Positions 1-64,000 of a stretch of 64,000 nucleotides of DNA are shown piece after piece; positions within the stretch are counted from its first letter, which is position 1, and every line of letters begins with the position of its first letter. This stretch comes from Natrinema mahii (GTDB lineage Archaea > Halobacteriota > Halobacteria > Halobacteriales > Natrialbaceae): positions 124,001-188,000 of the forward strand of contig JHUT02000001.1 in the NCBI GenBank assembly GCA_000690595.2, given 5' to 3'. The translations under genes were made by a program, and so were the position numbers. Under the pieces are notes generated by a model. The model was not told the origin of the DNA and searched no databases. It saw nothing but the letters and a program-made list of their open reading frames with translations.

Positions 1-588
1 GCCGACACCGTCGAGTTCGAGAGCGAGGCCGTCGCCGGTGCCGAGCGGGTCTACACCGTCTCGCATCGCCGGCTCGGAGCCGTCGTGTCGGACATCGACA
101 CCACCGACCCCGAGGAGACCGACGCGGACGCACAGCGCCACGACGAGGTCCTCCGCGAGATCATGGACTACGACGGCGGCACGACCGTCGTCCCGATGCA
201 GTTCGGCATGGCCTTCGAGAGCGACCGGGCGCTGAAGAACGTCCTGCGCGGTGCGCGACCCGCGTTCCGGCGCGCGATGAGCGACATCGAGGGCATGGTC
301 GAACTCGGGCTCAAACTCGTCAGCGAGGACGGGGCCGAGGTCGACCGCGAGGCGATCGCGGCCGAGGTCGGCGAGCGCCTCGATTCCATCGCCGCACAGG
401 TCGTCGAGAACGACCTGTTCAGCGACCGGCTCGTCTGTAACCGCTCGTATCTCGTCGCCGAGGACGACCGGGCGGCGTTCGACGACGAGATCGCCCGCTT
501 CGAGGACGATCACGACGAGCTCATGGTCCGGTACACCGGGCCGTTCGCACCCTACAGCTTCGTCGACGTGAAGATCGGAGCCCAGTAA
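1..588 (+). CDS. gvpF: Gas vesicle protein GvpF, 5'-truncated by window edge
   Basis: The reading frame is open from base 1, so the start lies outside the window; 195 residues are visible. It belongs to the GvpF/GvpL family, accessory proteins that work with the GvpA shell protein early in gas-vesicle assembly. Family signs are the segment around VVPMQFGMAFESD (near codon 65) and the C-terminal YTGPFAPYSFVDV motif, the same place and pattern as in GvpL downstream ([14 protein letters not shown]). A GTG at 85 could be taken as a start, but coding sequence typical of the GvpF N-terminal half runs upstream of it. gvpG follows after two bases. Identity is supported by family motifs and by the conserved F-G-H-I-J-K-L-M order. 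Confidence 0.93.
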   Translation, partial: ADTVEFESEAVAGAERVYTVSHRRLGAVVSDIDTTDPEETDADAQRHDEVLREIMDYDGGTTVVPMQFGMAFESDRALKNVLRGARPAFRRAMSDIEGMVELGLKLVSEDGAEVDREAIAAEVGERLDSIAAQVVENDLFSDRLVCNRSYLVAEDDRAAFDDEIARFEDDHDELMVRYTGPFAPYSFVDVKIGAQ

Positions 589-590
589 CC

Positions 591-845
591 ATGTTCATCC
601 TCGACGACCTCCTGTTCCGGCCGTTCGTCGGCATCGTCAACGCCCTCCACTCGATCGCGCTCGACGAGCTGTACGACGTCGAGGCCCTCGAGGCCGAACG
701 CAAGGAGAACCAGCTGCTGTACGAACTCGGCGAGCGCGACGAGGACGAGTACCGGCGTCGCAAGGAGCGACTCGAGGCGGACCTCGAGGTCGCCCGCGAC
801 GTACACGAGCGGCTCTCGAGCGGCCGCGTAGAGGTGAAACGATAA
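591..845 (+). CDS. gvpG: Gas vesicle protein GvpG
   Basis: This is an 84-residue acidic, mostly helical protein of normal GvpG length. The N-terminus FILDDLLFRPFVGIV is the conserved GvpG signature, followed by a charged helix with many Glu/Arg heptads that probably forms a coiled coil. GvpG is an accessory protein needed for vesicle assembly and is thought to interact with GvpF and other minor Gvp proteins. The ATG at 591 follows the gvpF stop by two bases. Its TAA shares one base with the ATG of gvpH at 845, so translation is probably coupled. Confidence 0.92.
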   Translation: MFILDDLLFRPFVGIVNALHSIALDELYDVEALEAERKENQLLYELGERDEDEYRRRKERLEADLEVARDVHERLSSGRVEVKR

Positions 846-1459
846 TGACCGACAGCACCCCCGACGACCGCGACCGGGACGAATCGGCCGACGACCGCGA
901 CTACGAGAACGACTCCTGGCTCTCGAGTCTGCTGTCCGCGCTGGACGCCCTCGAGGGCGACGCGACGTCGACTGCGGGCCGTCGCCGGAGCGACCGGGCG
1001 GTCTTCGATTACGATATCTCGATCCGATCCGGCGACGATCTCGCCGGCGACACGTCGTCGGAACGGCGTTCGTTCGGCGGGTGGCCGGGCGAGGAGACGG
1101 CCGCCCGCAACCGATCGCGAAACCGTCGCGTTCGGTCCTCGGGCCCCTCGAGCGACCACCACGTCGCCACCCGGGAACGCGAGGACGAACTGTTCGTCAC
1201 GGCGGACGTCGCCGGGGCCGACCCGGCGGACGTCACCGTCGGGTTCGACGACTCGACGCTCGTCGTCGCCGTCGACGGGACCGAACTCGACCGGATCGAG
1301 GTGCCGTGGGCGGAGCGGACCGCCGAGGCAGAGCTGAAAAACGGCGTACTGACGGTTCACGTCCGGGAACGAACGGACGACGCTGCTAGCGACGGAACCG
1401 AGACTGCAGGCGACGAGACGGCCGCGGACGACGGGACGGACGGCGGGGGCGACACATGA
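845..1459 (+). CDS. gvpH: Gas vesicle protein GvpH (Hsp20-like)
   Basis: The protein has 204 residues. The N-terminal ~90 residues are acidic and low in complexity. An Hsp20/alpha-crystallin-like beta-sandwich follows at about residues 95-180 (EREDELFVTADVAGADPADV ... VDGTELDRIEVPW ... AELKNGVLTVHV), ending in an acidic Asp/Thr tail. GvpH is a chaperone-like accessory protein that binds other Gvp proteins during assembly. The ATG at 845 shares one base with the gvpG stop, and the gvpH stop overlaps the gvpI start as ATGA. Position and domain make the assignment secure; only the variable N-terminus is uncertain. Confidence 0.9.
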   Translation: MTDSTPDDRDRDESADDRDYENDSWLSSLLSALDALEGDATSTAGRRRSDRAVFDYDISIRSGDDLAGDTSSERRSFGGWPGEETAARNRSRNRRVRSSGPSSDHHVATREREDELFVTADVAGADPADVTVGFDDSTLVVAVDGTELDRIEVPWAERTAEAELKNGVLTVHVRERTDDAASDGTETAGDETAADDGTDGGGDT

Positions 1460-2415
1460 GTGACGCCGACGCCGGGTCCGAGAACGCCCTCGAAACGCTG
1501 CTCGAGGACGCGACCGAGAGCATCGGCCGACTCGAGGAGACTCTCGCGGACAGCAAGGCGATCGACGACCTCGACGACGACACCCTCGAGACGGTCGTGG
1601 GCGACCTCGATACCCTCGTCCGGGTCGCGGAGGAGACCGCCGAACTGCTCGAGGCGATGGATCTCAGCGAACTGCCGGAGACAGTTGATGGCGACGAACT
1701 CCTCGCGGCGATCGAACTGGGGGAGATCCCCGACGCGCTGACCGACGAGGAGACGGGCGCGACCGACCTCGTCGATTTCACGGCGCTGGTGGACGCGATC
1801 GACCTCCTGAACGCCTGGAACGCCGCGGACCTGACCGCCCTCTGGGAGAACAAGCGCGAACTCGACGACGCCGTCGGGGACCTCGAGGACGGCGACGACG
1901 CGGGGCTGCTCGAGGACGCGGTCTCGGACGTCGCGACCGGCGGAGACGACGAGGGCCTGCTCGACGACGGGGACGGCGTCCTCGACAGCGGCATGGACGC
2001 CGGCGCCGCGGCCAAACAGGCGCTCGGCGACATCGACGTCGCCGAGGACCCGGAGGCCTACCAGGTCGCCATCCAACAGCAGGCGATGCGGGGCATCGAC
2101 GCCTTTCGGGCCGCCCTGCTCGAGACCCACGAGAAGTTCGAGCGACTGTACGAGTGCAACCGCGAGAAGATGCGCCGGCAGGACAGGGGAACGAACTCGC
2201 GGAACCCGACGGCGTCCTCGACGATGCCCGTCGACCGGCGCGATCTCGGCAGCGGGGCCCGCTACGCGACGGTGCCACAGGACGTGAAGCTCTCGACGGC
2301 GCCCACCCGCAAGCGGATCTACGGCCGCCGGTTCGAACTCGAGCGCGAACGGCAGCGACAGAACGAATGGCGGGAGCGCCAGCGGCGAAACGAACGACAG
2401 GAGAGCCAGCGATGA
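1456..2415 (+). CDS. gvpI: GvpI-position protein, unusually long (acidic N-terminal region plus basic tail)
   Basis: This 319-residue protein sits between gvpH and gvpJ, where gvpI is found in haloarchaeal clusters. GvpI is usually a short basic accessory protein. Here residues ~1-215 are strongly acidic and helical (Asp/Glu/Leu-rich, two long amphipathic stretches), and only the last ~95 residues are basic, with the conserved-looking piece PVDRRDLGSGARYATVP followed by Arg/Gln/Glu repeats. The ATG at 1456 overlaps the gvpH stop (ATGA). The basic tail ends inside the first copy of a 23-bp tandem duplication. I infer a GvpI with a large extra acidic N-terminal domain; a gvpH/gvpI-neighbour fusion is an alternative. 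Confidence 0.6.
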   Translation: MSDADAGSENALETLLEDATESIGRLEETLADSKAIDDLDDDTLETVVGDLDTLVRVAEETAELLEAMDLSELPETVDGDELLAAIELGEIPDALTDEETGATDLVDFTALVDAIDLLNAWNAADLTALWENKRELDDAVGDLEDGDDAGLLEDAVSDVATGGDDEGLLDDGDGVLDSGMDAGAAAKQALGDIDVAEDPEAYQVAIQQQAMRGIDAFRAALLETHEKFERLYECNREKMRRQDRGTNSRNPTASSTMPVDRRDLGSGARYATVPQDVKLSTAPTRKRIYGRRFELERERQRQNEWRERQRRNERQESQR

Positions 2416-2440
2416 GCCGACAGGAGACCCAACGATGACC
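2395..2440 (+). repeat. 23-bp tandem duplication at the gvpI-gvpJ junction
   Basis: Bases 2395-2417 and 2418-2440 are direct tandem copies with 20 of 23 positions identical; each begins CGACAGGAGA and contains CGATGA. The duplication repeats the end of gvpI (RQESQR, then RQETQR in the micro-ORF) and creates two successive ATGA stop/start junctions, at 2412 and 2435. These open an 8-codon ORF (2412-2438) and then a 33-codon ORF (2435-2536) that runs into gvpJ in another frame. Neither resembles a known Gvp protein. Confidence 0.8.
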
Positions 2441-2512
2441 GATCCACCACTCCGACGACCGATCGACAGCGAGGTGCGTGCGACGACCGACTGCGCCGCG
2501 GTGACCCGTTTC

Positions 2513-2522
2513 GGAGGTGATC
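2513..2522 (+). promoter_or_regulatory. Strong ribosome-binding site of gvpJ
   Basis: GGAGGTGATC at 2513-2522 matches the complement of the 3' end of archaeal 16S rRNA along its whole length. It places the gvpJ start at GTG 2526 rather than at 2517, which falls within the site. Confidence 0.7.
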
Positions 2523-2525
2523 GCG

Positions 2526-3122
2526 GTGCCCGATGACTTCCAGCCCAGCCGCCAGAAGGCCGACCTGGCCGAGGTCGTCGAGATGCTGCTCGACAAGGGG
2601 ATCGTCATCAACGCCGACATCGCCGTCTCGATCGGCGACACCCAGCTACTCGGCGTACAGGTCCGGGCCGCAATCGCCTCCTTCGAGACCGCGGCGAAGT
2701 ACGGCCTCGAGTTCCCCGAGGGAACCGACATGCGCCGGGTCGCCGAAGCGGTCGACGATCCCGAGGTCGCGGAGATGGACCGCCCGAACCCGGTGATCGA
2801 TCCGACCCGCGGCGTCAACGTCACGGCCGAGGACGACACCGAGGCGGACGGTGAAGGGACCTCGAGCGGCGACGAGAGCGGCGAACCGACCGAGAGTGAA
2901 CTGGCCGTCGGCGACGAGGAACTGGTCAGCGAACGACTCGGTGCCAGACCCGACCCCGAGCGGCCGACCAGCGGCGGGTTCGACCTGGTAAGCGACGACG
3001 CGGACGACTCGAGCGATGCCGATTCGAGCGGCGACACCGACTCGAGCGACGAGGGCACCGAGGGCGATGCGGCCGCGCCCGAGACGGAGGGCGAACCCGA
3101 ATCGGGGGGTGACGACCCGTGA
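2526..3122 (+). CDS. gvpJ: Gas vesicle protein GvpJ
   Basis: GvpJ is a minor GvpA-like vesicle protein. Residues ~8-75 contain the GvpA-fold core, with [19 protein letters not shown] and [20 protein letters not shown], followed by a long acidic Ser/Asp/Glu tail as in other haloarchaeal GvpJ proteins. A GTG at 2517 is also in frame, but it lies inside a near-perfect Shine-Dalgarno stretch, GGAGGTGATC at 2513-2522. The GTG at 2526, 8 bases after GGAGG, is therefore the better start and gives 198 residues. The stop overlaps the GTG of gvpK (GTGA). This is the only junction in the cluster with a strong independent ribosome-binding site. Confidence 0.92.
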
Positions 3123-3463
3123 CGGCGATCGACGTCGGCGACGGCGAGGATGCCCGCGACGGGCTGATGACGCTTGTCATCGCCGTCGTCGAGATCCTGA
3201 TCGACGCCCTCGAGCGCGAGGCGGTCCGGCGCATGGAGTCGGGGACCCTCACTGACGAGGAGATCGAGCGGCTGGGCGGCCAACTCGCCAAGATCGAGGC
3301 CGAGATCGAGCGGCTCAAGAACGACGAGGGGATCGAGGACGGCGTCGACGACCTTCGAAGCGATCTGGACGGGCTGGTCAACGACGCGATCGAACAGCTC
3401 CGCGGCGAGCCGACGGCGACGACGAAACCCGGTCACTCCGTCTTCGGGGGTGAGTCCGAGTGA
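3119..3463 (+). CDS. gvpK: Gas vesicle protein GvpK
   Basis: The protein has 114 residues, normal for GvpK. The family core [38 protein letters not shown] is complete at about residues 16-53, followed by a helical segment and a short polar tail. GvpK is an accessory protein of vesicle assembly. The start is GTG at 3119, overlapping the gvpJ stop, and its own TGA overlaps the GTG of gvpL (GTGA at 3460), which indicates coupled translation. Confidence 0.93.
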
Positions 3464-4413
3464 GCGAACGCGACCTCGACGACCCTGCCGACCGACTCGA
3501 GACGATCGACGGGGCGGGGACAGCGGAGCCCGCCGACGTTCCCTCGATCGACGAGGGGCGGTACCTCTACTGTCTCGTTCGGGCCGACGGAGACGCCGCG
3601 CTCGAGACGACCGGCGTCGACGGCGAGCCAGTGTCGGTCGTCGTCGCGGACGGCATCGGCGCGGTCGTCCACGCCTGCGACGGAGTCTACGACTCGGGCG
3701 ATCTCGCCCAGATCAGGCGCTGGCTCGTCCGCCACCAGACGGTCGTCGACGAGGCGGGCCAGGCCTTCGGCACGCCGATCCCCTTCCAGTTCGATACGAT
3801 CCTCCGGGGCGACGACGACGGCCTGCGCGAGTGGCTCCGCGAGGAGCGGGGGGTCTTAGAGCAAGCCCTCGACGGCCTCGCCGGCCACTGGGAGTACCGC
3901 GTCGAAGTCGTCGAGATCGATCCCGTCGACGACGCGGCGCTGATCGAACGCGACGACCGGCTGCGCGACCTCGACGAGCGGATCGCCGGCGCCGAGGAGG
4001 GAACCGCCTTCCTGCTCGAGAAGCAGTTCGACCAGCGGCTGACCGAACTCCGGGCGGCCCGCCGGGAGTCGGTGACCGCCGATCTGCAAGAGCGACTGGC
4101 CGCGGAAGCCAGAGAGGTCCACGCCCTCGAGCGGTCGCCAAGCGCGCAACTGTCGGACGACGTGGCCGGGAGCGGGTCGGGATCGCCCGCGGGGGCGAGC
4201 GGCGATGCAGACGACGGCGAGACGCTCGCCCGGCTCACCCTGTTGGCCCACGAGGACGACGAGGGCGCGATCGGCGCGATCCTCGACGACGTGGCCGCGA
4301 CCGACGGCCTCGAAGTCAGGTTCACGGGGCCGTGGCCGCCGTACACGTTCGCGCCCGAGTTGGGGAGCGACGGCGACGGAACCGACGGCGAACGCGCGAA
4401 TCCGAACCCATGA
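3460..4413 (+). CDS. gvpL: Gas vesicle protein GvpL
   Basis: The protein has 317 residues and belongs to the GvpL/GvpF family. It has the N-terminal YLYCLVRAD strand, the central [20 protein letters not shown] segment, a long coiled-coil middle (about residues 160-225), a Gly/Ser-rich linker, and the C-terminal [14 protein letters not shown] motif. GvpL is thought to nucleate or organise the accessory-protein complex during vesicle formation. The GTG start overlaps gvpK and the stop overlaps the gvpM ATG. It is a distant paralog of GvpF at the window start. Confidence 0.92.
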
Positions 4414-4790
4414 GACCGCGAAAGGACGACGAGAGCCTCGTCGACGTCCTCGACGTCCTGCTCCGGGACGGGGCGATTCTCCGCGCGGACGTGATCGTCT
4501 CGATCGCGGAGATCCCGCTGGTGGGTATCAAACTCACCGCGGCGATCGCCGGCATGGAGACGATGAACGAGTACGGACTCTTCGAGGACTGGGATGCCCA
4601 CCGGCGGATGGCGGCCGCCGGCCGCCGCACCGACTCTGACGGCCCGCCCGCGAACGCGGCCGGCGACGGCGCGGGGACGGGGCTCGAGACCGACGGTTCG
4701 GACGCGGCACTCGAGGGACTCGACGAACTCGGAATCGGCAGGTCACGCGTCGGCGTCGACGACGCGCAGGAGTCGGAGCAAAGAGACTGA
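4410..4790 (+). CDS. gvpM: Gas vesicle protein GvpM
   Basis: The 126-residue GvpM is a GvpA/GvpJ-like minor vesicle protein. Residues ~9-55 hold the GvpA-type core (LVDVLDVLLRDGAILRADV, then IAEIPLVGIKLTAAIAGME), and the rest is an acidic, Gly/Ala-rich tail. The ATG at 4410 overlaps the gvpL stop (ATGA). It is the last gene of the cluster here; the next gene is on the other strand. The GvpA core is shared with GvpJ, and position plus the NEYGLFEDWD segment favour GvpM. Confidence 0.9.
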   Translation: MRPRKDDESLVDVLDVLLRDGAILRADVIVSIAEIPLVGIKLTAAIAGMETMNEYGLFEDWDAHRRMAAAGRRTDSDGPPANAAGDGAGTGLETDGSDAALEGLDELGIGRSRVGVDDAQESEQRD

Positions 4791-4867
4791 GGGCGGATCG
4801 AAGCGTGGACTGCACTCTCGATCGGCGATCGGGTCGCGGTCGGACGCCCCCGAACGGGGGCGATCGG

Positions 4868-5083
4868 TCAGGCGTACTTCGGGCGCTCGGTCGTGTGTTC
4901 GACCTCGCCGGTGACGGTCTCCTCGTCGCTGTCCTCGTCGTAGACGTACTTCCCGGTCGCGCCACAGAGCGTACACTCGTAGGTCTCGGAGATCTCGTTG
5001 ATCATCTCGCCGTCCTCGAAGTAGACGCGGCTCTGGGTGATCTGCAGGAACTGGGCGGTCTCGCAGTTAGTGCAGGTGATCAT
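4868..5083 (-). CDS. Small haloarchaeal zinc-ribbon protein
   Basis: This 71-residue protein has two Cys pairs, CTNC near the N-terminus and CTLC near residue 37, with a beta-rich stretch between them and an acidic C-terminus. The spacing fits a zinc ribbon. No catalytic motif is visible. It is convergent with the gas-vesicle operon and probably transcribed on its own. Small CxxC proteins of this kind are common in haloarchaea and mostly uncharacterised; I give no function. Confidence 0.75.
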   Translation of the reverse strand: MITCTNCETAQFLQITQSRVYFEDGEMINEISETYECTLCGATGKYVYDEDSDEETVTGEVEHTTERPKYA

Positions 5084-5481
5084 ACCCGTTCGGTAGCCAC
5101 GACCGGTTGTAGTTATCCGGCTTGTAACCGAAAGCGACGGGTAGCTATCGCCCTCTTACCCGGGCCGCGGCCGCTCGAGGGCTATCGCGGCGACGCCGGC
5201 GGTACGCTCGCCCCCGTCCGGCCGAGTAACCACCGCGTAACCGCCGGACGGCAACGGGAACGCGGACCGATGATTCCGTGGCCGTTCGGCGGACGAAAAC
5301 TCGCCTTTCCCGACGAAACATCGTGATTACCGGGCACCGATTCGGCGGCCCCCGGCCGGCGTCGAACCGGACTCGAGGCGTGGCCACGACCCGGGACCAC
5401 ATACGGTCTGCTGTACGTCATTTCCGGTGCGACGGTAGGCTGTGTCGCGGCCGCACCGATACGTCGGTACGGCAAACCATA
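5084..5481. other. Intergenic region, no gene recognised
   Basis: About 400 bases between two minus-strand genes. Open frames here are long only because of GC bias and look like shadows. The part next to 5083 is less GC-rich and presumably holds the promoter of the zinc-ribbon gene. I see no convincing RNA or repeat. Confidence 0.5.
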
Positions 5482-6498
5482 TTAGTCGTCGACGGGGACC
5501 CGCTCCCCGGTCCGCGCCGCCTCGTAGGCCGCTTCGGTCAGCGCCGTCACCCGAAGGGCGTCCCGGACCGTCGCCGGCGGCTCGGTCCCCTCGCGGACGC
5601 TCTCGAGGAAGGCGTCGGCCCGGGACCGCTCGCCTCGGGGGTCGACGTAGGGAGTATACTCGCCGGCGTCGGCGTCGATCTCGCGGACCTCTCGGGGGCC
5701 CCACTGGGTCCCCTCGAGGTAGACGGCGCCCGCGTCGTCCCACAGATGGACGTGTTCCCGGACCGACGGCGCGTCGCCGTGGAACGAGAACGTCCCGGTC
5801 GCGCCGTTCTCGAACGCGACGTCGAGGTGGGCGCGGCGGTCGACCCGCTGTGTGTCGTCATGGAAATCCATGCTGGCGGCGACCGAGGCGGGCTCGAGCC
5901 CGGCCGTCCAGCAGACGCCGTCGAGGACGTGACTCCCGGTGTCGTAGAGGAAGCCGCCGCCCGACAGTTCCGGCTCGAGCCGCCAGGTGCCGCGGGCGTC
6001 GTCGATCCAGTCCTGCGTGATCGAGGCGGTCACCCACTCGGGCTCGCGGTCGCTTTCGAGAAACCGCTCGCGAGCCCGTCGAAACGCCGTCTGGAGGTGT
6101 CGCTGGTAGCCGACCATCACGGTCCGGTCGCTCCCCTCGACGCGGTCGGCGAGGTCCCGGGCCCGCTCGAGGTCGGTCGTGAGCGGCTTGTCGCAGTAGA
6201 CGTGACAGCCCCGCTCGAGGGCGGCGACGACCTGTCCGTAGTGAAGGGTGTGTGGCGTCCCCACGAGGACCGCATCGAGGGCCGCCTCGGCGAGCATGGT
6301 CTCGTACTCGGCGAACCGGCGGTCCGAGGACACCCCGAACCGGTCGCCGACCGTTTCGCGGACCGACGGCTCGAGGTCACAGATCGCGCCGACGGTCGCG
6401 TCCGCGTGGCGGTGGAACTGTCCGCCGACGGTCCTGCCGATGTAGCCCAGTCCGACGATGCCGATCCGGACCGGTCCGGCGTCGATGGCGTCGCTCAT
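5482..6498 (-). CDS. Gfo/Idh/MocA family NAD(P)-dependent oxidoreductase
   Basis: The protein has 338 residues counted from the ATG at 6498 (MSDAIDAGPVRIGIVGLG). The Rossmann dinucleotide-binding motif GLGYIG lies near residue 15. CDKPLTTD near residue 95 is the family's conserved (E/D)KP motif, whose Lys is catalytic. The C-terminal half is the expected beta-sheet substrate domain (GGGFLYDTGSHVLD). Family members oxidise or reduce sugars, inositols and related compounds. The substrate cannot be told, but the nearby alcohol dehydrogenase suggests carbohydrate or polyol metabolism. The frame stays open upstream to about 6882, but that stretch has no coding character. Confidence 0.88.
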   Translation of the reverse strand: MSDAIDAGPVRIGIVGLGYIGRTVGGQFHRHADATVGAICDLEPSVRETVGDRFGVSSDRRFAEYETMLAEAALDAVLVGTPHTLHYGQVVAALERGCHVYCDKPLTTDLERARDLADRVEGSDRTVMVGYQRHLQTAFRRARERFLESDREPEWVTASITQDWIDDARGTWRLEPELSGGGFLYDTGSHVLDGVCWTAGLEPASVAASMDFHDDTQRVDRRAHLDVAFENGATGTFSFHGDAPSVREHVHLWDDAGAVYLEGTQWGPREVREIDADAGEYTPYVDPRGERSRADAFLESVREGTEPPATVRDALRVTALTEAAYEAARTGERVPVDD

Positions 6499-6890
6499 GG
6501 GGCCCACCACGGCGTCCAGTGCCATCCCTTTGGAACCGTCGCAAGCAAGCCCGGGACCGACCGTGCGGAGAACCATCAGTCCGTAGTAGCCAGCTACGCC
6601 GGCGTTAGACGCCGCCTGCGTTCGCTCCGAGGGGGCTACCGCCGCCCAAGTGACTGCATAACAATGGCCACCGCCTGCATTGTCCGGCCTGCGGGGAGGA
6701 AAGGCCCCGCCGGGTACGCGTTCGGCCAACGGCGACGCGCTCATCAGCCGATTGCGTGCGTTCGTGCCCGGATCGCTCGGATGTGGACTCGCCCCGCTTC
6801 GAGTACGCTCATGTCTCTCACGCCCAGGGCGGTTCCCGCCCCGCCCGGGGTTTCCGCCGCTCGAGCTGCCAGCGGCGGCCAAATCGCCGC
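6499..6890. other. Intergenic region, no gene recognised
   Basis: About 390 GC-rich bases between the oxidoreductase and the alcohol dehydrogenase. It contains short GC hairpins, such as GGAAAGGCCCCGCCGGG near 6700. Neither strand gives a convincing protein or a known riboswitch core. Confidence 0.4.
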
Positions 6891-7952
6891 TTAGAACTCC
6901 GTGACGACCGGGATGCCGACCGTCTCGTAGTCGTCCATCGAGGCCAGCGTCTCCGGCAGCTCGTCGAGCGAGAGTCGCTCGCCGATGATCTTGCTCGGCT
7001 CGAGGGTGCCCTGTGCGATCAGCTTGAACAGTTCCTCGTAGCGGACCAGCGGCATCCCGAAGGAGCCGTGGAAGTCGATCTCCTGCATCGTCATGACGTC
7101 GACGGGGAGTTCGATCTGGCCCTCCTCCTCGCCGGTCGTCAGCCCGACCTGCACGTGGCTGCCTCGCGTGCCGAGGCTGTTGACCGAGTTCTTGCAGGTC
7201 TCGGCGACGCCCAGCGCGTCGATGGAGACGTCGGCACCGCCGTCGGTGATCTCCTGGACCGCCTGGGCCGAACTGTCGACGTCGGTCACGTTGACCGTCT
7301 CGCGGGCACCGAGTTCCTCGGCGCGCTCGAGTTTGTCGTCGACGAGGTCGATCGCGATCGGGTGGGCCCCCAGCGCGTTCGCGATGTGGATCGCCGAGAG
7401 GCCGACGCCGCCACAGCCGTGGACGGCGACCCAGTCGCCGGGCCGGAGGTCGGCACGGTCGGCCAGCGCGTGGTAGGCCGTCATGAACCGACAGCCCAGG
7501 CCGGCCATCTCGTCGTACTCGACGTCGTCGGGGAGTTCGACGCAGTTGAAGTCGGCTTCCCGGACGGCGAACGCCTCCGCGAACGCACCCTGGGAGTACT
7601 CCGACAGCCCCAGCGGAAGCACGGTTTCGCAGTTGTTGGCCCGCCCCTCCCGACAGTGCGGACAGGTGCCGTCCCCGAGGTGGAACGGAACCGCGACGCG
7701 GTCGCCCTCCTCGAGGGTCTCGACCTCGGAGCCGACCTCGGAGACGACACCGGCGGGCTCGTGACCGAGGATCTGGCCCTCTGGGACGCCGGCCCCGACC
7801 CAGTTCCAGTCGCCCTGCCAGGCGTGCCAGTCGCTACGACAGACCCCACACGCCTCGGTCTCGACGATGACTTGGTCCGGCGCGGGCTCAGGATAGTCGA
7901 CGTCTTTGACCGCGAGCGGTTCCCCATGTTCTTCGAGTACGGCTGCTCGCAT
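6891..7952 (-). CDS. Zinc-dependent medium-chain alcohol dehydrogenase
   Basis: This 353-residue MDR-superfamily dehydrogenase interconverts an alcohol and an aldehyde or ketone with NAD(P). Catalytic-zinc residues are Cys38 (GVCRSD) and His64-Glu65 (GHE). The Rossmann motif is GCGGVGLSA near residue 173. The structural-zinc lobe at about 92-107 reads D-x2-C-x2-C-x7-C (GDGTCPHCREGRANNC), so the first of the usual four Cys is Asp. The start is the ATG at 7952. A TATA-like CTTTTGTAC about 25 bp upstream suggests a leaderless transcript, and two TGAC-N6-GTCA palindromes flank it. Substrate is unknown. Confidence 0.9.
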   Translation of the reverse strand: MRAAVLEEHGEPLAVKDVDYPEPAPDQVIVETEACGVCRSDWHAWQGDWNWVGAGVPEGQILGHEPAGVVSEVGSEVETLEEGDRVAVPFHLGDGTCPHCREGRANNCETVLPLGLSEYSQGAFAEAFAVREADFNCVELPDDVEYDEMAGLGCRFMTAYHALADRADLRPGDWVAVHGCGGVGLSAIHIANALGAHPIAIDLVDDKLERAEELGARETVNVTDVDSSAQAVQEITDGGADVSIDALGVAETCKNSVNSLGTRGSHVQVGLTTGEEEGQIELPVDVMTMQEIDFHGSFGMPLVRYEELFKLIAQGTLEPSKIIGERLSLDELPETLASMDDYETVGIPVVTEF

Positions 7953-7955
7953 ATC

Positions 7956-7971
7956 CTGACTGTTCGGTCAG
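7956..7971. promoter_or_regulatory. Palindromic operator candidate 1 of the alcohol dehydrogenase gene
   Basis: CTGAC-TGTTCG-GTCAG is a perfect 5-bp inverted repeat. It lies between the TATA-like box (about 7973-7981) and the start codon at 7952, where a bound repressor would block RNA polymerase. It shares the TGAC-N6-GTCA form with a second site 40 bp upstream. Confidence 0.5.
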
Positions 7972-7995
7972 CGAGTACAAAAGTGTGTGCGGTAC

Positions 7996-8011
7996 GTGAC
8001 CGATATGTCAC
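7996..8011. promoter_or_regulatory. Palindromic operator candidate 2 of the alcohol dehydrogenase gene
   Basis: GTGAC-CGATAT-GTCAC is a perfect 5-bp inverted repeat centred 40 bp (about four helical turns) from candidate 1 and of the same TGAC-N6-GTCA form. The size and symmetry suit a dimeric TetR- or MarR-like regulator; none is encoded next door. Confidence 0.45.
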
Positions 8012-8533
8012 AAACCCGTATCGAGTTTTCTGTCGTTTTTCGGCGAGCAGATCCGGGGAACGGCCGCGCTCGCTTCGACCGCGAACGGGGGCGACGGCCG
8101 GACGGTGACAACCGTCTTCCGATGTGTTTGGCTCGATAAATATGTGTCGTGGTACACTGCATCGTCTCGGTCGTCGATGACCATCGGCCGTCAGAGTGCG
8201 GTGTCGACTCGAGCGCCCTCGACGGAGTCGTCGACCGCCGATACCCCAACTCGCAATACTACTCGAGAATAGTATATATTCGCCTGCTCAGCAACCGTCC
8301 ACCCGGCTCGGCAAACGCAGGGGAGAGCGATAGTCCGCCATCGAAACCACGCCAGGACCATTCGTGACGCGATGTTCGATTACGAACTACGAGGAACTTG
8401 CGGTCCGATCCGAACCCGAACGCTGGTATAGAACGTGCTGTCTATTGAACCGATATCAATTGCTGGTCGGATGAAAGCGTTCTCGAGGCGACCCGGACTG
8501 CCGGGCTGAACGCAGCGACGACACGACGCCGGG
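8012..8533. other. Intergenic region with an AT-rich inverted repeat
   Basis: About 520 bases between the dehydrogenase promoter and the MFS gene. At 8256-8275 the arms ATACTA and TAGTAT flank an 8-base centre, next to TATATATT (8273-8280), a possible promoter reading rightwards into no recognised gene. A 72-codon plus-strand ORF (8149-8367) has no recognisable features and is not called. Confidence 0.4.
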
Positions 8534-9838
8534 TCAGTCCGCCTCGACGGCCGCGACGGTCGAAACGTCGGGGTTGCGAAGCAGCGGCGCGGAGACGACC
8601 AGCAGACAGCTCGTGACGAGGGCCGCACAGAGGACGTACGTCCACTGATACCCGAACCAGCTGTCGACGGCCGGAATCGCCACGAGCGGCCCGAGACTGA
8701 GCCCGATGTCGCCCATCACGTTGTAGACGCCGCCCATCCGGCCGAGTTCGTCGCCGGGCGTGAGATCCCCGAGAATGGCCATCAGCGCGGGCGCGGCGAC
8801 GCCCATCCCGCCGCCGACGAGCGCGATCGCGACCAGCAACGCCTCGATCGTCGGGACGGAGCCGATGAGCAGAAAGCCCGCGGCCATCGACAGGAACGCC
8901 GGCACCGTCAACAGGGTCCGATCGCTCATCCGATCGGAGATCCAGCTCGTGCCGAGCGTCGTCGCCCCCGAAGTGAGAACGCCGACGGCCATGACCACGC
9001 CGCTTACCCCCGCCGCGCCAAGCAGTGCGATCTCGAGGTCGTAGACGTTCGCGTACCGGGCCAGCGTCGAGAGGACGATCCCACCCCAGAGGAACTGGAC
9101 GGTGAAGTTCCCGAAGCCGATCAGGAGGACGGTGGGGCGACCGGCAAGCAGCGACGGCAGTTCGCGCAGGCCGGCCGATCGGGCGTCGGCGCCGCTGTGG
9201 ACGTCGGGGAGGACGAGCGTCGCGATCGTGCCGGCGATCAGCGCGAGGACGCCCGCCGCGAGAAAGGCGGTCTGCATGCTGGCGACGTCGGTCAGGACCC
9301 CGCCGACGATGAGGCCGGTCGGGAAGCCGAGCGACTGGCCGCCGCGCATGTAGCCGATCCAGCGGCCACGGTTGTCCGCGCTCGTCACGTAGGTGATGGT
9401 GGCGAAGGCACCGATGAAGACGAACGCGCTGCCGACCCCCCAGAACAGTCGCGAGAGGACGAAGACGAGACCGGGCAGCGACACCTCGCCGAGCCCCGGA
9501 ACCGAGCCGAGGACCGTCGCCGGCGCGTTCAGGCCGAGGATGTAGCCGAAGGGCGCAAGCGCCTGGGTAAAGAGCCCGAAGATCATCGGCTTTCGCGCGC
9601 CGTAGCGGTCGATAATCGTCCCGGCGGGCGTGTTCATCAACAGCCGGGCGATGCGGTTGGCCGACAGGATGAAACTCAGCATGATCGCGGAGATGACGAG
9701 TTTCTCGTCGAGCAAGGGCAGCGTCGGGAACGCGACCCCGGTCGCCACCCCGCCGAAGAAGATGCCGGCGATGACCGCGAGCGCGATCGTCCGGATCTCG
9801 CCGGCCGCGTACTCGGACTCTGTCGCCGCCTCGCTCAT
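8534..9838 (-). CDS. Major facilitator superfamily transporter
   Basis: The protein has 434 residues with about 12 predicted membrane helices in two halves and an acidic central loop (around residue 215). The loop after helix 2 carries NTPAGTIIDRYGARK, the MFS motif-A region (G-x3-D-R-x-G-x-R/K). It is probably a drug- or metabolite-proton antiporter in the cytoplasmic membrane; the substrate cannot be inferred. The ATG at 9838 gives a short polar N-terminus before the first helix (IRTIALAVIAGIFFGG). It stands alone. Confidence 0.88.
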   Translation of the reverse strand: MSEAATESEYAAGEIRTIALAVIAGIFFGGVATGVAFPTLPLLDEKLVISAIMLSFILSANRIARLLMNTPAGTIIDRYGARKPMIFGLFTQALAPFGYILGLNAPATVLGSVPGLGEVSLPGLVFVLSRLFWGVGSAFVFIGAFATITYVTSADNRGRWIGYMRGGQSLGFPTGLIVGGVLTDVASMQTAFLAAGVLALIAGTIATLVLPDVHSGADARSAGLRELPSLLAGRPTVLLIGFGNFTVQFLWGGIVLSTLARYANVYDLEIALLGAAGVSGVVMAVGVLTSGATTLGTSWISDRMSDRTLLTVPAFLSMAAGFLLIGSVPTIEALLVAIALVGGGMGVAAPALMAILGDLTPGDELGRMGGVYNVMGDIGLSLGPLVAIPAVDSWFGYQWTYVLCAALVTSCLLVVSAPLLRNPDVSTVAAVEAD

Positions 9839-10527
9839 CGTCGCCGCCGATCACCCGATTCGTCCATACGCCCTCCCGTTTCGAACACGCGGTCTTCAAC
9901 CTACCTAGGTCGGGCTCGCCCGCCGGCCCCGACAGCTGGCGTCTCGAGCCCTCGAAAGTTAACTATATCCGAGGGAATTACTAAACTATCAACAAATATA
10001 TTGGAAGGTGTGCGAGGTTGGGCGAGTAGCCGCTCGAGCAACGATTAGCGCGTTCAGTATCGCGGGACTGCCGAAATAGTAGCCAATGCGGTCCGAGAGC
10101 GATCTTCAGTCGACCGGTTGCTGGATAGGGACCGAGTGGGACTGGTGGGTAGAGGCGAGGGAACACTGTATCGACGCACCGTATAGTGCCGGGTATCGGT
10201 ACTCTTCCCGAAATCCGCGTACTCGACACTGCCCACACGGGATTGAACTCGTTTCGCAGCTGTGAATCAACTCACATCGTATTCTCTACGACAGAGGAAT
10301 TCATATGTGTTGGCTGCCAACTATTTCTCGGAAAGCCGAATCGGTACGGCTCTTACACGCTTATGCCTGTAATCAGAATCGGGCGGCTCACGCTGTCTCG
10401 AGCGTGTGCCGTCCGGTCCGGGCTTGCGAACAGGCGGGTTTCGGGGTGCTGCACGAGTCGACGGCTCGAGACGGGTCGATCGAACCGGACGACGCGTGCC
10501 GGCCAACGGGACGGCCGGGAGAGCTGA
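9839..10527. other. Intergenic region, ~690 bp, no gene recognised
   Basis: The stretch 9955-10350 is clearly less GC-rich than the surroundings (for example ATTACTAAACTATCAACAAA near 9977), which can mark transferred or decayed DNA. I translated it on both strands and found no recognisable protein. It may hold promoters or remnants of a lost insertion. Confidence 0.45.
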
Positions 10528-12783
10528 TCAGGACTCGTCGCCCTGCGCGTCGACCGTCGCGACGGCCGCGAGGTTCACGATGTCCGCGACCTCGTCGCCG
10601 CGCTGGAGGACGTGAACCGGTTCGTCCATGCCGACCAGCATCGGCCCGATCGCCTCGGCTCCGCCGAGTCGCTGGAGGAGCTTGTAGCCGATGTTGCCCG
10701 CCTCGAGGTTCGGAAAGACCAGCACGTTCGCCGGCTTCTCGAGGTCGGTGAACTCGTAGGTGCCGGTCAGCATCTCCTCGACGACGGCGGTGTCGGCCTG
10801 CATCTCGCCGTCGACGGGGAACTCGACGGCGGGATCGTCGCGGAGCCGCTGGGCCGCCTCGCGGGGCTTTCGCGTCCCCTCGTTGTCGACGCTCCCGAAG
10901 TCAGAATAGGATAGCAGGGCGGCCCGAGGGTCGACGTCGAACCGGCGGGCCAGCTCGGCGGTGTGGCGGGTGACCTCCTCGAGGACGTCGGCATCGGGGG
11001 CCTGATTGACCGTCGCGTCGGCGACGAAGACCACGCGATTCTTGAACGTCAGCATGTAGACGCCGGCCGCGTAGTCGGCGTCCTCGGCCGTGCCGATCAC
11101 CTGCAGCGGCGGCCGCAGCGCCGAGGGGTAGTGGTTCGTCAGGCCGGTGAGCATCGCGTCGGCGTCGCCGCGGTCGACCATGACGCTGCCGAAGTAGTTC
11201 GTGTCGTCGCGGATCATCGTCTCGGCTTCGCGGCGGGTCACGCCGTTGCGCCGGCGGCGCTCGTAGAGGTGGTCGACGTACTCGCCGTAATCGCCGCGCT
11301 CGGGATCGACCACGTCGGGGTCGAACTCGAGGGCGAGGTCCGCGACCGTCCGCTCGATTTCGGCCGCGTCGCCGATCAGGACTGGCTCCGCGACGCCCCG
11401 GTCGGCCATCTGGGCCGCCGCGCGGACGATCGTCTCGTCGGTCCCCTCCGCCAGCGCGATCCGCTTGGGGTCGGACTTGGCCTTGTTCAACACGACGCGC
11501 ATCATCTCGCGGGACTTGCCCAGTCGGGCCTCGAGGCGTTCGACGTACGCGTCGACGTCGAACTCGACCCGGGCCGCACCTGACTCGATCGCGGCTCGCG
11601 CGACTGCGGGCGCGACCTCGAACAGCACCCGCGTATCGAGCGGTTTCGGGATGATGTAGTCCGGGCCGAACTGCAGCGGCTGGTCGCCGTAGGCCTTGAC
11701 CACCGAGTCGGGCACGTCCTGTTTGGCCAGTTCGGCCAGGGCGTGGGCCGCCGCCACCTTCATCGCCTCGTTGATCTCGGTCGCGCGCACGTCGAGCGCG
11801 CCGCGGAACAGGAACGGAAACCCGAGGACGTTGTTGACCTGGTTCGGGTAGTCCGACCGACCGGTGGCCATGATGACGGTGTCGTCGCGGGCCGCCTTGG
11901 CCTCCTCGTAGCCGATCTCGGGATCGGGGTTGGCCATCGCGAAGACGATCGGATCGTCGGCCATCGAGCGGACCATCTCCTGGGAGACGATGCCGCCGGT
12001 CGAGAGTCCGACGAAGGCGTCCGCTCCCGCCATCGCCTCGGCGACGCCGCCCTCCGGTACGTCGCTTGCGAACTGGCGATTGTACTCGTTGAGATCGCCG
12101 GCCTCGGCCCGTTCGGTCGTCAGGATGCCGTCGATATCGACCATGGTGATGTTCTCCCGGCGGACGCCCAGCGAGACGTAAAAGCGCGCCGTCGCGACCG
12201 CGGCCGCGCCCGCGCCGGCGAAGACGACCTCGAGGTCGGCGAGGTCCTTGCCCGAGATCTCGACGGCGTTGAGCAGCGCCGCGCCGGTGATGATGGCGGT
12301 GCCGTGCTGGTCGTCGTGAAAGACCGGGATCGAGAGTCGCTCGCGGAGTCGCTCCTCGATCTCGAAACACTCCGGCGCGGCGATGTCCTCGAGATTGATC
12401 CCGCCGAAGGTCGGCTCCATGGCCGCGACCGCCTCGACGAACCCGTCCGTCTCGTCCAGCTCGAGTTCGATATCGAAGACGTCGATATCGGCAAAGCGCT
12501 TGAACAGCACGCCTTTCCCTTCCATAACGGGCTTAGAGGCCTGCGCGCCGATATCGCCCAGTCCGAGGACCGCCGACCCGTTCGAGACGACGCCGACGAG
12601 GTTGCCTTTGGTCGTGTACTGGTAGGCCTCGCCCGCGTCCGCGTCGATCTCCCGGCAGGGCGCGGCGACGCCAGGCGAGTACGCCAGCGAGAGGTCCCGT
12701 TGGGTGTGCGTCGGCTTCGTCGTCGAAATCTCGATCTTGCCCGGCGGGTCGGTCCGGTGATACTCGAGCGCGTCTTCGTCCAT
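10528..12783 (-). CDS. maeB: NADP-dependent malic enzyme fused to a phosphotransacetylase domain
   Basis: The protein has 751 residues from the ATG at 12783 ([20 protein letters not shown]), the usual length of MaeB-type enzymes. Residues ~1-430 are the malic-enzyme part, converting malate to pyruvate and CO2 with reduction of [15 protein letters not shown] and [10 protein letters not shown] are family motifs, followed by a Rossmann region. Residues ~430-751 resemble phosphate acetyltransferase, which in MaeB proteins is usually regulatory rather than catalytic. Halophiles use the enzyme to supply pyruvate and NADPH. The frame is open upstream to 12903, but that extension is not homologous. 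Confidence 0.93.
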
Positions 12784-12854
12784 TGTTGTGATCGGGTGTC
12801 TTTGCCGGACCGACAAAAGTGTACGGCTGTGGCACTCGTCGCCTCGAGATTCGA

Positions 12855-12965
12855 TCAGTCGGCAGCGCGACTGGAGACATGGCCACAATCGACACACCGC
12901 CACGACCGGTCGTCGAACGCGAGGATAACCTTACAGCCATAGTCGTGTAATCGGAAGCGCCGCGA
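12855..12965 (-). pseudogene. Possible zinc-finger gene remnant without a start codon
   Basis: On the minus strand one frame reads RLHDYGCKVILAFDDRSWRC, followed by VDCGHVSSRAAD and a TGA at 12855. The CVDCGHV knuckle and balanced composition look like the C-terminal part of a haloarchaeal mini zinc-finger protein. No ATG, GTG or TTG lies at a sensible distance upstream in this frame. It may be a decayed gene or chance; confidence is low. Confidence 0.3.
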
Positions 12966-13288
12966 TCGGATCTGGCCGTCCCTCGTCGGCCCGCTCGTCG
13001 AGCCCCTACCGGAATCGACCGATAAACAACAAACTGCGGTACTGTTATCCGACAGTTCGATCGGTCTCGGTTCGGCTCACTACTGCCGAACCGATCTCCG
13101 CCCGTCGAATTCCGCTCCGACGACGTCGCTCTCCTCGAGGTGACAGCCGCTCGTTAGGTGTCGTGAACGGATGGGGATGGCTCCGGCCGTTCCTGCCGGT
13201 CAGCGGCGCGGTTCGTCCGGTGACCGCCGCCCGACCGAACCGGTTGACGATCACAACATTTGTACGATAGGCCGCGGTGCCATCCGGT
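12966..13288. other. Intergenic region upstream of rdfA
   Basis: About 320 bases, divergently flanked by the malic enzyme and rdfA. The stretch 13225-13275 (ACAACATTTGTACGATAG) is less GC-rich and probably contains the rdfA promoter. No gene is recognised. Confidence 0.4.
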
Positions 13289-13915
13289 ATGGCAGACGAC
13301 TCGCGTGGTGGGCGGCGAACGAAAGTCGAGCGAGTGATGGACCAGTACGGCCTCGAGGAGTGGGGGGAGCGCCTGGAGGCCAAGTGGATCGGCGACGACG
13401 CGGACCGAACGAGCCTCCGGGACCTCGCGACCGAGTTCAACAAGGCCGTCCTCCGCGCCGCCGTGCGCGAGGCGGGGGGCTCGGCCCTCGACACGGACGT
13501 CGAGTCGCTCTATCGAACGCTGACCGACGACGACGCGTCGCGATCCGACGCGGTTCGACGACGGCGCGAACTCGAGCGTGCGGGCGTCGACATCGACGCG
13601 GTCCAGTCGGACTTCGTCACCCATCAGACGATTTACTCCTATCTCACGAACGTTCGCGACGCCTCCCTCCCCGAAGAAGACACCGAGGATCGCATCGAGC
13701 GGAAGAAAGAGACCGTCCAACGGCTCGCCGGGCGCACGCAAGTCATCACGGAGTCGACGCTCGAGGAACTGGGCAACGCCGACGAGATCACCGACCGGGA
13801 GTACGAGGTGTTCGTCGACGTCCGGACGATCTGCGGGAACTGCGGCGCCGACTACGGGATCGCTGAGTTGCTCGATCGCGGCGGCTGTGACTGTGACCCA
13901 GCCGACGCCGCGTGA
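13289..13915 (+). CDS. rdfA: Rod-determining factor RdfA
   Basis: The protein has 208 residues from the ATG at 13289; a GTG at 13277 is in frame but has a poorer context. It matches the haloarchaeal RdfA family: the N-terminal KVERVMDQYGLEEWGERLEA, the LRDLATEFNKAVLRAA segment, and a C-terminal zinc-binding patch CGNCG...CDC. In Haloferax volcanii RdfA is required for rod-shaped cells and is encoded next to an SMC-related protein (Sph3). The same neighbour follows here after 61 bp on the same strand, so the two are likely one operon for cell-shape control. The molecular activity of RdfA is not known. Confidence 0.9.
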   Translation: MADDSRGGRRTKVERVMDQYGLEEWGERLEAKWIGDDADRTSLRDLATEFNKAVLRAAVREAGGSALDTDVESLYRTLTDDDASRSDAVRRRRELERAGVDIDAVQSDFVTHQTIYSYLTNVRDASLPEEDTEDRIERKKETVQRLAGRTQVITESTLEELGNADEITDREYEVFVDVRTICGNCGADYGIAELLDRGGCDCDPADAA

Positions 13916-13976
13916 TTCCGATGCGAAACCGGCCGTAACCACATAGCATTTACTTCAGGGGGGAGAAAGGGGGCTC

Positions 13977-15932
13977 GTGTCATCTCACGAGTCAGTCACC
14001 TCGTCGATCACCGTCGCGGCGGAGAACATCGGCGGTATCGATAGCACCGAGGTCACGCTCGCGCCCGGCGTGAACGTCCTGACAGGGCGAAACGCGACGA
14101 ACCGCACGTCGTTCCTGCAGACGATCATGGCAGCACTCGGCAGTCGGCGCTCGTCGCTGAAAGGCGACGCGGACGCCGGTCGCGTCGAACTGACTTTCGA
14201 CGACGAGCGATACACGCGCTCGCTGACGCGGCGCAACGGCGAGGTCGTCTTCGACGGCGACCCCTATCTCGACGAGCCGGAACTCGCGGATCTCTTCGCC
14301 TTCCTGCTCGAGTCCAACGAGGCACGGCGCGCGGTCAGAAGCGGCGACGACCTCCGCGAGCTCATCATGCGGCCGATCGACACCGACGAGATCGAGGCGG
14401 AGATCAGCCGGCTCGAGGCCGAAAAGCGCGACCTCGACGGCCGGCTCGAGGAACTCGCCCAACTCGACAGCGAACTGCCCGACCTCGAGGCCGACCGCAC
14501 CGCGCTCGCAGACGAGATCGAGGCGACCGAAGACCGGATCGCCGACCTCGAGGCCGACCTCGAGGAATTCGACCTCGACGTCGAGGCGAGCCACGAACGA
14601 AAGGACGCGATCGAGTCGGCCTTCGCGGACCTCCAGGAGGCCCGGACGGAACTCGAGTCGATCGAGTACGACCTCGAGACCGAACGCGAGAGCCGCGCCG
14701 AACTCGAGGCCGAACGCGACGACCTCGCGGCCGAACTCGAGGCGTTCGACGACGATCCCGAATCGCCGGACCGCCTCGAGGGCCGCGTCCAGGAGCTTCG
14801 GGACCGGAAGCGGTCGCTCGATACGACCGTCAGCGAACTCCAGAGCGTGATCCGGTTCAACGAGGAGCGACTCGCAGAGGACGGCTTCGACGTCGATCTC
14901 GAGGTCGACGATGGAGCGGCCACCGACGACGACGGCGACGTGACCGACCAGCTGCTGGCGGACTCGGACGACGTCGTCTGTTGGACGTGTGGCTCCCGGG
15001 TCGATCGCGACCGGATCGAGGCGACGCTCGACCGACTGCGCTCGCTCCGCCAGCGGAAACTCGACGAGCGAAGCGACTTACAGGAGCGGATCGACGACCT
15101 CGCCGACCGCCGGAAGGAGCTGCGGAAGCAACGCCGAAAGCGCGGCGAGATCGAGACCCGACTCGAGGCCGTCGAGGACGAACTCGAGCGCCGCGCGGGC
15201 CGGATCGAGGCCCTCGAGGCCGATCTCGAGGAGCAGCGAGCGCGCGTCGCCGACCTCGAGTCCGACGCCGAGACGTTCGAGAACGCCGAGTACGGCGAGG
15301 TCATCGACGCCCACCGCGATCTGAACCGGCTCGAACTCGAACTCGAGGATCTCGAGGCCGAACGCGACGAGGTCGACGCGCGGATCGCGGAGATCGAAGG
15401 AAAGATCGAGGAGCGAAGCGACCTCGAGGAGCGTCGCGAGGCAGTCGAGGACGAACTGACGGACCTCCGAACCCGGGTCGACCGGATCGAAGAGAACGCC
15501 GTCGACGCCTTCAACGACCACATGGACTCGATCCTCTCGATCCTCGAGTACCGCAACATCGACCGGATCTGGATCGAGCGCCGCGAGCGGACGGTCCGGG
15601 AGGGCCGGCGGAAGGTCTCGCGGACGGCCTTCGACCTCCACATCGTCCGGACGACCGAGGACGGCCGGACCTACGAGGACACCGTCGACCACCTCTCGGA
15701 GAGCGAACGCGAGGTCACCGGACTGGTCTTCGCACTGGCCGGCTATCTGGTCCACGACGTCTACGAGGTCGTCCCGTTCATGCTGCTGGACTCGCTCGAG
15801 GCGATCGACTCGAGCCGGATCGCCGACCTCGTGGCCTATTTCGAGGAGTACGTCGACTGCCTCGTCGTCGCCCTGCTCCGGGAGGACGCCGAGGCGCTGT
15901 CGGCGTCGTACACCTACGTCGAGGAGATCTAG
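13977..15932 (+). CDS. Archaea-specific SMC-related (Sph-type) coiled-coil protein
   Basis: The 651-residue protein has SMC/Rad50 layout. It has an N-terminal nucleotide-binding half with GRNATNRTS near residue 41, two long Glu/Arg/Leu coiled coils (about 130-290 and 355-510), a central zinc-hook CWTCG near residue 340, and a C-terminal half with LSESER (signature-like) and MLLDSLEAID (Walker B-like). The P-loop has Arg in place of the usual Lys, and the Glu after the Walker B Asp is Ser. The start is GTG at 13977. It follows rdfA, like sph3 in Haloferax, and so probably acts in cell shape or chromosome-membrane organisation rather than DNA repair. Confidence 0.88.
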   Translation: MSSHESVTSSITVAAENIGGIDSTEVTLAPGVNVLTGRNATNRTSFLQTIMAALGSRRSSLKGDADAGRVELTFDDERYTRSLTRRNGEVVFDGDPYLDEPELADLFAFLLESNEARRAVRSGDDLRELIMRPIDTDEIEAEISRLEAEKRDLDGRLEELAQLDSELPDLEADRTALADEIEATEDRIADLEADLEEFDLDVEASHERKDAIESAFADLQEARTELESIEYDLETERESRAELEAERDDLAAELEAFDDDPESPDRLEGRVQELRDRKRSLDTTVSELQSVIRFNEERLAEDGFDVDLEVDDGAATDDDGDVTDQLLADSDDVVCWTCGSRVDRDRIEATLDRLRSLRQRKLDERSDLQERIDDLADRRKELRKQRRKRGEIETRLEAVEDELERRAGRIEALEADLEEQRARVADLESDAETFENAEYGEVIDAHRDLNRLELELEDLEAERDEVDARIAEIEGKIEERSDLEERREAVEDELTDLRTRVDRIEENAVDAFNDHMDSILSILEYRNIDRIWIERRERTVREGRRKVSRTAFDLHIVRTTEDGRTYEDTVDHLSESEREVTGLVFALAGYLVHDVYEVVPFMLLDSLEAIDSSRIADLVAYFEEYVDCLVVALLREDAEALSASYTYVEEI

Positions 15933-16360
15933 CGCCCGACGATCGCCGCCGTTTTCCGTGCCGTCACCGCTGGACAAACGGCGTCGATCGACCGTTTTGT
16001 CTTCGTGTCTGCTATCGTAGTATTTCGGCGTCCGTTCTCCATACAGGTACGAAATCACACCGAGCGGGTCCCGATCTGGTCGTCGACCCGATCATCGGCC
16101 GTGAACGGTCCGGATCGATAGAATCGGCGAGCCAGCGCTATCGGCCGGCTGTATCGCCCATCCGGTTCGAGTCCGGGCACACGGTGACGGTCTCCCGTTC
16201 ATCGCGGCCACGGGACCGACAGTCCTGTCCGTAGAACGCCGCTCGGTGGCGTTCTCGCACTTCGAGCGAACGATACTCCCAGTCTCGAGCGGTTCCCCTC
16301 CCGTCACCACGGACACTGACACACCAGATACGAATGATAGTATCGGATCTGGTATATCGG
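15933..16360. other. Intergenic region between convergent genes
   Basis: About 430 bases. The stem-loop ATCCGG-TTCGAGT-CCGGGC at 16156-16176 looks like a tRNA T-arm, but no acceptor, D-arm or anticodon arm surrounds it. Palindrome-rich sequence (GAACGCCGCTCGGTGGCGTTC near 16233) may terminate transcription of the convergent genes. No protein is recognised. Confidence 0.4.
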
Positions 16361-17830
16361 TCAATCGCCGGGCGAGGAGTCGGGTCGGTAGCCGCGGCTG
16401 ATGGCCTTCCAGTGGCCGGCGGCGAATCGGTAGTAGGTGACGACCGCCGGGACGAGCGTCTCGAGGATCAACGCGGCGTACAGCGCACCGATTCCCAGCG
16501 GCGTCACGGCCTCGAGGCCCGGGAGGGGGACGGCGACGGCACCGAGGGCGGCGACGGGGAGCGCGAACGCGTACAGCCCGAGGACCTGCCCGTAGAACGG
16601 CCAGCGGGTGTCGCCGCTGGCGCGCAGCGGGCCGGTCGCGCCGCCGCTGATGCCGCGGAAGACGACGCTCACGCAGGCGACGACGATGAACGTCGTCACC
16701 AGCGGGACGATCGCGGGGTCGTCGACGAAGAGCCGACCGACCCGCTCGGCGAAGACGAGGACCAGCGCCGCGCTACAGCAGTAGACGGCGGTTCCGAACC
16801 ACAGCACCTCCCAGCCGTAGGTGTCGGCGTCGCCCTCGTCGCCGGTGCCCAGTTCCTGCCCGACCAGGCTGCTCGAGGCCAGCGAGAACCCCCAGCCGGG
16901 CGTGTCCATCAGGTCTCGCACCCGGCGCGCGACGACGTAGGCCGCCACGACGTTCGGGCCGAACAGAGCGACGATCGCGAGCATGGGAAACTGTGCGCCC
17001 CGGCGGGCGACGTTGGTGAAGACGAGCGGCGTCCCGATCTCGATCACGTTTCGAACGTCCTCGAGGGTCGTGTACGGCCGCGAGACGTCGATCCTGACCG
17101 GGAACTCGCCGATCACCGGGAGCCGGCCGAACGCGAACCCCCCGACGAACGCCGCCAGCACGAGGACGTTCGCGAGTACCGTCCCGATCGCCGCCCCGAC
17201 GACGCCCAGCTCGAGGACGAACAGCAGGACGGCGTTGACCGCGACGTTGACGGCGGCACCGCCGGCTCGCAGCGCCATCGGCGTCCACGCGTCGTCGGCT
17301 CCGACGAGGGTGCGGCTGCCGATCAGGTTCAGGGCGGCGACGGGGACGCCGAGGGCGACGACACGGAGGTAGTCCGCACCGTAGGAAACCGACGCGGCGT
17401 CGTCACCGACGAGTCCGATCAGCTCCGCGGGAACGAGCCAGAACAGCGCCGCGAGCGGGACGGTGATCGCGACGACGACGAGCGCGCTGGTCGTCACCGC
17501 TAGCGAGAGGTCCTCGGACGCGCCCGCGCTGAACCGCTGGGAGACCAGTCCGATCGTCGCGCCGGCGACCCCGCCACCGATCCCGAACGCGAGCGCCCAG
17601 AATGGCGTGGCGAAGCCGACGCCGGCGATCGCCGCCGGCCCCAGCGCGATGCCGACCATCGCCACGTCCGCCGCCGACTTCGACATCCGGGCGATCCCCG
17701 TGACGATCCGCGGCCACGCGAGGTCCGTCGTCCGCACGACGCGCTCCCGGTCGACGACGCCGGCCCGCGCGAGCAGGAACCCGATCGAGAGCAGGAGCCA
17801 CCGGAACGGATTCGGCACTCGAGAAACCAC
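16361..17830 (-). CDS. MATE family efflux transporter
   Basis: The 489-residue protein has two six-helix bundles typical of multidrug and toxic compound extrusion proteins. Characteristic pieces are WPRIVTGIARMSKSAADVAM, IGLVSQRFSAG in the first half, and SSLVGQELGTGD in the second, the equivalent Gln/Glu-containing loop. Such exporters use a Na+ or H+ gradient to expel cationic drugs or metabolites. It is a single gene; the ATG at 17830 gives a normal N-terminus. Confidence 0.9.
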   Translation of the reverse strand: MVSRVPNPFRWLLLSIGFLLARAGVVDRERVVRTTDLAWPRIVTGIARMSKSAADVAMVGIALGPAAIAGVGFATPFWALAFGIGGGVAGATIGLVSQRFSAGASEDLSLAVTTSALVVVAITVPLAALFWLVPAELIGLVGDDAASVSYGADYLRVVALGVPVAALNLIGSRTLVGADDAWTPMALRAGGAAVNVAVNAVLLFVLELGVVGAAIGTVLANVLVLAAFVGGFAFGRLPVIGEFPVRIDVSRPYTTLEDVRNVIEIGTPLVFTNVARRGAQFPMLAIVALFGPNVVAAYVVARRVRDLMDTPGWGFSLASSSLVGQELGTGDEGDADTYGWEVLWFGTAVYCCSAALVLVFAERVGRLFVDDPAIVPLVTTFIVVACVSVVFRGISGGATGPLRASGDTRWPFYGQVLGLYAFALPVAALGAVAVPLPGLEAVTPLGIGALYAALILETLVPAVVTYYRFAAGHWKAISRGYRPDSSPGD

Positions 17831-17981
17831 GCCTCGCGGTTCGGGAGTCGACGCTAAAACGCTTTATACCGGCCTCGTCCGTCACGGACGACCGTTCGGA
17901 TCACCGCAGCGACGCGGGTCGCGGCCGACCGGCGACCGGATTTATCCGGCTCGAGCGCGTCGGATCGAGTCGACCCACGCG

Positions 17982-18392
17982 ATGACCAGCGACGATCGAT
18001 ACAAACTGTTCGGCGTCTACGTCTCGCCGGCGGTCTTCGACGCACTCGAGGCGGTTCTCTACGCGGAGGCCGGCGTCGTCGACTACGCGGACTACTTCGA
18101 GCCGACCGTGTCCTCGGTGCCGGTCGGCGATCCGGGCGCGGACGCGACCGCCCAGCTGGTCGCCGACCTCGTCGCGGACTTCGCCGACCTGTACGACGCG
18201 GCGGACTTCGCGGCCGCTCGAGCCGTCGACCCCGAAGCGTTCGAACTCGCGCAACTCGCCGCCGAACCGGAGACGGTGGCCCGCGCCCGCGAGCGGTTCC
18301 AGGCGGCGGCCACGATTCAGGAGACCGACAGTCGAACGGTCCACACCGCGATCCTGGCAGCGGCGCTCGACGGGGCCGACGGCTCCGAGTGA
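17982..18392 (+). CDS. Conserved haloarchaeal protein of unknown function
   Basis: The 136-residue acidic protein from the ATG at 17982 begins MTSDDRYKLFGVYVSPAVFD. It is mostly helical, with Ala/Asp-rich segments, and has no membrane segment, metal site or catalytic motif I can see. A TATA-like ATTTATCC lies about 40 bp upstream. Codon use matches its neighbours. I do not recognise a family with confidence. Confidence 0.65.
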   Translation: MTSDDRYKLFGVYVSPAVFDALEAVLYAEAGVVDYADYFEPTVSSVPVGDPGADATAQLVADLVADFADLYDAADFAAARAVDPEAFELAQLAAEPETVARARERFQAAATIQETDSRTVHTAILAAALDGADGSE

Positions 18393-18401
18393 GCGCGTCG
18401 C

Positions 18402-18542
18402 TCAAGCCTCTTGCAGATCGACGATCCGCACCCAGTGGTCGCCGTACGCCGCCTCGTGATCCCTGGCCGCTCTGTTCGCGTCCGCCCAGTCCGCGTGTTC
18501 CCGCTCGAGGGCACAGCTGTCACACTGCAGCCGGTACACCAT
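18402..18542 (-). CDS. Mini zinc-finger protein (CDSC...H..H type)
   Basis: This 46-residue protein reads MVYRLQCDSCALEREHADWA and onward, with one CxxC pair and later His residues (DHEAAYGDHW), a plausible C2H2-like zinc site. It is a paralog of the gene at 25333, which shares CDSCA-x-ER and a His pair at similar spacing. TTTAAA (18567-18572) lies 25 bp from the ATG, indicating a leaderless transcript, with a palindrome between. Function is unknown. The ATG at 18542 is chosen over a longer frame because the upstream part is the promoter. Confidence 0.75.
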   Translation of the reverse strand: MVYRLQCDSCALEREHADWADANRAARDHEAAYGDHWVRIVDLQEA

Positions 18543-18552
18543 GCGAGTTGAT

Positions 18553-18567
18553 ACCACTCGAGGTGGT
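18553..18567. promoter_or_regulatory. Palindromic operator candidate in the mini zinc-finger promoter
   Basis: ACCAC-TCGAG-GTGGT is an inverted repeat with 5-bp arms placed between the TATA-like TTTAAA (18567-18572) and the start codon at 18542. In this position a bound repressor would block initiation. Confidence 0.4.
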
Positions 18568-18728
18568 TTAAATTTCATCGCTACGATCTCCGGTCGACCG
18601 CGCTCGACGGCCCAGATCGGTCGATACTCGATCGCGGTCGGCGTCAGCGGCTGGCGTTCCACTGCCTACGGCTGTCTTGTTCGACGGACAGGAGAGTGAG
18701 AAATCGCCCGCCGGAAACGCGAAGCTTC

Positions 18729-19775
18729 ATGTCGACCGAATCAGATATCCGATCGATGTATCGGTACACGCCGGACGACATCGATCACGAACGCGCACAC
18801 CATCAGGCGGTCATTCAGGGAGCCGACGAGCTAGACGGGAAGCGGATCGGCAACCTCGGGGAACTCGCGTTCGAGCAGTTCTGTCGGGAGTATCTCCCCG
18901 TCGAGATGTGGGAGTGGAACAACGAGGAAGCGATCCGCCGGTGCAACCCGGAGAGTTTCGCGGGGCACGATTTCGAGGTCTTCGGCTACGAGGTCGACGT
19001 GAAGTCCTCGCGGGACGTCTCGGCTTTCCTTCCCGAATCGCTCGTCGAACGCGACCCCGACGACGACATCGTCGTCATGGTCTGGCACCGGGACAACGAG
19101 GACAGCCTCATCCTGCTGGGCTGGGAACGGCTCGAGACGCTCGAGTCGAAAGTCGAGACCGAGGCCGAGTACTCGGGCGACGCGCCGGCAAAGCTCGATC
19201 ACCTCGCGGCCCGGCCGATGAACGAACTGCTCGATCTCGGGCCGAACACCGCCCACATGAACCAGAAGCCGGAGAATCCGTTCGAGCCGGGCGATCGCGT
19301 GGTGAAAGCCGGGGACGACGACCCGTCGGTGGGCGTCGTCGTCGAGGTGTTGCCGCCCGAGAAGAACACGGGCGCGTTCGGGCAGGAGCTAAACGGTGAG
19401 GCGGTCCGGGTGACGTTCCCGAACGTCCTCGACGAGGGGCCGGCCGACTGGCGCGAGTACCACCCCGCAATCCTCGCGTCCTACTGCGACGATCAGGACA
19501 TCAAACGCTGGACCTACAACCACGAGAACCTCACGTTCGCGGCGAACCCCTACGTCCCCGGCGATCGCGTGATCAAGCCCAGCCACGACGATCCGGACGC
19601 GGCCGTCGTCGTCGAGCGCGCCGCCGACGGCACCGACGTCACCGTCGCCTTCCTGAACGCCTTCGACGACGAGGACGTCTGGCCCGGGAAACTGGCCGCT
19701 CACTGCGAGGAACACGGCATCAACCGATACACGTACGAGCCGTCGGAACTCGCGTTCGCCCGTCGAGAGACGTGA
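18729..19775 (+). CDS. Putative PD-(D/E)XK-fold protein with two tandem C-terminal modules
   Basis: The protein has 348 residues from the ATG at 18729. Residues ~40-95 fit a restriction-endonuclease-like core: Glu45 (NLGELAFEQF), Asp81 (GHDFEVFGYE) and Asp90-x-Lys92 (EVDVKSS). From ~190 to the end there are two copies of an ~80-residue module: PF-x-PGDRVVK ... DDP ... VRVTFPNVLD ... TYNHENLTFA, then PY-x-PGDRVIK ... DDP ... VTVAFLNAFD ... TYEPSELAFA. Each module looks like a small beta-barrel followed by a short helix and ends in (L)xFA. No methylase or toxin partner lies adjacent. Nuclease activity is inferred only from the motif. Confidence 0.7.
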   Translation: MSTESDIRSMYRYTPDDIDHERAHHQAVIQGADELDGKRIGNLGELAFEQFCREYLPVEMWEWNNEEAIRRCNPESFAGHDFEVFGYEVDVKSSRDVSAFLPESLVERDPDDDIVVMVWHRDNEDSLILLGWERLETLESKVETEAEYSGDAPAKLDHLAARPMNELLDLGPNTAHMNQKPENPFEPGDRVVKAGDDDPSVGVVVEVLPPEKNTGAFGQELNGEAVRVTFPNVLDEGPADWREYHPAILASYCDDQDIKRWTYNHENLTFAANPYVPGDRVIKPSHDDPDAAVVVERAADGTDVTVAFLNAFDDEDVWPGKLAAHCEEHGINRYTYEPSELAFARRET

Positions 19776-19867
19776 CGCGAGGACGGCATTCGGGAGTCGT
19801 GATTCACGGGACGGGCCGGGTCCGGACGGCCGCCCGGGCCACCGAATCCGTACCTGCGGGAACGCCG

Positions 19868-20077
19868 TTAGTCGGACCGGTGTGTGTCCATCACCGTCTC
19901 GTCTTCCTGTGGCCACACCGCCCAGGCCAGGAGGGCGACGACGGCTGCCAGCCCGACTGCGACCGTCTCGAGGACGGACACCGTAATCCCGAACCACGAG
20001 AGGGCCGTTCGTAGCTCGACGACGATCGGGACGAGGACGGCCACGACGACGAGGAGCGCACCCTTCGAGAGACGCAT
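19868..20077 (-). CDS. Small membrane protein resembling haloarchaeal CbaC
   Basis: This 69-residue protein has two membrane helices (ALLVVVAVLVPIVVELRTAL and the VAVGLAAVVALLAWAVWP region) and a charged tail. The first helix with PIVVELRT and LSWFGI resembles the CbaC protein encoded with the haloarchaeal ba3-type oxidase genes, but no oxidase gene is present here, so a role in respiration is only a guess. The ATG at 20077 is preferred to the upstream in-frame ATG at 20116, because the protein then begins directly before the first helix. Confidence 0.6.
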   Translation of the reverse strand: MRLSKGALLVVVAVLVPIVVELRTALSWFGITVSVLETVAVGLAAVVALLAWAVWPQEDETVMDTHRSD

Positions 20078-20313
20078 GTATTGATCCCCGTCATACGTTG
20101 GTGCCGAAGACGCCAACGTGTGGCGGCGAACACGTTCGGTGACCTCGTGATCGCGTGCCCGCTCGAGCGATCAGCAATGGCCGTGGTCCCGCTCGATTCG
20201 TCTCCGAATCGGTCGCTTCGACCGTGTTGGTCTGTCGTCGTTCGCGAGGGCCTCGAGCCCGGAGCCGGTCTCAACCGCCATCGTCCCCATCTATTCACAG
20301 AATTTCCAGTAAG

Positions 20314-20320
20314 TATAAGT
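20314..20320 (+). promoter_or_regulatory. TATA box of the candidate structured RNA
   Basis: AAGTATAAGTTT around 20311-20322 is a good archaeal TATA box. Its expected start point, ~25 bp downstream, coincides with the first base (20344) of the closing stem of the RNA candidate. Confidence 0.5.
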
Positions 20321-20343
20321 TTCTTAGCACGGTACCAGAGAAC

Positions 20344-20406
20344 GGAAGCGCTCTCCCAGGGACTACGCGAAAGTCCCGGGTGCGGGCACACCCGAGACGC
20401 GCTTCC
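20344..20406 (+). ncRNA. Candidate structured RNA (three-way junction)
   Basis: GGAAGCGC (20344-20351) pairs perfectly with GCGCTTCC (20399-20406). Inside, GGGACT (20359-20364) pairs with AGTCCC (20372-20377), and GGGTG (20378-20382) pairs with CACCC (20389-20393). This forms a compact three-way junction of 8-, 6- and 5-bp helices. A further hairpin AAACC-ATGGC-GGTTT follows directly (20407-20421). A TATA box sits 25-30 bp upstream of the first stem base. No protein frame covers the region convincingly. I do not recognise it as a known RNA class. The minus strand could fold equally, so the strand rests on the promoter. Confidence 0.45.
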
Positions 20407-20579
20407 AAACCATGGCGGTTTGCAAGCATGATTCCGTACTTACTCACGAGGCATAAAAGTCTCGCACGATACGCAGCGCGTCGGTATTCGATTGTGATTG
20501 GGTCACGCAGGCTCGAGCGACGCGGCCAGCACCGCCCGAGATCGCCGTCCGAGAACGGCGGCACGCGGGGTGGCGGGCG

Positions 20580-20726
20580 ATGAGTGACGACGGTACGCTC
20601 GGGACGTGTTCACGCTGTGGCCGCGACGTGCTGATCACCCACTGTCTCGGGCCCAGTGAATGCTATGCCTGGCCCTGTGGGTGTCGGCAGTCGCCAGCGG
20701 CGATAGCGAACGACGACGACACGTAG
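20580..20726 (+). CDS. Cys-rich microprotein with likely zinc site
   Basis: This 48-residue protein runs from the ATG at 20580 to the TAG at 20724-20726, beginning MSDDGTLGTCSRCGRDV. It has six Cys and a His: CSRC, then HC, then C, then CGC (HCLGPSECYAWPCGCRQ). The pattern suits one or two zinc sites. Such microproteins are frequent in haloarchaea. A TATA-like GCATAAAAG lies at about 20451-20459, far upstream. It is too short for standard length cut-offs. Function is unknown. Confidence 0.65.
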   Translation: MSDDGTLGTCSRCGRDVLITHCLGPSECYAWPCGCRQSPAAIANDDDT

Positions 20727-20744
20727 GCCAGCCGTCGATCACGG

Positions 20745-20832
20745 ACTATAGTAGCCACTGAAAGTCATTGCATACCCGATCGCACGATGGCTGTGCGATC
20801 GGTGTGTAAATCATTTCAGTTGTTACTATAGT
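20745..20832. mobile_element. Palindromic MITE-like element, copy 1
   Basis: This 88-bp imperfect palindrome begins ACTATAGTAGCC and ends TTACTATAGT, with a central GATCGCAC...GTGCGATC stem. Two arms can be told apart: arm A contains GTCATTGCA, and arm B, read on the other strand, contains GATTTACACACC. The same arms recur at 55537-55620 (inverted) and 59335-59421 (same orientation). There is no coding capacity. Size, palindromy and multiple copies fit a miniature inverted-repeat element moved by a transposase encoded elsewhere. Confidence 0.8.
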
Positions 20833-21006
20833 ATCAGTGATGCGTTCGATAGTATCGACCACGCCGGTGCCGACTCCGCCAAGAGTTCGATCGATTCTGG
20901 CGTTCAACAGTCCGTAACGCGGCATCGGCACGCGGATTCCGGTGCCCCACCTCCGCGACCGGGGGCGACGATAGACTGATACTGTGGCCCGGCGTGGGCC
21001 TACGGT

Positions 21007-21816
21007 ATGAATGGGCCGTCCCGGAACGACGTCCGCGAGTGGATCGCGGAGCGGTCACGACGACGCGTCGCGATCTACGCCCTCGCGGTTGTCGCAGTCC
21101 TCGTCATTCTGGCCGGAGTGGGATTCTACGCGTACTTCGGCGTCTTCGCCCACCACGCGCCCGAAGACGTTCGCCAGTCCGTTCGCGCGGACGCGAACGT
21201 CAGCGTGACGGAGGCCTACGGTGGGTACGTCGTCTCGGACGCCGACTCCGACGCCGACCGGCTGGGACTCGTGTTCTATCCGGGCGGACGGGTTGCGCCC
21301 GACGCGTATCTTCCGACAGCGGCTCGGATCGCCGAGCGCGCGGACGCCACAGTCGTGGTCCCGAAGATGCGAACGAATCTCGCGGTCTTCTCTCAGGGTC
21401 GAGCCGACGCGGTCGTCGACGGCGAATCGCAAGTCTCTCGATGGGTCGTCGGCGGCCACTCGCTCGGCGGCGCGATGGCGTGTCGGTATGCCGGAAATAA
21501 CGGCGACACAGTCGACGGAATCGTCCTCGTCGGCTCGTACTGCGATCGACCGATCGAGGAGACGCAGACGATAGCCGTTCTCGGCACTCGAGACGCGGTA
21601 CTCGACCGTGACCGGTTCGCGGCCAGTCGCGAGAACCTCCCGCCGGACCACACCGTCAGCCGTATCGAAGGCATGAATCACTCACAGGCAGGGTGGTACA
21701 GCGGCCAACGCGGCGGCCAGCCGGCACGGATTTCGACTCCGGAGGCCCACCGCAGACTCGCGACGGAGATCGCTGACTGGCTCTGTCGTGACCTCGACCA
21801 CTGTGCGGACGGCTAA
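21007..21816 (+). CDS. Membrane-anchored alpha/beta hydrolase
   Basis: The protein has 269 residues. One membrane helix (about 21-45, VAIYALAVVAVLVILAGVG) precedes an extracellular alpha/beta-hydrolase domain. The nucleophile elbow is GGHSLGG near residue 157, the acid is probably the Asp in LGTRDAVLD near 195, and the base is the His in GMNHSQAGWY near 226. This is a complete Ser-Asp-His triad in the right order. It probably hydrolyses an ester or peptide-like bond outside the cell. The ATG at 21007 gives the expected cytoplasmic basic N-terminus. Confidence 0.85.
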   Translation: MNGPSRNDVREWIAERSRRRVAIYALAVVAVLVILAGVGFYAYFGVFAHHAPEDVRQSVRADANVSVTEAYGGYVVSDADSDADRLGLVFYPGGRVAPDAYLPTAARIAERADATVVVPKMRTNLAVFSQGRADAVVDGESQVSRWVVGGHSLGGAMACRYAGNNGDTVDGIVLVGSYCDRPIEETQTIAVLGTRDAVLDRDRFAASRENLPPDHTVSRIEGMNHSQAGWYSGQRGGQPARISTPEAHRRLATEIADWLCRDLDHCADG

Positions 21817-21998
21817 CCCCGACTATCGGCTTCAGTGCTGTCTCCGTCAACCATACTGCCCGAACTCCCGCGACTAAATGCCGTAACGATGCGGTCGAAG
21901 GTTCTTCTCCGTGTGTCCGCGTTTTCCCCGGTAAGAGGATGCTTGCGTCACCTCCCCCTACGCTGTCCACGGGTTTTCGAGGAGCAAGACAACGAGTA

Positions 21999-22229
21999 GG
22001 GTGGGGCGGATTTGAACCGCGAGGACTCGCTTCGCTCGTCCTCTGGGCTCAAATCGCCCGTAACGATTTCTGACGACACGGACTCGTCGCTACGCTCCTC
22101 GTCGGTGTGTCGTCAGAAATGGGTTGGGGCGGATTTGAACCACGGTCGTTCCGCTTCGCTCCACTCCCTGATTCAAATCCGCCAAACGTCACGACTTTGC
22201 GCCTCACGAGTTGTTCGGCGCAAAAGTAG
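21999..22229 (-). repeat. Iterated tRNA-Val 3'-end cassettes (two units)
   Basis: The 3' end of the adjacent tRNA-Val gene, GGG(T)TGGGGCGGATTTGAACC on the plus strand, is repeated at 21999-22017 and 22121-22140 besides its place in the tRNA (from 22231). Each repeat is followed by a partial inverted copy (CTCAAATCGCCC to 22059; ATTCAAATCCGCC to 22183) and then a second hairpin: a 14-bp perfect stem ATTTCTGACGACAC/GTGTCGTCAGAAAT (22066-22079, 22107-22120), and TTTGCGCC/GGCGCAAA (22196-22203, 22217-22224). The spacers differ in sequence but share this plan. The arrangement fits repeated insertion at the tRNA 3' end. Confidence 0.75.
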
Positions 22230-22304
22230 TGGGTTGGGGCGGATTTGAACCGCCGGCTTCCTCCGTGTGAAGGAGGTATCATAACCGGACTAGATCACCA
22301 ACCC
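22230..22304 (-). tRNA. tRNA-Val (anticodon CAC)
   Basis: On the minus strand the acceptor arm GGGTTGG pairs with CCAACCC, followed by discriminator A. The anticodon arm CCTCC-TTCACAC-GGAGG gives anticodon CAC after U33. The T-arm is GGCGG-TTCAAAT-CCGCC. CCA is not encoded. No intron is visible. All arms are intact. Confidence 0.93.
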
Positions 22305-22344
22305 GCACGAGGCCTTTCCCGTGCGTTTGACTTAAGACTTCCTT

Positions 22345-22620
22345 TCAGCGGTCGTCGGCGTCGCTCGAGCGACCCCCACCAACGCGCCCACGCACGTCAC
22401 CAGCGACCCCACGAACCCGATGGGCCGCACGCCGCTCGAGGCCGATCGCCCCGTCCCGAACCGCCTCGAGCCGACTCGGTTCGGGCTCGTCTTCGACTGC
22501 GAGCCCGAGTCGTGATCGGACGCGATCGACGCGGGGACCGAGGGTCTCGCCGATGCCCAGACGGGCGTGTTCGGCGGCGCGAGCGAGGTAATACCGGCTG
22601 TCGTGGAAGTGGTTGTTCAT
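22345..22620 (-). CDS. Small conserved haloarchaeal protein, helical and Arg-rich
   Basis: This 91-residue protein begins MNNHFHDSRYYLARAAEHAR. The helical first half with HFHDSRYYL and AAEHARLG looks like a conserved haloarchaeal domain of unknown function, and the tail is rich in Arg, Gly and Asp. There is no membrane segment or metal site. It lies just downstream of the promoter region shared with adenine deaminase on the other strand (TATATAG at 22652). I give no function. Confidence 0.65.
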   Translation of the reverse strand: MNNHFHDSRYYLARAAEHARLGIGETLGPRVDRVRSRLGLAVEDEPEPSRLEAVRDGAIGLERRAAHRVRGVAGDVRGRVGGGRSSDADDR

Positions 22621-22754
22621 CGGTTCTCCCCCGTAGAAAGGTTAGCTGCGTATATAGTCCTATCGCAGAGGACGAATTTCGACGCCGCTCCCGCGGGCGA
22701 TTGCGAGCGTCACGCGATCGATTGACATACGTCACTCCGCGAGAATCGCCGGCT

Positions 22755-24524
22755 ATGAACGAGTTCCAGTCGGTCGCGCTCGAGCGCGAGGGGGCGACCG
22801 CCGACGTAGTCGTCGAGGGCGGGCAGGTGTACTGTTCGAACCGCCGCGAATTTCTCGACCGCGATGTCGCGATCGTCGGCGACAGGATCGCCGCCCTGCT
22901 CGCGGACGCCGCGTCGGTCACGGGCCCGGAAACGACGGTCGTCTCGGCGGCCGACCGCGTCGTTCTCCCGGGGCTGATCGACGCCCACACCCACGCCGAC
23001 ATCCAGTTGCTGTTCGACCGCGAAGTGCCCCATCTGCTCGCCGCTGGGACCACGTCGGTCGTCACCGAGAGCTCCGGCCTGGGGCTGCTCTTTGGCAGCC
23101 GCGGCGTCGAAACCTTCCTCGAGCGGACCGCCGACTCGCCCGTCTCGACGTACGTCTCCCTCCCGCCACAGGACTTCGTCGACACCTTCGAACCCGCGAC
23201 GGGAACGCCGGCCGAACTCGAGGCGCTCTCGGAACTGCTCGATCACGAGCGGGTCGTCGGCGTCGGCGAGATCGACTGGCTCCACGTCGTCGGCCGCGAC
23301 GCGCCGGTCGAGGACCTCTACGAGCGCGCCCGCGCCCGCGATCTCCCGATCGTCGGCCACGGCGCGGGCTGTCGGGGCGCGTCGCTGCGGGCGTTCGCGA
23401 CCGTCGTCGACAACGACCACGAGGCGATTTCGGCCGACGGGATCCGCGAGCGCGCCGCCAACGGGATCCACGTCGTCGGCCGCTCCGGCTCGATCCGGGA
23501 CGACCTCGCGGCGCTGATCGAGGCCTACCCCGACCTCGACCCGCGGAGCGTCTCGCTGTCGACCGACGGCGTCTGGCCCGGCGACCTGCTCGAGGGCGTT
23601 GGCATGGCCGAGCTCGTCCGCCGGCTGCTCGACGCCGGGATCGAGCCCGCAGACGCGATCGACGCCGCGAGCCGAAACACCGCCGCCCACTTCGGACTCA
23701 CGGACCGGGGCGTCGTCGAACCAGGTGCCGTCGCCGACCTCCTCGTCGTCGACGATCTCGAGTCGATGGTCGTCGAGACGGTCCTCTCCGAGGGCGAGGT
23801 CGTCGTCGCCGACGGCGAGCCCCTCGTCGACGCCAGGACCGACCCCTACCCCGACTACGTCTACGACACCGTCTCGGTCGACGTCTCCGCCGAGCGGTTC
23901 ACCGCGCCGCTCGCGGCCGCGCCCGACGGCCCCGTCCGCGCGATGGCGGTCGACCGCGGGCTCGTGACGACCGAGACGACCGCCGACGCCGCCGTCGTCG
24001 ACGGCCCGGACGACTCGAGCCGGCGGCTCGGTCCCGACCCGGAAAACGACATCCTCACTGCGACGGCCCTCGATCGTGACCCGGCGACCGACGAGCGGGG
24101 CTTCACGGGCTTCCTCACGGGCTTTGGCCTCGAGTCGGGAGCCCTCGCGACCTCGGCCGTCTGGGAGGCGACCGGGCTGGTGACCGTCGCCGCGGACACC
24201 GAGGACGCCGTCGTCGCCGCCGACCGCGTCGCCTCGCTGGGCGGCGGGTTCGCGATTGCCCGCGACGGCGAGGTGGTCGCCGACCTCGCCATGCCGGTCG
24301 CCGGGGCCGCCGCCGAACTCCCGCCCGAGCAGTTCGCCGCGGAGTTCGAGGCACTCGAGGACGCCCTCCGCGAGGCCGGCGTCGAGATCGACCGGCCGCT
24401 GTTGACCGCCCAGACGCTGACCTTCCCCGGGGTTCCGACGCTGAAGCTCACGGCGTCGGGCTACGCCGACGTGTTGGACCAGTCGGTCGTCGGCCTTGAG
24501 CCCGCGGCGGACGCCGACGACTGA
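22755..24524 (+). CDS. ade: Adenine deaminase (AdeC type)
   Basis: The 589-residue protein from the ATG at 22755 deaminates adenine to hypoxanthine plus ammonia in purine salvage. It has the amidohydrolase metal motif DAHTHAD near residue 80, TESSG near 108 for the bridging Glu, GHGAG near 203, STDG near 258 for the catalytic Asp, and a C-terminal AdeC domain with GFGLESGALATS and GGGFAIARDGEVVA. Length matches the family. The reading frame runs upstream into the tRNA region, but ATG 22755 is the first sensible start. Confidence 0.9.
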   Translation: MNEFQSVALEREGATADVVVEGGQVYCSNRREFLDRDVAIVGDRIAALLADAASVTGPETTVVSAADRVVLPGLIDAHTHADIQLLFDREVPHLLAAGTTSVVTESSGLGLLFGSRGVETFLERTADSPVSTYVSLPPQDFVDTFEPATGTPAELEALSELLDHERVVGVGEIDWLHVVGRDAPVEDLYERARARDLPIVGHGAGCRGASLRAFATVVDNDHEAISADGIRERAANGIHVVGRSGSIRDDLAALIEAYPDLDPRSVSLSTDGVWPGDLLEGVGMAELVRRLLDAGIEPADAIDAASRNTAAHFGLTDRGVVEPGAVADLLVVDDLESMVVETVLSEGEVVVADGEPLVDARTDPYPDYVYDTVSVDVSAERFTAPLAAAPDGPVRAMAVDRGLVTTETTADAAVVDGPDDSSRRLGPDPENDILTATALDRDPATDERGFTGFLTGFGLESGALATSAVWEATGLVTVAADTEDAVVAADRVASLGGGFAIARDGEVVADLAMPVAGAAAELPPEQFAAEFEALEDALREAGVEIDRPLLTAQTLTFPGVPTLKLTASGYADVLDQSVVGLEPAADADD

Positions 24525-24759
24525 CCCGCGCGATCGCCCGTCGGTCAGCGCCGGCCGAATCGACCCCGTTCCCAGGCCATATCTAACATCATCGTTCCGG
24601 CGATAACCGGCGTTTCACCCGGTAACACTCCCGTTAGCGAGAATATAACGGGTTCGGAAACGAACCGAGTATCGTCATGCAACGACGAACGCGGAACGCG
24701 GATCGAACCGACTCACGACCGATCGGACCGGCCGGCGCGGCCCCGGGGGTGAGCCGCTG
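24525..24759. other. Intergenic region with a short coupled ORF before the DoxX gene
   Basis: ATG at 24677 opens a 27-codon frame (MQRRTRNADRTDSRPIG...) ending in TGA at 24758-24760, which overlaps the DoxX ATG (TGATG). A GGGGGTGA Shine-Dalgarno sits within its end. A leader peptide with coupled translation is possible. An AT-richer stretch near 24640 (GAGAATATAACG) may be the promoter. Confidence 0.35.
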
Positions 24760-25176
24760 ATGGCCTTCGAGAGCGGCCTCGCCGCCGTCGTGTTGCTCGC
24801 CGGCCGACTGCTGTTTGGCGGGCTGATACTCTACCAGGGGATCAATCACTTCCTCGCGCCGGACGCGATGGCGGGCTACGCCGAGGCCAAGGGCGTCCCG
24901 GCACCGAAGGTCGGCGTCGTCGCCTCGGGTGCCCTCCTCGTTCTCGCCGGGCTCGGCCTCGTCCTCGGCGTCTACCCCCTCCTCGCGGCGGGAGCGCTTG
25001 CCGTCTTTTTCCTCGTCGTAACGCCGCTCATGCACGACTTCTGGGCGGTTCCCGAGGACCGGAAACAGGACGAGCTGAACCACTTTACCAAGAACGTCGA
25101 ACTGTTCGCCGCGTCGCTGCTCGTGCTGGTGCTGGCGAGCCAGCCGTGGGGCTACGCGCTGAACGTCGGTCTCTGA
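24760..25176 (+). CDS. DoxX family membrane protein
   Basis: The 138-residue protein has four membrane helices in the DoxX pattern, including LLFGGLILYQGINHFL at ~20-35 and the TPLMHDFWAVPED loop near 88. DoxX-like proteins are small quinone-linked or redox-associated membrane proteins, and most, including this one, have no assigned substrate. The ATG at 24760 is preceded by GGGGGTGA at good distance and overlaps the stop of a short upstream ORF. Confidence 0.85.
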   Translation: MAFESGLAAVVLLAGRLLFGGLILYQGINHFLAPDAMAGYAEAKGVPAPKVGVVASGALLVLAGLGLVLGVYPLLAAGALAVFFLVVTPLMHDFWAVPEDRKQDELNHFTKNVELFAASLLVLVLASQPWGYALNVGL

Positions 25177-25332
25177 GCAGGTTTCTCCACGAGACGCCGT
25201 CTCGCGGCCACAGGACGGCAGTACGAACGGCGGGATCTCGGCCGACTCACCGGCTCGAGCGATGGGGTCCGACCCGGACTACCAACGTAGTTCGGCGAAC
25301 GGTTCAAGCGGTTCGTCGCCGACCGGTCTCGT

Positions 25333-25521
25333 ATGGCAACGAACGAAACGACCGCGGGGGCCGCCGAGACGAAGCAGTTCCTCGTGACCTGTGACAGCTG
25401 TGCCTACGAGCGGTCGGCAACGGGTCGTGCCGAAGCGACCCGACTCGGCACCGATCATCACCGGGAAACCGGTCACGACCCCGTCGCCCTCGAGGTCCCG
25501 GCATCGGCCGCCGGCCCGTAA
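25333..25521 (+). CDS. Mini zinc-finger protein (CDSC...H..H type), paralog of the 18402 gene
   Basis: This 62-residue protein has one CxxC (TCDSCAYERS near residue 20) followed by a helix with TDHHRETGHD, giving a possible C2H2 zinc site. The core CDSCA-x-ER and the His spacing match the 46-residue protein at 18402-18542, so the two are paralogs. It has a short Thr/Ala-rich N-terminal extension. It has a single-gene context. Function is unknown; nucleic-acid or protein binding is possible. Confidence 0.75.
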   Translation: MATNETTAGAAETKQFLVTCDSCAYERSATGRAEATRLGTDHHRETGHDPVALEVPASAAGP

Positions 25522-25627
25522 TCCGGACCCCGCGGGTAATACGGATCGCACCCGCGTCGTCTCTCGAGTACTGCGTGTGGCGGCGGCTCTCGTCGTGTCC
25601 TCGAGCGACGGAAAACACCGATTCGAG

Positions 25628-26161
25628 TCAGTACTCCGGCGATTCTTCGGGCTCCCCGTCGCGGGCGTTGACGACGCGCGCGATCGTGAACAGGCCGTCC
25701 GAGAGCCGGTTGAGATACTGGACCGCGTCCTCGTTGATCTGCTCCTCGCCGGCGAGTGCGACCGCGCGGCGCTCGGCGCGTCGACAGACCGTGCGGGCGT
25801 GATGGAGCGCCGCCCCGTCCTCGCTGCCGGTCGGCAGGACGAAGGAAGTCAGCGGCTCGAGTTCCTCGTCGTAGGCGTCGATCCAGTCCTCGACGGTCTC
25901 GACGTGGTCGGGCCGGATCGCGGGGTCGTCGTCGTCGGGGTCGGGGTTGGCGAAGTCGGCCTGCACGATGTGGAGGTGGTTCTGGATCGCCGACAGGTGG
26001 TCGTTGACGTCGTCGTAGTCGGTCGGGCGGATCGTCCCGAGCACGGCGTTGAGTTCGTCGACGGTCCCGTAGGCCTCGATGCGGGCGCTCGCTTTCGAGA
26101 CGCGGCTCATATCGCGGAGGTCCGTCTCCCCATCGTCGCCGCGGCCGGTGTAGATCGACAT
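25628..26161 (-). CDS. Cob(I)alamin adenosyltransferase (PduO type)
   Basis: The 177-residue protein transfers the adenosyl group of ATP to cob(I)alamin, giving coenzyme B12. The N-terminus MSIYTGRGDDGETDL is the ATP-binding signature, followed by KASARIEAYGTVDELNAVLG, and near the C-terminus RTVCRRAERRAVAL and VQYLNRLSDGLF. All typical PduO residues (Arg, Glu, Asn of the trimer interface) appear present. It lies alone rather than in a cobalamin operon. Confidence 0.93.
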   Translation of the reverse strand: MSIYTGRGDDGETDLRDMSRVSKASARIEAYGTVDELNAVLGTIRPTDYDDVNDHLSAIQNHLHIVQADFANPDPDDDDPAIRPDHVETVEDWIDAYDEELEPLTSFVLPTGSEDGAALHHARTVCRRAERRAVALAGEEQINEDAVQYLNRLSDGLFTIARVVNARDGEPEESPEY

Positions 26162-26265
26162 GGCTGGACCGACGGACGGCGACTACTTAATTTCCGCGTC
26201 GGCCGCGCCGGCAGCCCGTCGGCGGAACCAGTAGCTTCAACTCGCTCGACCCGCTATCGGCGCGC

Positions 26266-26442
26266 ATGGCTATGGAACTCGACCACGAGTGCCCCAACTG
26301 CGGGGAGGAAAAGACCTTCTACCGCGCCGCCAGCACGACGCTGCATCTCGGCGAGAAGGTCAAGTGGCACTGCCCGGACTGTGACTACGGCTTCGTCCGG
26401 ATCGGCGACAACGGCACCGCCGTCGACTCGAGTACGGCGTAG
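26266..26442 (+). CDS. Small CPxCG zinc-ribbon protein
   Basis: This 58-residue protein from the ATG at 26266 (or 26272) to the TAG at 26440-26442 begins MAMELDHECPNCGEEKTFYR. CPNCG and CPDCD knuckles are about 27 residues apart, a typical zinc ribbon. Between them is a beta-hairpin with KVKWH. Such proteins are widespread in haloarchaea, and in some species their loss changes growth or motility, but this one has no assigned role. Confidence 0.8.
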   Translation: MAMELDHECPNCGEEKTFYRAASTTLHLGEKVKWHCPDCDYGFVRIGDNGTAVDSSTA

Positions 26443-26448
26443 TACCGC

Positions 26449-26589
26449 CTACACCGCCGTCGCTTTCTGCTCTCGATACCGCTCGAGCGCGTCTCCAACT
26501 GACTGTATTTCCACAGCAGCCCGCGCGTGGGGCTGGAACGGTTCACCGCACTCGACAGCGCCGTCGTGAACGATCCGGATCGTCGACAG
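26449..26589 (-). CDS. Possible 46-residue protein with a CTG start, or a start-less remnant
   Basis: Just downstream of gcvPB the minus strand holds a frame reading (L)STIRIVHDGAVECGEPF and ending ALERYREQKATAV then TAG. The composition is that of a real haloarchaeal protein. No ATG, GTG or TTG exists between the gcvPB stop (in the same frame, at 26611) and this segment. A CTG at 26589 sits exactly where an ATG would give MSTIRIVHDG. It is either a rare CTG start coupled to gcvPB or a gene that lost its start codon. Confidence 0.4.
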   Translation of the reverse strand: MSTIRIVHDGAVECGEPFQPHARAAVEIQSVGDALERYREQKATAV

Positions 26590-26610
26590 TCCCGCGAAAC
26601 GGGCCGAGCG

Positions 26611-28113
26611 CTACTCGTCGTCCTCGAGGTGGTGCCACGACAGCCGCGGGGTCCGCGCGGCGCTGGTCTGGTCGATCCGGCGGGCTGTCGTCCGTTCGGG
26701 CGCGTCCGCGAGCGTCGCGTCGTCCTCGCCGGCGACGGCGTTGAACGCGGCGGCGAGCCGATCTAACGTGGCCTTGCTCTCGACCTCGGTCGGCTCGGTC
26801 ATCAGGGCCTCGGGGACGATCTCGGGCCACTTGGTCGTCGGCGGGTGGACGCCGTAGTCGAGCATCCGTTTGGCCACGTCGGCGGCGTCCTGTTCGCCGG
26901 CGCTGGCGACGAACTCGTGGTGGAACGGGCCGTAGGGCACGTCGTACTCGATCCGCTCCGCGAGGTAGTTCGCATTCAGCACTGCGGAGGCGCTGGCGTC
27001 GGCCAGCCCTTCGTCGCCGAGTCGCGCGATGTAGGCGAAGGCCTTGAGCAGCACCAGCCAGTTGCCATGGAAGCCGTGGACCTTCCCGATGGTGTGATCG
27101 GGCTCGAACAGTTCGTATCGGGACTCGTCGCCCGTCGACTCGGCGTCGCGCTGCCGGACGCGGGGCGCGGGGAGGAACGGCGCGAGATCGTCGACGACGC
27201 CGACCGGCCCGGCACCCGGCCCGCCGCCGCCGTGGGGCGTCGCAAACGTCTTGTGGACGTTGTAGTGCATCACGTCAAAGCCCATGTCGCCCGGCCGCGC
27301 ACGGCCGAGCAGGGCGTTCAGGTTCGCCCCGTCGTAGTAGAGCAGCCCGCCCGCGTCGTGGACCAGCTCGGCGATCTCGGTGATATCGCGCTCGAACAGC
27401 CCGAGCGTGTTCGGGTTGGTCAGCATGAGCGCCGCCGTGTTTTCCGAGAGGGCCGCCTCGAGCGCCTCGAGGTCGACCCGCCCCTCGTCGTCGCTGGGCA
27501 GCGAGACGACGTCGTAGCCACCCAGGGCGGCGGTCGCGAAGTTGGTGCCGTGGGCGCTCTCGGGGACGATGACCTCGTCGCGGTGGCCCTCGCCGTTGTG
27601 TTCGTGGTAGGCCGCCGCGACGCGAATGCCGACGAACTCGCCGGCGGCCCCGGCGGGGGGCTGGAGCGTCACCGCGTCCATGCCGCCGATCCGGCCGAGG
27701 TAGTCCTGCAGGCGATAGAGCAGTTCCAGATTGCCCTGCACCGAGTCCTCGGAGCGGTCGGGATGAACCGCCGCCGACGGCAGCGCGGCTACGTCCTCGG
27801 TGAACTTGGGGTTGTACTTCATCGTACACGACCCCAGCGGGTAGGGCCCGCTGTCGATCCCGTAGATCATCTGGGAGAGCCGCGTGTAGTGGCGCGCCAG
27901 TTCGGGCTCGGAGAGCGCTGGGAGCTCGAGCGAGTCGCGCGTGAGGTCGTCGGGCAGCGGCGAGCCGTCCTCGGTGTCGCTGTCGCCATCACCGCCGCCG
28001 ATCTCGACCCGCGTCAGGTCTTTTTCCGAGAGCAGCGGTTCGTACTGGCCGTTCTCGACGTAGCGGGCCTGATCGTACCGGACCCGTGCGTCGTCCGGTC
28101 GCTCGTCGCTCAT
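26611..28113 (-). CDS. gcvPB: Glycine dehydrogenase (decarboxylating) subunit 2
   Basis: The protein has 500 residues and is the C-terminal half of the split P-protein of the glycine cleavage system. It carries the pyridoxal-phosphate lysine in [19 protein letters not shown] near residue 270. With subunit 1 it decarboxylates glycine and loads the aminomethyl group on the lipoyl arm of H protein. Its ATG overlaps the stop of gcvPA (4 nt, 28110-28113), so both subunits are made together. gcvT and gcvH are about 15 kb away at 44151-45631. Confidence 0.95.
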
Positions 28114-29447
28114 CGGATCACCTCCTCGAGCGCGTCGACGAAGCGATCCAGCCGCTCGTCGGGGACGCCGGCGACGCAGACCTGGATTTCGTGATCGCCG
28201 ACGACGTGGACCGCGAAACCCCGTTTCTCGAGGTCGTCGGCAACGGCGCTGGCGGGCTGGTCGACGCGGGCGACGAACTCCCGGAGGTGGTGGCGGTCGT
28301 GGACCGGCGCTTTCACGCCGACGATCTCGTCGAGTCGGGCCGCGAGGTCACGGGCGCGCCGGACGTCGCGTTCCGCGAGGTCGACCATGCCGCCCGGGCC
28401 GAGAACGGCGGCGTGCATCGCGGTCCGGAGCGCGACCCAGGCCTGATTCGTACAGATGTTGCTCGTGGCTCGCTCCCGACGGATGTGCTGTTCGCGGGTC
28501 TGGAGCGTCAGCGTGTACGCCCGGCGGTCGGTCGCGTCCTCGCTGGCCCCGACCAGCCGGCCGGGAACCTGCCGAAGGTACTCCTCTCGCGTCGCGAACA
28601 GGCCCAGCCCCATCCCGTAGCTCGTCGGGAGCCCCAGGACGCTGGCGTCGCCGACGACGACGTCCGCGCCGACGTCGACGGGCCGCTCGAGCAGGGAAAG
28701 CGCGATCGGGTCCGAGCCGAGGACGAAGAGGGCGTCGTTGGCGGCCGCGAGATCACCGATGGCCTCGAGTCGTTCCTCGATCGTTCCCCGGACGGTGGGG
28801 TTCTCGGCGTAGATCATGACGACCTCCTCGTCGGCGGCGGCCTCGAGGCCGGCGAGGTCGACGGTCCCGTCCGCGACGGGGTAGGTCTCGACCGCGAGGT
28901 CGGTGCCGGCGACGTAGTTCTCGAGCGTACTGCGGCGCTCCTCGCGAAGCAGTTCGGGGACGAGAACTCGATGGCCCGTGGTATCGCGGACGCGATCGGA
29001 CAGCGTCGCGGCCTCGCCCAGCGCCGTCGCGGCGTCGTACATCGAGCAGTTCGCGACCGGGAGCCCGGTCAGCTCGACCAGCAGCGACTGGTACTCGAAC
29101 AGGGCCTGCAGGAACCCCTGGGACACCTCGGGCTGGTACTGCGTATAAGAGGTCAGAAACTCCGAGCGGTCCGCGAGGTGATCGACCAGCGACGGCACGT
29201 AGTAGCCGTAGTGGCCCCGCCCGAGCAGTTCGGTCAGCTCCTCGTTGCGGCCCAGCAGCGAGCGTACCAGCCGCCGCGTTTCTCGTTCCGATCGCGCGTC
29301 GATGTCGAAGCGGCCGTCGAACGCGACCTCGGCCGGCACGTCGAAGAGGTCCTCGACGGAGTCCGCGCCGACCGCCTCGAGCATCGCCGTGCGGTCCTCC
29401 TCCGTGTGGGGAGCGTACGGGCTCCCCGTGGCGTGTGATCCGTGCAT
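28110..29447 (-). CDS. gcvPA: Glycine dehydrogenase (decarboxylating) subunit 1
   Basis: The protein has 445 residues from the ATG at 29447 ([19 protein letters not shown]) and is the N-terminal half of the split P-protein. Family pieces include [30 protein letters not shown] and a late [19 protein letters not shown]-like segment ([17 protein letters not shown]). The open frame extends to 30236 but lacks coding character beyond 29447. It is translationally coupled to gcvPB. Confidence 0.94.
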
Positions 29448-29650
29448 AGCTAGCCGTGGTCCCGGTCGACCGACCCGATCGGTTGCCACCCGCATCGACG
29501 GCGGCGTTCGATCCGAGACACGATACTGGCCTCTAGCGGACAGGGGATAATGAACGCACCCGTTTCGGCGTGACCGGCCGAGAGCCGCGGCCGCGGGCTG
29601 GGGCTGGGGCCGCGGTCGCCAGACGGACGACCGAGTCGCCCGCCGATCGA

Positions 29651-30766
29651 TCAGGAATCGCCGTCCGCGCCGCTCGAGTCGGCTTCCCCCTCGGAGTCGG
29701 TGACTAGCCCGCCGGCGTCGGGTGCGGCCCCGTCGATGGGGTCGTCCGTTCGGGCGCGCGCGAAGCAGTCGAGGGTGAGTTTCGCCCCGCCGAGGACGAC
29801 GGGTCCGATGAAAAGGCCCACGGCACCGAAGACGATGAGGCCGCCGAAGATGCCGACGACGACGATCGCGGAGTTGAAGGCACTGGACCGGCCGATCAGC
29901 GCGGGCCGGAGGTACGAATCCGAGAATGTGACGACCAACCCGTAGACGAACATCGCGACGCCGGCGCTCAGTCGCCCCATCGCGACCAGATAGAGGGTCG
30001 CCGGGATCCAGATCCCGAAGGCCCCGACCAACGGAAGCAACGTCAGGATGAACGTCGCGACGGTCAGGAAGATGACGGCCGGAACGCCGGCGATCAACAG
30101 CCCGACGCCGAGCATCACCGACTGAATGGCCGCGACGGCGACGTTTCCGACGACCGAGGCCCACATCAGCCGGTCCAGCCCGGCCTCGAGTTCGTCGAGG
30201 ACGTCGTCCTCGATCGGCAACACCCACCGGAGCCACGAGACGAGCCGCTCTCCGTCGCGCAACAGGGCAAAGAGGACGAACAGCGTGACGGTCAGGCCGA
30301 TGAACATACTCGGCAGACTGCCCAAGAGTGCGATCGCCCCGTTCGTGACCTCCTGAACGGCCGTCGCGATCCTGCCCTGGTTCGACTCGTACAGTTCGAC
30401 GACATCGACGGCGTACCCGTTGCTCTCGAGGACGGATTCGACCGTCTCGACGTCGATCTCACCTTGCCTGATCGACCGGACGAGCCGGAGCGACTGGCCG
30501 ATCGCGAGGGAGACGACGTAGATCAGGGGCAACAACACGACGAGCAGGGTCGCCGCCACGACCGCAAGCGCCGCGATCGTCGGCCTGACGTAGGTCTCGA
30601 GGCGTCGCTGGACCGGAAACAGGATGTACGCGAGGACGACGCCGAAGAGGACGTACTGGAGATACGGCAGGAGAACGACCAGTGCGAGCAGGGAACTCGC
30701 CAGTGCAAGCGCGGTCAATCCCGGCCGCTTGACGAGCCAGTCCGGGGGGTCGGGACTGTCGGGCAT
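29651..30766 (-). CDS. AI-2E family transporter (UPF0118)
   Basis: The 371-residue protein has about eight membrane helices. The N-terminal pair includes [20 protein letters not shown], and the C-terminal group includes [16 protein letters not shown] helical hydrophilic domain lies between (about 100-160). Relatives are variously autoinducer-2 exporters or Na+/H+ antiporters; the substrate here cannot be told. The C-terminus is a long acidic tail (about 335-371). It is the only gene in its unit and ends before a ~200-bp gap shared with gcvPA. Confidence 0.85.
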
Positions 30767-30835
30767 ATACGGGAATGTAACAGCCCGTCAGATTAGTCTG
30801 CTGATACGACGTTCGAGGCGTCAAATCCGCCGTCG

Positions 30836-32173
30836 CTACTCGACGTACCGGTACTTCCGCTCGCCCATTCGGCCCCAGCCGTCGAAAACGAACTCCTCGT
30901 CGGGGGTGGTGAACTCCTCGACGTCGACGTCCATCTCGTGGTTGTGGGCGTCGTGGATCTCCTCGTAGTCGTCCCACGACATCTCGTATCGGTCGGACAG
31001 TTGTTCGTCGATATTGAGGGCCTCTATCTCCTCGACCCAGCCGTCCCGGACCGTCTCGGAGTGGATCTCTGCCTGCGCACCGCTGCCGTAGGACCCGATG
31101 AGCAGCTTCTCGCCGACCATCTCGCGGTCGTTCTCGAGCGCGTGTTTGAGCGCGCTCGCGCGGGCGACGTGGACGGAGCCGGTGTACCAGTTCCCGACCT
31201 CGCGGGAGATCGTCAGCGTCGGATCGATCGTGGCGTCGTACCACGTCGCGTAGCGGTCGGTGTCTTTCAGGGCGTCCATATACTCCCGGAGCGCCTCCCG
31301 ATACTCGTCGTCGGAGTCGAACGCCTCGGGCCGGGGTTGGCGGCCGATCTCTTCGGCGAGTTCGTCCTCGACCGCCGTGTTCCGCGTGACGTGGCGGAAC
31401 GCGAGCAGGGCGGCCTTCCGGACCATGCCCGGGAAGGGGGTGTGGAACGGCGCGTACGCGAAGTCCTCCTCGTGGACCTCGCCGGCGACGCTCTCGAAGT
31501 CCTCGAGGGCCTCGCGCATCCGCGCGAGATAGACCTGCACGGAGCGTTTGCCGTCGACACTCGGGAACTGCTGGTTGGGCTTTAAGAAGTCGGTCTCGTC
31601 GGCCGAGCCGTAGCCCTGCTCGGCGGAGAGTTCGACGAGGTTCGGATCCTCGCTGATGAGCATCGCGACGGCACCGGCACCCTGTGTCGCCTCGCCGTCG
31701 TCGCCGCGGGCGTACAGCGCCGTGTCGGTCGCGATGACCAGCGCCGAGCGGCCGCGATTACGACCCGCGCGGATCCAGTTATAGGCGTCGTCTAAGCTCT
31801 GGGTGCCCGCGATACAGGCGAACTTGCGCTCGCCCTTGTTCGCGTGGTGGAAGTCGCCCTCGTAGACCTGCTCGAGGCAGCCAGCGACGTACGTCGAAAC
31901 CGGCTTCGAGTTGTCGAAGGCGCTCTCGGTCGCGACGTCGATACGACCGATATCGTCGGGCTCGAGGCCTTTCCGCTCCATCAGCCGATGAGCGGCGTTG
32001 GCACCCATCGTGACGATGTCCTCGTAACTGTCGGGGAAGGAACTGGCGTTCAGTCCGAGTCCTTTCGTGTACTTTTCCGGGTCTTCGCCCTTTTCAGGGG
32101 CGAACGTGCCCGGAAGGTCGAGTTTGAGATTACCCGTCCAGATCTCGACGGCGTCGATGCCGACTGCAGTCAT
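30836..32173 (-). CDS. hmgB: Hydroxymethylglutaryl-CoA synthase
   Basis: The 445-residue protein condenses acetyl-CoA with acetoacetyl-CoA to HMG-CoA, the first committed mevalonate step, needed for archaeal isoprenoid lipids. The catalytic Glu is probably Glu83 (VATESAFDNSKP), the acyl-accepting Cys is Cys120 (KFACIAGTQSL), and the His is in FAYAPFHTPFPGM near 246. Length and haloarchaeal sequence type are normal. It has its own promoter region of ~100 bp. Confidence 0.95.
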   Translation of the reverse strand: MTAVGIDAVEIWTGNLKLDLPGTFAPEKGEDPEKYTKGLGLNASSFPDSYEDIVTMGANAAHRLMERKGLEPDDIGRIDVATESAFDNSKPVSTYVAGCLEQVYEGDFHHANKGERKFACIAGTQSLDDAYNWIRAGRNRGRSALVIATDTALYARGDDGEATQGAGAVAMLISEDPNLVELSAEQGYGSADETDFLKPNQQFPSVDGKRSVQVYLARMREALEDFESVAGEVHEEDFAYAPFHTPFPGMVRKAALLAFRHVTRNTAVEDELAEEIGRQPRPEAFDSDDEYREALREYMDALKDTDRYATWYDATIDPTLTISREVGNWYTGSVHVARASALKHALENDREMVGEKLLIGSYGSGAQAEIHSETVRDGWVEEIEALNIDEQLSDRYEMSWDDYEEIHDAHNHEMDVDVEEFTTPDEEFVFDGWGRMGERKYRYVE

Positions 32174-32279
32174 ACCTTCTCAATGTAGGTGACGGTACAA
32201 GATATTGTCGTTCGACGTTTCGACGATCGACGAACACATCGCTGTACTCGGGTACAACCCACCGTCACGCCTTTCACAC

Positions 32280-34196
32280 TTACTGGCCGGAAGAGACAGT
32301 TCTCGTTACTGTTTTGCTGTTACCTGCAGTGTCAAATACTGTCTGGCGAATCGTATACTCGCTATCAATGTCTTTTCCGGTTGCTTTGAGGCTTGCCTCG
32401 GCAGTCCCGTCGCCAATACGATCGTCAACTGAACTATCGACAACGGTCGCCGTCGTGTCTAGCATCTCGAATTCGACTCGAGAGAGGTCGCCGTTTGGAT
32501 CGGAAACGGCGGCAGTGATATCGTACCGATCGTTACCGGTTCCGCTTGCAGTAATCTCTACCGAATCGATCGAGGGGGCATCTATCTCGAGCGTTATCTG
32601 TTGTTGTCCAGTCGTTCCCGACGCTGTCTCGTACTCGATCGTCATGTTCACCGTCTGGCCACTCATGTCGGTGATTGCATAGAAGTTGTCCGGTCTGAAC
32701 GGGCCGATTCGACCAGTTACGGTTTGACCGGGCTCAAACGGGCTCGTCCGGTCAAGCGTGTTGGTACTCCCGTCGACCCGAATACCGGTAGTATTGAAAT
32801 TACCAGTATCGACCTCACCAACCACTTCACCATCCGAGGTGAAAAGAATCTCTCGCCCACCGGTATTATCGTTGACGCGAGTCGGGTTCGCAGGTTCGAC
32901 GCTATCGATGGCTATTCCAGTCAAAGTCACCGGTTCGTCGCCGGTGTTTTCGAGTTCGAACTCGATTCCGCTGTTACCATTGCCGGTCGACACAGTATTC
33001 GTGGCGTCGAAGTTTATGTCTGGGACGGTAACGGAGATCGTTCCGACTGCTGTACCGTCCCCGCTCGATGCGAAAACTTTCGCTTCCTCTTCGCTCGACG
33101 CTTCGGAATCGATCGTCATGGACACTGTTGCATTTCCATCCTCAAACGACGTTGTGGTCGGACCGAACGTCGTCTCGTCTATGACGTTGTTCGGATCCGA
33201 AATTGCAAAATCCACTTGGCCGCCTTGAAGGGACTCGTATCCCTCGACACCGGCAGTTAGCGATACCGTCTCGGATGGTCCACCGGTTACTGTTGCCTCG
33301 GAGCCGGAGATGGACTGTCTGTTCCCAGCGACCGTTGCTTCTCTCCACGTGAGATCGAGTCGGGAGCTGTTTGATGGCCCCGTCGAGGTCTGTTTTTCGT
33401 TTCCAATGTCGAAGTCATCGCTGCTCCCTGCGCCCTCGCCGACGCCGACGCGAGCGATCTCGAGCGTATACGCCCGCTCAAGTTCGATCTTCACTTCGTC
33501 GTCAGCCGTCGTTTCTTGAATAGTAACCCCTTCCGTGTTCTCGAGTTCGCTCTCCCAGATCGCTTTCCGCTCGGTGGGAAGCGTCAGCACGGAGCCGGCC
33601 TCGAGTTCTTTCGTTCGCGGCTCGTCGAGGGACTCTACGGAGACTGATGTCGCGCGTCCGGACGTTTCGGAGACGTTCCCATCGAGCAATACGAGCGAGA
33701 TGCGTTCGTTGCCGACGAGTTGCTGGGAGCCGACCGAGACGTTCGCCTCGTCGAACTGGTTGTACAACAACGAGTGTTCGATGACGGTTCGCGGGGCGTC
33801 GCGGTACTCGTTGTAGTCGGGTTCGTACGCGAGAAAGCGAGTTTCGTACGCGTATTCGGTTCCGCCGCTATCGGTGATCGTAACCGGGCCCGGATCGGTC
33901 GTCTCGAGTCGCCCGGTCGGATCGGGTGGATTCGTCAGAAAGGTTCGCGTCGGATAACTGGTCCCGAGCGTCACCGAGGCCGATCGGGAACTCCCGCCGA
34001 ACCCGGCGGTCCCGATCGCGTTTCGTACGTCCTGCAGTTCGTTCGTGACCTGCCGGTTATGGTCTATTTCGACCGCCTGGTTCTCCGCCGGCACGGCGTT
34101 GACCTGATACAGCGCGAGCGCAGTGAAAACGATCGCGAGCAAGAGGACGGCGCCGATCTGCACCGTCACCGCGCGCTCGCCGTGCCGGCGTCTCAT
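32280..34196 (-). CDS. Large surface protein with type IV pilin-like N-terminus
   Basis: The 638-residue protein from the ATG at 34196 begins MRRRHGERAVTVQIGAVLLL, a positively charged leader followed by a long hydrophobic helix, as in archaeal type IV pilins cut by PibD. After it comes a long Thr/Ser/Asp/Glu-rich ectodomain with several beta-sandwich (Ig-like) modules (for example VTVPDINFDATNT, VTLTGIAIDSV, PSIDSVEITASGTGN). Most pilins are under 200 residues, so this is a stalked adhesin-like variant. The open frame upstream of 34196 lacks such a leader. No pilus motor genes are adjacent. Confidence 0.75.
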   Translation of the reverse strand: MRRRHGERAVTVQIGAVLLLAIVFTALALYQVNAVPAENQAVEIDHNRQVTNELQDVRNAIGTAGFGGSSRSASVTLGTSYPTRTFLTNPPDPTGRLETTDPGPVTITDSGGTEYAYETRFLAYEPDYNEYRDAPRTVIEHSLLYNQFDEANVSVGSQQLVGNERISLVLLDGNVSETSGRATSVSVESLDEPRTKELEAGSVLTLPTERKAIWESELENTEGVTIQETTADDEVKIELERAYTLEIARVGVGEGAGSSDDFDIGNEKQTSTGPSNSSRLDLTWREATVAGNRQSISGSEATVTGGPSETVSLTAGVEGYESLQGGQVDFAISDPNNVIDETTFGPTTTSFEDGNATVSMTIDSEASSEEEAKVFASSGDGTAVGTISVTVPDINFDATNTVSTGNGNSGIEFELENTGDEPVTLTGIAIDSVEPANPTRVNDNTGGREILFTSDGEVVGEVDTGNFNTTGIRVDGSTNTLDRTSPFEPGQTVTGRIGPFRPDNFYAITDMSGQTVNMTIEYETASGTTGQQQITLEIDAPSIDSVEITASGTGNDRYDITAAVSDPNGDLSRVEFEMLDTTATVVDSSVDDRIGDGTAEASLKATGKDIDSEYTIRQTVFDTAGNSKTVTRTVSSGQ

Positions 34197-34261
34197 AGCG
34201 ATGGATAGTCTCCGGCGCTTAAACGTCTGGTGGCCCGGTGCGGCGAAAACGAAACCCCGTC

Positions 34262-34840
34262 CTACTCGTCTTCCTCGACGACTTCCGGATCGCTCATCGC
34301 GCTCTGGAGGCTGTCGAGGCCGTTGATCCACTCCGTGACGAGGCCGTACTCGAGGTCTTGTGCGACCTCCATGTCGAGTTCCTCGCCGTCGATGATGAGC
34401 GTCCCGGCCTGGGCAGCGTAGCCAAGCGCCGCGTCGAGGTCCTCCTCGGCCTCGGCGTCGGCCGCCGCGCCCAGATAGTCCCCGACGCTGCCGTCTTCGG
34501 CCGGCCCGTTGGCGACGTACTCCTCAGCCGCGAAGAAGACACAGACCAGACTCGTCTGGACGCCGTCGACGAGGATCAGCTTCTCCTCGTCCTCGATGTC
34601 GACCTCGCCGAGGACGATCTCGCGGACGTCCTCGATCTCCGCGAGGGCCTCTTCCCCCTCGAGTTCGCCGTCGTCGTAGGCGGCGACGATCTTCGCGATC
34701 GCGATCGCCGTGTCGTCCTGCAGGTTGAGCAGGAGTCGGGCCGAGTCTTCGTCCTCCGGATCGATGTCTTCGTCTTTGATGCGACCGATCCAGTTCTGCC
34801 AGCGTTCCTCCGAGTAGAACTCGGTCGGGGGATTGCTCAT
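34262..34840 (-). CDS. DUF2150 family protein
   Basis: This 192-residue, very acidic helical protein starts MSNPPTEFYSEERWQNWIGR, typical of the archaeal DUF2150 family. There is no membrane segment, metal site or catalytic motif. DUF2150 proteins have no established function. Start at ATG 34840. The gene lies between a surface-protein gene and a hydrolase, all on the same strand but with gaps of 65 and 180 bp, so probably separate units. Confidence 0.88.
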   Translation of the reverse strand: MSNPPTEFYSEERWQNWIGRIKDEDIDPEDEDSARLLLNLQDDTAIAIAKIVAAYDDGELEGEEALAEIEDVREIVLGEVDIEDEEKLILVDGVQTSLVCVFFAAEEYVANGPAEDGSVGDYLGAAADAEAEEDLDAALGYAAQAGTLIIDGEELDMEVAQDLEYGLVTEWINGLDSLQSAMSDPEVVEEDE

Positions 34841-35018
34841 ACAGACACCTACACCGGCCGCTTGAAATGCCTTTCTCTACACTAGCCGTCGAAAGTGAAT
34901 GTTTGGACCGGCTTGATGATCGGCTAAAACGCTTTTACAGCCGCTCATGAGATGGCAGGTGCCGTTTCATCTCGTCGGATAGAGCGGTCGTTCGACGGTA
35001 AGAAGGAATTGCCCGTTC

Positions 35019-35861
35019 TCACTCGAGCGTCGCTTCGGTATCGATCCCGTAGACGGCCTTCGGCGTCTCGACGTGCGCGATCTCGACTGCCTCGTCGTAG
35101 CCGTTCTCGAGCAGCCACCGGACCCGCCGCGGGACTGTCTTGGGACCCAGCACTGCGCCCGGCCGGTCGGGGTCGTCGATGTAGTCGGTCTCCATCAGGA
35201 ACGGCTCGCCCCGCTCGGCGGCGGTCTCGAGTCGGTCCTTGTCGCACATCACGCTCGGCGTCGGCCCCTCGAGGCGGCCGCCCGCGTAGTGTTTGACGAC
35301 CCGATGGGGCTCCATCCCGGCCTCGGCGGCCCAGTCGGTCACTGCGGTCATGTCCTCGCTGGCCTCGGCGTGGAGCTGGACCGCACACTCGAGGTCGGCC
35401 CCGTGGTCGAACGCCCGGCGCATCACGGCGTTCGAGGCCGCCCAGACGTCGTCGTCGACCTCGTAGTGGGGGCGGCCGGACTTCAGTGCCAGCGCGTCGC
35501 CCGCCGCGACGTACTCCGCCGCCACGTCGATCCCCGCCTGCATGAGATCCCGCGCTTCGTCGGGCGAGAAGTCCCGGTCGTCGACCAGCCGGGAAATCAG
35601 GCCGGGATGGACCCCGAGGACGGGCCAGGCCCGTCCCTCGAGTTCGCTCGAGGCCTCGTCGACGATGTCGATCGTGCGCTCGAAGACCGGCCGGAAGTCG
35701 TCGCCGGTCTCGGCCTCGACGCCGAGGTGCCAGGAGGGTTTGTTCACCACGAGCAGGTGGGTGCCGCCGACGCGGGCGAAGTCGCGGACGGCGTCGATGC
35801 CCCGATGGTTGTCCGGGTCGAGGTGGAGGTGGTCGTCCAGCACCGGCCGATCGTCGATCAT
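35019..35861 (-). CDS. TatD-related metal-dependent hydrolase
   Basis: The 280-residue protein has a metal-dependent TIM-barrel hydrolase pattern. It has the first metal motif DDHLHLDPDN near residue 9, GVHPGLIS near 104, CAVQLHAEAS near 165, VKHYAGG near 190, and the late METDYIDDP near 224. TatD proteins include 3'-5' nucleases; the archaeal branch seen here is uncharacterised, so the substrate is open. It stands alone. Confidence 0.88.
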   Translation of the reverse strand: MIDDRPVLDDHLHLDPDNHRGIDAVRDFARVGGTHLLVVNKPSWHLGVEAETGDDFRPVFERTIDIVDEASSELEGRAWPVLGVHPGLISRLVDDRDFSPDEARDLMQAGIDVAAEYVAAGDALALKSGRPHYEVDDDVWAASNAVMRRAFDHGADLECAVQLHAEASEDMTAVTDWAAEAGMEPHRVVKHYAGGRLEGPTPSVMCDKDRLETAAERGEPFLMETDYIDDPDRPGAVLGPKTVPRRVRWLLENGYDEAVEIAHVETPKAVYGIDTEATLE

Positions 35862-36159
35862 ACGCGTGGCTGGGCGGGCCGCGCCCGAAAAGTCACCGGG
35901 TTCGTGCCGTCCGAACGTGGACGATCATTAGCAACCTACATCGACCGTCATCGGCCCCAGCGGGCCTATAACCGGGAGTTTGCCGGCCAGCTCCATCCCC
36001 GACGCCGTCGGCGGGAACCGATAGCTAAATGATAGACCTCGCGCGTACTGCCAGAAGGATCGATAGCGACCGACGAGAACCACGAATCCAATACTGTCAG
36101 AAATAGTTATTATGACCGATGTCAATACTACGATCGCGTGGCAATATGAGTGATCACAT
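35862..36159. other. Divergent intergenic region between the TatD-like and NhaC genes
   Basis: About 300 bases. The right half, 36050-36158, is AT-rich (CAGAAATAGTTATTATGACC) and is probably the antiporter promoter. A 4-codon ATG frame (36147) just before the NhaC ATG is likely not significant. Confidence 0.45.
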
Positions 36160-37713
36160 ATGAGTGACGCTGGCGACGAACCGACCGACCAGTTCACACA
36201 GCCCGACAGTGGCGGCCCGACAGTCGAGTTCTACGGTGGCCGCGGGATGAGCGCGTTCCCGATCGCCTTCTTCATCGTCTGGGCCATCGTCCAGACTGCT
36301 CTCTGGCGGATCGGCGATACCGGCGGACTCATCGTGGGCATCCTGGTCGGGCTCATCGTCGGGATGTTCTTCGCCCGAGGCGACTGGAAGCACTACGCCA
36401 ACACGATCTTCGAGGGGATGACCCAGCCCGTCGCGGTGACGGCGATCGTCGCGTGGATCTGGGCCGGCATGTTCGCCCAGCTCCTGCAGGACGGTGGCTT
36501 CGTCGGCGGACTCGTCTGGTTGGCCGACACTGCCGGCGTCGGCGCGGCGCTGTTCCCCGCGATCACGTTCGTCCTCGCGGCCGTCTTCACGACGGGGATC
36601 GGGACCGGCTACGGTGCAAGCATCGCGTTCGTCGGCCTCTTTTTCCCGGCCGGCGTGTTGCTCGGTGCGAACCCCGTCCTCCTGTTCGGTGCGATCCTCT
36701 CGGGGGCGATCTTCGGTGACAACTTAGCGCCCGTCAGTGACACCACGATCGTTAGCGCTGTCACCCAGGACGCCGATATCGGGGGCGTCGTCGCCTCCCG
36801 GTTCAAATACGTCATCATCGCTGCCGTCCTCGCCTTCCTCGGCTACGTCGTCGCCGGCGGCGCGATGGACGGCATCGAGGTCGGCGCACAGGCCCAGGAG
36901 ATCTTCCTCGAGGAGAGCGACGCGATCGGGCTGGTTCACGTCATCTCGATGGCCGCCGTGATCGGGACGGCTATCGCCGGCCGACATATCGTCGAGGCGA
37001 TCTCGTGGGGGATCGTCGTCGCCGTCGCCTTCAACCTCGTCTTCGGCCTCGCGGGCCCCGGCGACATCGTCATGTTTAACGCCCCACAGGATGCGCCGCT
37101 GGCCGGTCCGCTCGAGTCCCTGCCGATCCTGACGATCGTCGAGGACCCCGACGCTGTCGGCGTCGGCGGCAGCCTGATGAACGGCGTCGCCGGCTTCCTC
37201 GAACTCTCGATCCTCGTCTTGCTGATCATCGGCGCGGCCCAGATCATGATCCGCGGCGGGGCCTTCGACGTGTTGCTCGAGTGGTCGATCGAGAACCTCG
37301 CGACGAACGTCCGCAACGCCGAGTTGACGATGGTCGGGACCGCGGCGCTGATCAACGCGATCATCACGATCAACACCGCGGCCGAGGTCGCGATCGGCCC
37401 CTACATCTCGAAGATCGGCGAGCGGTTCAACCTGAACGGCTACCGCCGGGCGAACATCTTAGACGGCCAGACCGCGGCCATGGGCTACATCTTCCCGTGG
37501 TCGGGCGGGGTGCTGGCCGGCTACTCGGCGATGCAACAACTGCCCGGCGATTACGACTGGTTCGAGCAGTCGATGGTCGTCACGCCGATCGACGTCGTTC
37601 CCTACGTCTTCCAGGGCTGGCTGCTGGTGGCGGTGTTCATCGTCGCGGCGCTGACCGGCTTCGGCCGCGAATACCTGATCGACCGCGAGAGCGAGGAGGT
37701 GGCACGCGTATGA
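36160..37713 (+). CDS. Na+/H+ antiporter NhaC family protein
   Basis: The 517-residue protein has 11-12 membrane helices. Family features are TTGIGTGYGASIAFVGLFFP at ~147 and the GAIFGDNLAPVSDTTIVSA segment at ~185, with the conserved polar residues of NhaC proteins, then IITINTAAEVAIGPYI at ~402. It exchanges Na+ (or an amine/amino acid) for H+ across the membrane, fitting a salt-in organism. The next gene overlaps by four bases (ATGA at 37710). Confidence 0.9.
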   Translation: MSDAGDEPTDQFTQPDSGGPTVEFYGGRGMSAFPIAFFIVWAIVQTALWRIGDTGGLIVGILVGLIVGMFFARGDWKHYANTIFEGMTQPVAVTAIVAWIWAGMFAQLLQDGGFVGGLVWLADTAGVGAALFPAITFVLAAVFTTGIGTGYGASIAFVGLFFPAGVLLGANPVLLFGAILSGAIFGDNLAPVSDTTIVSAVTQDADIGGVVASRFKYVIIAAVLAFLGYVVAGGAMDGIEVGAQAQEIFLEESDAIGLVHVISMAAVIGTAIAGRHIVEAISWGIVVAVAFNLVFGLAGPGDIVMFNAPQDAPLAGPLESLPILTIVEDPDAVGVGGSLMNGVAGFLELSILVLLIIGAAQIMIRGGAFDVLLEWSIENLATNVRNAELTMVGTAALINAIITINTAAEVAIGPYISKIGERFNLNGYRRANILDGQTAAMGYIFPWSGGVLAGYSAMQQLPGDYDWFEQSMVVTPIDVVPYVFQGWLLVAVFIVAALTGFGREYLIDRESEEVARV

Positions 37714-37982
37714 GCATCTTCGACAAATACCTCACGGGCTGGACGTTCCGGGCGAACCGACCCTCCCTCGAGGTAGGGAGCGAAATAGACGTCTTCATCT
37801 CCGAGACCAACGGCTCGGCGGGACGGGCCTACATCGGCGACACTGAACTGCTCGTCGAGGGGGCCGGACCCGAGACCGTCGAGAAGCAGGTCCGGGTCCG
37901 CGTGACCAGCTTCGACGAGACCACGGCGACGGGCGAGGGCGACCTCGTCGAGGTCGTCGGCGAAAGCTCTTATAGCGGTTAA
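37710..37982 (+). CDS. Small TRAM/OB-fold-like protein
   Basis: This 90-residue protein starts MSIFDKYLTGWTFRANR and has a core EIDVFISETNGSAGRAYIGD ... VRVRVTSFDETTATGEGDLV, the beta-barrel pattern of TRAM domains that bind RNA. The ATG overlaps the NhaC stop, so it is co-translated with the antiporter. Its TAA overlaps the stop of the convergent NYN gene. The pairing with NhaC is unexplained. Confidence 0.7.
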   Translation: MSIFDKYLTGWTFRANRPSLEVGSEIDVFISETNGSAGRAYIGDTELLVEGAGPETVEKQVRVRVTSFDETTATGEGDLVEVVGESSYSG

Positions 37983-38443
37983 CCGTCCGACTCGAGCGTG
38001 ACGGCCTCGTCGGCCGCGTTTCGCAACGCGTCCGAGCGGCCGTACGACCCCGGCGCGATCGCGTACGTTTTCACGCCGCGGGTGCCCGCGTGCTCGAGGA
38101 CGGGTTTGAAGTCGGTATCGCGCGAGGCGATCGCGAGCCGATCGATCGTGGCGTCGCCGGCCAGCGCGGTCGCGTCGACCGCGAGTTTGACGTCGACGTC
38201 GCCGCTGGTGACGATCACTTCGAACCCGCGGGCCTCCGCGGCCTGAATGAGGCCGGGTGTCGCGTGTTCGTCGAGGTAGAGACGGATGACGCCGACGCGG
38301 CCGAGTTCGCCGGCGGCGTCCCGGAGGTCGTCCAGATCGACGTCGAACTCGTCGCGGAAGACGTTCGGCCCGTCGACGAACAGCCCGACCGTCGGCTCGG
38401 TTTCGGTATCGGGCGCGAGACGGGTACGAACGCGGTCGAACAT
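37979..38443 (-). CDS. NYN domain protein (predicted ribonuclease)
   Basis: The 154-residue protein from the ATG at 38443 has the NYN/PIN-like fold. It has GLFVDGPNVFRDEF near residue 20 (metal-binding Asp and Asn), GDVDVKLAVDA near 81, and LAIASRDTDFKPVLEHAG near 100 (second acidic cluster). All acidic residues expected at the nuclease site are present. Substrate is unknown, probably RNA. It ends tail to tail with the TRAM-like gene, sharing four bases. Confidence 0.88.
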   Translation of the reverse strand: MFDRVRTRLAPDTETEPTVGLFVDGPNVFRDEFDVDLDDLRDAAGELGRVGVIRLYLDEHATPGLIQAAEARGFEVIVTSGDVDVKLAVDATALAGDATIDRLAIASRDTDFKPVLEHAGTRGVKTYAIAPGSYGRSDALRNAADEAVTLESDG

Positions 38444-38768
38444 AGTCAGTTGCCCGCTCTTTCCCGTGCCCGGAGATAGGTGTGGCGAAACGCAACCGTC
38501 GCCGCTGTTCTCGCCGATCCGATCGATCGGCAAATCGAGACCGGTTCGAGATCGGTGAGTGGTGGGAAAATACACGACCACTGGACAGGGAATAAATTTT
38601 TGTTGGGTTTATCATCTACGATAACCGCGGATCGAAGACCACACAATCGTGGTTGCTAACAGTAATAGCGGCCATTCTACATAGTATACTGTTGGTATAT
38701 ATTTTGTATTAACTCCCAATAGATTTGGGAATTCTTTAATACATGAACGAAATCATTTCACATGCATC
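38444..38768. other. AT-rich promoter region of the first halolysin
   Basis: About 325 bases, strongly AT-rich from 38580 on. TATA-like runs occur at 38694-38705 (GGTATATATTTT). At 38719-38733 an inverted repeat CCCAA-TAGAT-TTGGG lies between these and the start codon and could be an operator or a 5'-UTR hairpin. No gene is seen. Confidence 0.45.
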
Positions 38769-40454
38769 ATGCCCGATGATAACCGCTCACACATGAATCG
38801 ACGATCGATCCTCGAAGCAGCCGGTGCGTTCGGTGCGATCCTCGGTCTCGGCGGCGTGACGTCCGCAACGCCGGGACGCGAGCCGGGACCGAAAGAGGAC
38901 GAACTAATCGTCGGTGTCGATTCCGACGTTTCGGACATCGAGGCGGCAGTCCGATCGAAACTCCCGACCGACGCGAACGTCGTACACACGAACGAAACGC
39001 TCGGCTACGCGTCGGTAGAACTGCCCGATGGAGCCTCCATACAGGCCAAGGAAAACGTCCAGCGAACCCTCATGGACGCTAACGAGGTCCAGTACACGGA
39101 GGACAACGTCACGTACGAGGCGCTCGAGGCCGAGCCGCTCGAGTCGGAAACCGACGGCGAGACGGCGGGCGCACAAGGTGGTGCATCGCCGCTGTACACT
39201 CCGAACGATCCGGACTTCGGAAGCCAGTACGCGCCACAGCAGGTCAACTGTGAGGAGGCCTGGGAGGAGACCCTCGGCGATCCGGACGTGACGATTTCGA
39301 TCGTCGATCAGGGAATCCAGTACGATCACCCGAATCTCGCGGAGAACATGGACGACAGTGTCTCGAACAACGGGGAGGACTTCGTCGACGCCGACGGCGA
39401 TCCGTATCCGGGAGAGGCAAGCGAGAACCACGGCACGCACGTCGGCGGCATCGCCGCCGGCGGCACCGACAACGGGACCGGTCACGCCGGCATTTCGAAC
39501 TGTTCGCTCCTCTCGGCCCGCGCGCTCGGATCCGGTGGTGGCGGATCGCTCTCGGACATCGCCGACGCGGTCCAGTGGTCGGCCGATCAGGGTGCCGACA
39601 TCATCAACATGTCCCTCGGCGGCGGCGGTGAGACGGACCTGATGCGACAGGCCTGTGAGTACGCACAGTCGCAGGGCTCGTTGCTCGTTGCGGCTGCCGG
39701 CAACGATTCCGGGAGCCCCGTCTCGTATCCGGCCGCCTACGACACCGTTCTGGCCGTCTCCTCGCTCGACGAGGGCGAAACGTTGTCGGACTTCTCGAAC
39801 GTCGGTCCGAAAATCGAACTGGCCGCACCCGGTGGCGACGTCCTCTCGACGATTCCCTTCGACGACTACGATACCTTCAGCGGTACCTCGATGGCGTCGC
39901 CGGTCGTCGTCGGCGTCGCCGGCCTGACGCTGTCAGCCTGGCCGAGCCTCTCGAACGGGGAACTGCGGACGCACCTCAAGGAGACGGCCGTCGACATCGG
40001 GCTGGACGCCACCGAACAAGGAAGCGGTCGCGTCGACGCCGGGAACGCCGTCACCACCGAGCCCGGTACGACTCCCGATCCAGACCCGGATCCGGATCCG
40101 GATCCCGAACCCGGCGACTGCGGCGACGAAGTGAACACGGCCAGCGCGGACGGTCAACTCAGCGGCGGCTGGTGGGGCAATCCGAGCGATAGCTACACCT
40201 ACACGCTCAAGACGGCGAACCCCTGCAGCGCCACCGTCTCCCTCGAGGGGCCGGAGACCGCGGACTTCGATCTCTACCTGACCCTCGATGGACGAACGCC
40301 GACGCAGCAGGACTACGATGAACGGTCGGCCAGCGGCGATTCGACCGAATCGATCGACGTGGATCTCAGCGGCGACGAGGAGTTCGGTATCCTCGTCAGC
40401 CGATACAGCGGCAGCGGTTCCTACACGGTGAACATCGAAGAACTGGGCAAGTAG
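38769..40454 (+). CDS. Halolysin-type S8 serine protease, Tat-exported
   Basis: The 561-residue protein has a twin-arginine signal ([14 protein letters not shown], residues 9-35) ending near ATPG, then an I9-like propeptide (about 37-140) and a subtilisin domain. The catalytic triad is Asp180 ([12 protein letters not shown]), His224 ([10 protein letters not shown]) and Ser374 ([10 protein letters not shown]). A repeated Asp-Pro linker (near 435) leads to a C-terminal beta-sandwich (about 450-561) with two Cys, as in other halolysins. It is secreted folded and degrades extracellular protein. A paralog follows at 40705. Confidence 0.93.
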
Positions 40455-40704
40455 TACCGTTCATCTCGGAACCGTCGTTCGCAGTCGTCGACGGTATCCG
40501 GTCTCCGATCAGTCGGCTCACGTCGAAACACCCACGGCGTTTCTCGGGGGCCGACCAGCCACTCTAACCGGCCGACTTCACATATTCACGCACTATTGGA
40601 CAGCAATATTTTATTCTGTCATTTTTGTGCCGATTCATTCTAGAATAAACCAAACGAAGTTCGATAAGAGTTTACTAATTTCAGGCAGTGATGACTGTCG
40701 TCCC

Positions 40705-42336
40705 ATGAGATCAAACGGTCCCCCGGACGACACCGCAGACCCGACCTACGATCGTCGGTCGGTCCTGACCGGCACCGGCGCAATCGGTCTCGCTGGCCTA
40801 TTCGGCTCGAGTACTGTCACGAGTGCGACGCCGGGTCGCGACCCCGGACCGCGGACGGACGAGATCGTCCTCGGCATCTCGGCGAGTGCCGACGACATCG
40901 TCGCGGAGGCTCGCAACGCCATCCCCGGCAACGCCGAGGTCGTCCACGCCAACGAGACGATCCGCTACGCCGTCGTCGAGTTCCCGTCGGCGGCGCCCGA
41001 CCACGCCCGGGACGAGTTCATCGACGCGGTTACCGCCTCGCCGGCGGTCGAGTACGCCGAACCCAACGCGACGATCCAGTCGCTGCTCGAGCCCAACGAC
41101 CCCTACTACGGCTACCAGTACGCTCCAGAGCTGATCGGCTGTGAACGCGCGTGGGAGACGACCCGCGGGAGCGAGGACGTCGTCATCGCCGTCGTCGATC
41201 AGGGGATCCAGTACGACCACCCGGCGCTCGAGGGCACCATGGACGATCGGATTGGCAAGGACTTCGTCGACGGCGACGGCGATCCCTATCCCAGCAGCGG
41301 CGGGGACCATGGCACGCACGTCGGCGGGATTGCCGCCGGCGGGACCGACGACGGCACCGGCCACGCGGGGATCAGCGACTGTTCGCTCTTATCGGTCCGG
41401 GCCCTCGACGCGGACGGCGTCGGCTCGCTGTCGGACATCGCCGACGCGATCCAGTGGGCCGCCGACGCCGACGCGGACGTCGTCAATCTCTCGCTGGGCG
41501 TCGACGGCTCCTACGAGACCCTGACCGCGGCCTGTGAGTACGCGGCCGATCGGGGCGTCCTGCTGGTCGGTGCCGCCGGTAACGACGGCAGCGACCGCGT
41601 CTACTCGCCGGCCGCCGAGGACAGCGTCGTCGCCGTCGCCGCCGTCGACGACGACGATTCGATCGCCGCCTTCTCCAACACCGGCCCCGAGATCGAACTC
41701 GCCGCCCCGGGCAGCCGCATCGTCTCGAGTACGACCGGCGGCGACTACGGCCGGATGTCCGGCACGTCGATGGCGGCCCCGGTGGTGGCCGGCGTCGCCG
41801 GCCTCGCGCTGTCGGCCCATCCCGACCTCTCGCGATCACAACTCCGCGATCATCTCCGCGAGACGGCCGTCGATCTCGGCCTCGCGGACGACCAGCAGGG
41901 GTACGGTCGGGTCGACGCGGCCGCCGCCGTCGAAACGGACCCCTTCGGGGACGACCGCGACGGCAGCAGTGAGACCGAAACCGAGTCCGACACCGGCGAC
42001 TGCGGCGACGAGACGGTTACCGCGAGCGCGAGCGGCTCCCTCGACGGCAGCGGCTGGTGGGGCGAGAGCAAGCGGTACGGCTACTCGCTTCGCACCGACG
42101 ACCCCTGCTCGATCACGATTTCCCTCGAGGGCCCCTCGAGGGGCGATTTCGACCTCTACGTGACCACCGACGGCAGTTCGCCGACCCGGTGGAGCCACGA
42201 CGAAGCGGACGCGGGATCCGGAACGAGCCCCTCGCTTACCCTCGACCTCGAGGGCGACGAGTCGTTCGGGCTGCAGGTCCACGCCAACAGCGGCAGCGGG
42301 GAGTACACGCTGGAGGTCGAAGAGCGCGGGCGATAG
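40705..42336 (+). CDS. Halolysin-type S8 serine protease, second tandem copy
   Basis: The 543-residue protein from the ATG at 40705 is preferred over an in-frame GTG at 40627, because it puts the Tat motif YDRRSVLTGTGAIG at residues 15-28. The triad is Asp165 ([11 protein letters not shown]), His205 ([10 protein letters not shown]) and Ser355 (SGTSMAAPVV). The C-terminal beta-sandwich (SGWWGESKRYGYSLRTDDPC) matches that of the first halolysin, but the linker is Ser/Glu/Thr-rich instead of Asp-Pro. Strong similarity along the whole length shows a local gene duplication. An AT-rich leader with ATTCTAGAAT near 40638 precedes it, so it probably has its own promoter. Confidence 0.92.
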   Translation: MRSNGPPDDTADPTYDRRSVLTGTGAIGLAGLFGSSTVTSATPGRDPGPRTDEIVLGISASADDIVAEARNAIPGNAEVVHANETIRYAVVEFPSAAPDHARDEFIDAVTASPAVEYAEPNATIQSLLEPNDPYYGYQYAPELIGCERAWETTRGSEDVVIAVVDQGIQYDHPALEGTMDDRIGKDFVDGDGDPYPSSGGDHGTHVGGIAAGGTDDGTGHAGISDCSLLSVRALDADGVGSLSDIADAIQWAADADADVVNLSLGVDGSYETLTAACEYAADRGVLLVGAAGNDGSDRVYSPAAEDSVVAVAAVDDDDSIAAFSNTGPEIELAAPGSRIVSSTTGGDYGRMSGTSMAAPVVAGVAGLALSAHPDLSRSQLRDHLRETAVDLGLADDQQGYGRVDAAAAVETDPFGDDRDGSSETETESDTGDCGDETVTASASGSLDGSGWWGESKRYGYSLRTDDPCSITISLEGPSRGDFDLYVTTDGSSPTRWSHDEADAGSGTSPSLTLDLEGDESFGLQVHANSGSGEYTLEVEERGR

Positions 42337-42458
42337 CGACGATCGGTCGATGGACTCGAGACTTCATCTCACACATCGGACTCGAGCAGACCGACGACGG
42401 ACGGGTCGCTGCGAAGACCGTCGCGAATTCGAACGGCGGGTCGACCTCGAGCGAGTAG

Positions 42459-43940
42459 CTACTCGAAGACGAAGTAGTCCCGTTCCTCGCCTTGCACGGA
42501 GATCCACTTGGGCTCGGTGAGTTCCTGCGTGATCCACTCGCCGTGGTAGCGACCCAGCCCGGACTGCTTGACGCCGCCGAAGGGCGCGTTGTGGTCCTCG
42601 TTGATCGGTTGGTCGTTGATGTGGACCATGCCCGCTTCGACGCGGTCGGCGAGGTCGCGGGCGCGCTCTTCGTCCTCGCAGAAGACCGACGCCGAGAGGC
42701 CGTACTCGGTATCGTTCGCCAGTTCGATCGCTTCCTCGTCGTCCGAGAACGGGATCACGGGCGCGACCGGGCCGAAGTGTTCGTTACAGGCCGTCGGCAT
42801 GTCGTTGGTGCAGTCCGAGAGGACGGTCGGCTCGACGAAGAGGCCGTCGGCCTCGCCACCGGTCTCGAGGGTCGCGCCATCCTCGAGCGAGCCCTCGATA
42901 AATTCCACGAGGTCGTCGCGCTGGGTCTCGTTTTGCACCGGGCCGAAGGTGATGTCCTCGTTCTCGGAGGGGTCGCCGATGACGAGCGACTCGGCGTGGT
43001 CGACCAGCAGGTCGACGTACTCGTCGTAGACCGACTCGTGGACCAGGTGGCGGTTGATCGAGATACAGACCTGCCCCTGGTGGAAAAAGGAGCCGAACGC
43101 GCCGGCGCGGGCGGCCCGCTCTATGTCGACGTCGTCGGTGACGATGAAGGGGGCGTTCCCGCCGAGTTCGAGGGCCGGCAGCGCGAGGTTCTTGCCAGCC
43201 TGCTCGGCGACGCCTTTACCGACGGACGTCGAGCCGGTAAAGGAGACGACTCGCGGCGTCGGGTGGTTGGCGATCCGGTCGCCGATCTCCGAGCCGCGGC
43301 CGGTGACGACGTTGACGACGCCGTCGGGGACGCCCGCGGCCTCGCAGAGTTTGGCGATGAGCAACCCGCCGGTGATCGGCGTGTCCGTCGCCGGCTTCAG
43401 GACGACGGTGTTACCCAGCGCGATGGCGGGTGCGACCGCCCGCAGGGAGAGATGCAGCGGGAAGTTCCACGGCGAGATGACGCCGACGACACCGACCGGC
43501 TCGTAGACGATATGATTGTCCTTGTCGTCGATCGAGGGCGAGGGGCGGACCTCCTCCTCGGGCGGTTCGAGGTCCAGTGCCATCTCAACGTCGCCGGTCG
43601 CGGTGGCGAACTCGCCCATGGCGCGATACCCCGGCGTGCCGGCCTCGGTCGCGAGCAGACCGGCGATCTCCTCGAAGCGCGCGTTGAGTTCCTCCAGCAG
43701 GTTCTGCACGATCTCGTTGCGCTCCGCTCGCGAGGTCGCCGCCCAGTCGGACTGGGCCGCCTCGGCCGCCTCGTAGGCGGCGTCGACGTCGGCTTCGGTC
43801 CCCGCCGGGACCTCCGTAAACACTTCCTGTTTCGCCGGGTTCTCGACGGGGATCGTCTCGCCGCCGGTAGCGTCGCGCCACTCGCCGTCGATATACAACT
43901 GGTTCCAATCGGCCTGTGGCTCGAGTGTCGGCGCACTCAT
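42459..43940 (-). CDS. Aldehyde dehydrogenase (NAD(P)-dependent)
   Basis: The 493-residue protein from the ATG at 43940 (MSAPTLEPQADWNQLYIDGEW) oxidises an aldehyde to its acid. Motifs: SPWNFPLHLSLRAVAPA near 155, the Rossmann FTGSTSVGKG near 232, the general-base Glu in LELGGNAPFIV near 255, and the catalytic Cys in GQVCISINRHLV near 289. Late NDTEYGLSASVF and the C-terminal FGGVKQSGLGRY are standard. The substrate is not inferable. It is divergent from gcvT across 210 bp. Confidence 0.93.
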   Translation of the reverse strand: MSAPTLEPQADWNQLYIDGEWRDATGGETIPVENPAKQEVFTEVPAGTEADVDAAYEAAEAAQSDWAATSRAERNEIVQNLLEELNARFEEIAGLLATEAGTPGYRAMGEFATATGDVEMALDLEPPEEEVRPSPSIDDKDNHIVYEPVGVVGVISPWNFPLHLSLRAVAPAIALGNTVVLKPATDTPITGGLLIAKLCEAAGVPDGVVNVVTGRGSEIGDRIANHPTPRVVSFTGSTSVGKGVAEQAGKNLALPALELGGNAPFIVTDDVDIERAARAGAFGSFFHQGQVCISINRHLVHESVYDEYVDLLVDHAESLVIGDPSENEDITFGPVQNETQRDDLVEFIEGSLEDGATLETGGEADGLFVEPTVLSDCTNDMPTACNEHFGPVAPVIPFSDDEEAIELANDTEYGLSASVFCEDEERARDLADRVEAGMVHINDQPINEDHNAPFGGVKQSGLGRYHGEWITQELTEPKWISVQGEERDYFVFE

Positions 43941-44150
43941 ACTGTACCCCGGATACGTTATTTTCGAACATATGTTTTCGGCAACCGGAGACGATAGCTC
44001 GTGTCGTTGTAACCTTCTGTGGTTACCCTGATGATCGAGGTCGGTTCCGATGCTGAGCGGGCTACATGGCCGTCTCTTCGGGCCGCGGGCGATCGCCGGC
44101 GCGTTCGGCCGACGAAAAGACATTACTACCCCGCGGATGACGATTCGAAC
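43941..44150. promoter_or_regulatory. Divergent promoter region between ALDH and gcvT, with a palindrome
   Basis: Contains GTAACC-TTCTGT-GGTTAC at 44009-44026, a perfect 6-bp inverted repeat that could be an operator. TTATTTTCG near 43960 is a plausible TATA region for the dehydrogenase. Confidence 0.35.
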
Positions 44151-45248
44151 ATGCCGCTTCAGACGCCGCCGTTACGTGGGTTACACGACGAGCGCGGGGC
44201 GAAGTTCACGGAGTTTGGCGGCTGGGACATGCCGGTCGAGTTCGACTCGATTCGGACCGAACACGCGGCCGTCCGAGACGGCGCCGGGATCTTCGACGTC
44301 TCGCATATGGGCCAGTTGCACGTCACCGGCCCGGACGCGACCGAGCTGATGCAACGGCTGACGTCGAACGACGTCTCGCGGCTCGCGGTCGGCGACTCCC
44401 AGTACGCGACGATCACCGACGAGGACGGAGTCATCATCGACGACACCGTCGTCTACCGGCTGCCGGACGAGACCGAGCAGCCGACGTACCTGTTCGTCCC
44501 CAACGCCGGCACCGACGAGGCCACCCACCAGCGGTGGATCGACTACCGCAACGAGTGGGACCTCGAGGCGACCGTCGACAACCGGACCGACGAGTACGCG
44601 ATGTTCGCGGTCCAGGGACCCGAGGCGATCGAGTTAGTCGACGGCGTGACGGAGGAGTCGGTCGCCGACCTCGAGCGCTTCGAGGCCCGGTACGCGACGA
44701 TCGAGGGCGTCGACTGCTGGACGGCCCGGACGGGCTACACCGGCGAGGATGGCGTCGAACTGATCGTCCCCTGGGCGGCCGCCGAGGAGATCTGGACCGC
44801 GTTCGACTGCCAGCCCTGCGGGCTAGGCGCTCGCGACACGCTCCGCATCGAGGCCGGCCTGTTGCTGTCGGGGCAGGACTTCGATCCCGACGACGATCCC
44901 CGAACGCCCTACGAGGCCGGGATCGACTTCACCGTCGCGCTCGACACCGAGTTCGTCGGCCGGGACGCGCTGGCCGAGATCGAGGCCCGCGGCGTCGAGG
45001 AGCGACTGGTCGGCTTCCGGTTGATCGACCGCGGCGTCCCCCGGCACGGCTACGACATCACGAACTCCGAGGGGCGGGTCGTCGGCACCGTCACCAGCGG
45101 CACGATGAGCCCGACCCTGGAGCAGCCGATCGGACTGGGCTACGTTCCAGTCGAGTACGCCGAGCCGGGGACGACGCTGCAGGTGGTCGTCCGCGGCCAA
45201 TCGAAGAAAGCAAGAGTTGAAACCACACCCTTCATCGATACAGTATGA
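44151..45248 (+). CDS. gcvT: Aminomethyltransferase (glycine cleavage T protein)
   Basis: The 365-residue protein from the ATG at 44151 ([18 protein letters not shown]) transfers the methylene group from aminomethyl-lipoyl H protein to a folate carrier and releases ammonia. Motifs: [16 protein letters not shown] near 55, the [11 protein letters not shown] segment near 195, and [17 protein letters not shown] near 225, with the conserved Asp of folate binding in the N-terminal half. The stop overlaps gcvH by four bases, an operon with the H protein. Longer frames upstream are not supported. Confidence 0.95.
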
Positions 45249-45631
45249 GCTTCGACGTTCCCGACGACAGACGGTACCTGGAATCACACGAGTGGGCACT
45301 CGAGACGGACGACGACACCGTTCGGGTCGGTATCTCCGAGTTCGCACAGGACGAACTCGGCGACGTGGTCTTCGTCGAACTCCCCGACGAGGGCGACGAC
45401 CTCGCCCAAGAGGCGGAGTTCGGCGTGGTCGAATCGATCAAGGCCGTCTCCGACCTCTACGCGCCCGTCGGCGGCGAGGTCGTCGCGATCAACGACGACC
45501 TCTTCGACGCGCCCGAACTCGTCAACGAGGATCCCTTCGGCGAGGGCTGGATGCTCGAGATCGAGCCGGCCGATCCCGACGACCTCGAGGCGCTTCTCAC
45601 CGCCGACGAGTACGAAGAGCAGATCGCCTGA
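45245..45631 (+). CDS. gcvH: Glycine cleavage H protein
   Basis: The 128-residue lipoyl carrier shuttles the aminomethyl group between the P, T and L proteins. The lipoylation Lys lies in [17 protein letters not shown] near residue 64. [10 protein letters not shown] near 10 is the family N-terminus. Its ATG overlaps the gcvT stop (ATGA). It is in the same operon as gcvT. P-protein subunits are at 26611-29447, and no L-protein gene lies in the window. Confidence 0.95.
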
Positions 45632-45646
45632 GCCGGGTAACACCAC

Positions 45647-45652
45647 AAAAAA
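45647..45652 (-). terminator. Possible oligo-T terminator of the APC permease gene
   Basis: On the minus strand a run of six T (AAAAAA on the plus strand) lies 10 bp past the APC stop codon, inside the 30-bp gap to gcvH. Archaeal transcripts commonly end in such runs. No hairpin is needed or seen. Confidence 0.35.
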
Positions 45653-45661
45653 CGGTACTTC

Positions 45662-47869
45662 TCAGAAGACGAATCGCTCGACGATCCGGCCGACCAGCCC
45701 GGGCCGGCGCGACTCGTGTGCGTGGACGCCGAGGGCGGGCGAGTCGGTCGCGTCGATGAGCCGGTCCGCGAGGTCGTTGCCGACGATCGGCCGGAGCCGG
45801 CCGCCAGACCGGCCGACGACGAGGAACTCGGCGTCCCGCGCGACGCCGATCAGTGCCGAGACGGAGCCGTCGGTCTCGACGAGTTCGGTCGTCACCGGCG
45901 CGGAACAGAGGTCGCTCAGCTCCGCCTGATACTCCTCGACCGTCCGCTTGAGATCGGCCGAGGCCGACGACTCGACGGCGTAGACGAGTCGCACCGTCGC
46001 GTCGAACTCGCCCGCGAGCGCGTCGGCGATCCTGACCTTCGAGGGATCGAACGGGCTCCGGTCGGTCAGGACCGTCACCTCCGAAACGGCGTCGAAGTCG
46101 CGGTCCTCGACGAGGACGACGTCACACGGCGCGTGTTCGAGGATCCACTCGACTGGACTGCCGAGCAGTTGCGGGCGGAGCCCGCCGGGCTGGCGCTCCA
46201 TGAGGAGGACGTCGGCGTCCTCGTGGATCGCGAAGTTGACGATCGCGTGTTTCGTGTCGTGGCTGACGATCTCGCCGTAGGTGATCGGCACGTCGAACTC
46301 CGCCGAGAGCTGGTCGGTCTGTTCCTCGAACTGGAGGTCGGCCGGCGACTGCGTCTCCGAGGCGTAGTCCAGCGACACCTGATCCGGCACCTCGTCGAAC
46401 TGGACGACCGTGACGCCGCCGCCGCGCTCGCGGGCGACGTCGGCGGCGATGCGGATCAGTTGCCGCTCGCGTGCCTGCCCGGTCCCCTCGGTGAGGGCCA
46501 CGAAGACGTCGTCCGATCCCGACTCGAGGACGTCCTCGGTCCGGTCGACGGCCGAGCGGCCGGTACTCCGCCGGACCGTGTTGACGGCGATCCCGGCGCG
46601 GTCGATCCGGGGCCGCGCGTAGAACGCGTACCAGGCGATGCTCCCCGCGGTGATGACGGCCGCACCCACGAGGGCGACGGTCCCCATCTGCGTGAGGAGG
46701 ACGAGCCCGCTCGCGACGCCGAACAGCTGGATGCCCGGATACAGCGGCGACTCGAACGACGGCTCGTACTCCTCGGGATCGGCGTAGCGAAAGGCGATCA
46801 CGGCGACGTTGATCAGGACGAACACGAGGATCTGGAACGCGCTCGCGAGCTTTGCGATCTCGAGGATGGGGACGAACGCGATCAGGGCGAGCATGACGCC
46901 GCCGGTCAGCGTGATCGCGGTGATGGGCGTTCCGAACCGATCGCTGACCGTCGCGAACCGGGGCGGCGCGAGGTCGTCGCGGCTCATCGCGAAGGGGTAC
47001 CGCGACGACGAGAGGATGCCCGCGTTCGCGGTGCTGACCAGCGCGAGGATGGCCGCGAGGACGACGGCGATGACGCCCGGGGACGCCAGCGCCTCCTCGG
47101 CGGCGACCGCCATCGGCGTCGCCGAGTCCGCCAGTTCCTCGAGCGGGGAGACGCCGACCATCACCGCGACGATGAGGACGTAGAGGATCGTCGTGAACGT
47201 CAGCGAGCCGAGGATGCCAAGCGGGATGTTCCGCCCGGGATCCTCGATCTCCTCGGCGACGCTGGCGACCTTGGTGACGCCGGCGTAGGAGACGAAGACG
47301 AGCCCGGTCGCGGCCAGCAGGCCGCCGAACCCGTCGTCGAGGGAGCCGTCGAACTGCCCGGGATCGACCGTCGTCGCGCCGCCGCCGACGAACCAGGCCA
47401 GCGCGGCGAGCATGACGACGACGATCGCGACCTGGAGTTGACCGGTCTGTTTCGCGCCGAAGACGTTGACCGCGATGAGCACGACCGCCAGCGTCACTGC
47501 GACGGGTTTGACCGGCAGATCGAGCAGGAGAACGAGATAAGGGACGCCGCCGACCAGCGCCAGCGCGCCCTTGAACGCCAGCGAGAACCACGTGCCGACG
47601 CCGGCGACGGTGCCGAGCAGGGGCCCCATGCCCCGCTCGATGTAGATGTAGGTCCCGCCGGCCTCGGGCATCGCCGTCGCCATCTCGGACTTGCTCAGGG
47701 CCGCGGGGACGACGAGCAGTCCCGCGAGCAAGTATGCGATCACGACGCCCGGCCCGGCGATTTCGATCGCTAACGCCGGCAGGATGAAGATTCCGCTGCC
47801 GATCATCGCGCCGATACTGATGGCCATTACCGAGGCCAGTCCGAGGTCTCGCTCGAGGTCTTTCGTCAT
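45662..47869 (-). CDS. APC family amino acid permease with two C-terminal USP domains
   Basis: The protein has 735 residues. Residues ~1-430 form a 12-helix amino acid-polyamine-organocation transporter (GLASVMAISIGAMIGSGIF near 12, GGTYIYIERGMG near 72). Residues ~440-735 are cytoplasmic and contain two universal-stress-protein folds (DDVFVALTEGTGQARERQLI; EVTVLTDRSPFDPSKVRIAD), with GRSGGRLRPIVGNDLADRLI resembling the UspA nucleotide-binding loop at the end. Such fusions probably regulate transport by a nucleotide signal. Substrate is unknown. Confidence 0.9.
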   Translation of the reverse strand: MTKDLERDLGLASVMAISIGAMIGSGIFILPALAIEIAGPGVVIAYLLAGLLVVPAALSKSEMATAMPEAGGTYIYIERGMGPLLGTVAGVGTWFSLAFKGALALVGGVPYLVLLLDLPVKPVAVTLAVVLIAVNVFGAKQTGQLQVAIVVVMLAALAWFVGGGATTVDPGQFDGSLDDGFGGLLAATGLVFVSYAGVTKVASVAEEIEDPGRNIPLGILGSLTFTTILYVLIVAVMVGVSPLEELADSATPMAVAAEEALASPGVIAVVLAAILALVSTANAGILSSSRYPFAMSRDDLAPPRFATVSDRFGTPITAITLTGGVMLALIAFVPILEIAKLASAFQILVFVLINVAVIAFRYADPEEYEPSFESPLYPGIQLFGVASGLVLLTQMGTVALVGAAVITAGSIAWYAFYARPRIDRAGIAVNTVRRSTGRSAVDRTEDVLESGSDDVFVALTEGTGQARERQLIRIAADVARERGGGVTVVQFDEVPDQVSLDYASETQSPADLQFEEQTDQLSAEFDVPITYGEIVSHDTKHAIVNFAIHEDADVLLMERQPGGLRPQLLGSPVEWILEHAPCDVVLVEDRDFDAVSEVTVLTDRSPFDPSKVRIADALAGEFDATVRLVYAVESSASADLKRTVEEYQAELSDLCSAPVTTELVETDGSVSALIGVARDAEFLVVGRSGGRLRPIVGNDLADRLIDATDSPALGVHAHESRRPGLVGRIVERFVF

Positions 47870-48212
47870 TGGGTACTGAGTTGCGGTGATGTGGCGTTCG
47901 GCCCCTCGAACGGGCCCGGCATCGAACCCGACCCCATCGTGTCGGGATACTCACCCGGGCAACGGGCATCGAGAGACGCGTGCATCGGTATCCAGAAACC
48001 GGATACCCGCTTAGGAGAGAGACGGGCGGAGACAGCATAAACGTCACGGAAGGGGAACGTATATCGGACGGATTCGAACCGCCACCGATTGGAAAATCCT
48101 GGAAGTTCGGAAATACACGACAGAACTCAACAAATGAAAAGTGGGGTGATGCGGAGGGACGCGATCGAGGGCGGGAGCGCCCACGAAACGACACGAGGCG
48201 GACCGAGCGCCG
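47870..48212. other. Intergenic region upstream of the APC permease
   Basis: About 340 bases. A perfect inverted repeat GGTATCC-AGAAACC-GGATACC lies at 47987-48007, about 120 bp before the permease start, a possible operator. At 48066-48083, GGACGGATTCGAACCGCC resembles the 3' part of a tRNA T-arm on the minus strand, but no tRNA surrounds it. No protein is seen. Confidence 0.4.
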
Positions 48213-48923
48213 CTATTCGATCGATACCAGGCTGTCGAGGACGTCGTCCAGGTCCGCGTTCGTCACGGCCAGCGAGTAGCCGTCGATGCGGGCGAGTTCC
48301 TCCGCATGATCCCAGAGGTCGTCCTCCGCGAGGCCGTGGAGGATGACGGCGTTCGGCGTCGGGTTGACCACCCGCAGGGCGATCCCGACGCCCTCGCCCT
48401 GCGTGACGTTCGTAAAGACGAGAACGCGGTTCGTGCTCTGGCCGTAGAGCCGAAAGAACTCCTCGCTCGAGAGCCGCGTGATCGCCTCGATGCTGTCGAT
48501 GACGGTGTGACCGCTGACCCGGTCGGTACCGCTCGAGGCGACCTCGGTCGCCTCGAGGTCGTCGTGGAGCCGGTCGAGGGGGATCGAGGTGGCGTACTCC
48601 CGGAGGTCGTAGACGACGTCGCTCTCGAAGCCCGCCGAGAGGACCCGGCCGTACTGGCGGATGCGCTCGCCGCCGCGGCGCTCGTCGATCGCGAGCAGTC
48701 CCTCGACGAGTCGGCCGACGACGCCGATGCCGGGGCTCTCCCGGCGGCCGCTCTCGTAGTCGGAGATGACCGACGAGGAGACCTCGAGTTCGGTCGCCAG
48801 ATCGGTCTGGGAGACGTCGAAATCGGTGCGCCACTTGCGCAGGGTCGCGCCGGGGTCGTCGCTCAGCGTGATCTCGCCGGCGATCTTCTCCGCGAGTTCC
48901 CGTTTGGGTCCGCGTCCGCTCAT
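48213..48923 (-). CDS. HTH-domain transcriptional regulator
   Basis: The protein has 236 residues. At ~27-85 it has an XRE/Cro-type helix-turn-helix (LRKWRTDFDVSQTDLATELEVSSSVISDYESGRR). The C-terminal ~150 residues form a conserved archaeal domain that may bind a ligand (VLVFTNVTQGEGVGIALRVV, NAVILHGLAEDDLWDHAEEL). It is an archaeal regulator of unknown target. It begins at ATG 48923, with about 185 bp between it and the divergent UbiB kinase, which it might control. Confidence 0.88.
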   Translation of the reverse strand: MSGRGPKRELAEKIAGEITLSDDPGATLRKWRTDFDVSQTDLATELEVSSSVISDYESGRRESPGIGVVGRLVEGLLAIDERRGGERIRQYGRVLSAGFESDVVYDLREYATSIPLDRLHDDLEATEVASSGTDRVSGHTVIDSIEAITRLSSEEFFRLYGQSTNRVLVFTNVTQGEGVGIALRVVNPTPNAVILHGLAEDDLWDHAEELARIDGYSLAVTNADLDDVLDSLVSIE

Positions 48924-49108
48924 ACCCGACGGTCGCCCGGTCGGTCCAAGTAGCTACCGGAGACGACCGCGGCCGGCCGTTCGTCGCCTCGAGACCGGGG
49001 TCGATCGACCGACCGCACGATACCGGGAGCGACCACGGACGTATTTGTGGCCGGTGTTCGAAGACGGGGTATGAGCTGTCGACCGATTGACGCCCCGCCG
49101 ACGAGCGA

Positions 49109-50677
49109 ATGAGGGGGTACTATCTCCGATACCTGCAGGTCCTCGTACGGTTCCTCCCGATCGCGATCGCCTTTCTCCGGGACCGACGGCGCTTTCTCGT
49201 CTTCGGGCCGCCCAGACGGGTCGCCGAGGCCACCCATCGGGAGCGTGCCCGTCGGCTGACTGAGACGATGGTCGACCTCGGGCCGGCGTTTATCAAGATC
49301 GGCCAGGTGCTGTCGACTCGCCCCGATCTCGTGCCGCCGATCTACGTCGAGGCGTTCGCGTCGCTGCAAGACGAGATCCCCGAAGATGCCGGCGGCGATC
49401 CGCTGACCGTCGTCGAGGCGGAACTCGGCGACGACCTCGATCTCGAGACGCTCGAGCCGGTCGCCGGGGGGTCGCTAGCGTTCGTCTACACCGTCGACTA
49501 CGAGGGCGACCGGATCGCGCTGAAGGTCCGCCGGCCCGGCCTCGAGCCGATGATCGAGCGGGATCTGCGCGTCGTCAGGGGGCTCGTCCCACTGTTGCGG
49601 GCCGTCGCCGACGAGGACCAGCGCTACTCGATCGAGAACGTCGCCGACGACTTCGAAGCGATCGTCCTCGAGGAACTGGATTTCGAACGCGAGGCCGAGA
49701 TCATGCGGACGATCGCGGACAATTTCGCCGACGACGACCGGGTCCGCATTCCGGCGACCTACGACGACCTCTGTTCCGAACGGGTCGTCGCGATGGAGTA
49801 CATCGAGGGGACGAAGATCACCGACGAGGACGCGCTCGCAGCGGCCGGACGCGACCGGACCGAGATGGCCACGCTGCTGGCCCGCACGTATCTGAAGATG
49901 GGGCTGGTCGACGGCGTGTTCCACGCCGATCCACATCCCGGCAACCTCGCGGTGACGGCGGAGGGACGACTCGTCGTCTACGACTACGGCATGAGCCGGC
50001 GACTCACCGAGGCGGAACAGGAAGACATCACGAGCCTCTACCGGCACCTCGTCCGGCGCGACGTCGACGGCCTGTTGAACACGCTGATCGCACTCGAGGT
50101 GTTAGATCAGTCGGTCGACCGGGCCGCGGTCAGGCAGGTCCTCGAGCTAGTGATCGACAACCTCGAGGGGCGGTCGGAGATCACCTGGCGACAGATCATC
50201 ACCGAACTGTTCTCGACGCTCCAGGAGTTCCCGTTCCGGATCCCGCCGAACGTCATGTTGCTCGTCCGAGTCGGGACGGTCGGCGAGGGTGTCTGCCGGA
50301 GCCTCGATCCCGAGTTCGACTTCATCGCGGTCACCCGCTCGTTCCTCGTCGACCACGGGTTCATCGAGAGCGAGGTCGACGCGCTGCTTGCGGACGTCCG
50401 GACCGACCTCCGCGAGTCGGCCCCCGTTCTGGCGCGGGCCCCGGCGCGGTTCGATGCCGTCTTCGGCCAACTCGAGCGCGGCGAACTCGTCGTCAAGACC
50501 GAGCCGGTCGAGCCCAGCGACGGCGGTGATCCGGCCGTCGGGTACGCCGTCGTCGCCGGCTCCCTGTTGCTCGCGAGCGCCGTCTTGACCTTTCACCCGG
50601 AGCCGCTCGAGGTCGGAAGCGCCGTCCTCGCGCTCGTCTTTCTCGGGCAGTACGTTCGCCACCGCCGAACGGGGTAG
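49109..50677 (+). CDS. ABC1/UbiB family atypical kinase
   Basis: The 522-residue protein has the family signature LGPAFIKIGQVLSTRPDLVP (KxGQ motif, near residue 57), the Ala-rich nucleotide loop VAGGSLAFVYTV near 118, an ALKVRRPG lysine near 133, the catalytic HADPHPGNLAV near 272, and a DYG in VYDYGMSRRL near 290. Two C-terminal membrane helices (AVVAGSLLLASAVLTF, AVLALVFLGQYV) anchor it. UbiB/ADCK members act in quinone or lipid metabolism with ATPase rather than protein kinase activity. The ATG at 49109 is used. Confidence 0.9.
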   Translation: MRGYYLRYLQVLVRFLPIAIAFLRDRRRFLVFGPPRRVAEATHRERARRLTETMVDLGPAFIKIGQVLSTRPDLVPPIYVEAFASLQDEIPEDAGGDPLTVVEAELGDDLDLETLEPVAGGSLAFVYTVDYEGDRIALKVRRPGLEPMIERDLRVVRGLVPLLRAVADEDQRYSIENVADDFEAIVLEELDFEREAEIMRTIADNFADDDRVRIPATYDDLCSERVVAMEYIEGTKITDEDALAAAGRDRTEMATLLARTYLKMGLVDGVFHADPHPGNLAVTAEGRLVVYDYGMSRRLTEAEQEDITSLYRHLVRRDVDGLLNTLIALEVLDQSVDRAAVRQVLELVIDNLEGRSEITWRQIITELFSTLQEFPFRIPPNVMLLVRVGTVGEGVCRSLDPEFDFIAVTRSFLVDHGFIESEVDALLADVRTDLRESAPVLARAPARFDAVFGQLERGELVVKTEPVEPSDGGDPAVGYAVVAGSLLLASAVLTFHPEPLEVGSAVLALVFLGQYVRHRRTG

Positions 50678-50755
50678 GGGACGCATTCGCCGTGGAGGGG
50701 CGAGTCCGCGACGCCGACCAAACAATCAAGCCCCCGCGGTTCGAGTCGCCGAGAT

Positions 50756-51397
50756 GTGCCATCGACGGTCGTCCACGTCGCGTTCGCGGGACTGATCGGG
50801 ATCGCCCTGCTTGGCGACGAGTTCGACACGCGGGCGATCCTGCTCGTGATGGGTGCGACGGCCCTGCTCGATCTCGATACGCTGATCGGCATCGTCGTCC
50901 CAGGGACCCACCGGGCGGCGTTGCACAACCTCTGGATCGTCCTTCTTCCCGCCGCCGCCCTGCTGTGGGACCGGCGACGCGAGGAGTCGCTCGTCCGGAA
51001 GCGGTGGGGCGCGTACGGCCACCGCCTCGCGTGGGCGACGCTGGCCGCGTTGCTGTTCGCGCACGTCCTGTTCGACGCATTCTTCAACGGCGTCAACCTC
51101 TTCTGGCCGGTCCACGACCGATTCTACGACCTCTCGGGCGAACTGCTCGTCACGGATCAACGCGGCCTCGTCCAGACGTTCGTCGAACTCGAGGGCAGCG
51201 GCGTCGCCGAGGAGACGGCGCGGGGCACGACCGAAAACACCCACTACCGGACCGGCGTCGACCCGACCCGGGACGAGCCCGCGACGGGGGTCGAACGGAT
51301 CTTCCCCATCGCGGCGACCGGCGAGCGGTTCGTCCTCACTATCGCGGGGCTCACCGCGGTGGGCGTGCGGATCCTCGAGGATCGACGGTCACCGTGA
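50756..51397 (+). CDS. DUF457-type membrane-bound metal-dependent hydrolase homolog
   Basis: The 213-residue protein starts at GTG 50756 and reads MPSTVVHVAFAGLIGIALLG. It has four membrane helices with the family's polar residues in them: VHVAFAG near 6, ALLDLDTLIG near 36, HRAALHNLW near 53, and AHVLFDAFFNG near 102, all His/Asp candidates for metal binding. Family members (YdjM/LexA-regulated inner-membrane proteins) lack a defined substrate. The C-terminal soluble part is acidic. It follows ubiB by ~80 bp on the same strand. Confidence 0.82.
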   Translation: MPSTVVHVAFAGLIGIALLGDEFDTRAILLVMGATALLDLDTLIGIVVPGTHRAALHNLWIVLLPAAALLWDRRREESLVRKRWGAYGHRLAWATLAALLFAHVLFDAFFNGVNLFWPVHDRFYDLSGELLVTDQRGLVQTFVELEGSGVAEETARGTTENTHYRTGVDPTRDEPATGVERIFPIAATGERFVLTIAGLTAVGVRILEDRRSP

Positions 51398-51578
51398 GAC
51401 GGATCGCCGCCGATGGAGCGCCGCGATCACACCGTCGCCGAACCGCCAAAACGACAATATTTCTAGAATTATAGGACAGTGCGTTCGGTAGCACGATCAA
51501 TGCCGCTCGTGGCCATCGCTATCGCTCGGTGGGATCGAGCAGCGACCTGCGACGACCCGTCTGGCTTGTTCGATCCGG

Positions 51579-52544
51579 TCAGTCGCGTGTGAGCGAACGA
51601 AGCTGTTCGAGACGTGTCTCGAGGGACGGATGGGTCGACAGGAGTCCCGTCCCAGTGGCCACGGGTTCGAGGGTCGGAAGCACGTTGACCGCATTCATCG
51701 ATCGAGCGTGGTCTCGGAGATCCGTGGTCGGTTTCGGAGTCGTCGACTCGTCGAGTTTCTCGAGTGCACTGGCGAGTGCAGCGGGCTCTCCACTCATCAT
51801 AGCAGCGGCGCGGTCGGCGGCCAACTCTCGACCACGCGAAAAGACGCCGACACCGATCACGGCGATGAACGAGAGGAGATGTCCACAAAGTTCGAAGACG
51901 TTCGACGTGCTACCCTCGTCTTCCGTGAGCGTCTCGGCGGCGATAAGCGGTACCAGAAGCACCGTGATTAGTCGAAGATCATCGTTGGCAATATGACCGA
52001 TCTCATGTGCGAGCACTGCCGATAGCTCAGGCTGTGACAGCGTTTCGATAAGCCCCGTCGAGAGTACGATAATCGGAGCCTCGTCGCGGCTAGCGCTGAC
52101 AATGGGTGAATCCGGCCGAGACGTCGTATATGCAAGCGGAGTGGCCGTCGAGGCAATCCGGACCGTCGGTGTCGCAATCCCTACCTGCCTCGAGAGGCGC
52201 TCGACTGAAGAGTCGATATACGACATCTCGGCCATCGTGGTCTCCGAAAGCGGCGTCGTTCGCTCGAGAAAGGCGGCACGTTCGGTCTGAATAATGCGCA
52301 CAATCGCTCGAACGAACAAGCTTGTTGCGCCGAGCGCACAGAGCGACCAGACGATCGGCCAGAGTATCCGAGGGGGAGTGATTTGAACGAACGCCAGGAG
52401 ATCGGATCCATACGCGGAAAGAATCATTCCACCGGCGACTGCAATTACCGCCACAATAGCGAGGCTGCCAGCGAGTACCAGCCCACTAATGGCTGCTGCG
52501 AGGACCGCACGGGTTACGAGTCCAGCCGGTGTCGTCAGTCGCAT
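51579..52544 (-). CDS. M48 family membrane metalloprotease (HtpX-like)
   Basis: The 321-residue protein has two N-terminal membrane helices, a zinc protease motif AVLAHEIGHIAND (HExxH, near residue 180) followed by helices, and the third ligand Glu in RELAADRAAAMMSG near 240. It is a membrane protease for quality control of membrane proteins. It uses more Ser/Thr/Ile and fewer Asp-rich runs than its neighbours, and its DNA is slightly less GC-rich, which hints at transfer. Confidence 0.9.
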   Translation of the reverse strand: MRLTTPAGLVTRAVLAAAISGLVLAGSLAIVAVIAVAGGMILSAYGSDLLAFVQITPPRILWPIVWSLCALGATSLFVRAIVRIIQTERAAFLERTTPLSETTMAEMSYIDSSVERLSRQVGIATPTVRIASTATPLAYTTSRPDSPIVSASRDEAPIIVLSTGLIETLSQPELSAVLAHEIGHIANDDLRLITVLLVPLIAAETLTEDEGSTSNVFELCGHLLSFIAVIGVGVFSRGRELAADRAAAMMSGEPAALASALEKLDESTTPKPTTDLRDHARSMNAVNVLPTLEPVATGTGLLSTHPSLETRLEQLRSLTRD

Positions 52545-52631
52545 CGTGGCTGTTTTCCGTTCGGTCTGAAAAAGTACTAACTATTTCTCGGAGTCTCTTT
52601 CGCGGACGTATTTACTGTCAGCACCGATTCG

Positions 52632-53390
52632 TCACTCTGCCGCGTCCGTTTTGGTCGGCGGCTCCGTCGTCTCGACGCGCTCGCGCAGCCACTCGATGGC
52701 CGCGTCAACCGTCTCGAGATCGGTACTCGAGACGCGGATCCGTCCCGGTCGATGCTCGCTTCGCGGATAGCTGCCGACCGCCACGTCGAACCGCTCGGTC
52801 ACGCCCTCGAGGGCCTCGTGGAGCGACCCTTCCGGGGCCGGCGTGTAGATCGTCCGGGCGACGGCGTCGCCCTGGAACTCGTCGGCGACGGCCTCGAACA
52901 TGGCCCGCATCTCGTCGGGGATGCCCGCGAAGACGTAGACGTTCTCGACGATACAGCCGGGGGCCCACCCCTCGTCGATGACGATCGGCGTCGCGCCCTC
53001 GGGGATCGAGGCCGCCGCGTCGATATCGAGTTGCAGGTCGTACTCCTCGACCAGGTCGGGGTTCTCGTCGCGGAACGCGGCGGCCTTCTCGACCAGCCGC
53101 TCGCGGATCTCGCCGTGGACGACGAACGCCCGGTCCAGACCGTCGGCGACGGCCTCGACGGTCACGTCGTCGGGCGTGCCGCCGATACCGCCGGTGACGA
53201 TCACGGCGTCGAACGCGTCGCTCCAGCGGGCGACGGTGTCTGCGATCAGGTCGCGGTCGTCGGGGATCGTCAGGACCCGCTCGACGCTGCTGCCCCGTTC
53301 GGTGATCCGCTCTGCCAGCCACGACGCGTTGGTGTTGGTCGTCGACCCCGCGAGGATCTCGTCGCCGACGGTGACGATCGCGACGTTCAT
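52632..53390 (-). CDS. CinA/MoeA-fold molybdopterin-binding domain protein
   Basis: The 252-residue protein starts MNVAIVTVGDEILAGSTTNT, the MoCF-binding N-terminus, followed by NASWLAERITERG and IVTGGIGGTPDDVTVEAVAD near 70, and a C-terminal region with AGIPDEMRAMFEAV. It corresponds to the N-terminal part of CinA (competence/damage-inducible) without the amidohydrolase C-domain. Archaeal members have been proposed to be nucleotide or ADP-ribose pyrophosphatases; role unproven. Confidence 0.88.
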   Translation of the reverse strand: MNVAIVTVGDEILAGSTTNTNASWLAERITERGSSVERVLTIPDDRDLIADTVARWSDAFDAVIVTGGIGGTPDDVTVEAVADGLDRAFVVHGEIRERLVEKAAAFRDENPDLVEEYDLQLDIDAAASIPEGATPIVIDEGWAPGCIVENVYVFAGIPDEMRAMFEAVADEFQGDAVARTIYTPAPEGSLHEALEGVTERFDVAVGSYPRSEHRPGRIRVSSTDLETVDAAIEWLRERVETTEPPTKTDAAE

Positions 53391-53594
53391 GGGCGGCGTT
53401 GGGACTCCGGGCAGTTAGCCGCTCCGGGACGCGACCGACGGTCGATCCGGCCCGGCGGCGGCCGAGCGGCCTCGAGCAGCGGGCCCGTCTCGCCCGTAGC
53501 GCCACGGTTTTGACAGCCCTGTTCCAAGTGTCCGTATGGTGGTATTCAGCGGCAGTTCGACGACGACGGCACTGGGCCGCTCGGGATCGCCCGG

Positions 53595-54944
53595 GTGGAA
53601 CCGATGGTAGACCTCGCCTTCTCGGTCGGGCGGCTCCTCTTCGCTCTCTTTCTGGTCTTCCTGAACGGCTTCTTCGTCGCCGCAGAGTTCGCCTACGTCC
53701 GGATCCGACCGACCCAGATCGAGGCCCTCGTCGATGAGGGACGGCGGTCGGCGAAACTCCTGCAGGAGGCCGAGGAGAACCTCGACGACTACCTCGCGAC
53801 GACCCAGCTTGGCATCACGATCGCCTCGCTGGGGCTCGGATGGGTCGGCGAACCCGCGATCGCCTCGCTGCTCGAGCCCGTGCTGGGGCCGGTCCTGCCG
53901 GCCGGAACGTTGCATCTCGTCTCGATCGCGATCGGGTTCAGCGTCATCACCTTCCTGCACGTCGTCTTCGGGGAACTCGCGCCGAAGACGCTGGCCATCG
54001 CCGACGCCGAACGCATCGCCCTGCTGGTCGCCGCGCCGATGAAGTTCTTCTACTACATCTTCATCCCGGGAATCATCGTGTTCAACGGGACGGCGAACTT
54101 CTTCACACGCCTGCTCGGCGTCGCGCCGGCCTCGGAGCGCGATGAAAGCCACAGCGAGGAGGAGATCCTGCGGATCGTCGCCAAGTCGGGCGAACAGGGC
54201 GTCGTCGACACCGACGAGGTCGAGATGATCGAGGCGGTGTTCGATCTCGGCGACACGGTCGCCCGCGAGGTGATGATCCCCCGGCCGGATGTCGTCACCG
54301 TCCGCGCCGACATGCCCCTCTCGGAACTCCGCGGGGTCGCCGCCGGCGGGAACTACACCCGCTACCCCGTCGTCGACGACGACGCCGACGACCCGGTCGT
54401 CGGATTCGTCCACGCCAAAGACGTCCTCCAGGCCATCGAAGCCGCCGACGGGGAGGACGCCCCAGCGGACGAGCCGACCGCACGCGACCTCGTGCGGGAC
54501 GCGATCATCGTCCCCGAAACGCGCCGGATCGACGGCATCCTCGCGGAGTTTCGCCGGCAGGACGCCCAGTTGGCCGTCGTCATCGACGAGTGGGGTGCCT
54601 TCGAGGGGATCCTGACGATCGAAGACGTCATCGAGGAAGTCATCGGCGACATCCGCGACGAGTTCGACGCCCCCGACGCGGAGGCGTCGATCGACGAACT
54701 CCCCGACGGCCGTTACGCCATCGACGGCGGCGTCACGCTCGAGACGGTCAACGAGACGCTGGACACTGCTCTCGAGGGCGAGGCGGTCGACACCGTCGGC
54801 GGCCTGGTCCTGAGCCGCCTCGGCCGCGCGCCCGAGGTCGGCGACTCGGTCGCGACCGACGGCTACGAGGTCACCGTCGAAGAAACCGAAGGGACGCGGA
54901 TCTCGCGGGTGATCGTCGAAGCGGTCGAAGAGTCGGCGGACTGA
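53595..54944 (+). CDS. CNNM/CorC-type protein (DUF21, CBS pair, CorC_HlyC domain)
   Basis: The 449-residue protein has an N-terminal DUF21 membrane domain (four helices; VFLNGFFVAAEFAYVRIRPTQ near residue 18, and the VFGELAPKTLAIADAER near 120). Two CBS repeats follow at ~215-340 (REVMIPRPDVVTVRADM; IVPETRRIDGILAEFRRQ), then a CorC_HlyC regulatory domain (DELPDGRYAIDGGVTLETVN). Relatives are linked to Mg2+ or cobalt efflux. Start at ATG 53595 or 53604. Confidence 0.9.
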   Translation: MEPMVDLAFSVGRLLFALFLVFLNGFFVAAEFAYVRIRPTQIEALVDEGRRSAKLLQEAEENLDDYLATTQLGITIASLGLGWVGEPAIASLLEPVLGPVLPAGTLHLVSIAIGFSVITFLHVVFGELAPKTLAIADAERIALLVAAPMKFFYYIFIPGIIVFNGTANFFTRLLGVAPASERDESHSEEEILRIVAKSGEQGVVDTDEVEMIEAVFDLGDTVAREVMIPRPDVVTVRADMPLSELRGVAAGGNYTRYPVVDDDADDPVVGFVHAKDVLQAIEAADGEDAPADEPTARDLVRDAIIVPETRRIDGILAEFRRQDAQLAVVIDEWGAFEGILTIEDVIEEVIGDIRDEFDAPDAEASIDELPDGRYAIDGGVTLETVNETLDTALEGEAVDTVGGLVLSRLGRAPEVGDSVATDGYEVTVEETEGTRISRVIVEAVEESAD

Positions 54945-55113
54945 TCGACCGCGCGGAGTCGCGAGGTTCCGGTCCGGTCGCTCGAGTCCGATCCGATGAC
55001 TGTGTTCGGACATAACAGTTTTCATACACTCTTATGTCGGACCGCGTCGTTTCCCCCGTACGACCCGCCGGACGTCCACTGCCGCCGGTTCCGGTGGGAC
55101 GTGGTGTCTCGAT

Positions 55114-55551
55114 ATGGACTACGACACGGACGACGGTCGGGCGGACGAGCCAGCGACGATCGAACGGGACGGACGAACGATCACGTTTCACTCCCGGTCT
55201 CGAGCGGCGGTGACCGGGACGTTCGAAGACGGCGACGTCGCCTACGCGAACACCGGGTTCTACGACGACGGCCGCTTCGGCGACACGATCCTCGAGGACG
55301 GCGTCGCGTTCGGCGACGACGTCGACGCGCCGTTTTCGGGGACGGTCGTCTTCGAGATCGGCGACGAACCGGGCGTCGCCGTCGAATCGGACCGCGTCGT
55401 CGTCACGGTCTCGGACTACGGGAGCGACGGGACCGTCATCACGTCGCTGACGACCCGACGGGCGGATTACCGGATGGGCGCGCCGACCCACGAGCATCCG
55501 CGGGCAAGCGAGTGGCTCGAGGCCATCGACCCCGATGATAGTAGCCGTTGA
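55114..55551 (+). CDS. Unknown haloarchaeal protein with a MITE-derived C-terminus
   Basis: The 145-residue acidic protein starts MDYDTDDGRADEPATIERDG. It is mostly beta-strand with no membrane or metal motif. The mobile repeat begins at 55537, so the last four residues (SSSR-like tail, DSSR) and the stop codon TGA are supplied by the element. The original C-terminus was probably different, and the protein may be truncated or only slightly altered. I do not recognise the family. Confidence 0.6.
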   Translation: MDYDTDDGRADEPATIERDGRTITFHSRSRAAVTGTFEDGDVAYANTGFYDDGRFGDTILEDGVAFGDDVDAPFSGTVVFEIGDEPGVAVESDRVVVTVSDYGSDGTVITSLTTRRADYRMGAPTHEHPRASEWLEAIDPDDSSR

Positions 55552-55620
55552 AACGATTGACACACTGATCGCAACGCTATCGTGCGATCTGGTGTACAAT
55601 GACGTTCAGCGGCTACTATC
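55537..55620. mobile_element. Palindromic MITE-like element, copy 2 (inverted)
   Basis: This 84-bp palindrome begins GATAGTAGCCGTTG and ends CAGCGGCTACTATC, with a central GATCGCA...TGCGATC stem. Arm order is reversed relative to copies 1 and 3: its left arm matches arm B of copy 3 (CGATT...CACACTGATCGCA), and its right arm matches arm A (GACGTTCAGCGGCTACTAT). It overlaps the end of the 55114 gene and replaces its stop codon. About 3.8 kb separate it from copy 3. Confidence 0.85.
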
Positions 55621-55666
55621 GGTGGGACTCCCGGTCGGGCACTCCGTCCGGAGACGTCTGCCCGAG

Positions 55667-55950
55667 GTGACGGCGGACGACGGCGGCCGTCCCACGCTCC
55701 CGAAAGCGGTCCGAGAGCGATACGGCGACCGAGATTCCCTCGTTCACCTGTCGGCGGGGGTCACGGTCGCAGCCGCTGTCAGCGAGCCGACGTCCTCGAT
55801 TCCGGACCACCCCATGCGAGCGGCCACTGCGAACTGGGCTCCCGACGGCCCCCTCGAGTACCCGTCTCGAGGCCACTCGCGAGACAGCCAATACAGCCCT
55901 GCTACCGGAGCGGGAGAAACTGATGGCCGCGACGCGGAATCCGCCTTCCC
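55667..55950 (+). pseudogene. AbrB/SpoVT-like regulator remnant
   Basis: Just past the mobile repeat the plus strand reads VTADDGGRPTLPKAVRERYGD, followed by SLVHLSAGVTVAAAVSEP. This closely resembles the swapped-hairpin core of haloarchaeal AbrB-type antitoxins (DDRGRVTLPKEVRERYGD..., then L-x-DGVKLVPVAEDP). After about codon 45 the frame loses similarity. A helical piece (RLEATRETANTALLPEREKL, 55866-55925) continues in another frame, indicating a frameshift. No intact toxin gene follows. It is a decayed antitoxin-type regulator next to the element. Confidence 0.45.
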
Positions 55951-55951
55951 C

Positions 55952-57208
55952 CTACGAAAGGACCTCCAAGGGCGGTGTTTGGCTCACACGCCAACCGGCT
56001 ACCACGGCGGCAACCGAGCCAATGCCCATCGCAATTGCCAGTGCGAGAGCGTAAATCCACGGCGCGGTTTGGATAAGGCCGTCAAAGCCAACAACTGCCG
56101 TAGCGAGCCGATTGAGAGCGACGACTGCAGGCGGCGTCAAGACGATCCCGAGGCCACCGCCAAGAAGACCGATACACAGTCCCTGCCCGATGACCGTCAT
56201 GAGCAGCAGTGGTGGCGAAACCCCCTGCACAGTGAGTGCGGCAAACGTCGGCCGCTGTTGGTAGATCACGAGAGAGAGAAGCGAAAACGTCAGCGCCACT
56301 CCTGCACCGATTGCGACCGCGACGAGCGTTCCTCCTGCCGCAAGGAGGACGACTTGCTCTTGTAACACCGCCTCTAATTGCTCCTGATTCGACCGGATTT
56401 CGTACTCCGGATACTCCTCCGTTAGCTCCCGTTTGACCGTCTCGATACGGGCGTCGTCTTCGACCGTGATCGCGAGGAACGTTGCCGGCTCCGTCCGCGT
56501 GTTCCCGGTGACCTGATGGAGTTCACTCAGCGGCATGGTCACTGTGGGCGTCCCGAGCATCCGTTCGAACGTCGGTGAAATACCGACGACGGTAAATTCG
56601 TTTTCGCGAGCGGCGGCCAACGACCCGCCAATGTGGACCGTGTCTCCGACAGAAACGTCCAAGCTCCGAGCGGTCTCCGCATCGAGCAGCACCTCGCGGG
56701 TCATCTCGCCGCCGTAGGTCCCGTTCGCGTAGTACGGGTCGCCCTCGAGGGCGTCCCCATCGGTCACCTGAATCGACGATCCGCCGCCCGGGATACCCGT
56801 CCCGACAAACGTCCGGAAGTCGTCGCTCCCGTCGGTGCTGACATACACCGTTTCGAACGCTAGTGGGGCCGCGAGAGCGACGCCATCGTGTGATTCCATC
56901 TCCGCGGAGAGATTCCGCGAGTCATACAGCGTGTTTTCGAATCCCCCGCCACCCGCGGTCGTGAGGCGGGTGTCACCCGACGTCACCCAGAGGTCGCGGT
57001 CGGCCGTCTGAAATTGCTGTTCACCCGTCTCGAGGACGCCGACGCCGGCGCCAGCGAGCAACGTGATCGCCAACACAGCAAGCGTAACACCGACAACTGC
57101 CAAGCTGAGCCGGACTTTCTGATCGCGGAACTGCGCGATCGTAAGCCGCCCGGCGGCCCGGAGCCGCGTGCCCTGTCTCGTCATCGACCGACGGTACCGA
57201 TCACTCAT
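55952..57208 (-). CDS. FtsX-type ABC transporter permease, second of two
   Basis: The 418-residue protein from the ATG at 57208 (MSDRYRRSMTRQGTRLRAAG) has one N-terminal helix (LSLAVVGVTLAVLAITLL), a large extracellular MacB-like periplasmic-type domain (about 60-285), and three C-terminal helices (AVAIGAGVALTFSLLSLV; LLMTVIGQGLCIGLLGGG; ALALAIAMGIGSVAAVVAG), ending with VSQTPPLEVLS. FtsX-type permeases export lipoproteins, peptides or drugs, or act mechanically. Its start overlaps the stop of the upstream permease (57205-57208). Confidence 0.9.
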   Translation of the reverse strand: MSDRYRRSMTRQGTRLRAAGRLTIAQFRDQKVRLSLAVVGVTLAVLAITLLAGAGVGVLETGEQQFQTADRDLWVTSGDTRLTTAGGGGFENTLYDSRNLSAEMESHDGVALAAPLAFETVYVSTDGSDDFRTFVGTGIPGGGSSIQVTDGDALEGDPYYANGTYGGEMTREVLLDAETARSLDVSVGDTVHIGGSLAAARENEFTVVGISPTFERMLGTPTVTMPLSELHQVTGNTRTEPATFLAITVEDDARIETVKRELTEEYPEYEIRSNQEQLEAVLQEQVVLLAAGGTLVAVAIGAGVALTFSLLSLVIYQQRPTFAALTVQGVSPPLLLMTVIGQGLCIGLLGGGLGIVLTPPAVVALNRLATAVVGFDGLIQTAPWIYALALAIAMGIGSVAAVVAGWRVSQTPPLEVLS

Positions 57209-58422
57209 CGCAGTTTCCCCCCAGCCACGCGGCGCGTCACCACTACGAGAAACGGGAGCGAAAGCAGTCCGACGAGCAGCCCGACGCCAGTGCCGTACGG
57301 AACGAACCACGGGGAAACGACCGCTATCGGCTCGGTCGTTACCGTTCGAACCGCTGCTGCGTTGATGAGCCAAATCCCGCCGATGCCACAGACGGCACCA
57401 ACGACCCCGCCGAGACCCGTCAGGACGAGCGTTTGCGTTCCGACGAGTCGAATCTGACTGGTGACGGAGATTCCCATGGCGGAGAGGACCGCTAGCTGTT
57501 GCCGATCCGCGACGAGCTCGAGCCCGGACGTCGTGACGACGAACAGCGTCCCGATCACGAGTGCGACGGTCAGCGCGGTCGCCGCAAGCGCCAGCGCCAT
57601 ATCCGAGTTGCGCGTACTACTTGCGGTCATCTCCCCGCGCGACTGAACGGACGACTGTGGATAGATCCCCTCGAGGCCGTCTCGAACCGCCGGTGAACTC
57701 GTACTCACGACGAACTGGTCCGCCTGGTCGTACGTCGTCGCGCCGGTCACGCGCTGTAGTTCGCTCAGTTGGACGAGTGCCGTCGGGACGTTCCCGACGT
57801 CGGCGGAGTGAGACTCGACGGCGGTAACCGTAAACGAGCGATTCCCGGCGACCGTCACGGAGTCGTTCGTCGTAACGGCAAGCAGTTCTGCCGTTCCTTC
57901 CGAGAGGACGACCTCACCGGTCCACGTGCCGTTGTACTCGCCGTCGTCGTAGTACGGGTCGCGTGGTGTGAGCGAGTCCGTATTCAGCCCGGACACGTCC
58001 TCGAGAGCCGGAGAATTGATGATACCGATGACGAGGACGTATTCGTCCGATTCGGTCGTGCCGACCCGAAGAACCTGTGCCAAAACGGGGGTCGAAGACT
58101 CGACGCCGTCGATAGCGGTGATGCGATCGTTCGTCTCGTGAACGGAACTGAACTGTGGGGAGTCGGTCGCGACCAACGGTGATTCCGGACTCTCCGAGTC
58201 GGGCACGACCCAGTAATCGATGTCGTCGTCGTACACGGTCGTACTGGTTGCAAGCCCAACGCTGAGTCCGGTGACCATGACCAACAGGGCAATCGCGACA
58301 GCGACACCGAGACCGCTAAACCGGATCCGTTGTCGTGCCGTGTGTGTCGCCCGCGAGACCGTCCGTCGAACGCCCAGGGCGACGAATCCGGCCCACCGCG
58401 TGAGGGTCTCCCGAATCGTCAT
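57205..58422 (-). CDS. FtsX-type ABC transporter permease, first of two
   Basis: The 405-residue protein starts MTIRETLTRWAGFVALGVRR, with a helix at ~37-55, a MacB-like extracellular domain, and C-terminal helices (ALAATALTVALVIGTLFVVT; GGVVGAVCGIGGIWLINAA; GLLVGLLSLPFLVVVTRRV). It is paralogous to the following permease, so the exporter is probably a heterodimer. It overlaps the ATPase gene by 4 nt (58419-58422) and the other permease by 4 nt: one operon. Confidence 0.9.
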   Translation of the reverse strand: MTIRETLTRWAGFVALGVRRTVSRATHTARQRIRFSGLGVAVAIALLVMVTGLSVGLATSTTVYDDDIDYWVVPDSESPESPLVATDSPQFSSVHETNDRITAIDGVESSTPVLAQVLRVGTTESDEYVLVIGIINSPALEDVSGLNTDSLTPRDPYYDDGEYNGTWTGEVVLSEGTAELLAVTTNDSVTVAGNRSFTVTAVESHSADVGNVPTALVQLSELQRVTGATTYDQADQFVVSTSSPAVRDGLEGIYPQSSVQSRGEMTASSTRNSDMALALAATALTVALVIGTLFVVTTSGLELVADRQQLAVLSAMGISVTSQIRLVGTQTLVLTGLGGVVGAVCGIGGIWLINAAAVRTVTTEPIAVVSPWFVPYGTGVGLLVGLLSLPFLVVVTRRVAGGKLR

Positions 58423-59192
58423 TCCCGCGGTCCCCCCCGCGACGGCTGGTCGACGACTGCCCCATCGCGGAGCCGCAGCAGTCGATCGCAGAGATCGAGG
58501 GTCTCGCGATCGTGCGATGCGAGAACGACGGCCCGGTTCTCTGCAACGCGTTCGAATTCCTGGAGGATCGCCCGCCCGGATTCCGTATCCAGTTCACCGG
58601 TCGGCTCGTCGGCGATCACGAGCGCCGGATCCGTGACCAGGGCACGAGCGATCGCAACGCGTTGTTGTTCCCCGCCGCTGAGTTCTCGCGGCCGGTGTGT
58701 GAGTCGATCCCCGAGTCCGACCCGCTCGAGCAGGTCGGTCGCGCGCCGTCGGCGCTCTCGCTTCCCGACGCCGGTTTCGACTAACGGCAGCGCGACGTTT
58801 GCGCGTGCCGAGAGGGAGTCGAGCAGGTGAAACTGCTGGAAGACGATGCCGATGTGTTCGAGCCGGTGTCGGGTTCGCTCGCGACGAGACAGCGATGCGA
58901 GATCGGTCCCGCGGAACGTGACCGTGCCGTCCGTGGGACGTTCCAGTCCGGCGAGGAGATGGAGCAACGTCGATTTGCCGCTCCCGCTCGGTCCCGCGAG
59001 GCCGACGATCTCCTCGGTCCTGACCTCGAGCGACGCTGAATCGACGGCGCGGACTGTCGGCGGCGATTGGCGCCCGAGTAATCGGCCGAGAACGCCGGGC
59101 TCTGTGCCTCTTGTATACCTCTTCGACACGTCAGTCGCCGACACGACGACTGAAGAAGAGGCCTCGTCGAACGAGGCAACGGAACCAGCCAT
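58419..59192 (-). CDS. ABC transporter ATP-binding protein (MacB/LolD type)
   Basis: The 257-residue protein has Walker A GPSGSGKSTLLHLLAG near 67, the Q-loop GIVFQQFHLLDSLS near 116, the ABC signature LSGGEQQR near 170, Walker B ALVIADEPTGELD near 190 and the switch His in LASHDRE near 225. The TGELD after Walker B is typical of the MacB/LolD group. It energises the two permeases encoded downstream. The three genes are joined by 4-nt overlaps. Confidence 0.94.
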   Translation of the reverse strand: MAGSVASFDEASSSVVVSATDVSKRYTRGTEPGVLGRLLGRQSPPTVRAVDSASLEVRTEEIVGLAGPSGSGKSTLLHLLAGLERPTDGTVTFRGTDLASLSRRERTRHRLEHIGIVFQQFHLLDSLSARANVALPLVETGVGKRERRRRATDLLERVGLGDRLTHRPRELSGGEQQRVAIARALVTDPALVIADEPTGELDTESGRAILQEFERVAENRAVVLASHDRETLDLCDRLLRLRDGAVVDQPSRGGPRE

Positions 59193-59334
59193 ATTCCCCT
59201 CGAGGTATCTCCGGATAATGAACCATTTGGTCTGAATGGGGTCGGGAAAACCGAGCGACGGTGCAGTCGGGTTGCGTTCGGCTCGATTTGCGGGTCAACC
59301 CCGGGCGCGGTGGCCCGGGGAATCCGCCTCGATA

Positions 59335-59421
59335 TTATAGTAGCCGCTGAACGTCATTGCACACCTGATCGCATGACAGCGTTGCGATCAGTGTGTGAAT
59401 CGTTGCAACGGCTACTATAGC
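59335..59421. mobile_element. Palindromic MITE-like element, copy 3
   Basis: This ~86-bp palindrome begins TTATAGTAGCCGCTGAACG and ends AACGGCTACTATAG, with GATCGCA...TGCGATC at the centre. It has the same arm order as copy 1. Together with the inverted copy 2 it brackets the MacB-like operon (55952-59192) and the AbrB-like remnant. It lies in the gap between the PGF-CTERM gene and the ABC ATPase start and may affect both. Confidence 0.85.
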
Positions 59422-59436
59422 TTGAAAAGCGATTCG

Positions 59437-60291
59437 TTACCGCTGGCGGCGAAGCGCCAGCATCGCGAACGCGAGAACCGAGAGGAGTGCGGTGTTCGCC
59501 CCGAAGCCGGGGACGGAACTACTATCCCCGCCGTCGGTTTCGTTCCCATCACTGCCGTCAGTTCCGGTGGTGGGACCGCCATCACTGCTGCCGGGGGTGC
59601 TTTCCGCAACGGTTACCGTCTCCGTCGCGGTATCGGTTTCACTGAAGTCGTTTCTGACAGTGAGTTCGACATCGTAGGTGCCCGGCTCGGCGAACGAGGT
59701 CGTGACGGTCTCGCCGGTGTAGCTGTCGCCGTCGATCTCCCACTCGTAGGCGATGATCTCCCGTTCCTCGTCGGTCGACTCCGCGGCCGAGACCGTGATT
59801 TCCTCGCCGACCGTCGCTGAACCGGGATCGACGGCGATCACTGCCGTCGGCTCGGGGTTGTCGAGTCCGCCGTCATCGTCCGATTGAGATTCCAGTCCGC
59901 CGAGACCGCCTCCACCGGCGGCACGTTCGACCGAGAGATCGACGCGTTCCGATTCGCCGGCCGTCCACGTAAGCGCCGTTTCGTCGGCGCTTGCGACACC
60001 GGCAACGGTGACTGTGAACTCGTCGCCCTCGTCAGGTTCGTCGACGTTGATGCTGTAAGCGCCAGTTTCGTCGGTAGTATCGTTGGCGAGGACCGTGCCG
60101 CTCCCGTCAGTGACCTCGACGAGTGCGTTCTCGACGGGATCGCCAGTACTGTCGACGACATCACCATAGACGCTGTGTGGCGGCGCTGGTGGGCCACCGT
60201 CTTGTGCACCTGCATACCCGACGGTGAGTCCGCTCGAGACCAGTACCACAACTGCGGCGACCACGAGTAGTCGCGTCGGCCGAGATGACAT
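59437..60291 (-). CDS. Secreted protein with PKD-like domain and PGF-CTERM anchor
   Basis: The 284-residue protein from the ATG at 60291 (MSSRPTRLLVVAAVVVLVSS; an ATG at 60303 is also possible) has a Sec signal peptide. It then has a carboxypeptidase-regulatory-like repeat (VYGDVVDSTGDPVENALVEV), a PKD-like domain (DPGSATVGEEITVSAAES ... FAEPGTYDVELTV), a Thr/Gly/Asp-rich linker, and a C-terminal PGF-CTERM signal (VPGFGANTALLSVLAFAMLA, then RRQR) for archaeosortase processing. It starts 21 bp after the stop of the giant surface protein, so they are probably co-transcribed. Confidence 0.88.
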   Translation of the reverse strand: MSSRPTRLLVVAAVVVLVSSGLTVGYAGAQDGGPPAPPHSVYGDVVDSTGDPVENALVEVTDGSGTVLANDTTDETGAYSINVDEPDEGDEFTVTVAGVASADETALTWTAGESERVDLSVERAAGGGGLGGLESQSDDDGGLDNPEPTAVIAVDPGSATVGEEITVSAAESTDEEREIIAYEWEIDGDSYTGETVTTSFAEPGTYDVELTVRNDFSETDTATETVTVAESTPGSSDGGPTTGTDGSDGNETDGGDSSSVPGFGANTALLSVLAFAMLALRRQR

Positions 60292-60312
60292 GCTGGTACC
60301 CATCAGTTGGAA

Positions 60313-63300
60313 CTACAGTCGCGGCTCGATCGGATACGGTGGTCGCGGCCCGATCGGATCCGGTGGACGGATCGGCTCGGACGGCGCGTGCGTATAGACC
60401 GTGTCATCCTTTACGAATACCCAATACGCTTCACTCGCATTGAGGGGGTCGTCGGGACGGACGAGTTCGTACGTGTAGCCTGTGGACTGGCCGTACGCCA
60501 TGTGGAACTCGTCCTCGATCGAGCGCAGTGCGTGGAACGCGGGCTGACGTTCGGTCCGGTAATGTCCAACCAGGTTCCAGCCCTCCTCGAGTTGCTGTTG
60601 ATTCAGCACCGCCCCATCGATGTCACCAGTGCTGCTTGCAGGCCGGTTGTAGACGTTGATATCGAGCGTGTCGGCGGTCTCCATCTCGACGATGTACCCC
60701 TGGCCGCCTTCGAGCGTGTCGAAGTCGCTTTCTGGGTCGTCGGGATCGTATTTCTCCCAGCTGTCACCAGTGTAGGACCAGATGACATCGACGTTACTGG
60801 TGTCGAGTTCATCGAGGGCCTGTCCGCCGGAAATCGCCGGCACGGACACGAAGTTCGTGCCTTCGTTCAGTTGGAGTTTGGTCGTATGGACCGTCACGGG
60901 CTCCGTCTGTCCCCGGCTCGAGTCGTTCGTGATTTCGCGGAAGGAGTCGCCCCGGATAGTAACGTTCGGTTTGTCGCCCGTCTGGAGGGGCTCGTGGAGA
61001 TCGACCATCATAATTCCGTGATCACCGTGCCTGTTGCTGAGGTGATCAACACCGCCGTCGACGGAGACATCCTCTCGCCCGACCTCACGAACGTCGACCG
61101 GTTCGTCGAAGAGGATCGCGGCCTCGTCGTTGCTTCGTGGGTTGATCACCGCATCGATGGGCGCCGGATCTTCCGTATCGACGTCTGCATAGGTGAAATC
61201 CCGTTTCGCATCGTTGCCAGCGATATCCGTCGCGGTTCTGAGGGAGGTGTCATACCGCCCGTCTCTTGGTGCCGTGTAGGTGGCCGTATAGACGTAGCCC
61301 GTCTCGGTGGCCTGTCGGTCGAAGTCCTCGGCAGTCAATTCCTCATCGACCGGCTCCCTCAGCGAGAAGGAGTCGTGCTCGATGGCGAGGTCGTTTTCGG
61401 TCTCGAGATCGACTTCGATCGCGTCGAGTGCCTCGTTGGACGTGAGGGTGTAGGTAATCGTCTCACCATCAACCGCAGTACTCAGCTCGACGTCCGGTGC
61501 CATCGAGTCCTCGAGCGTGTGGTTCACGGCCGGCGCCGCACTCTTGTTCGCGTCGTAGACGGCGTCCGAAGCGATGCCGAGTTCGTCAGTCTCGAGATCG
61601 GTTCCAGCGACCGGAGCGTCGAGCGTCACGACCGCTGTCGTCGACGTTGCAGTGTGGTCGACGCTCTCGATCGCGCTCGCATTGTCTCCACTATTGTCGG
61701 TATAGACGAAGTCAGCGGCAGTCAGCGCCTCTCCGGAGGCGTTCACGACGCCTTCGGAGAACTGAACGGTAACGGCCGCGTCGTTTGCCGACGCATCGAG
61801 ACCCTCGACGGACGGGTTCTCGTTGTCGTTCAACTGAGCCATTTTTTTAGCGGGGTTACCAACTGTGTCGGTCGCTTCAGTCGCGACCGCTGCGCTACTG
61901 GTGTTGATCTCGTCGAACGAAAGCGACGAGTTGAGCATAACCCGATACGTGTCGTCTTCGCTTCCGTCTTGATTGACATCGACGACCGTTGCGTCGACAC
62001 CGGTGAGGACGAAGTCGTCAGAACCTACGTTCGACATTTCTTCGTCGAACATCACCGAGAAGGTATCCGTCCCGGCGTTTGCCTGCACGGAGTCGATCGA
62101 CGGGGAGACGGTGTCTTTCTCGAGTTCCTGCACCGTTGTAGTCTCAGTGTTTCCACCCTTGTCCGTCACGCTGACAGTAACGGTGGTGCTATCACTGTCC
62201 TCGAGGGTAGACACGTTGAGAGGTGAAATCGACGTGGATCCGGCGACGGTATTTACGCTTCCGGACACGTCAGCGCCATTGGTGCCAGTAACAGTCACCT
62301 CGACATCGACGATCTCCTCGGTAAGATCGACCTCGACACTGTAGGTTTCATCGTTGTTCCGGTTGATCGTCGGTGTAGCGACATCGGCAGTAGTGATCCT
62401 CGGATCGGTGGTGTCCTGGAGCGCGACCGTCTCGCTACTGTCGACGTAGCGTTCCTCGCCGGTCGCGGTGTCCGGAACCTCCCCGGAACGCACAGTAATC
62501 ACGTCGGTACCGAGATCACTGGCAGCGACCTCGCTGTCCAGTGTGAGTATCGCGGTCGTCTCACCTTCGGTGTGTGTCACGCCGTCGATCGCAGACGCGC
62601 CGTCGCCACTGACGTCCTGATACGCGACGTCAGTGCGATTGAGTCGGTCACCGATGCCTTCGGAAAAGGTGACCGTGACCGCGTCCTGGCCAGCGTTCGC
62701 TTCGACACTGCTGATCGACGGTGCCGCAGCGTTGACGTCGACGGTCGTCACGGAGTCCGCGGAATTGCTCGTCCAGTCAACGCTGTCCGCTGCCACGAGC
62801 GTGACTTCGTAGTCGGTGTTGTCGTCGATCGCTGCGTCGCTCAGGTCGAACGTCTGAACGAGGTCGGTCCCGCTCCGCTGCTCGACTGCCTCGCTGACCA
62901 CGTACGTTTCGTCCGAATCAGGGTCGGACAGTTCGAGACGAAGGTCCGTCGCGTTGGTGGCGTCGGCGTAGTCGTACGTGACGTCGACCGTGTCACCCGG
63001 CGCGACGTCCTCGGTCGTGTTCAGTCCCACGGCAGTCAGTTCCGGGTCGTTGTCGTCGACGACGACGGGGGCGCCGTCAGTCGACGTGCTGTTGGTGTTC
63101 CCCGCCGTGTCCGTCGCTTCGATCGTCACCGAGTACGCACCGTCGGCGAGGTCCCCCGGCGTCGTTCTCTGGGCGTCGAGATCGAGGGTCACGGATTTCG
63201 AGGCGTTGCTGATGTATCCCCCATCGTCGATCTCGTAGGTGTACGCCTGCCCGGTCGCGTTGTACGTTTCCCCCTCGAGCGTGACGGTCACGTTCTGTGT

Positions 63301-64000
63301 ATTGGTCTCGAGATAGTCGTAGGCGATGTCGAGGGTGCTCCCCGAGGACACGGTCACACCCGCTTCGTTGCGGAGGTCGAGCGTCGGTGTTGGCGAGACC
63401 GTATCGACGACGAACGACGACTCGTACTGTGTGGCCGCGTGACCGGCGTTATCCGCCACATCGACCGTGACGGAAACGCTGCCGTCTTCGTAGGCGTATC
63501 CAGCGGGCTCGAGAGTGAGGGTCCCACTCCCGCTATCGTAGGTGACAGTGTCATCACCGATCCCGGCATCGTCTACCACGGTTGAACCGTTGTTCTCGAC
63601 GCTGACCGCGATCGAGTCGGCGTCCACACCGGACGCCTCGTCGGTGAGTGCTACCGTGTAGGACTGAGTTGCATCGTTCGTGACTGACCCATCCGACGGC
63701 GTTGGGTTACTGATCGCCGGGGCGCCGTCAATTTCGACGGAATCGGTCCCCTCCGATTCGACGAACTCCGGTCCCTCATCGACAGCAACGGTAACGATAT
63801 CACCGGCGTCGAAGGTCATCCCGTCGAGATCAGACAGGGTAATTTCGGCAGTGATGTTGCCTGCAGTGTTGTTCTCGAGATCGCGGCTCCCGTCGTCCTC
63901 GATCGTGACGTTTGCAGTATTGGTATCTGTGTCAGCAATCCGGAACGTCGCGTTTCCGGCAGTGGTTTCATCGATTGTAGTCGATACTGTTACTGTTCCG
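60313..64000 (-). CDS. Giant Ig-repeat surface protein, 5' end beyond the window
   Basis: The frame is open to the window edge; about 1,228 residues are visible. It holds many tandem beta-sandwich modules of Ig-like/cadherin-like type. Two ~95-residue copies are near-identical in plan: TVTFSEGIGDRL ... YQDVSGDGASAIDGVTHTEG and TVQFSEGVVNAS ... YTDNSGDNASAIESVDHTAT. The C-terminal ~170 residues form a separate domain (LQLNEGTNFVSVPAISGGQA ... GGQGYIVEMETADTLDINVY ... EEGWNLVGHY) ending in a Pro-rich tail, with no PGF-CTERM or membrane helix. It is a cell-surface or secreted adhesin. The internal ATG at 63819 is not the start. It is transcribed ahead of the PGF-CTERM gene. Confidence 0.85.
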   Translation of the reverse strand, partial: GTVTVSTTIDETTAGNATFRIADTDTNTANVTIEDDGSRDLENNTAGNITAEITLSDLDGMTFDAGDIVTVAVDEGPEFVESEGTDSVEIDGAPAISNPTPSDGSVTNDATQSYTVALTDEASGVDADSIAVSVENNGSTVVDDAGIGDDTVTYDSGSGTLTLEPAGYAYEDGSVSVTVDVADNAGHAATQYESSFVVDTVSPTPTLDLRNEAGVTVSSGSTLDIAYDYLETNTQNVTVTLEGETYNATGQAYTYEIDDGGYISNASKSVTLDLDAQRTTPGDLADGAYSVTIEATDTAGNTNSTSTDGAPVVVDDNDPELTAVGLNTTEDVAPGDTVDVTYDYADATNATDLRLELSDPDSDETYVVSEAVEQRSGTDLVQTFDLSDAAIDDNTDYEVTLVAADSVDWTSNSADSVTTVDVNAAAPSISSVEANAGQDAVTVTFSEGIGDRLNRTDVAYQDVSGDGASAIDGVTHTEGETTAILTLDSEVAASDLGTDVITVRSGEVPDTATGEERYVDSSETVALQDTTDPRITTADVATPTINRNNDETYSVEVDLTEEIVDVEVTVTGTNGADVSGSVNTVAGSTSISPLNVSTLEDSDSTTVTVSVTDKGGNTETTTVQELEKDTVSPSIDSVQANAGTDTFSVMFDEEMSNVGSDDFVLTGVDATVVDVNQDGSEDDTYRVMLNSSLSFDEINTSSAAVATEATDTVGNPAKKMAQLNDNENPSVEGLDASANDAAVTVQFSEGVVNASGEALTAADFVYTDNSGDNASAIESVDHTATSTTAVVTLDAPVAGTDLETDELGIASDAVYDANKSAAPAVNHTLEDSMAPDVELSTAVDGETITYTLTSNEALDAIEVDLETENDLAIEHDSFSLREPVDEELTAEDFDRQATETGYVYTATYTAPRDGRYDTSLRTATDIAGNDAKRDFTYADVDTEDPAPIDAVINPRSNDEAAILFDEPVDVREVGREDVSVDGGVDHLSNRHGDHGIMMVDLHEPLQTGDKPNVTIRGDSFREITNDSSRGQTEPVTVHTTKLQLNEGTNFVSVPAISGGQALDELDTSNVDVIWSYTGDSWEKYDPDDPESDFDTLEGGQGYIVEMETADTLDINVYNRPASSTGDIDGAVLNQQQLEEGWNLVGHYRTERQPAFHALRSIEDEFHMAYGQSTGYTYELVRPDDPLNASEAYWVFVKDDTVYTHAPSEPIRPPDPIGPRPPYPIEPRL

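Follow-up and report, generated by a model that had tools for sequence, protein, structure and literature searches.

A near-palindromic 80-bp IS630-type MITE in Natrinema mahii and other Halobacteria

Copies in the window and structure of the element

Three copies of one 80-bp element, each with a 2-bp duplication, lie within the 64,000-nt stretch of Natrinema mahii DNA analysed here (the window; Table 1). The full 86-bp unit has the general form CTATAGTAGCC...GGCTACTATAG. A first-pass annotation had described three palindromes of about 85 bp with the second copy inverted relative to the others; all three were found, their exact limits were fixed by the sequence and a family profile, and the inversion was borne out. 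The palindromic unit is real, but its conserved form is C-TA-[80 bp]-TA-G, and the empty sites described below show that the three outermost bases at either end belong to the target and not to the element. When the family profile was run over the whole window, nothing was found beyond the three copies (best other E-value 1.9). Copy 1 is intergenic, and copy 3 lies about 20 bp beyond the stop of gene 60303-59437(-). The insertion point of copy 2 is the stop codon of ORF 55114-55551. The end of this ORF reads GAT TAG in an empty relative and GAT GAT AGT AGC CGT TGA at the filled site; thus, copy 2 adds four residues and a new stop.

Table 1. Positions of the three copies and their flanking duplicates in the window
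Feature	Position	Strand	Basis
86-bp unit of copy 1	20746-20831	+	sequence and family profile
MITE copy 1, 80 bp, arm A first	20749-20828	+	sequence; family profile E 6e-24
Left target duplicate of copy 1 (C-TA)	20747-20748		deduced from the empty sites of other copies
Right target duplicate of copy 1 (TA-G)	20829-20830		sequence
86-bp unit of copy 2	55536-55621	-	sequence and family profile
MITE copy 2, 80 bp, inverted vs copies 1 and 3	55539-55618	-	sequence, profile
GA where the left TA duplicate of copy 2 would be	55537-55538		TA in the G004 empty site
TC where the right TA duplicate of copy 2 would be	55619-55620		complementary to the left GA
86-bp unit of copy 3	59335-59420	+	sequence and family profile
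MITE copy 3, 80 bp, intergenic	59338-59417	+	sequence, profile
Left TA of copy 3 target duplication	59336-59337		sequence, profile
Right TA of copy 3 target duplication	59418-59419		sequence, profile

The two arms of the element differ: arm A is AGTCATTGCACACC and arm B is ACGATTCACACAC. This asymmetry, recorded earlier for the window copies, is kept in about 80 aligned copies of the host genome and across the class. The element is 80 bp long, with inverted terminal repeats and no coding capacity, and its consensus fold has a terminal stem of 18 pairs. Single-strand folding of the three window copies gave z values of -7.5 to -8.9, and none of 200 shuffles was equally stable. An Rfam search of the window returned tRNA only, and the element matches no curated family. 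Among 79 distinct copies, 72 cells carried changes on both sides of a pair, whereas shuffles gave 21.8 and slid controls no more than 26. These changes fall mainly in the terminal stem, where columns 12-14 pair with 76-78, and one more such pair lies in the central stem; the two-sided changes of the terminal stem are GCCACTGA/TCAGTGGC, GCCGCTGA/TCAGCGGC, and GCTCTTGA/TCAAGAGC. Because kinship among the copies inflates such counts, the covariation is treated as suggestive. The end-specific A and B segments remain different and are not homogenised. The paired terminal changes are suggestive of either selection for pairing or templated correction within the hairpin. That the element keeps its palindromic form through its own DNA hairpin is a tentative idea, and a somewhat doubtful one; if true, a DDE-transposed element would be subject either to correction templated by its hairpin or to selection that favours cruciform ends.

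Several structural variants were also observed. At window copy 2, the flanking duplicates have changed from TA/TA to GA/TC, a complementary change located beyond the element ends that would accord with the hairpin idea. A longer version of 124-126 bp occurs three times in the host genome (L051:919-1044, L041:1102-1227, and L059:19877-20000); the loops of these copies hold a similar 40-bp insert, CTCACGTCGCTCACTTCGAACCGCG, which marks them as a sub-family. At L081:6026-6053 (host C7), a deletion derivative has no central hairpin, and CTATAGTAGCCACTGAAACGGCTACTATC alone is left.

Copy number, empty sites, and target duplication

In the 3.79-Mb host genome, the end TATAGTAGCC occurs 119 times, versus 3 times for a reversed control pattern. 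Profile searches, run on fetched stretches surrounding the copies, revealed about 85 copies, nearly all of equal length. Six identical copies occupy six unrelated host loci (L044, L046, L060:3497, L073, L080, and L083), which indicates recent copying. In the search for further copies in related genomes, proposed in the first-pass annotation, the element was found in 24 of the 24 other genus members first searched and in 88 of 292 Halobacteria genomes, representing 25 of 77 genera. It is also present on plasmids of Natrinema, Haloarcula, Natronorubrum, Natrialba, and others; the phage records searched gave no match. At C14:46761-69476 of the host, about 15 copies are packed densely into 23 kb, and one of them sits within an IS-like repeat with the end GGCTCTGTTGAAATCC.

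The evidence for insertion comes from comparisons between sister species, in which the joined flanks of 31 copies were used as queries. Clean orthologous empty sites, which the earlier annotation had suggested looking for, were obtained for 10 copies. The empty site is CTAG for copies L057, L065, L068, L080, L088, and L093. For example, G006 has gtg|CTAG|cca at the L057 site, where the flanks are 96-100% identical, and G042 has cat|CTAG|tcg at the L088 site, where they are 97-99% identical. Other targets were CTAT (L094), ATAG (L087), CTAA (L055:8911, which is CTAG in one species), and, for window copy 2, CC-TA-ATCGGGG in G004, again a CTAA target. At L049 the empty site (TTAA) is not as clean, its flanks showing small differences. 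An empty X-TA-Y becomes a filled X-TA-[80 bp]-TA-Y in these comparisons, window copy 2 with its GA and TC flanks being the exception, and the net gain per insertion is 82 bp, that is, the 80-bp element plus one TA. Copies L094, L055:8911, and L087 are decisive because their odd flanking base is present in both the empty and the filled states. The target duplication is therefore fixed as TA.

The element prefers CTAG as its target. This tetramer occurs 19 times in the window, one third of the second-order expectation, and accounts for 1.7% of its TA sites; both flanking TA are intact in 63 copies, of which 44 sit in the context C-TA...TA-G. The possibility had been raised that the copies occupy the same sites in all strains, but at the majority of the sites tested one or more sister species lack the element. 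Five orthologous sites are filled in both of the species compared, namely those of window copy 1 (G004, same orientation), L078 (G042), L087 (G006), and L049 and L088 (both G004); this indicates that some insertions are old.

At two orthologous sites, the elements of G004 (L161 and L291) and of the host (L049:962 and L088:1056) lie in opposite orientation. TIR-TIR inversions of IS are known (PMC3004938). The host and G004 copies at the L088 site differ at about 7 of 86 positions and their flanks by 2-3%; since the copies are more divergent than the flanks, independent insertion into one CTAG is favoured over end-to-end inversion. The flanks of L088:1056 contain, at query positions 721-802 and 885-961, a different dispersed repeat, CCCTCCCCAGCCGATTC..., which occurs as inverted pairs and has many copies in sister genomes. 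Tandem copies were seen in the host at C4:183169-183332, C6:94602-94768, C3:193294-193387, and C8:58767-58952, with a single TATA or GATC between them, one TA short of a simple second insertion into a duplicate. The sharing of TATA or GATC prompted the idea of a 4-bp TATA duplication, which was ruled out by empty sites with one TA.

Candidate IS630 partner and alternative explanations

TA duplication together with a CTAG preference is the signature of IS630/Tc1-mariner elements; a statement in PMC2170065, citing Tenzen and Ohtsubo (1991), is that IS630 duplicates TA and prefers CTAG. The genus was searched for the IS630 nuclease domain PF13358 (DDE_3). The elements found are about 1,057 bp long with ends CTATAGTAACCGTTAGAACTTTC and CTATAGTAGACGTTAGAAATAATTGCTCAC; their termini read CTATAGTA(A/G)CC, and their flanks have a C...G context like that of the MITE. 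Their proteins are IS630 transposases (NCBIfam NF033545, Pfam DDE_3 and HTH), and public records name their relatives ISNma7 (Natrialba magadii) and ISNpe3 (Natrinema pellirubrum). A terminal TAGTA(G/A)CC and the CTAG target are common to the MITE and this group, which thus supplies the IS with matching terminal repeats that the first-pass annotation had proposed seeking. The similarity between arm A and the IS right end extends past the terminal 8 bp (shuffle p 0.0025); 17 of 18 IS copies prefer that end, and internal identity is moderate, at 14/25. For arm B, the match to the left end is weak (p 0.09), and the right end fits it about equally. The two kinds of element differ in that the IS encodes a two-ORF transposase, whereas the MITE is gene-free and has a subterminal GCTGAAA. 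A longer palindromic relative at L191:2348-2459 of G017, TAGTAGTCGTTGAAACGATTCACTCACC...GACTTTCAACGACTACTGTAG, is perhaps an intermediate between the IS ends and the MITE.

The host genome contains two copies of this IS, C9 and C2:1-1061. Copy C9 is 91.7% identical to ISNma7 and has a stop in its first ORF. In C2:1-1061 both ORFs are open, with the frame arrangement of ISNma7, and from its sequence it is apparently an intact IS630 element with matching ends. Across 292 genomes, the co-occurrence counts for MITE and IS630 were 33/55/32/172 (odds ratio 3.2, p 1e-4, uncorrected for phylogeny). A DDE_3 search of the copy-rich genomes G004 and G006 gave no match, which implies that the partner has been lost there or that another transposase acts; this is the chief reason for doubt about the partner.

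Taken together, the palindromes are very probably copies of a non-coding MITE that is mobilised by an IS630-family transposase acting in trans, and the likeliest source of this enzyme is the ISNma7/ISNpe3 group. The copies, the empty sites, and the matching IS630 support the earlier view of a small mobile palindromic element of single ancestry, and the family that was then left unnamed can be assigned, from its TA duplication, CTAG preference, and matching ends, to the IS630/Tc1-mariner-type MITEs. In the proposed mechanism, a transposase of the ISNma7/ISNpe3 group would recognise both ends through the terminal TAGTAGCC and the differing internal parts of arms A and B, excise the 80-bp element, and paste it into a TA, preferably in a CTAG context, with duplication of the TA. 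Arm A is probably the right-end remnant of an autonomous IS630-type ancestor, and arm B may be its left-end remnant, with a small loop between them.

The strongest competitor keeps a TA-duplicating MITE and changes the partner, which could be another IS630 lineage or a CTAG-using IS5/IS427-type element with ends nearer GCTGAAAGTCATTGCACAC. High-copy genomes lacking DDE_3 favour it, as does the subterminal GCTGAAA of the MITE against GTTAGAA in the IS. However, GTTAGAA was the sole type among several dozen IS630 end pairs whose termini match; a 1,049-bp autonomous candidate in L202 was resolved into two separate MITEs, and a second haloarchaeal IS630 group (L251-L258, about 40% identity) yielded no TAGTAGCC termini. 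Such a partner is rather unlikely. A far smaller likelihood attaches to the category of short mobile repeat (SMR) established for Haloquadratum walsbyi, even though SMRs are comparable in size (80-110 bp) and in copy number and also have inverted repeats (PMC3119063). Flanks alone had suggested an SMR-like element without target duplication, a reading overturned by the aligned empty sites; the SMR definition excludes both target duplication and a similar-ended transposon, whereas a TA duplication and IS630 ends were found here, and the MITE shows no special targeting of IS605-type palindromes.

Single-strand mobilisation of a REP/REPIN-like palindrome, with a Y1 (RAYT) transposase as the enzyme, would account for the strong hairpin, the GTAG near the ends, and the mirrored changes of the terminal stem. 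A DDE enzyme is nevertheless indicated by the CTAG target and by the TA duplication, including that at CTAT, CTAA, and ATAG sites, and the unit is 80 bp rather than 20-40 bp, with two arms that represent distinct ends; this explanation is highly improbable. The same is true of a fixed regulatory or structural sequence, such as a terminator or protein-binding site. The intergenic location of copies 1 and 3, the latter just beyond a stop codon, would suit such a role, but sister species have near-identical flanks without the element at the same sites, identical copies occur in unrelated contexts, and there is no Rfam family. As a secondary matter, the MITE may have a local effect on some neighbouring genes.

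Relation to known elements and significance

MITEs of the IS630/Tc1-mariner type, such as plant Stowaway and cyanobacterial Nezha, are short, have inverted ends, duplicate TA, and are mobilised in trans by the transposase that an autonomous relative encodes. Compared by description only, the present MITE differs from both in host domain and sequence, in its 80-bp length, in being near-fully palindromic, and in its CTAG preference. REP/REPIN sequences with RAYT are likewise palindromic, with high copy numbers and GTAG near their ends, but they have a far shorter unit, a Y1 enzyme, and no TA duplication. The MITEs and SMRs of Haloquadratum walsbyi (PMC3119063) are, as here, transposase-free, high-copy haloarchaeal repeats, and the SMRs are similar in length; by description, these SMRs differ in having neither a target duplication nor a matching transposon (PMC3119063). 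Searches of the open-access literature for the end sequences, for haloarchaeal IS630 MITEs, and for ISNma7/ISNpe3 revealed no description of the family. By that literature, the family is a new one within a well-known class of mobile elements: a very short, widespread, near-fully palindromic IS630-type MITE of Halobacteria.

In sum, haloarchaeal genomes are filled with a repeat family for which most of the plasmid records carrying it have no annotation. This family now has a name and a likely partner transposase, and its insertions supply precise presence/absence markers. The MITE preferentially occupies CTAG and destroys every CTAG that it enters. In Halobacteria this tetramer is strongly under-represented, and a conserved orphan methylase has it as its motif (PMC6471742). 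Considering this rarity and the orphan-methylase motif, an element that occupies CTAG is a force to consider in the CTAG question.
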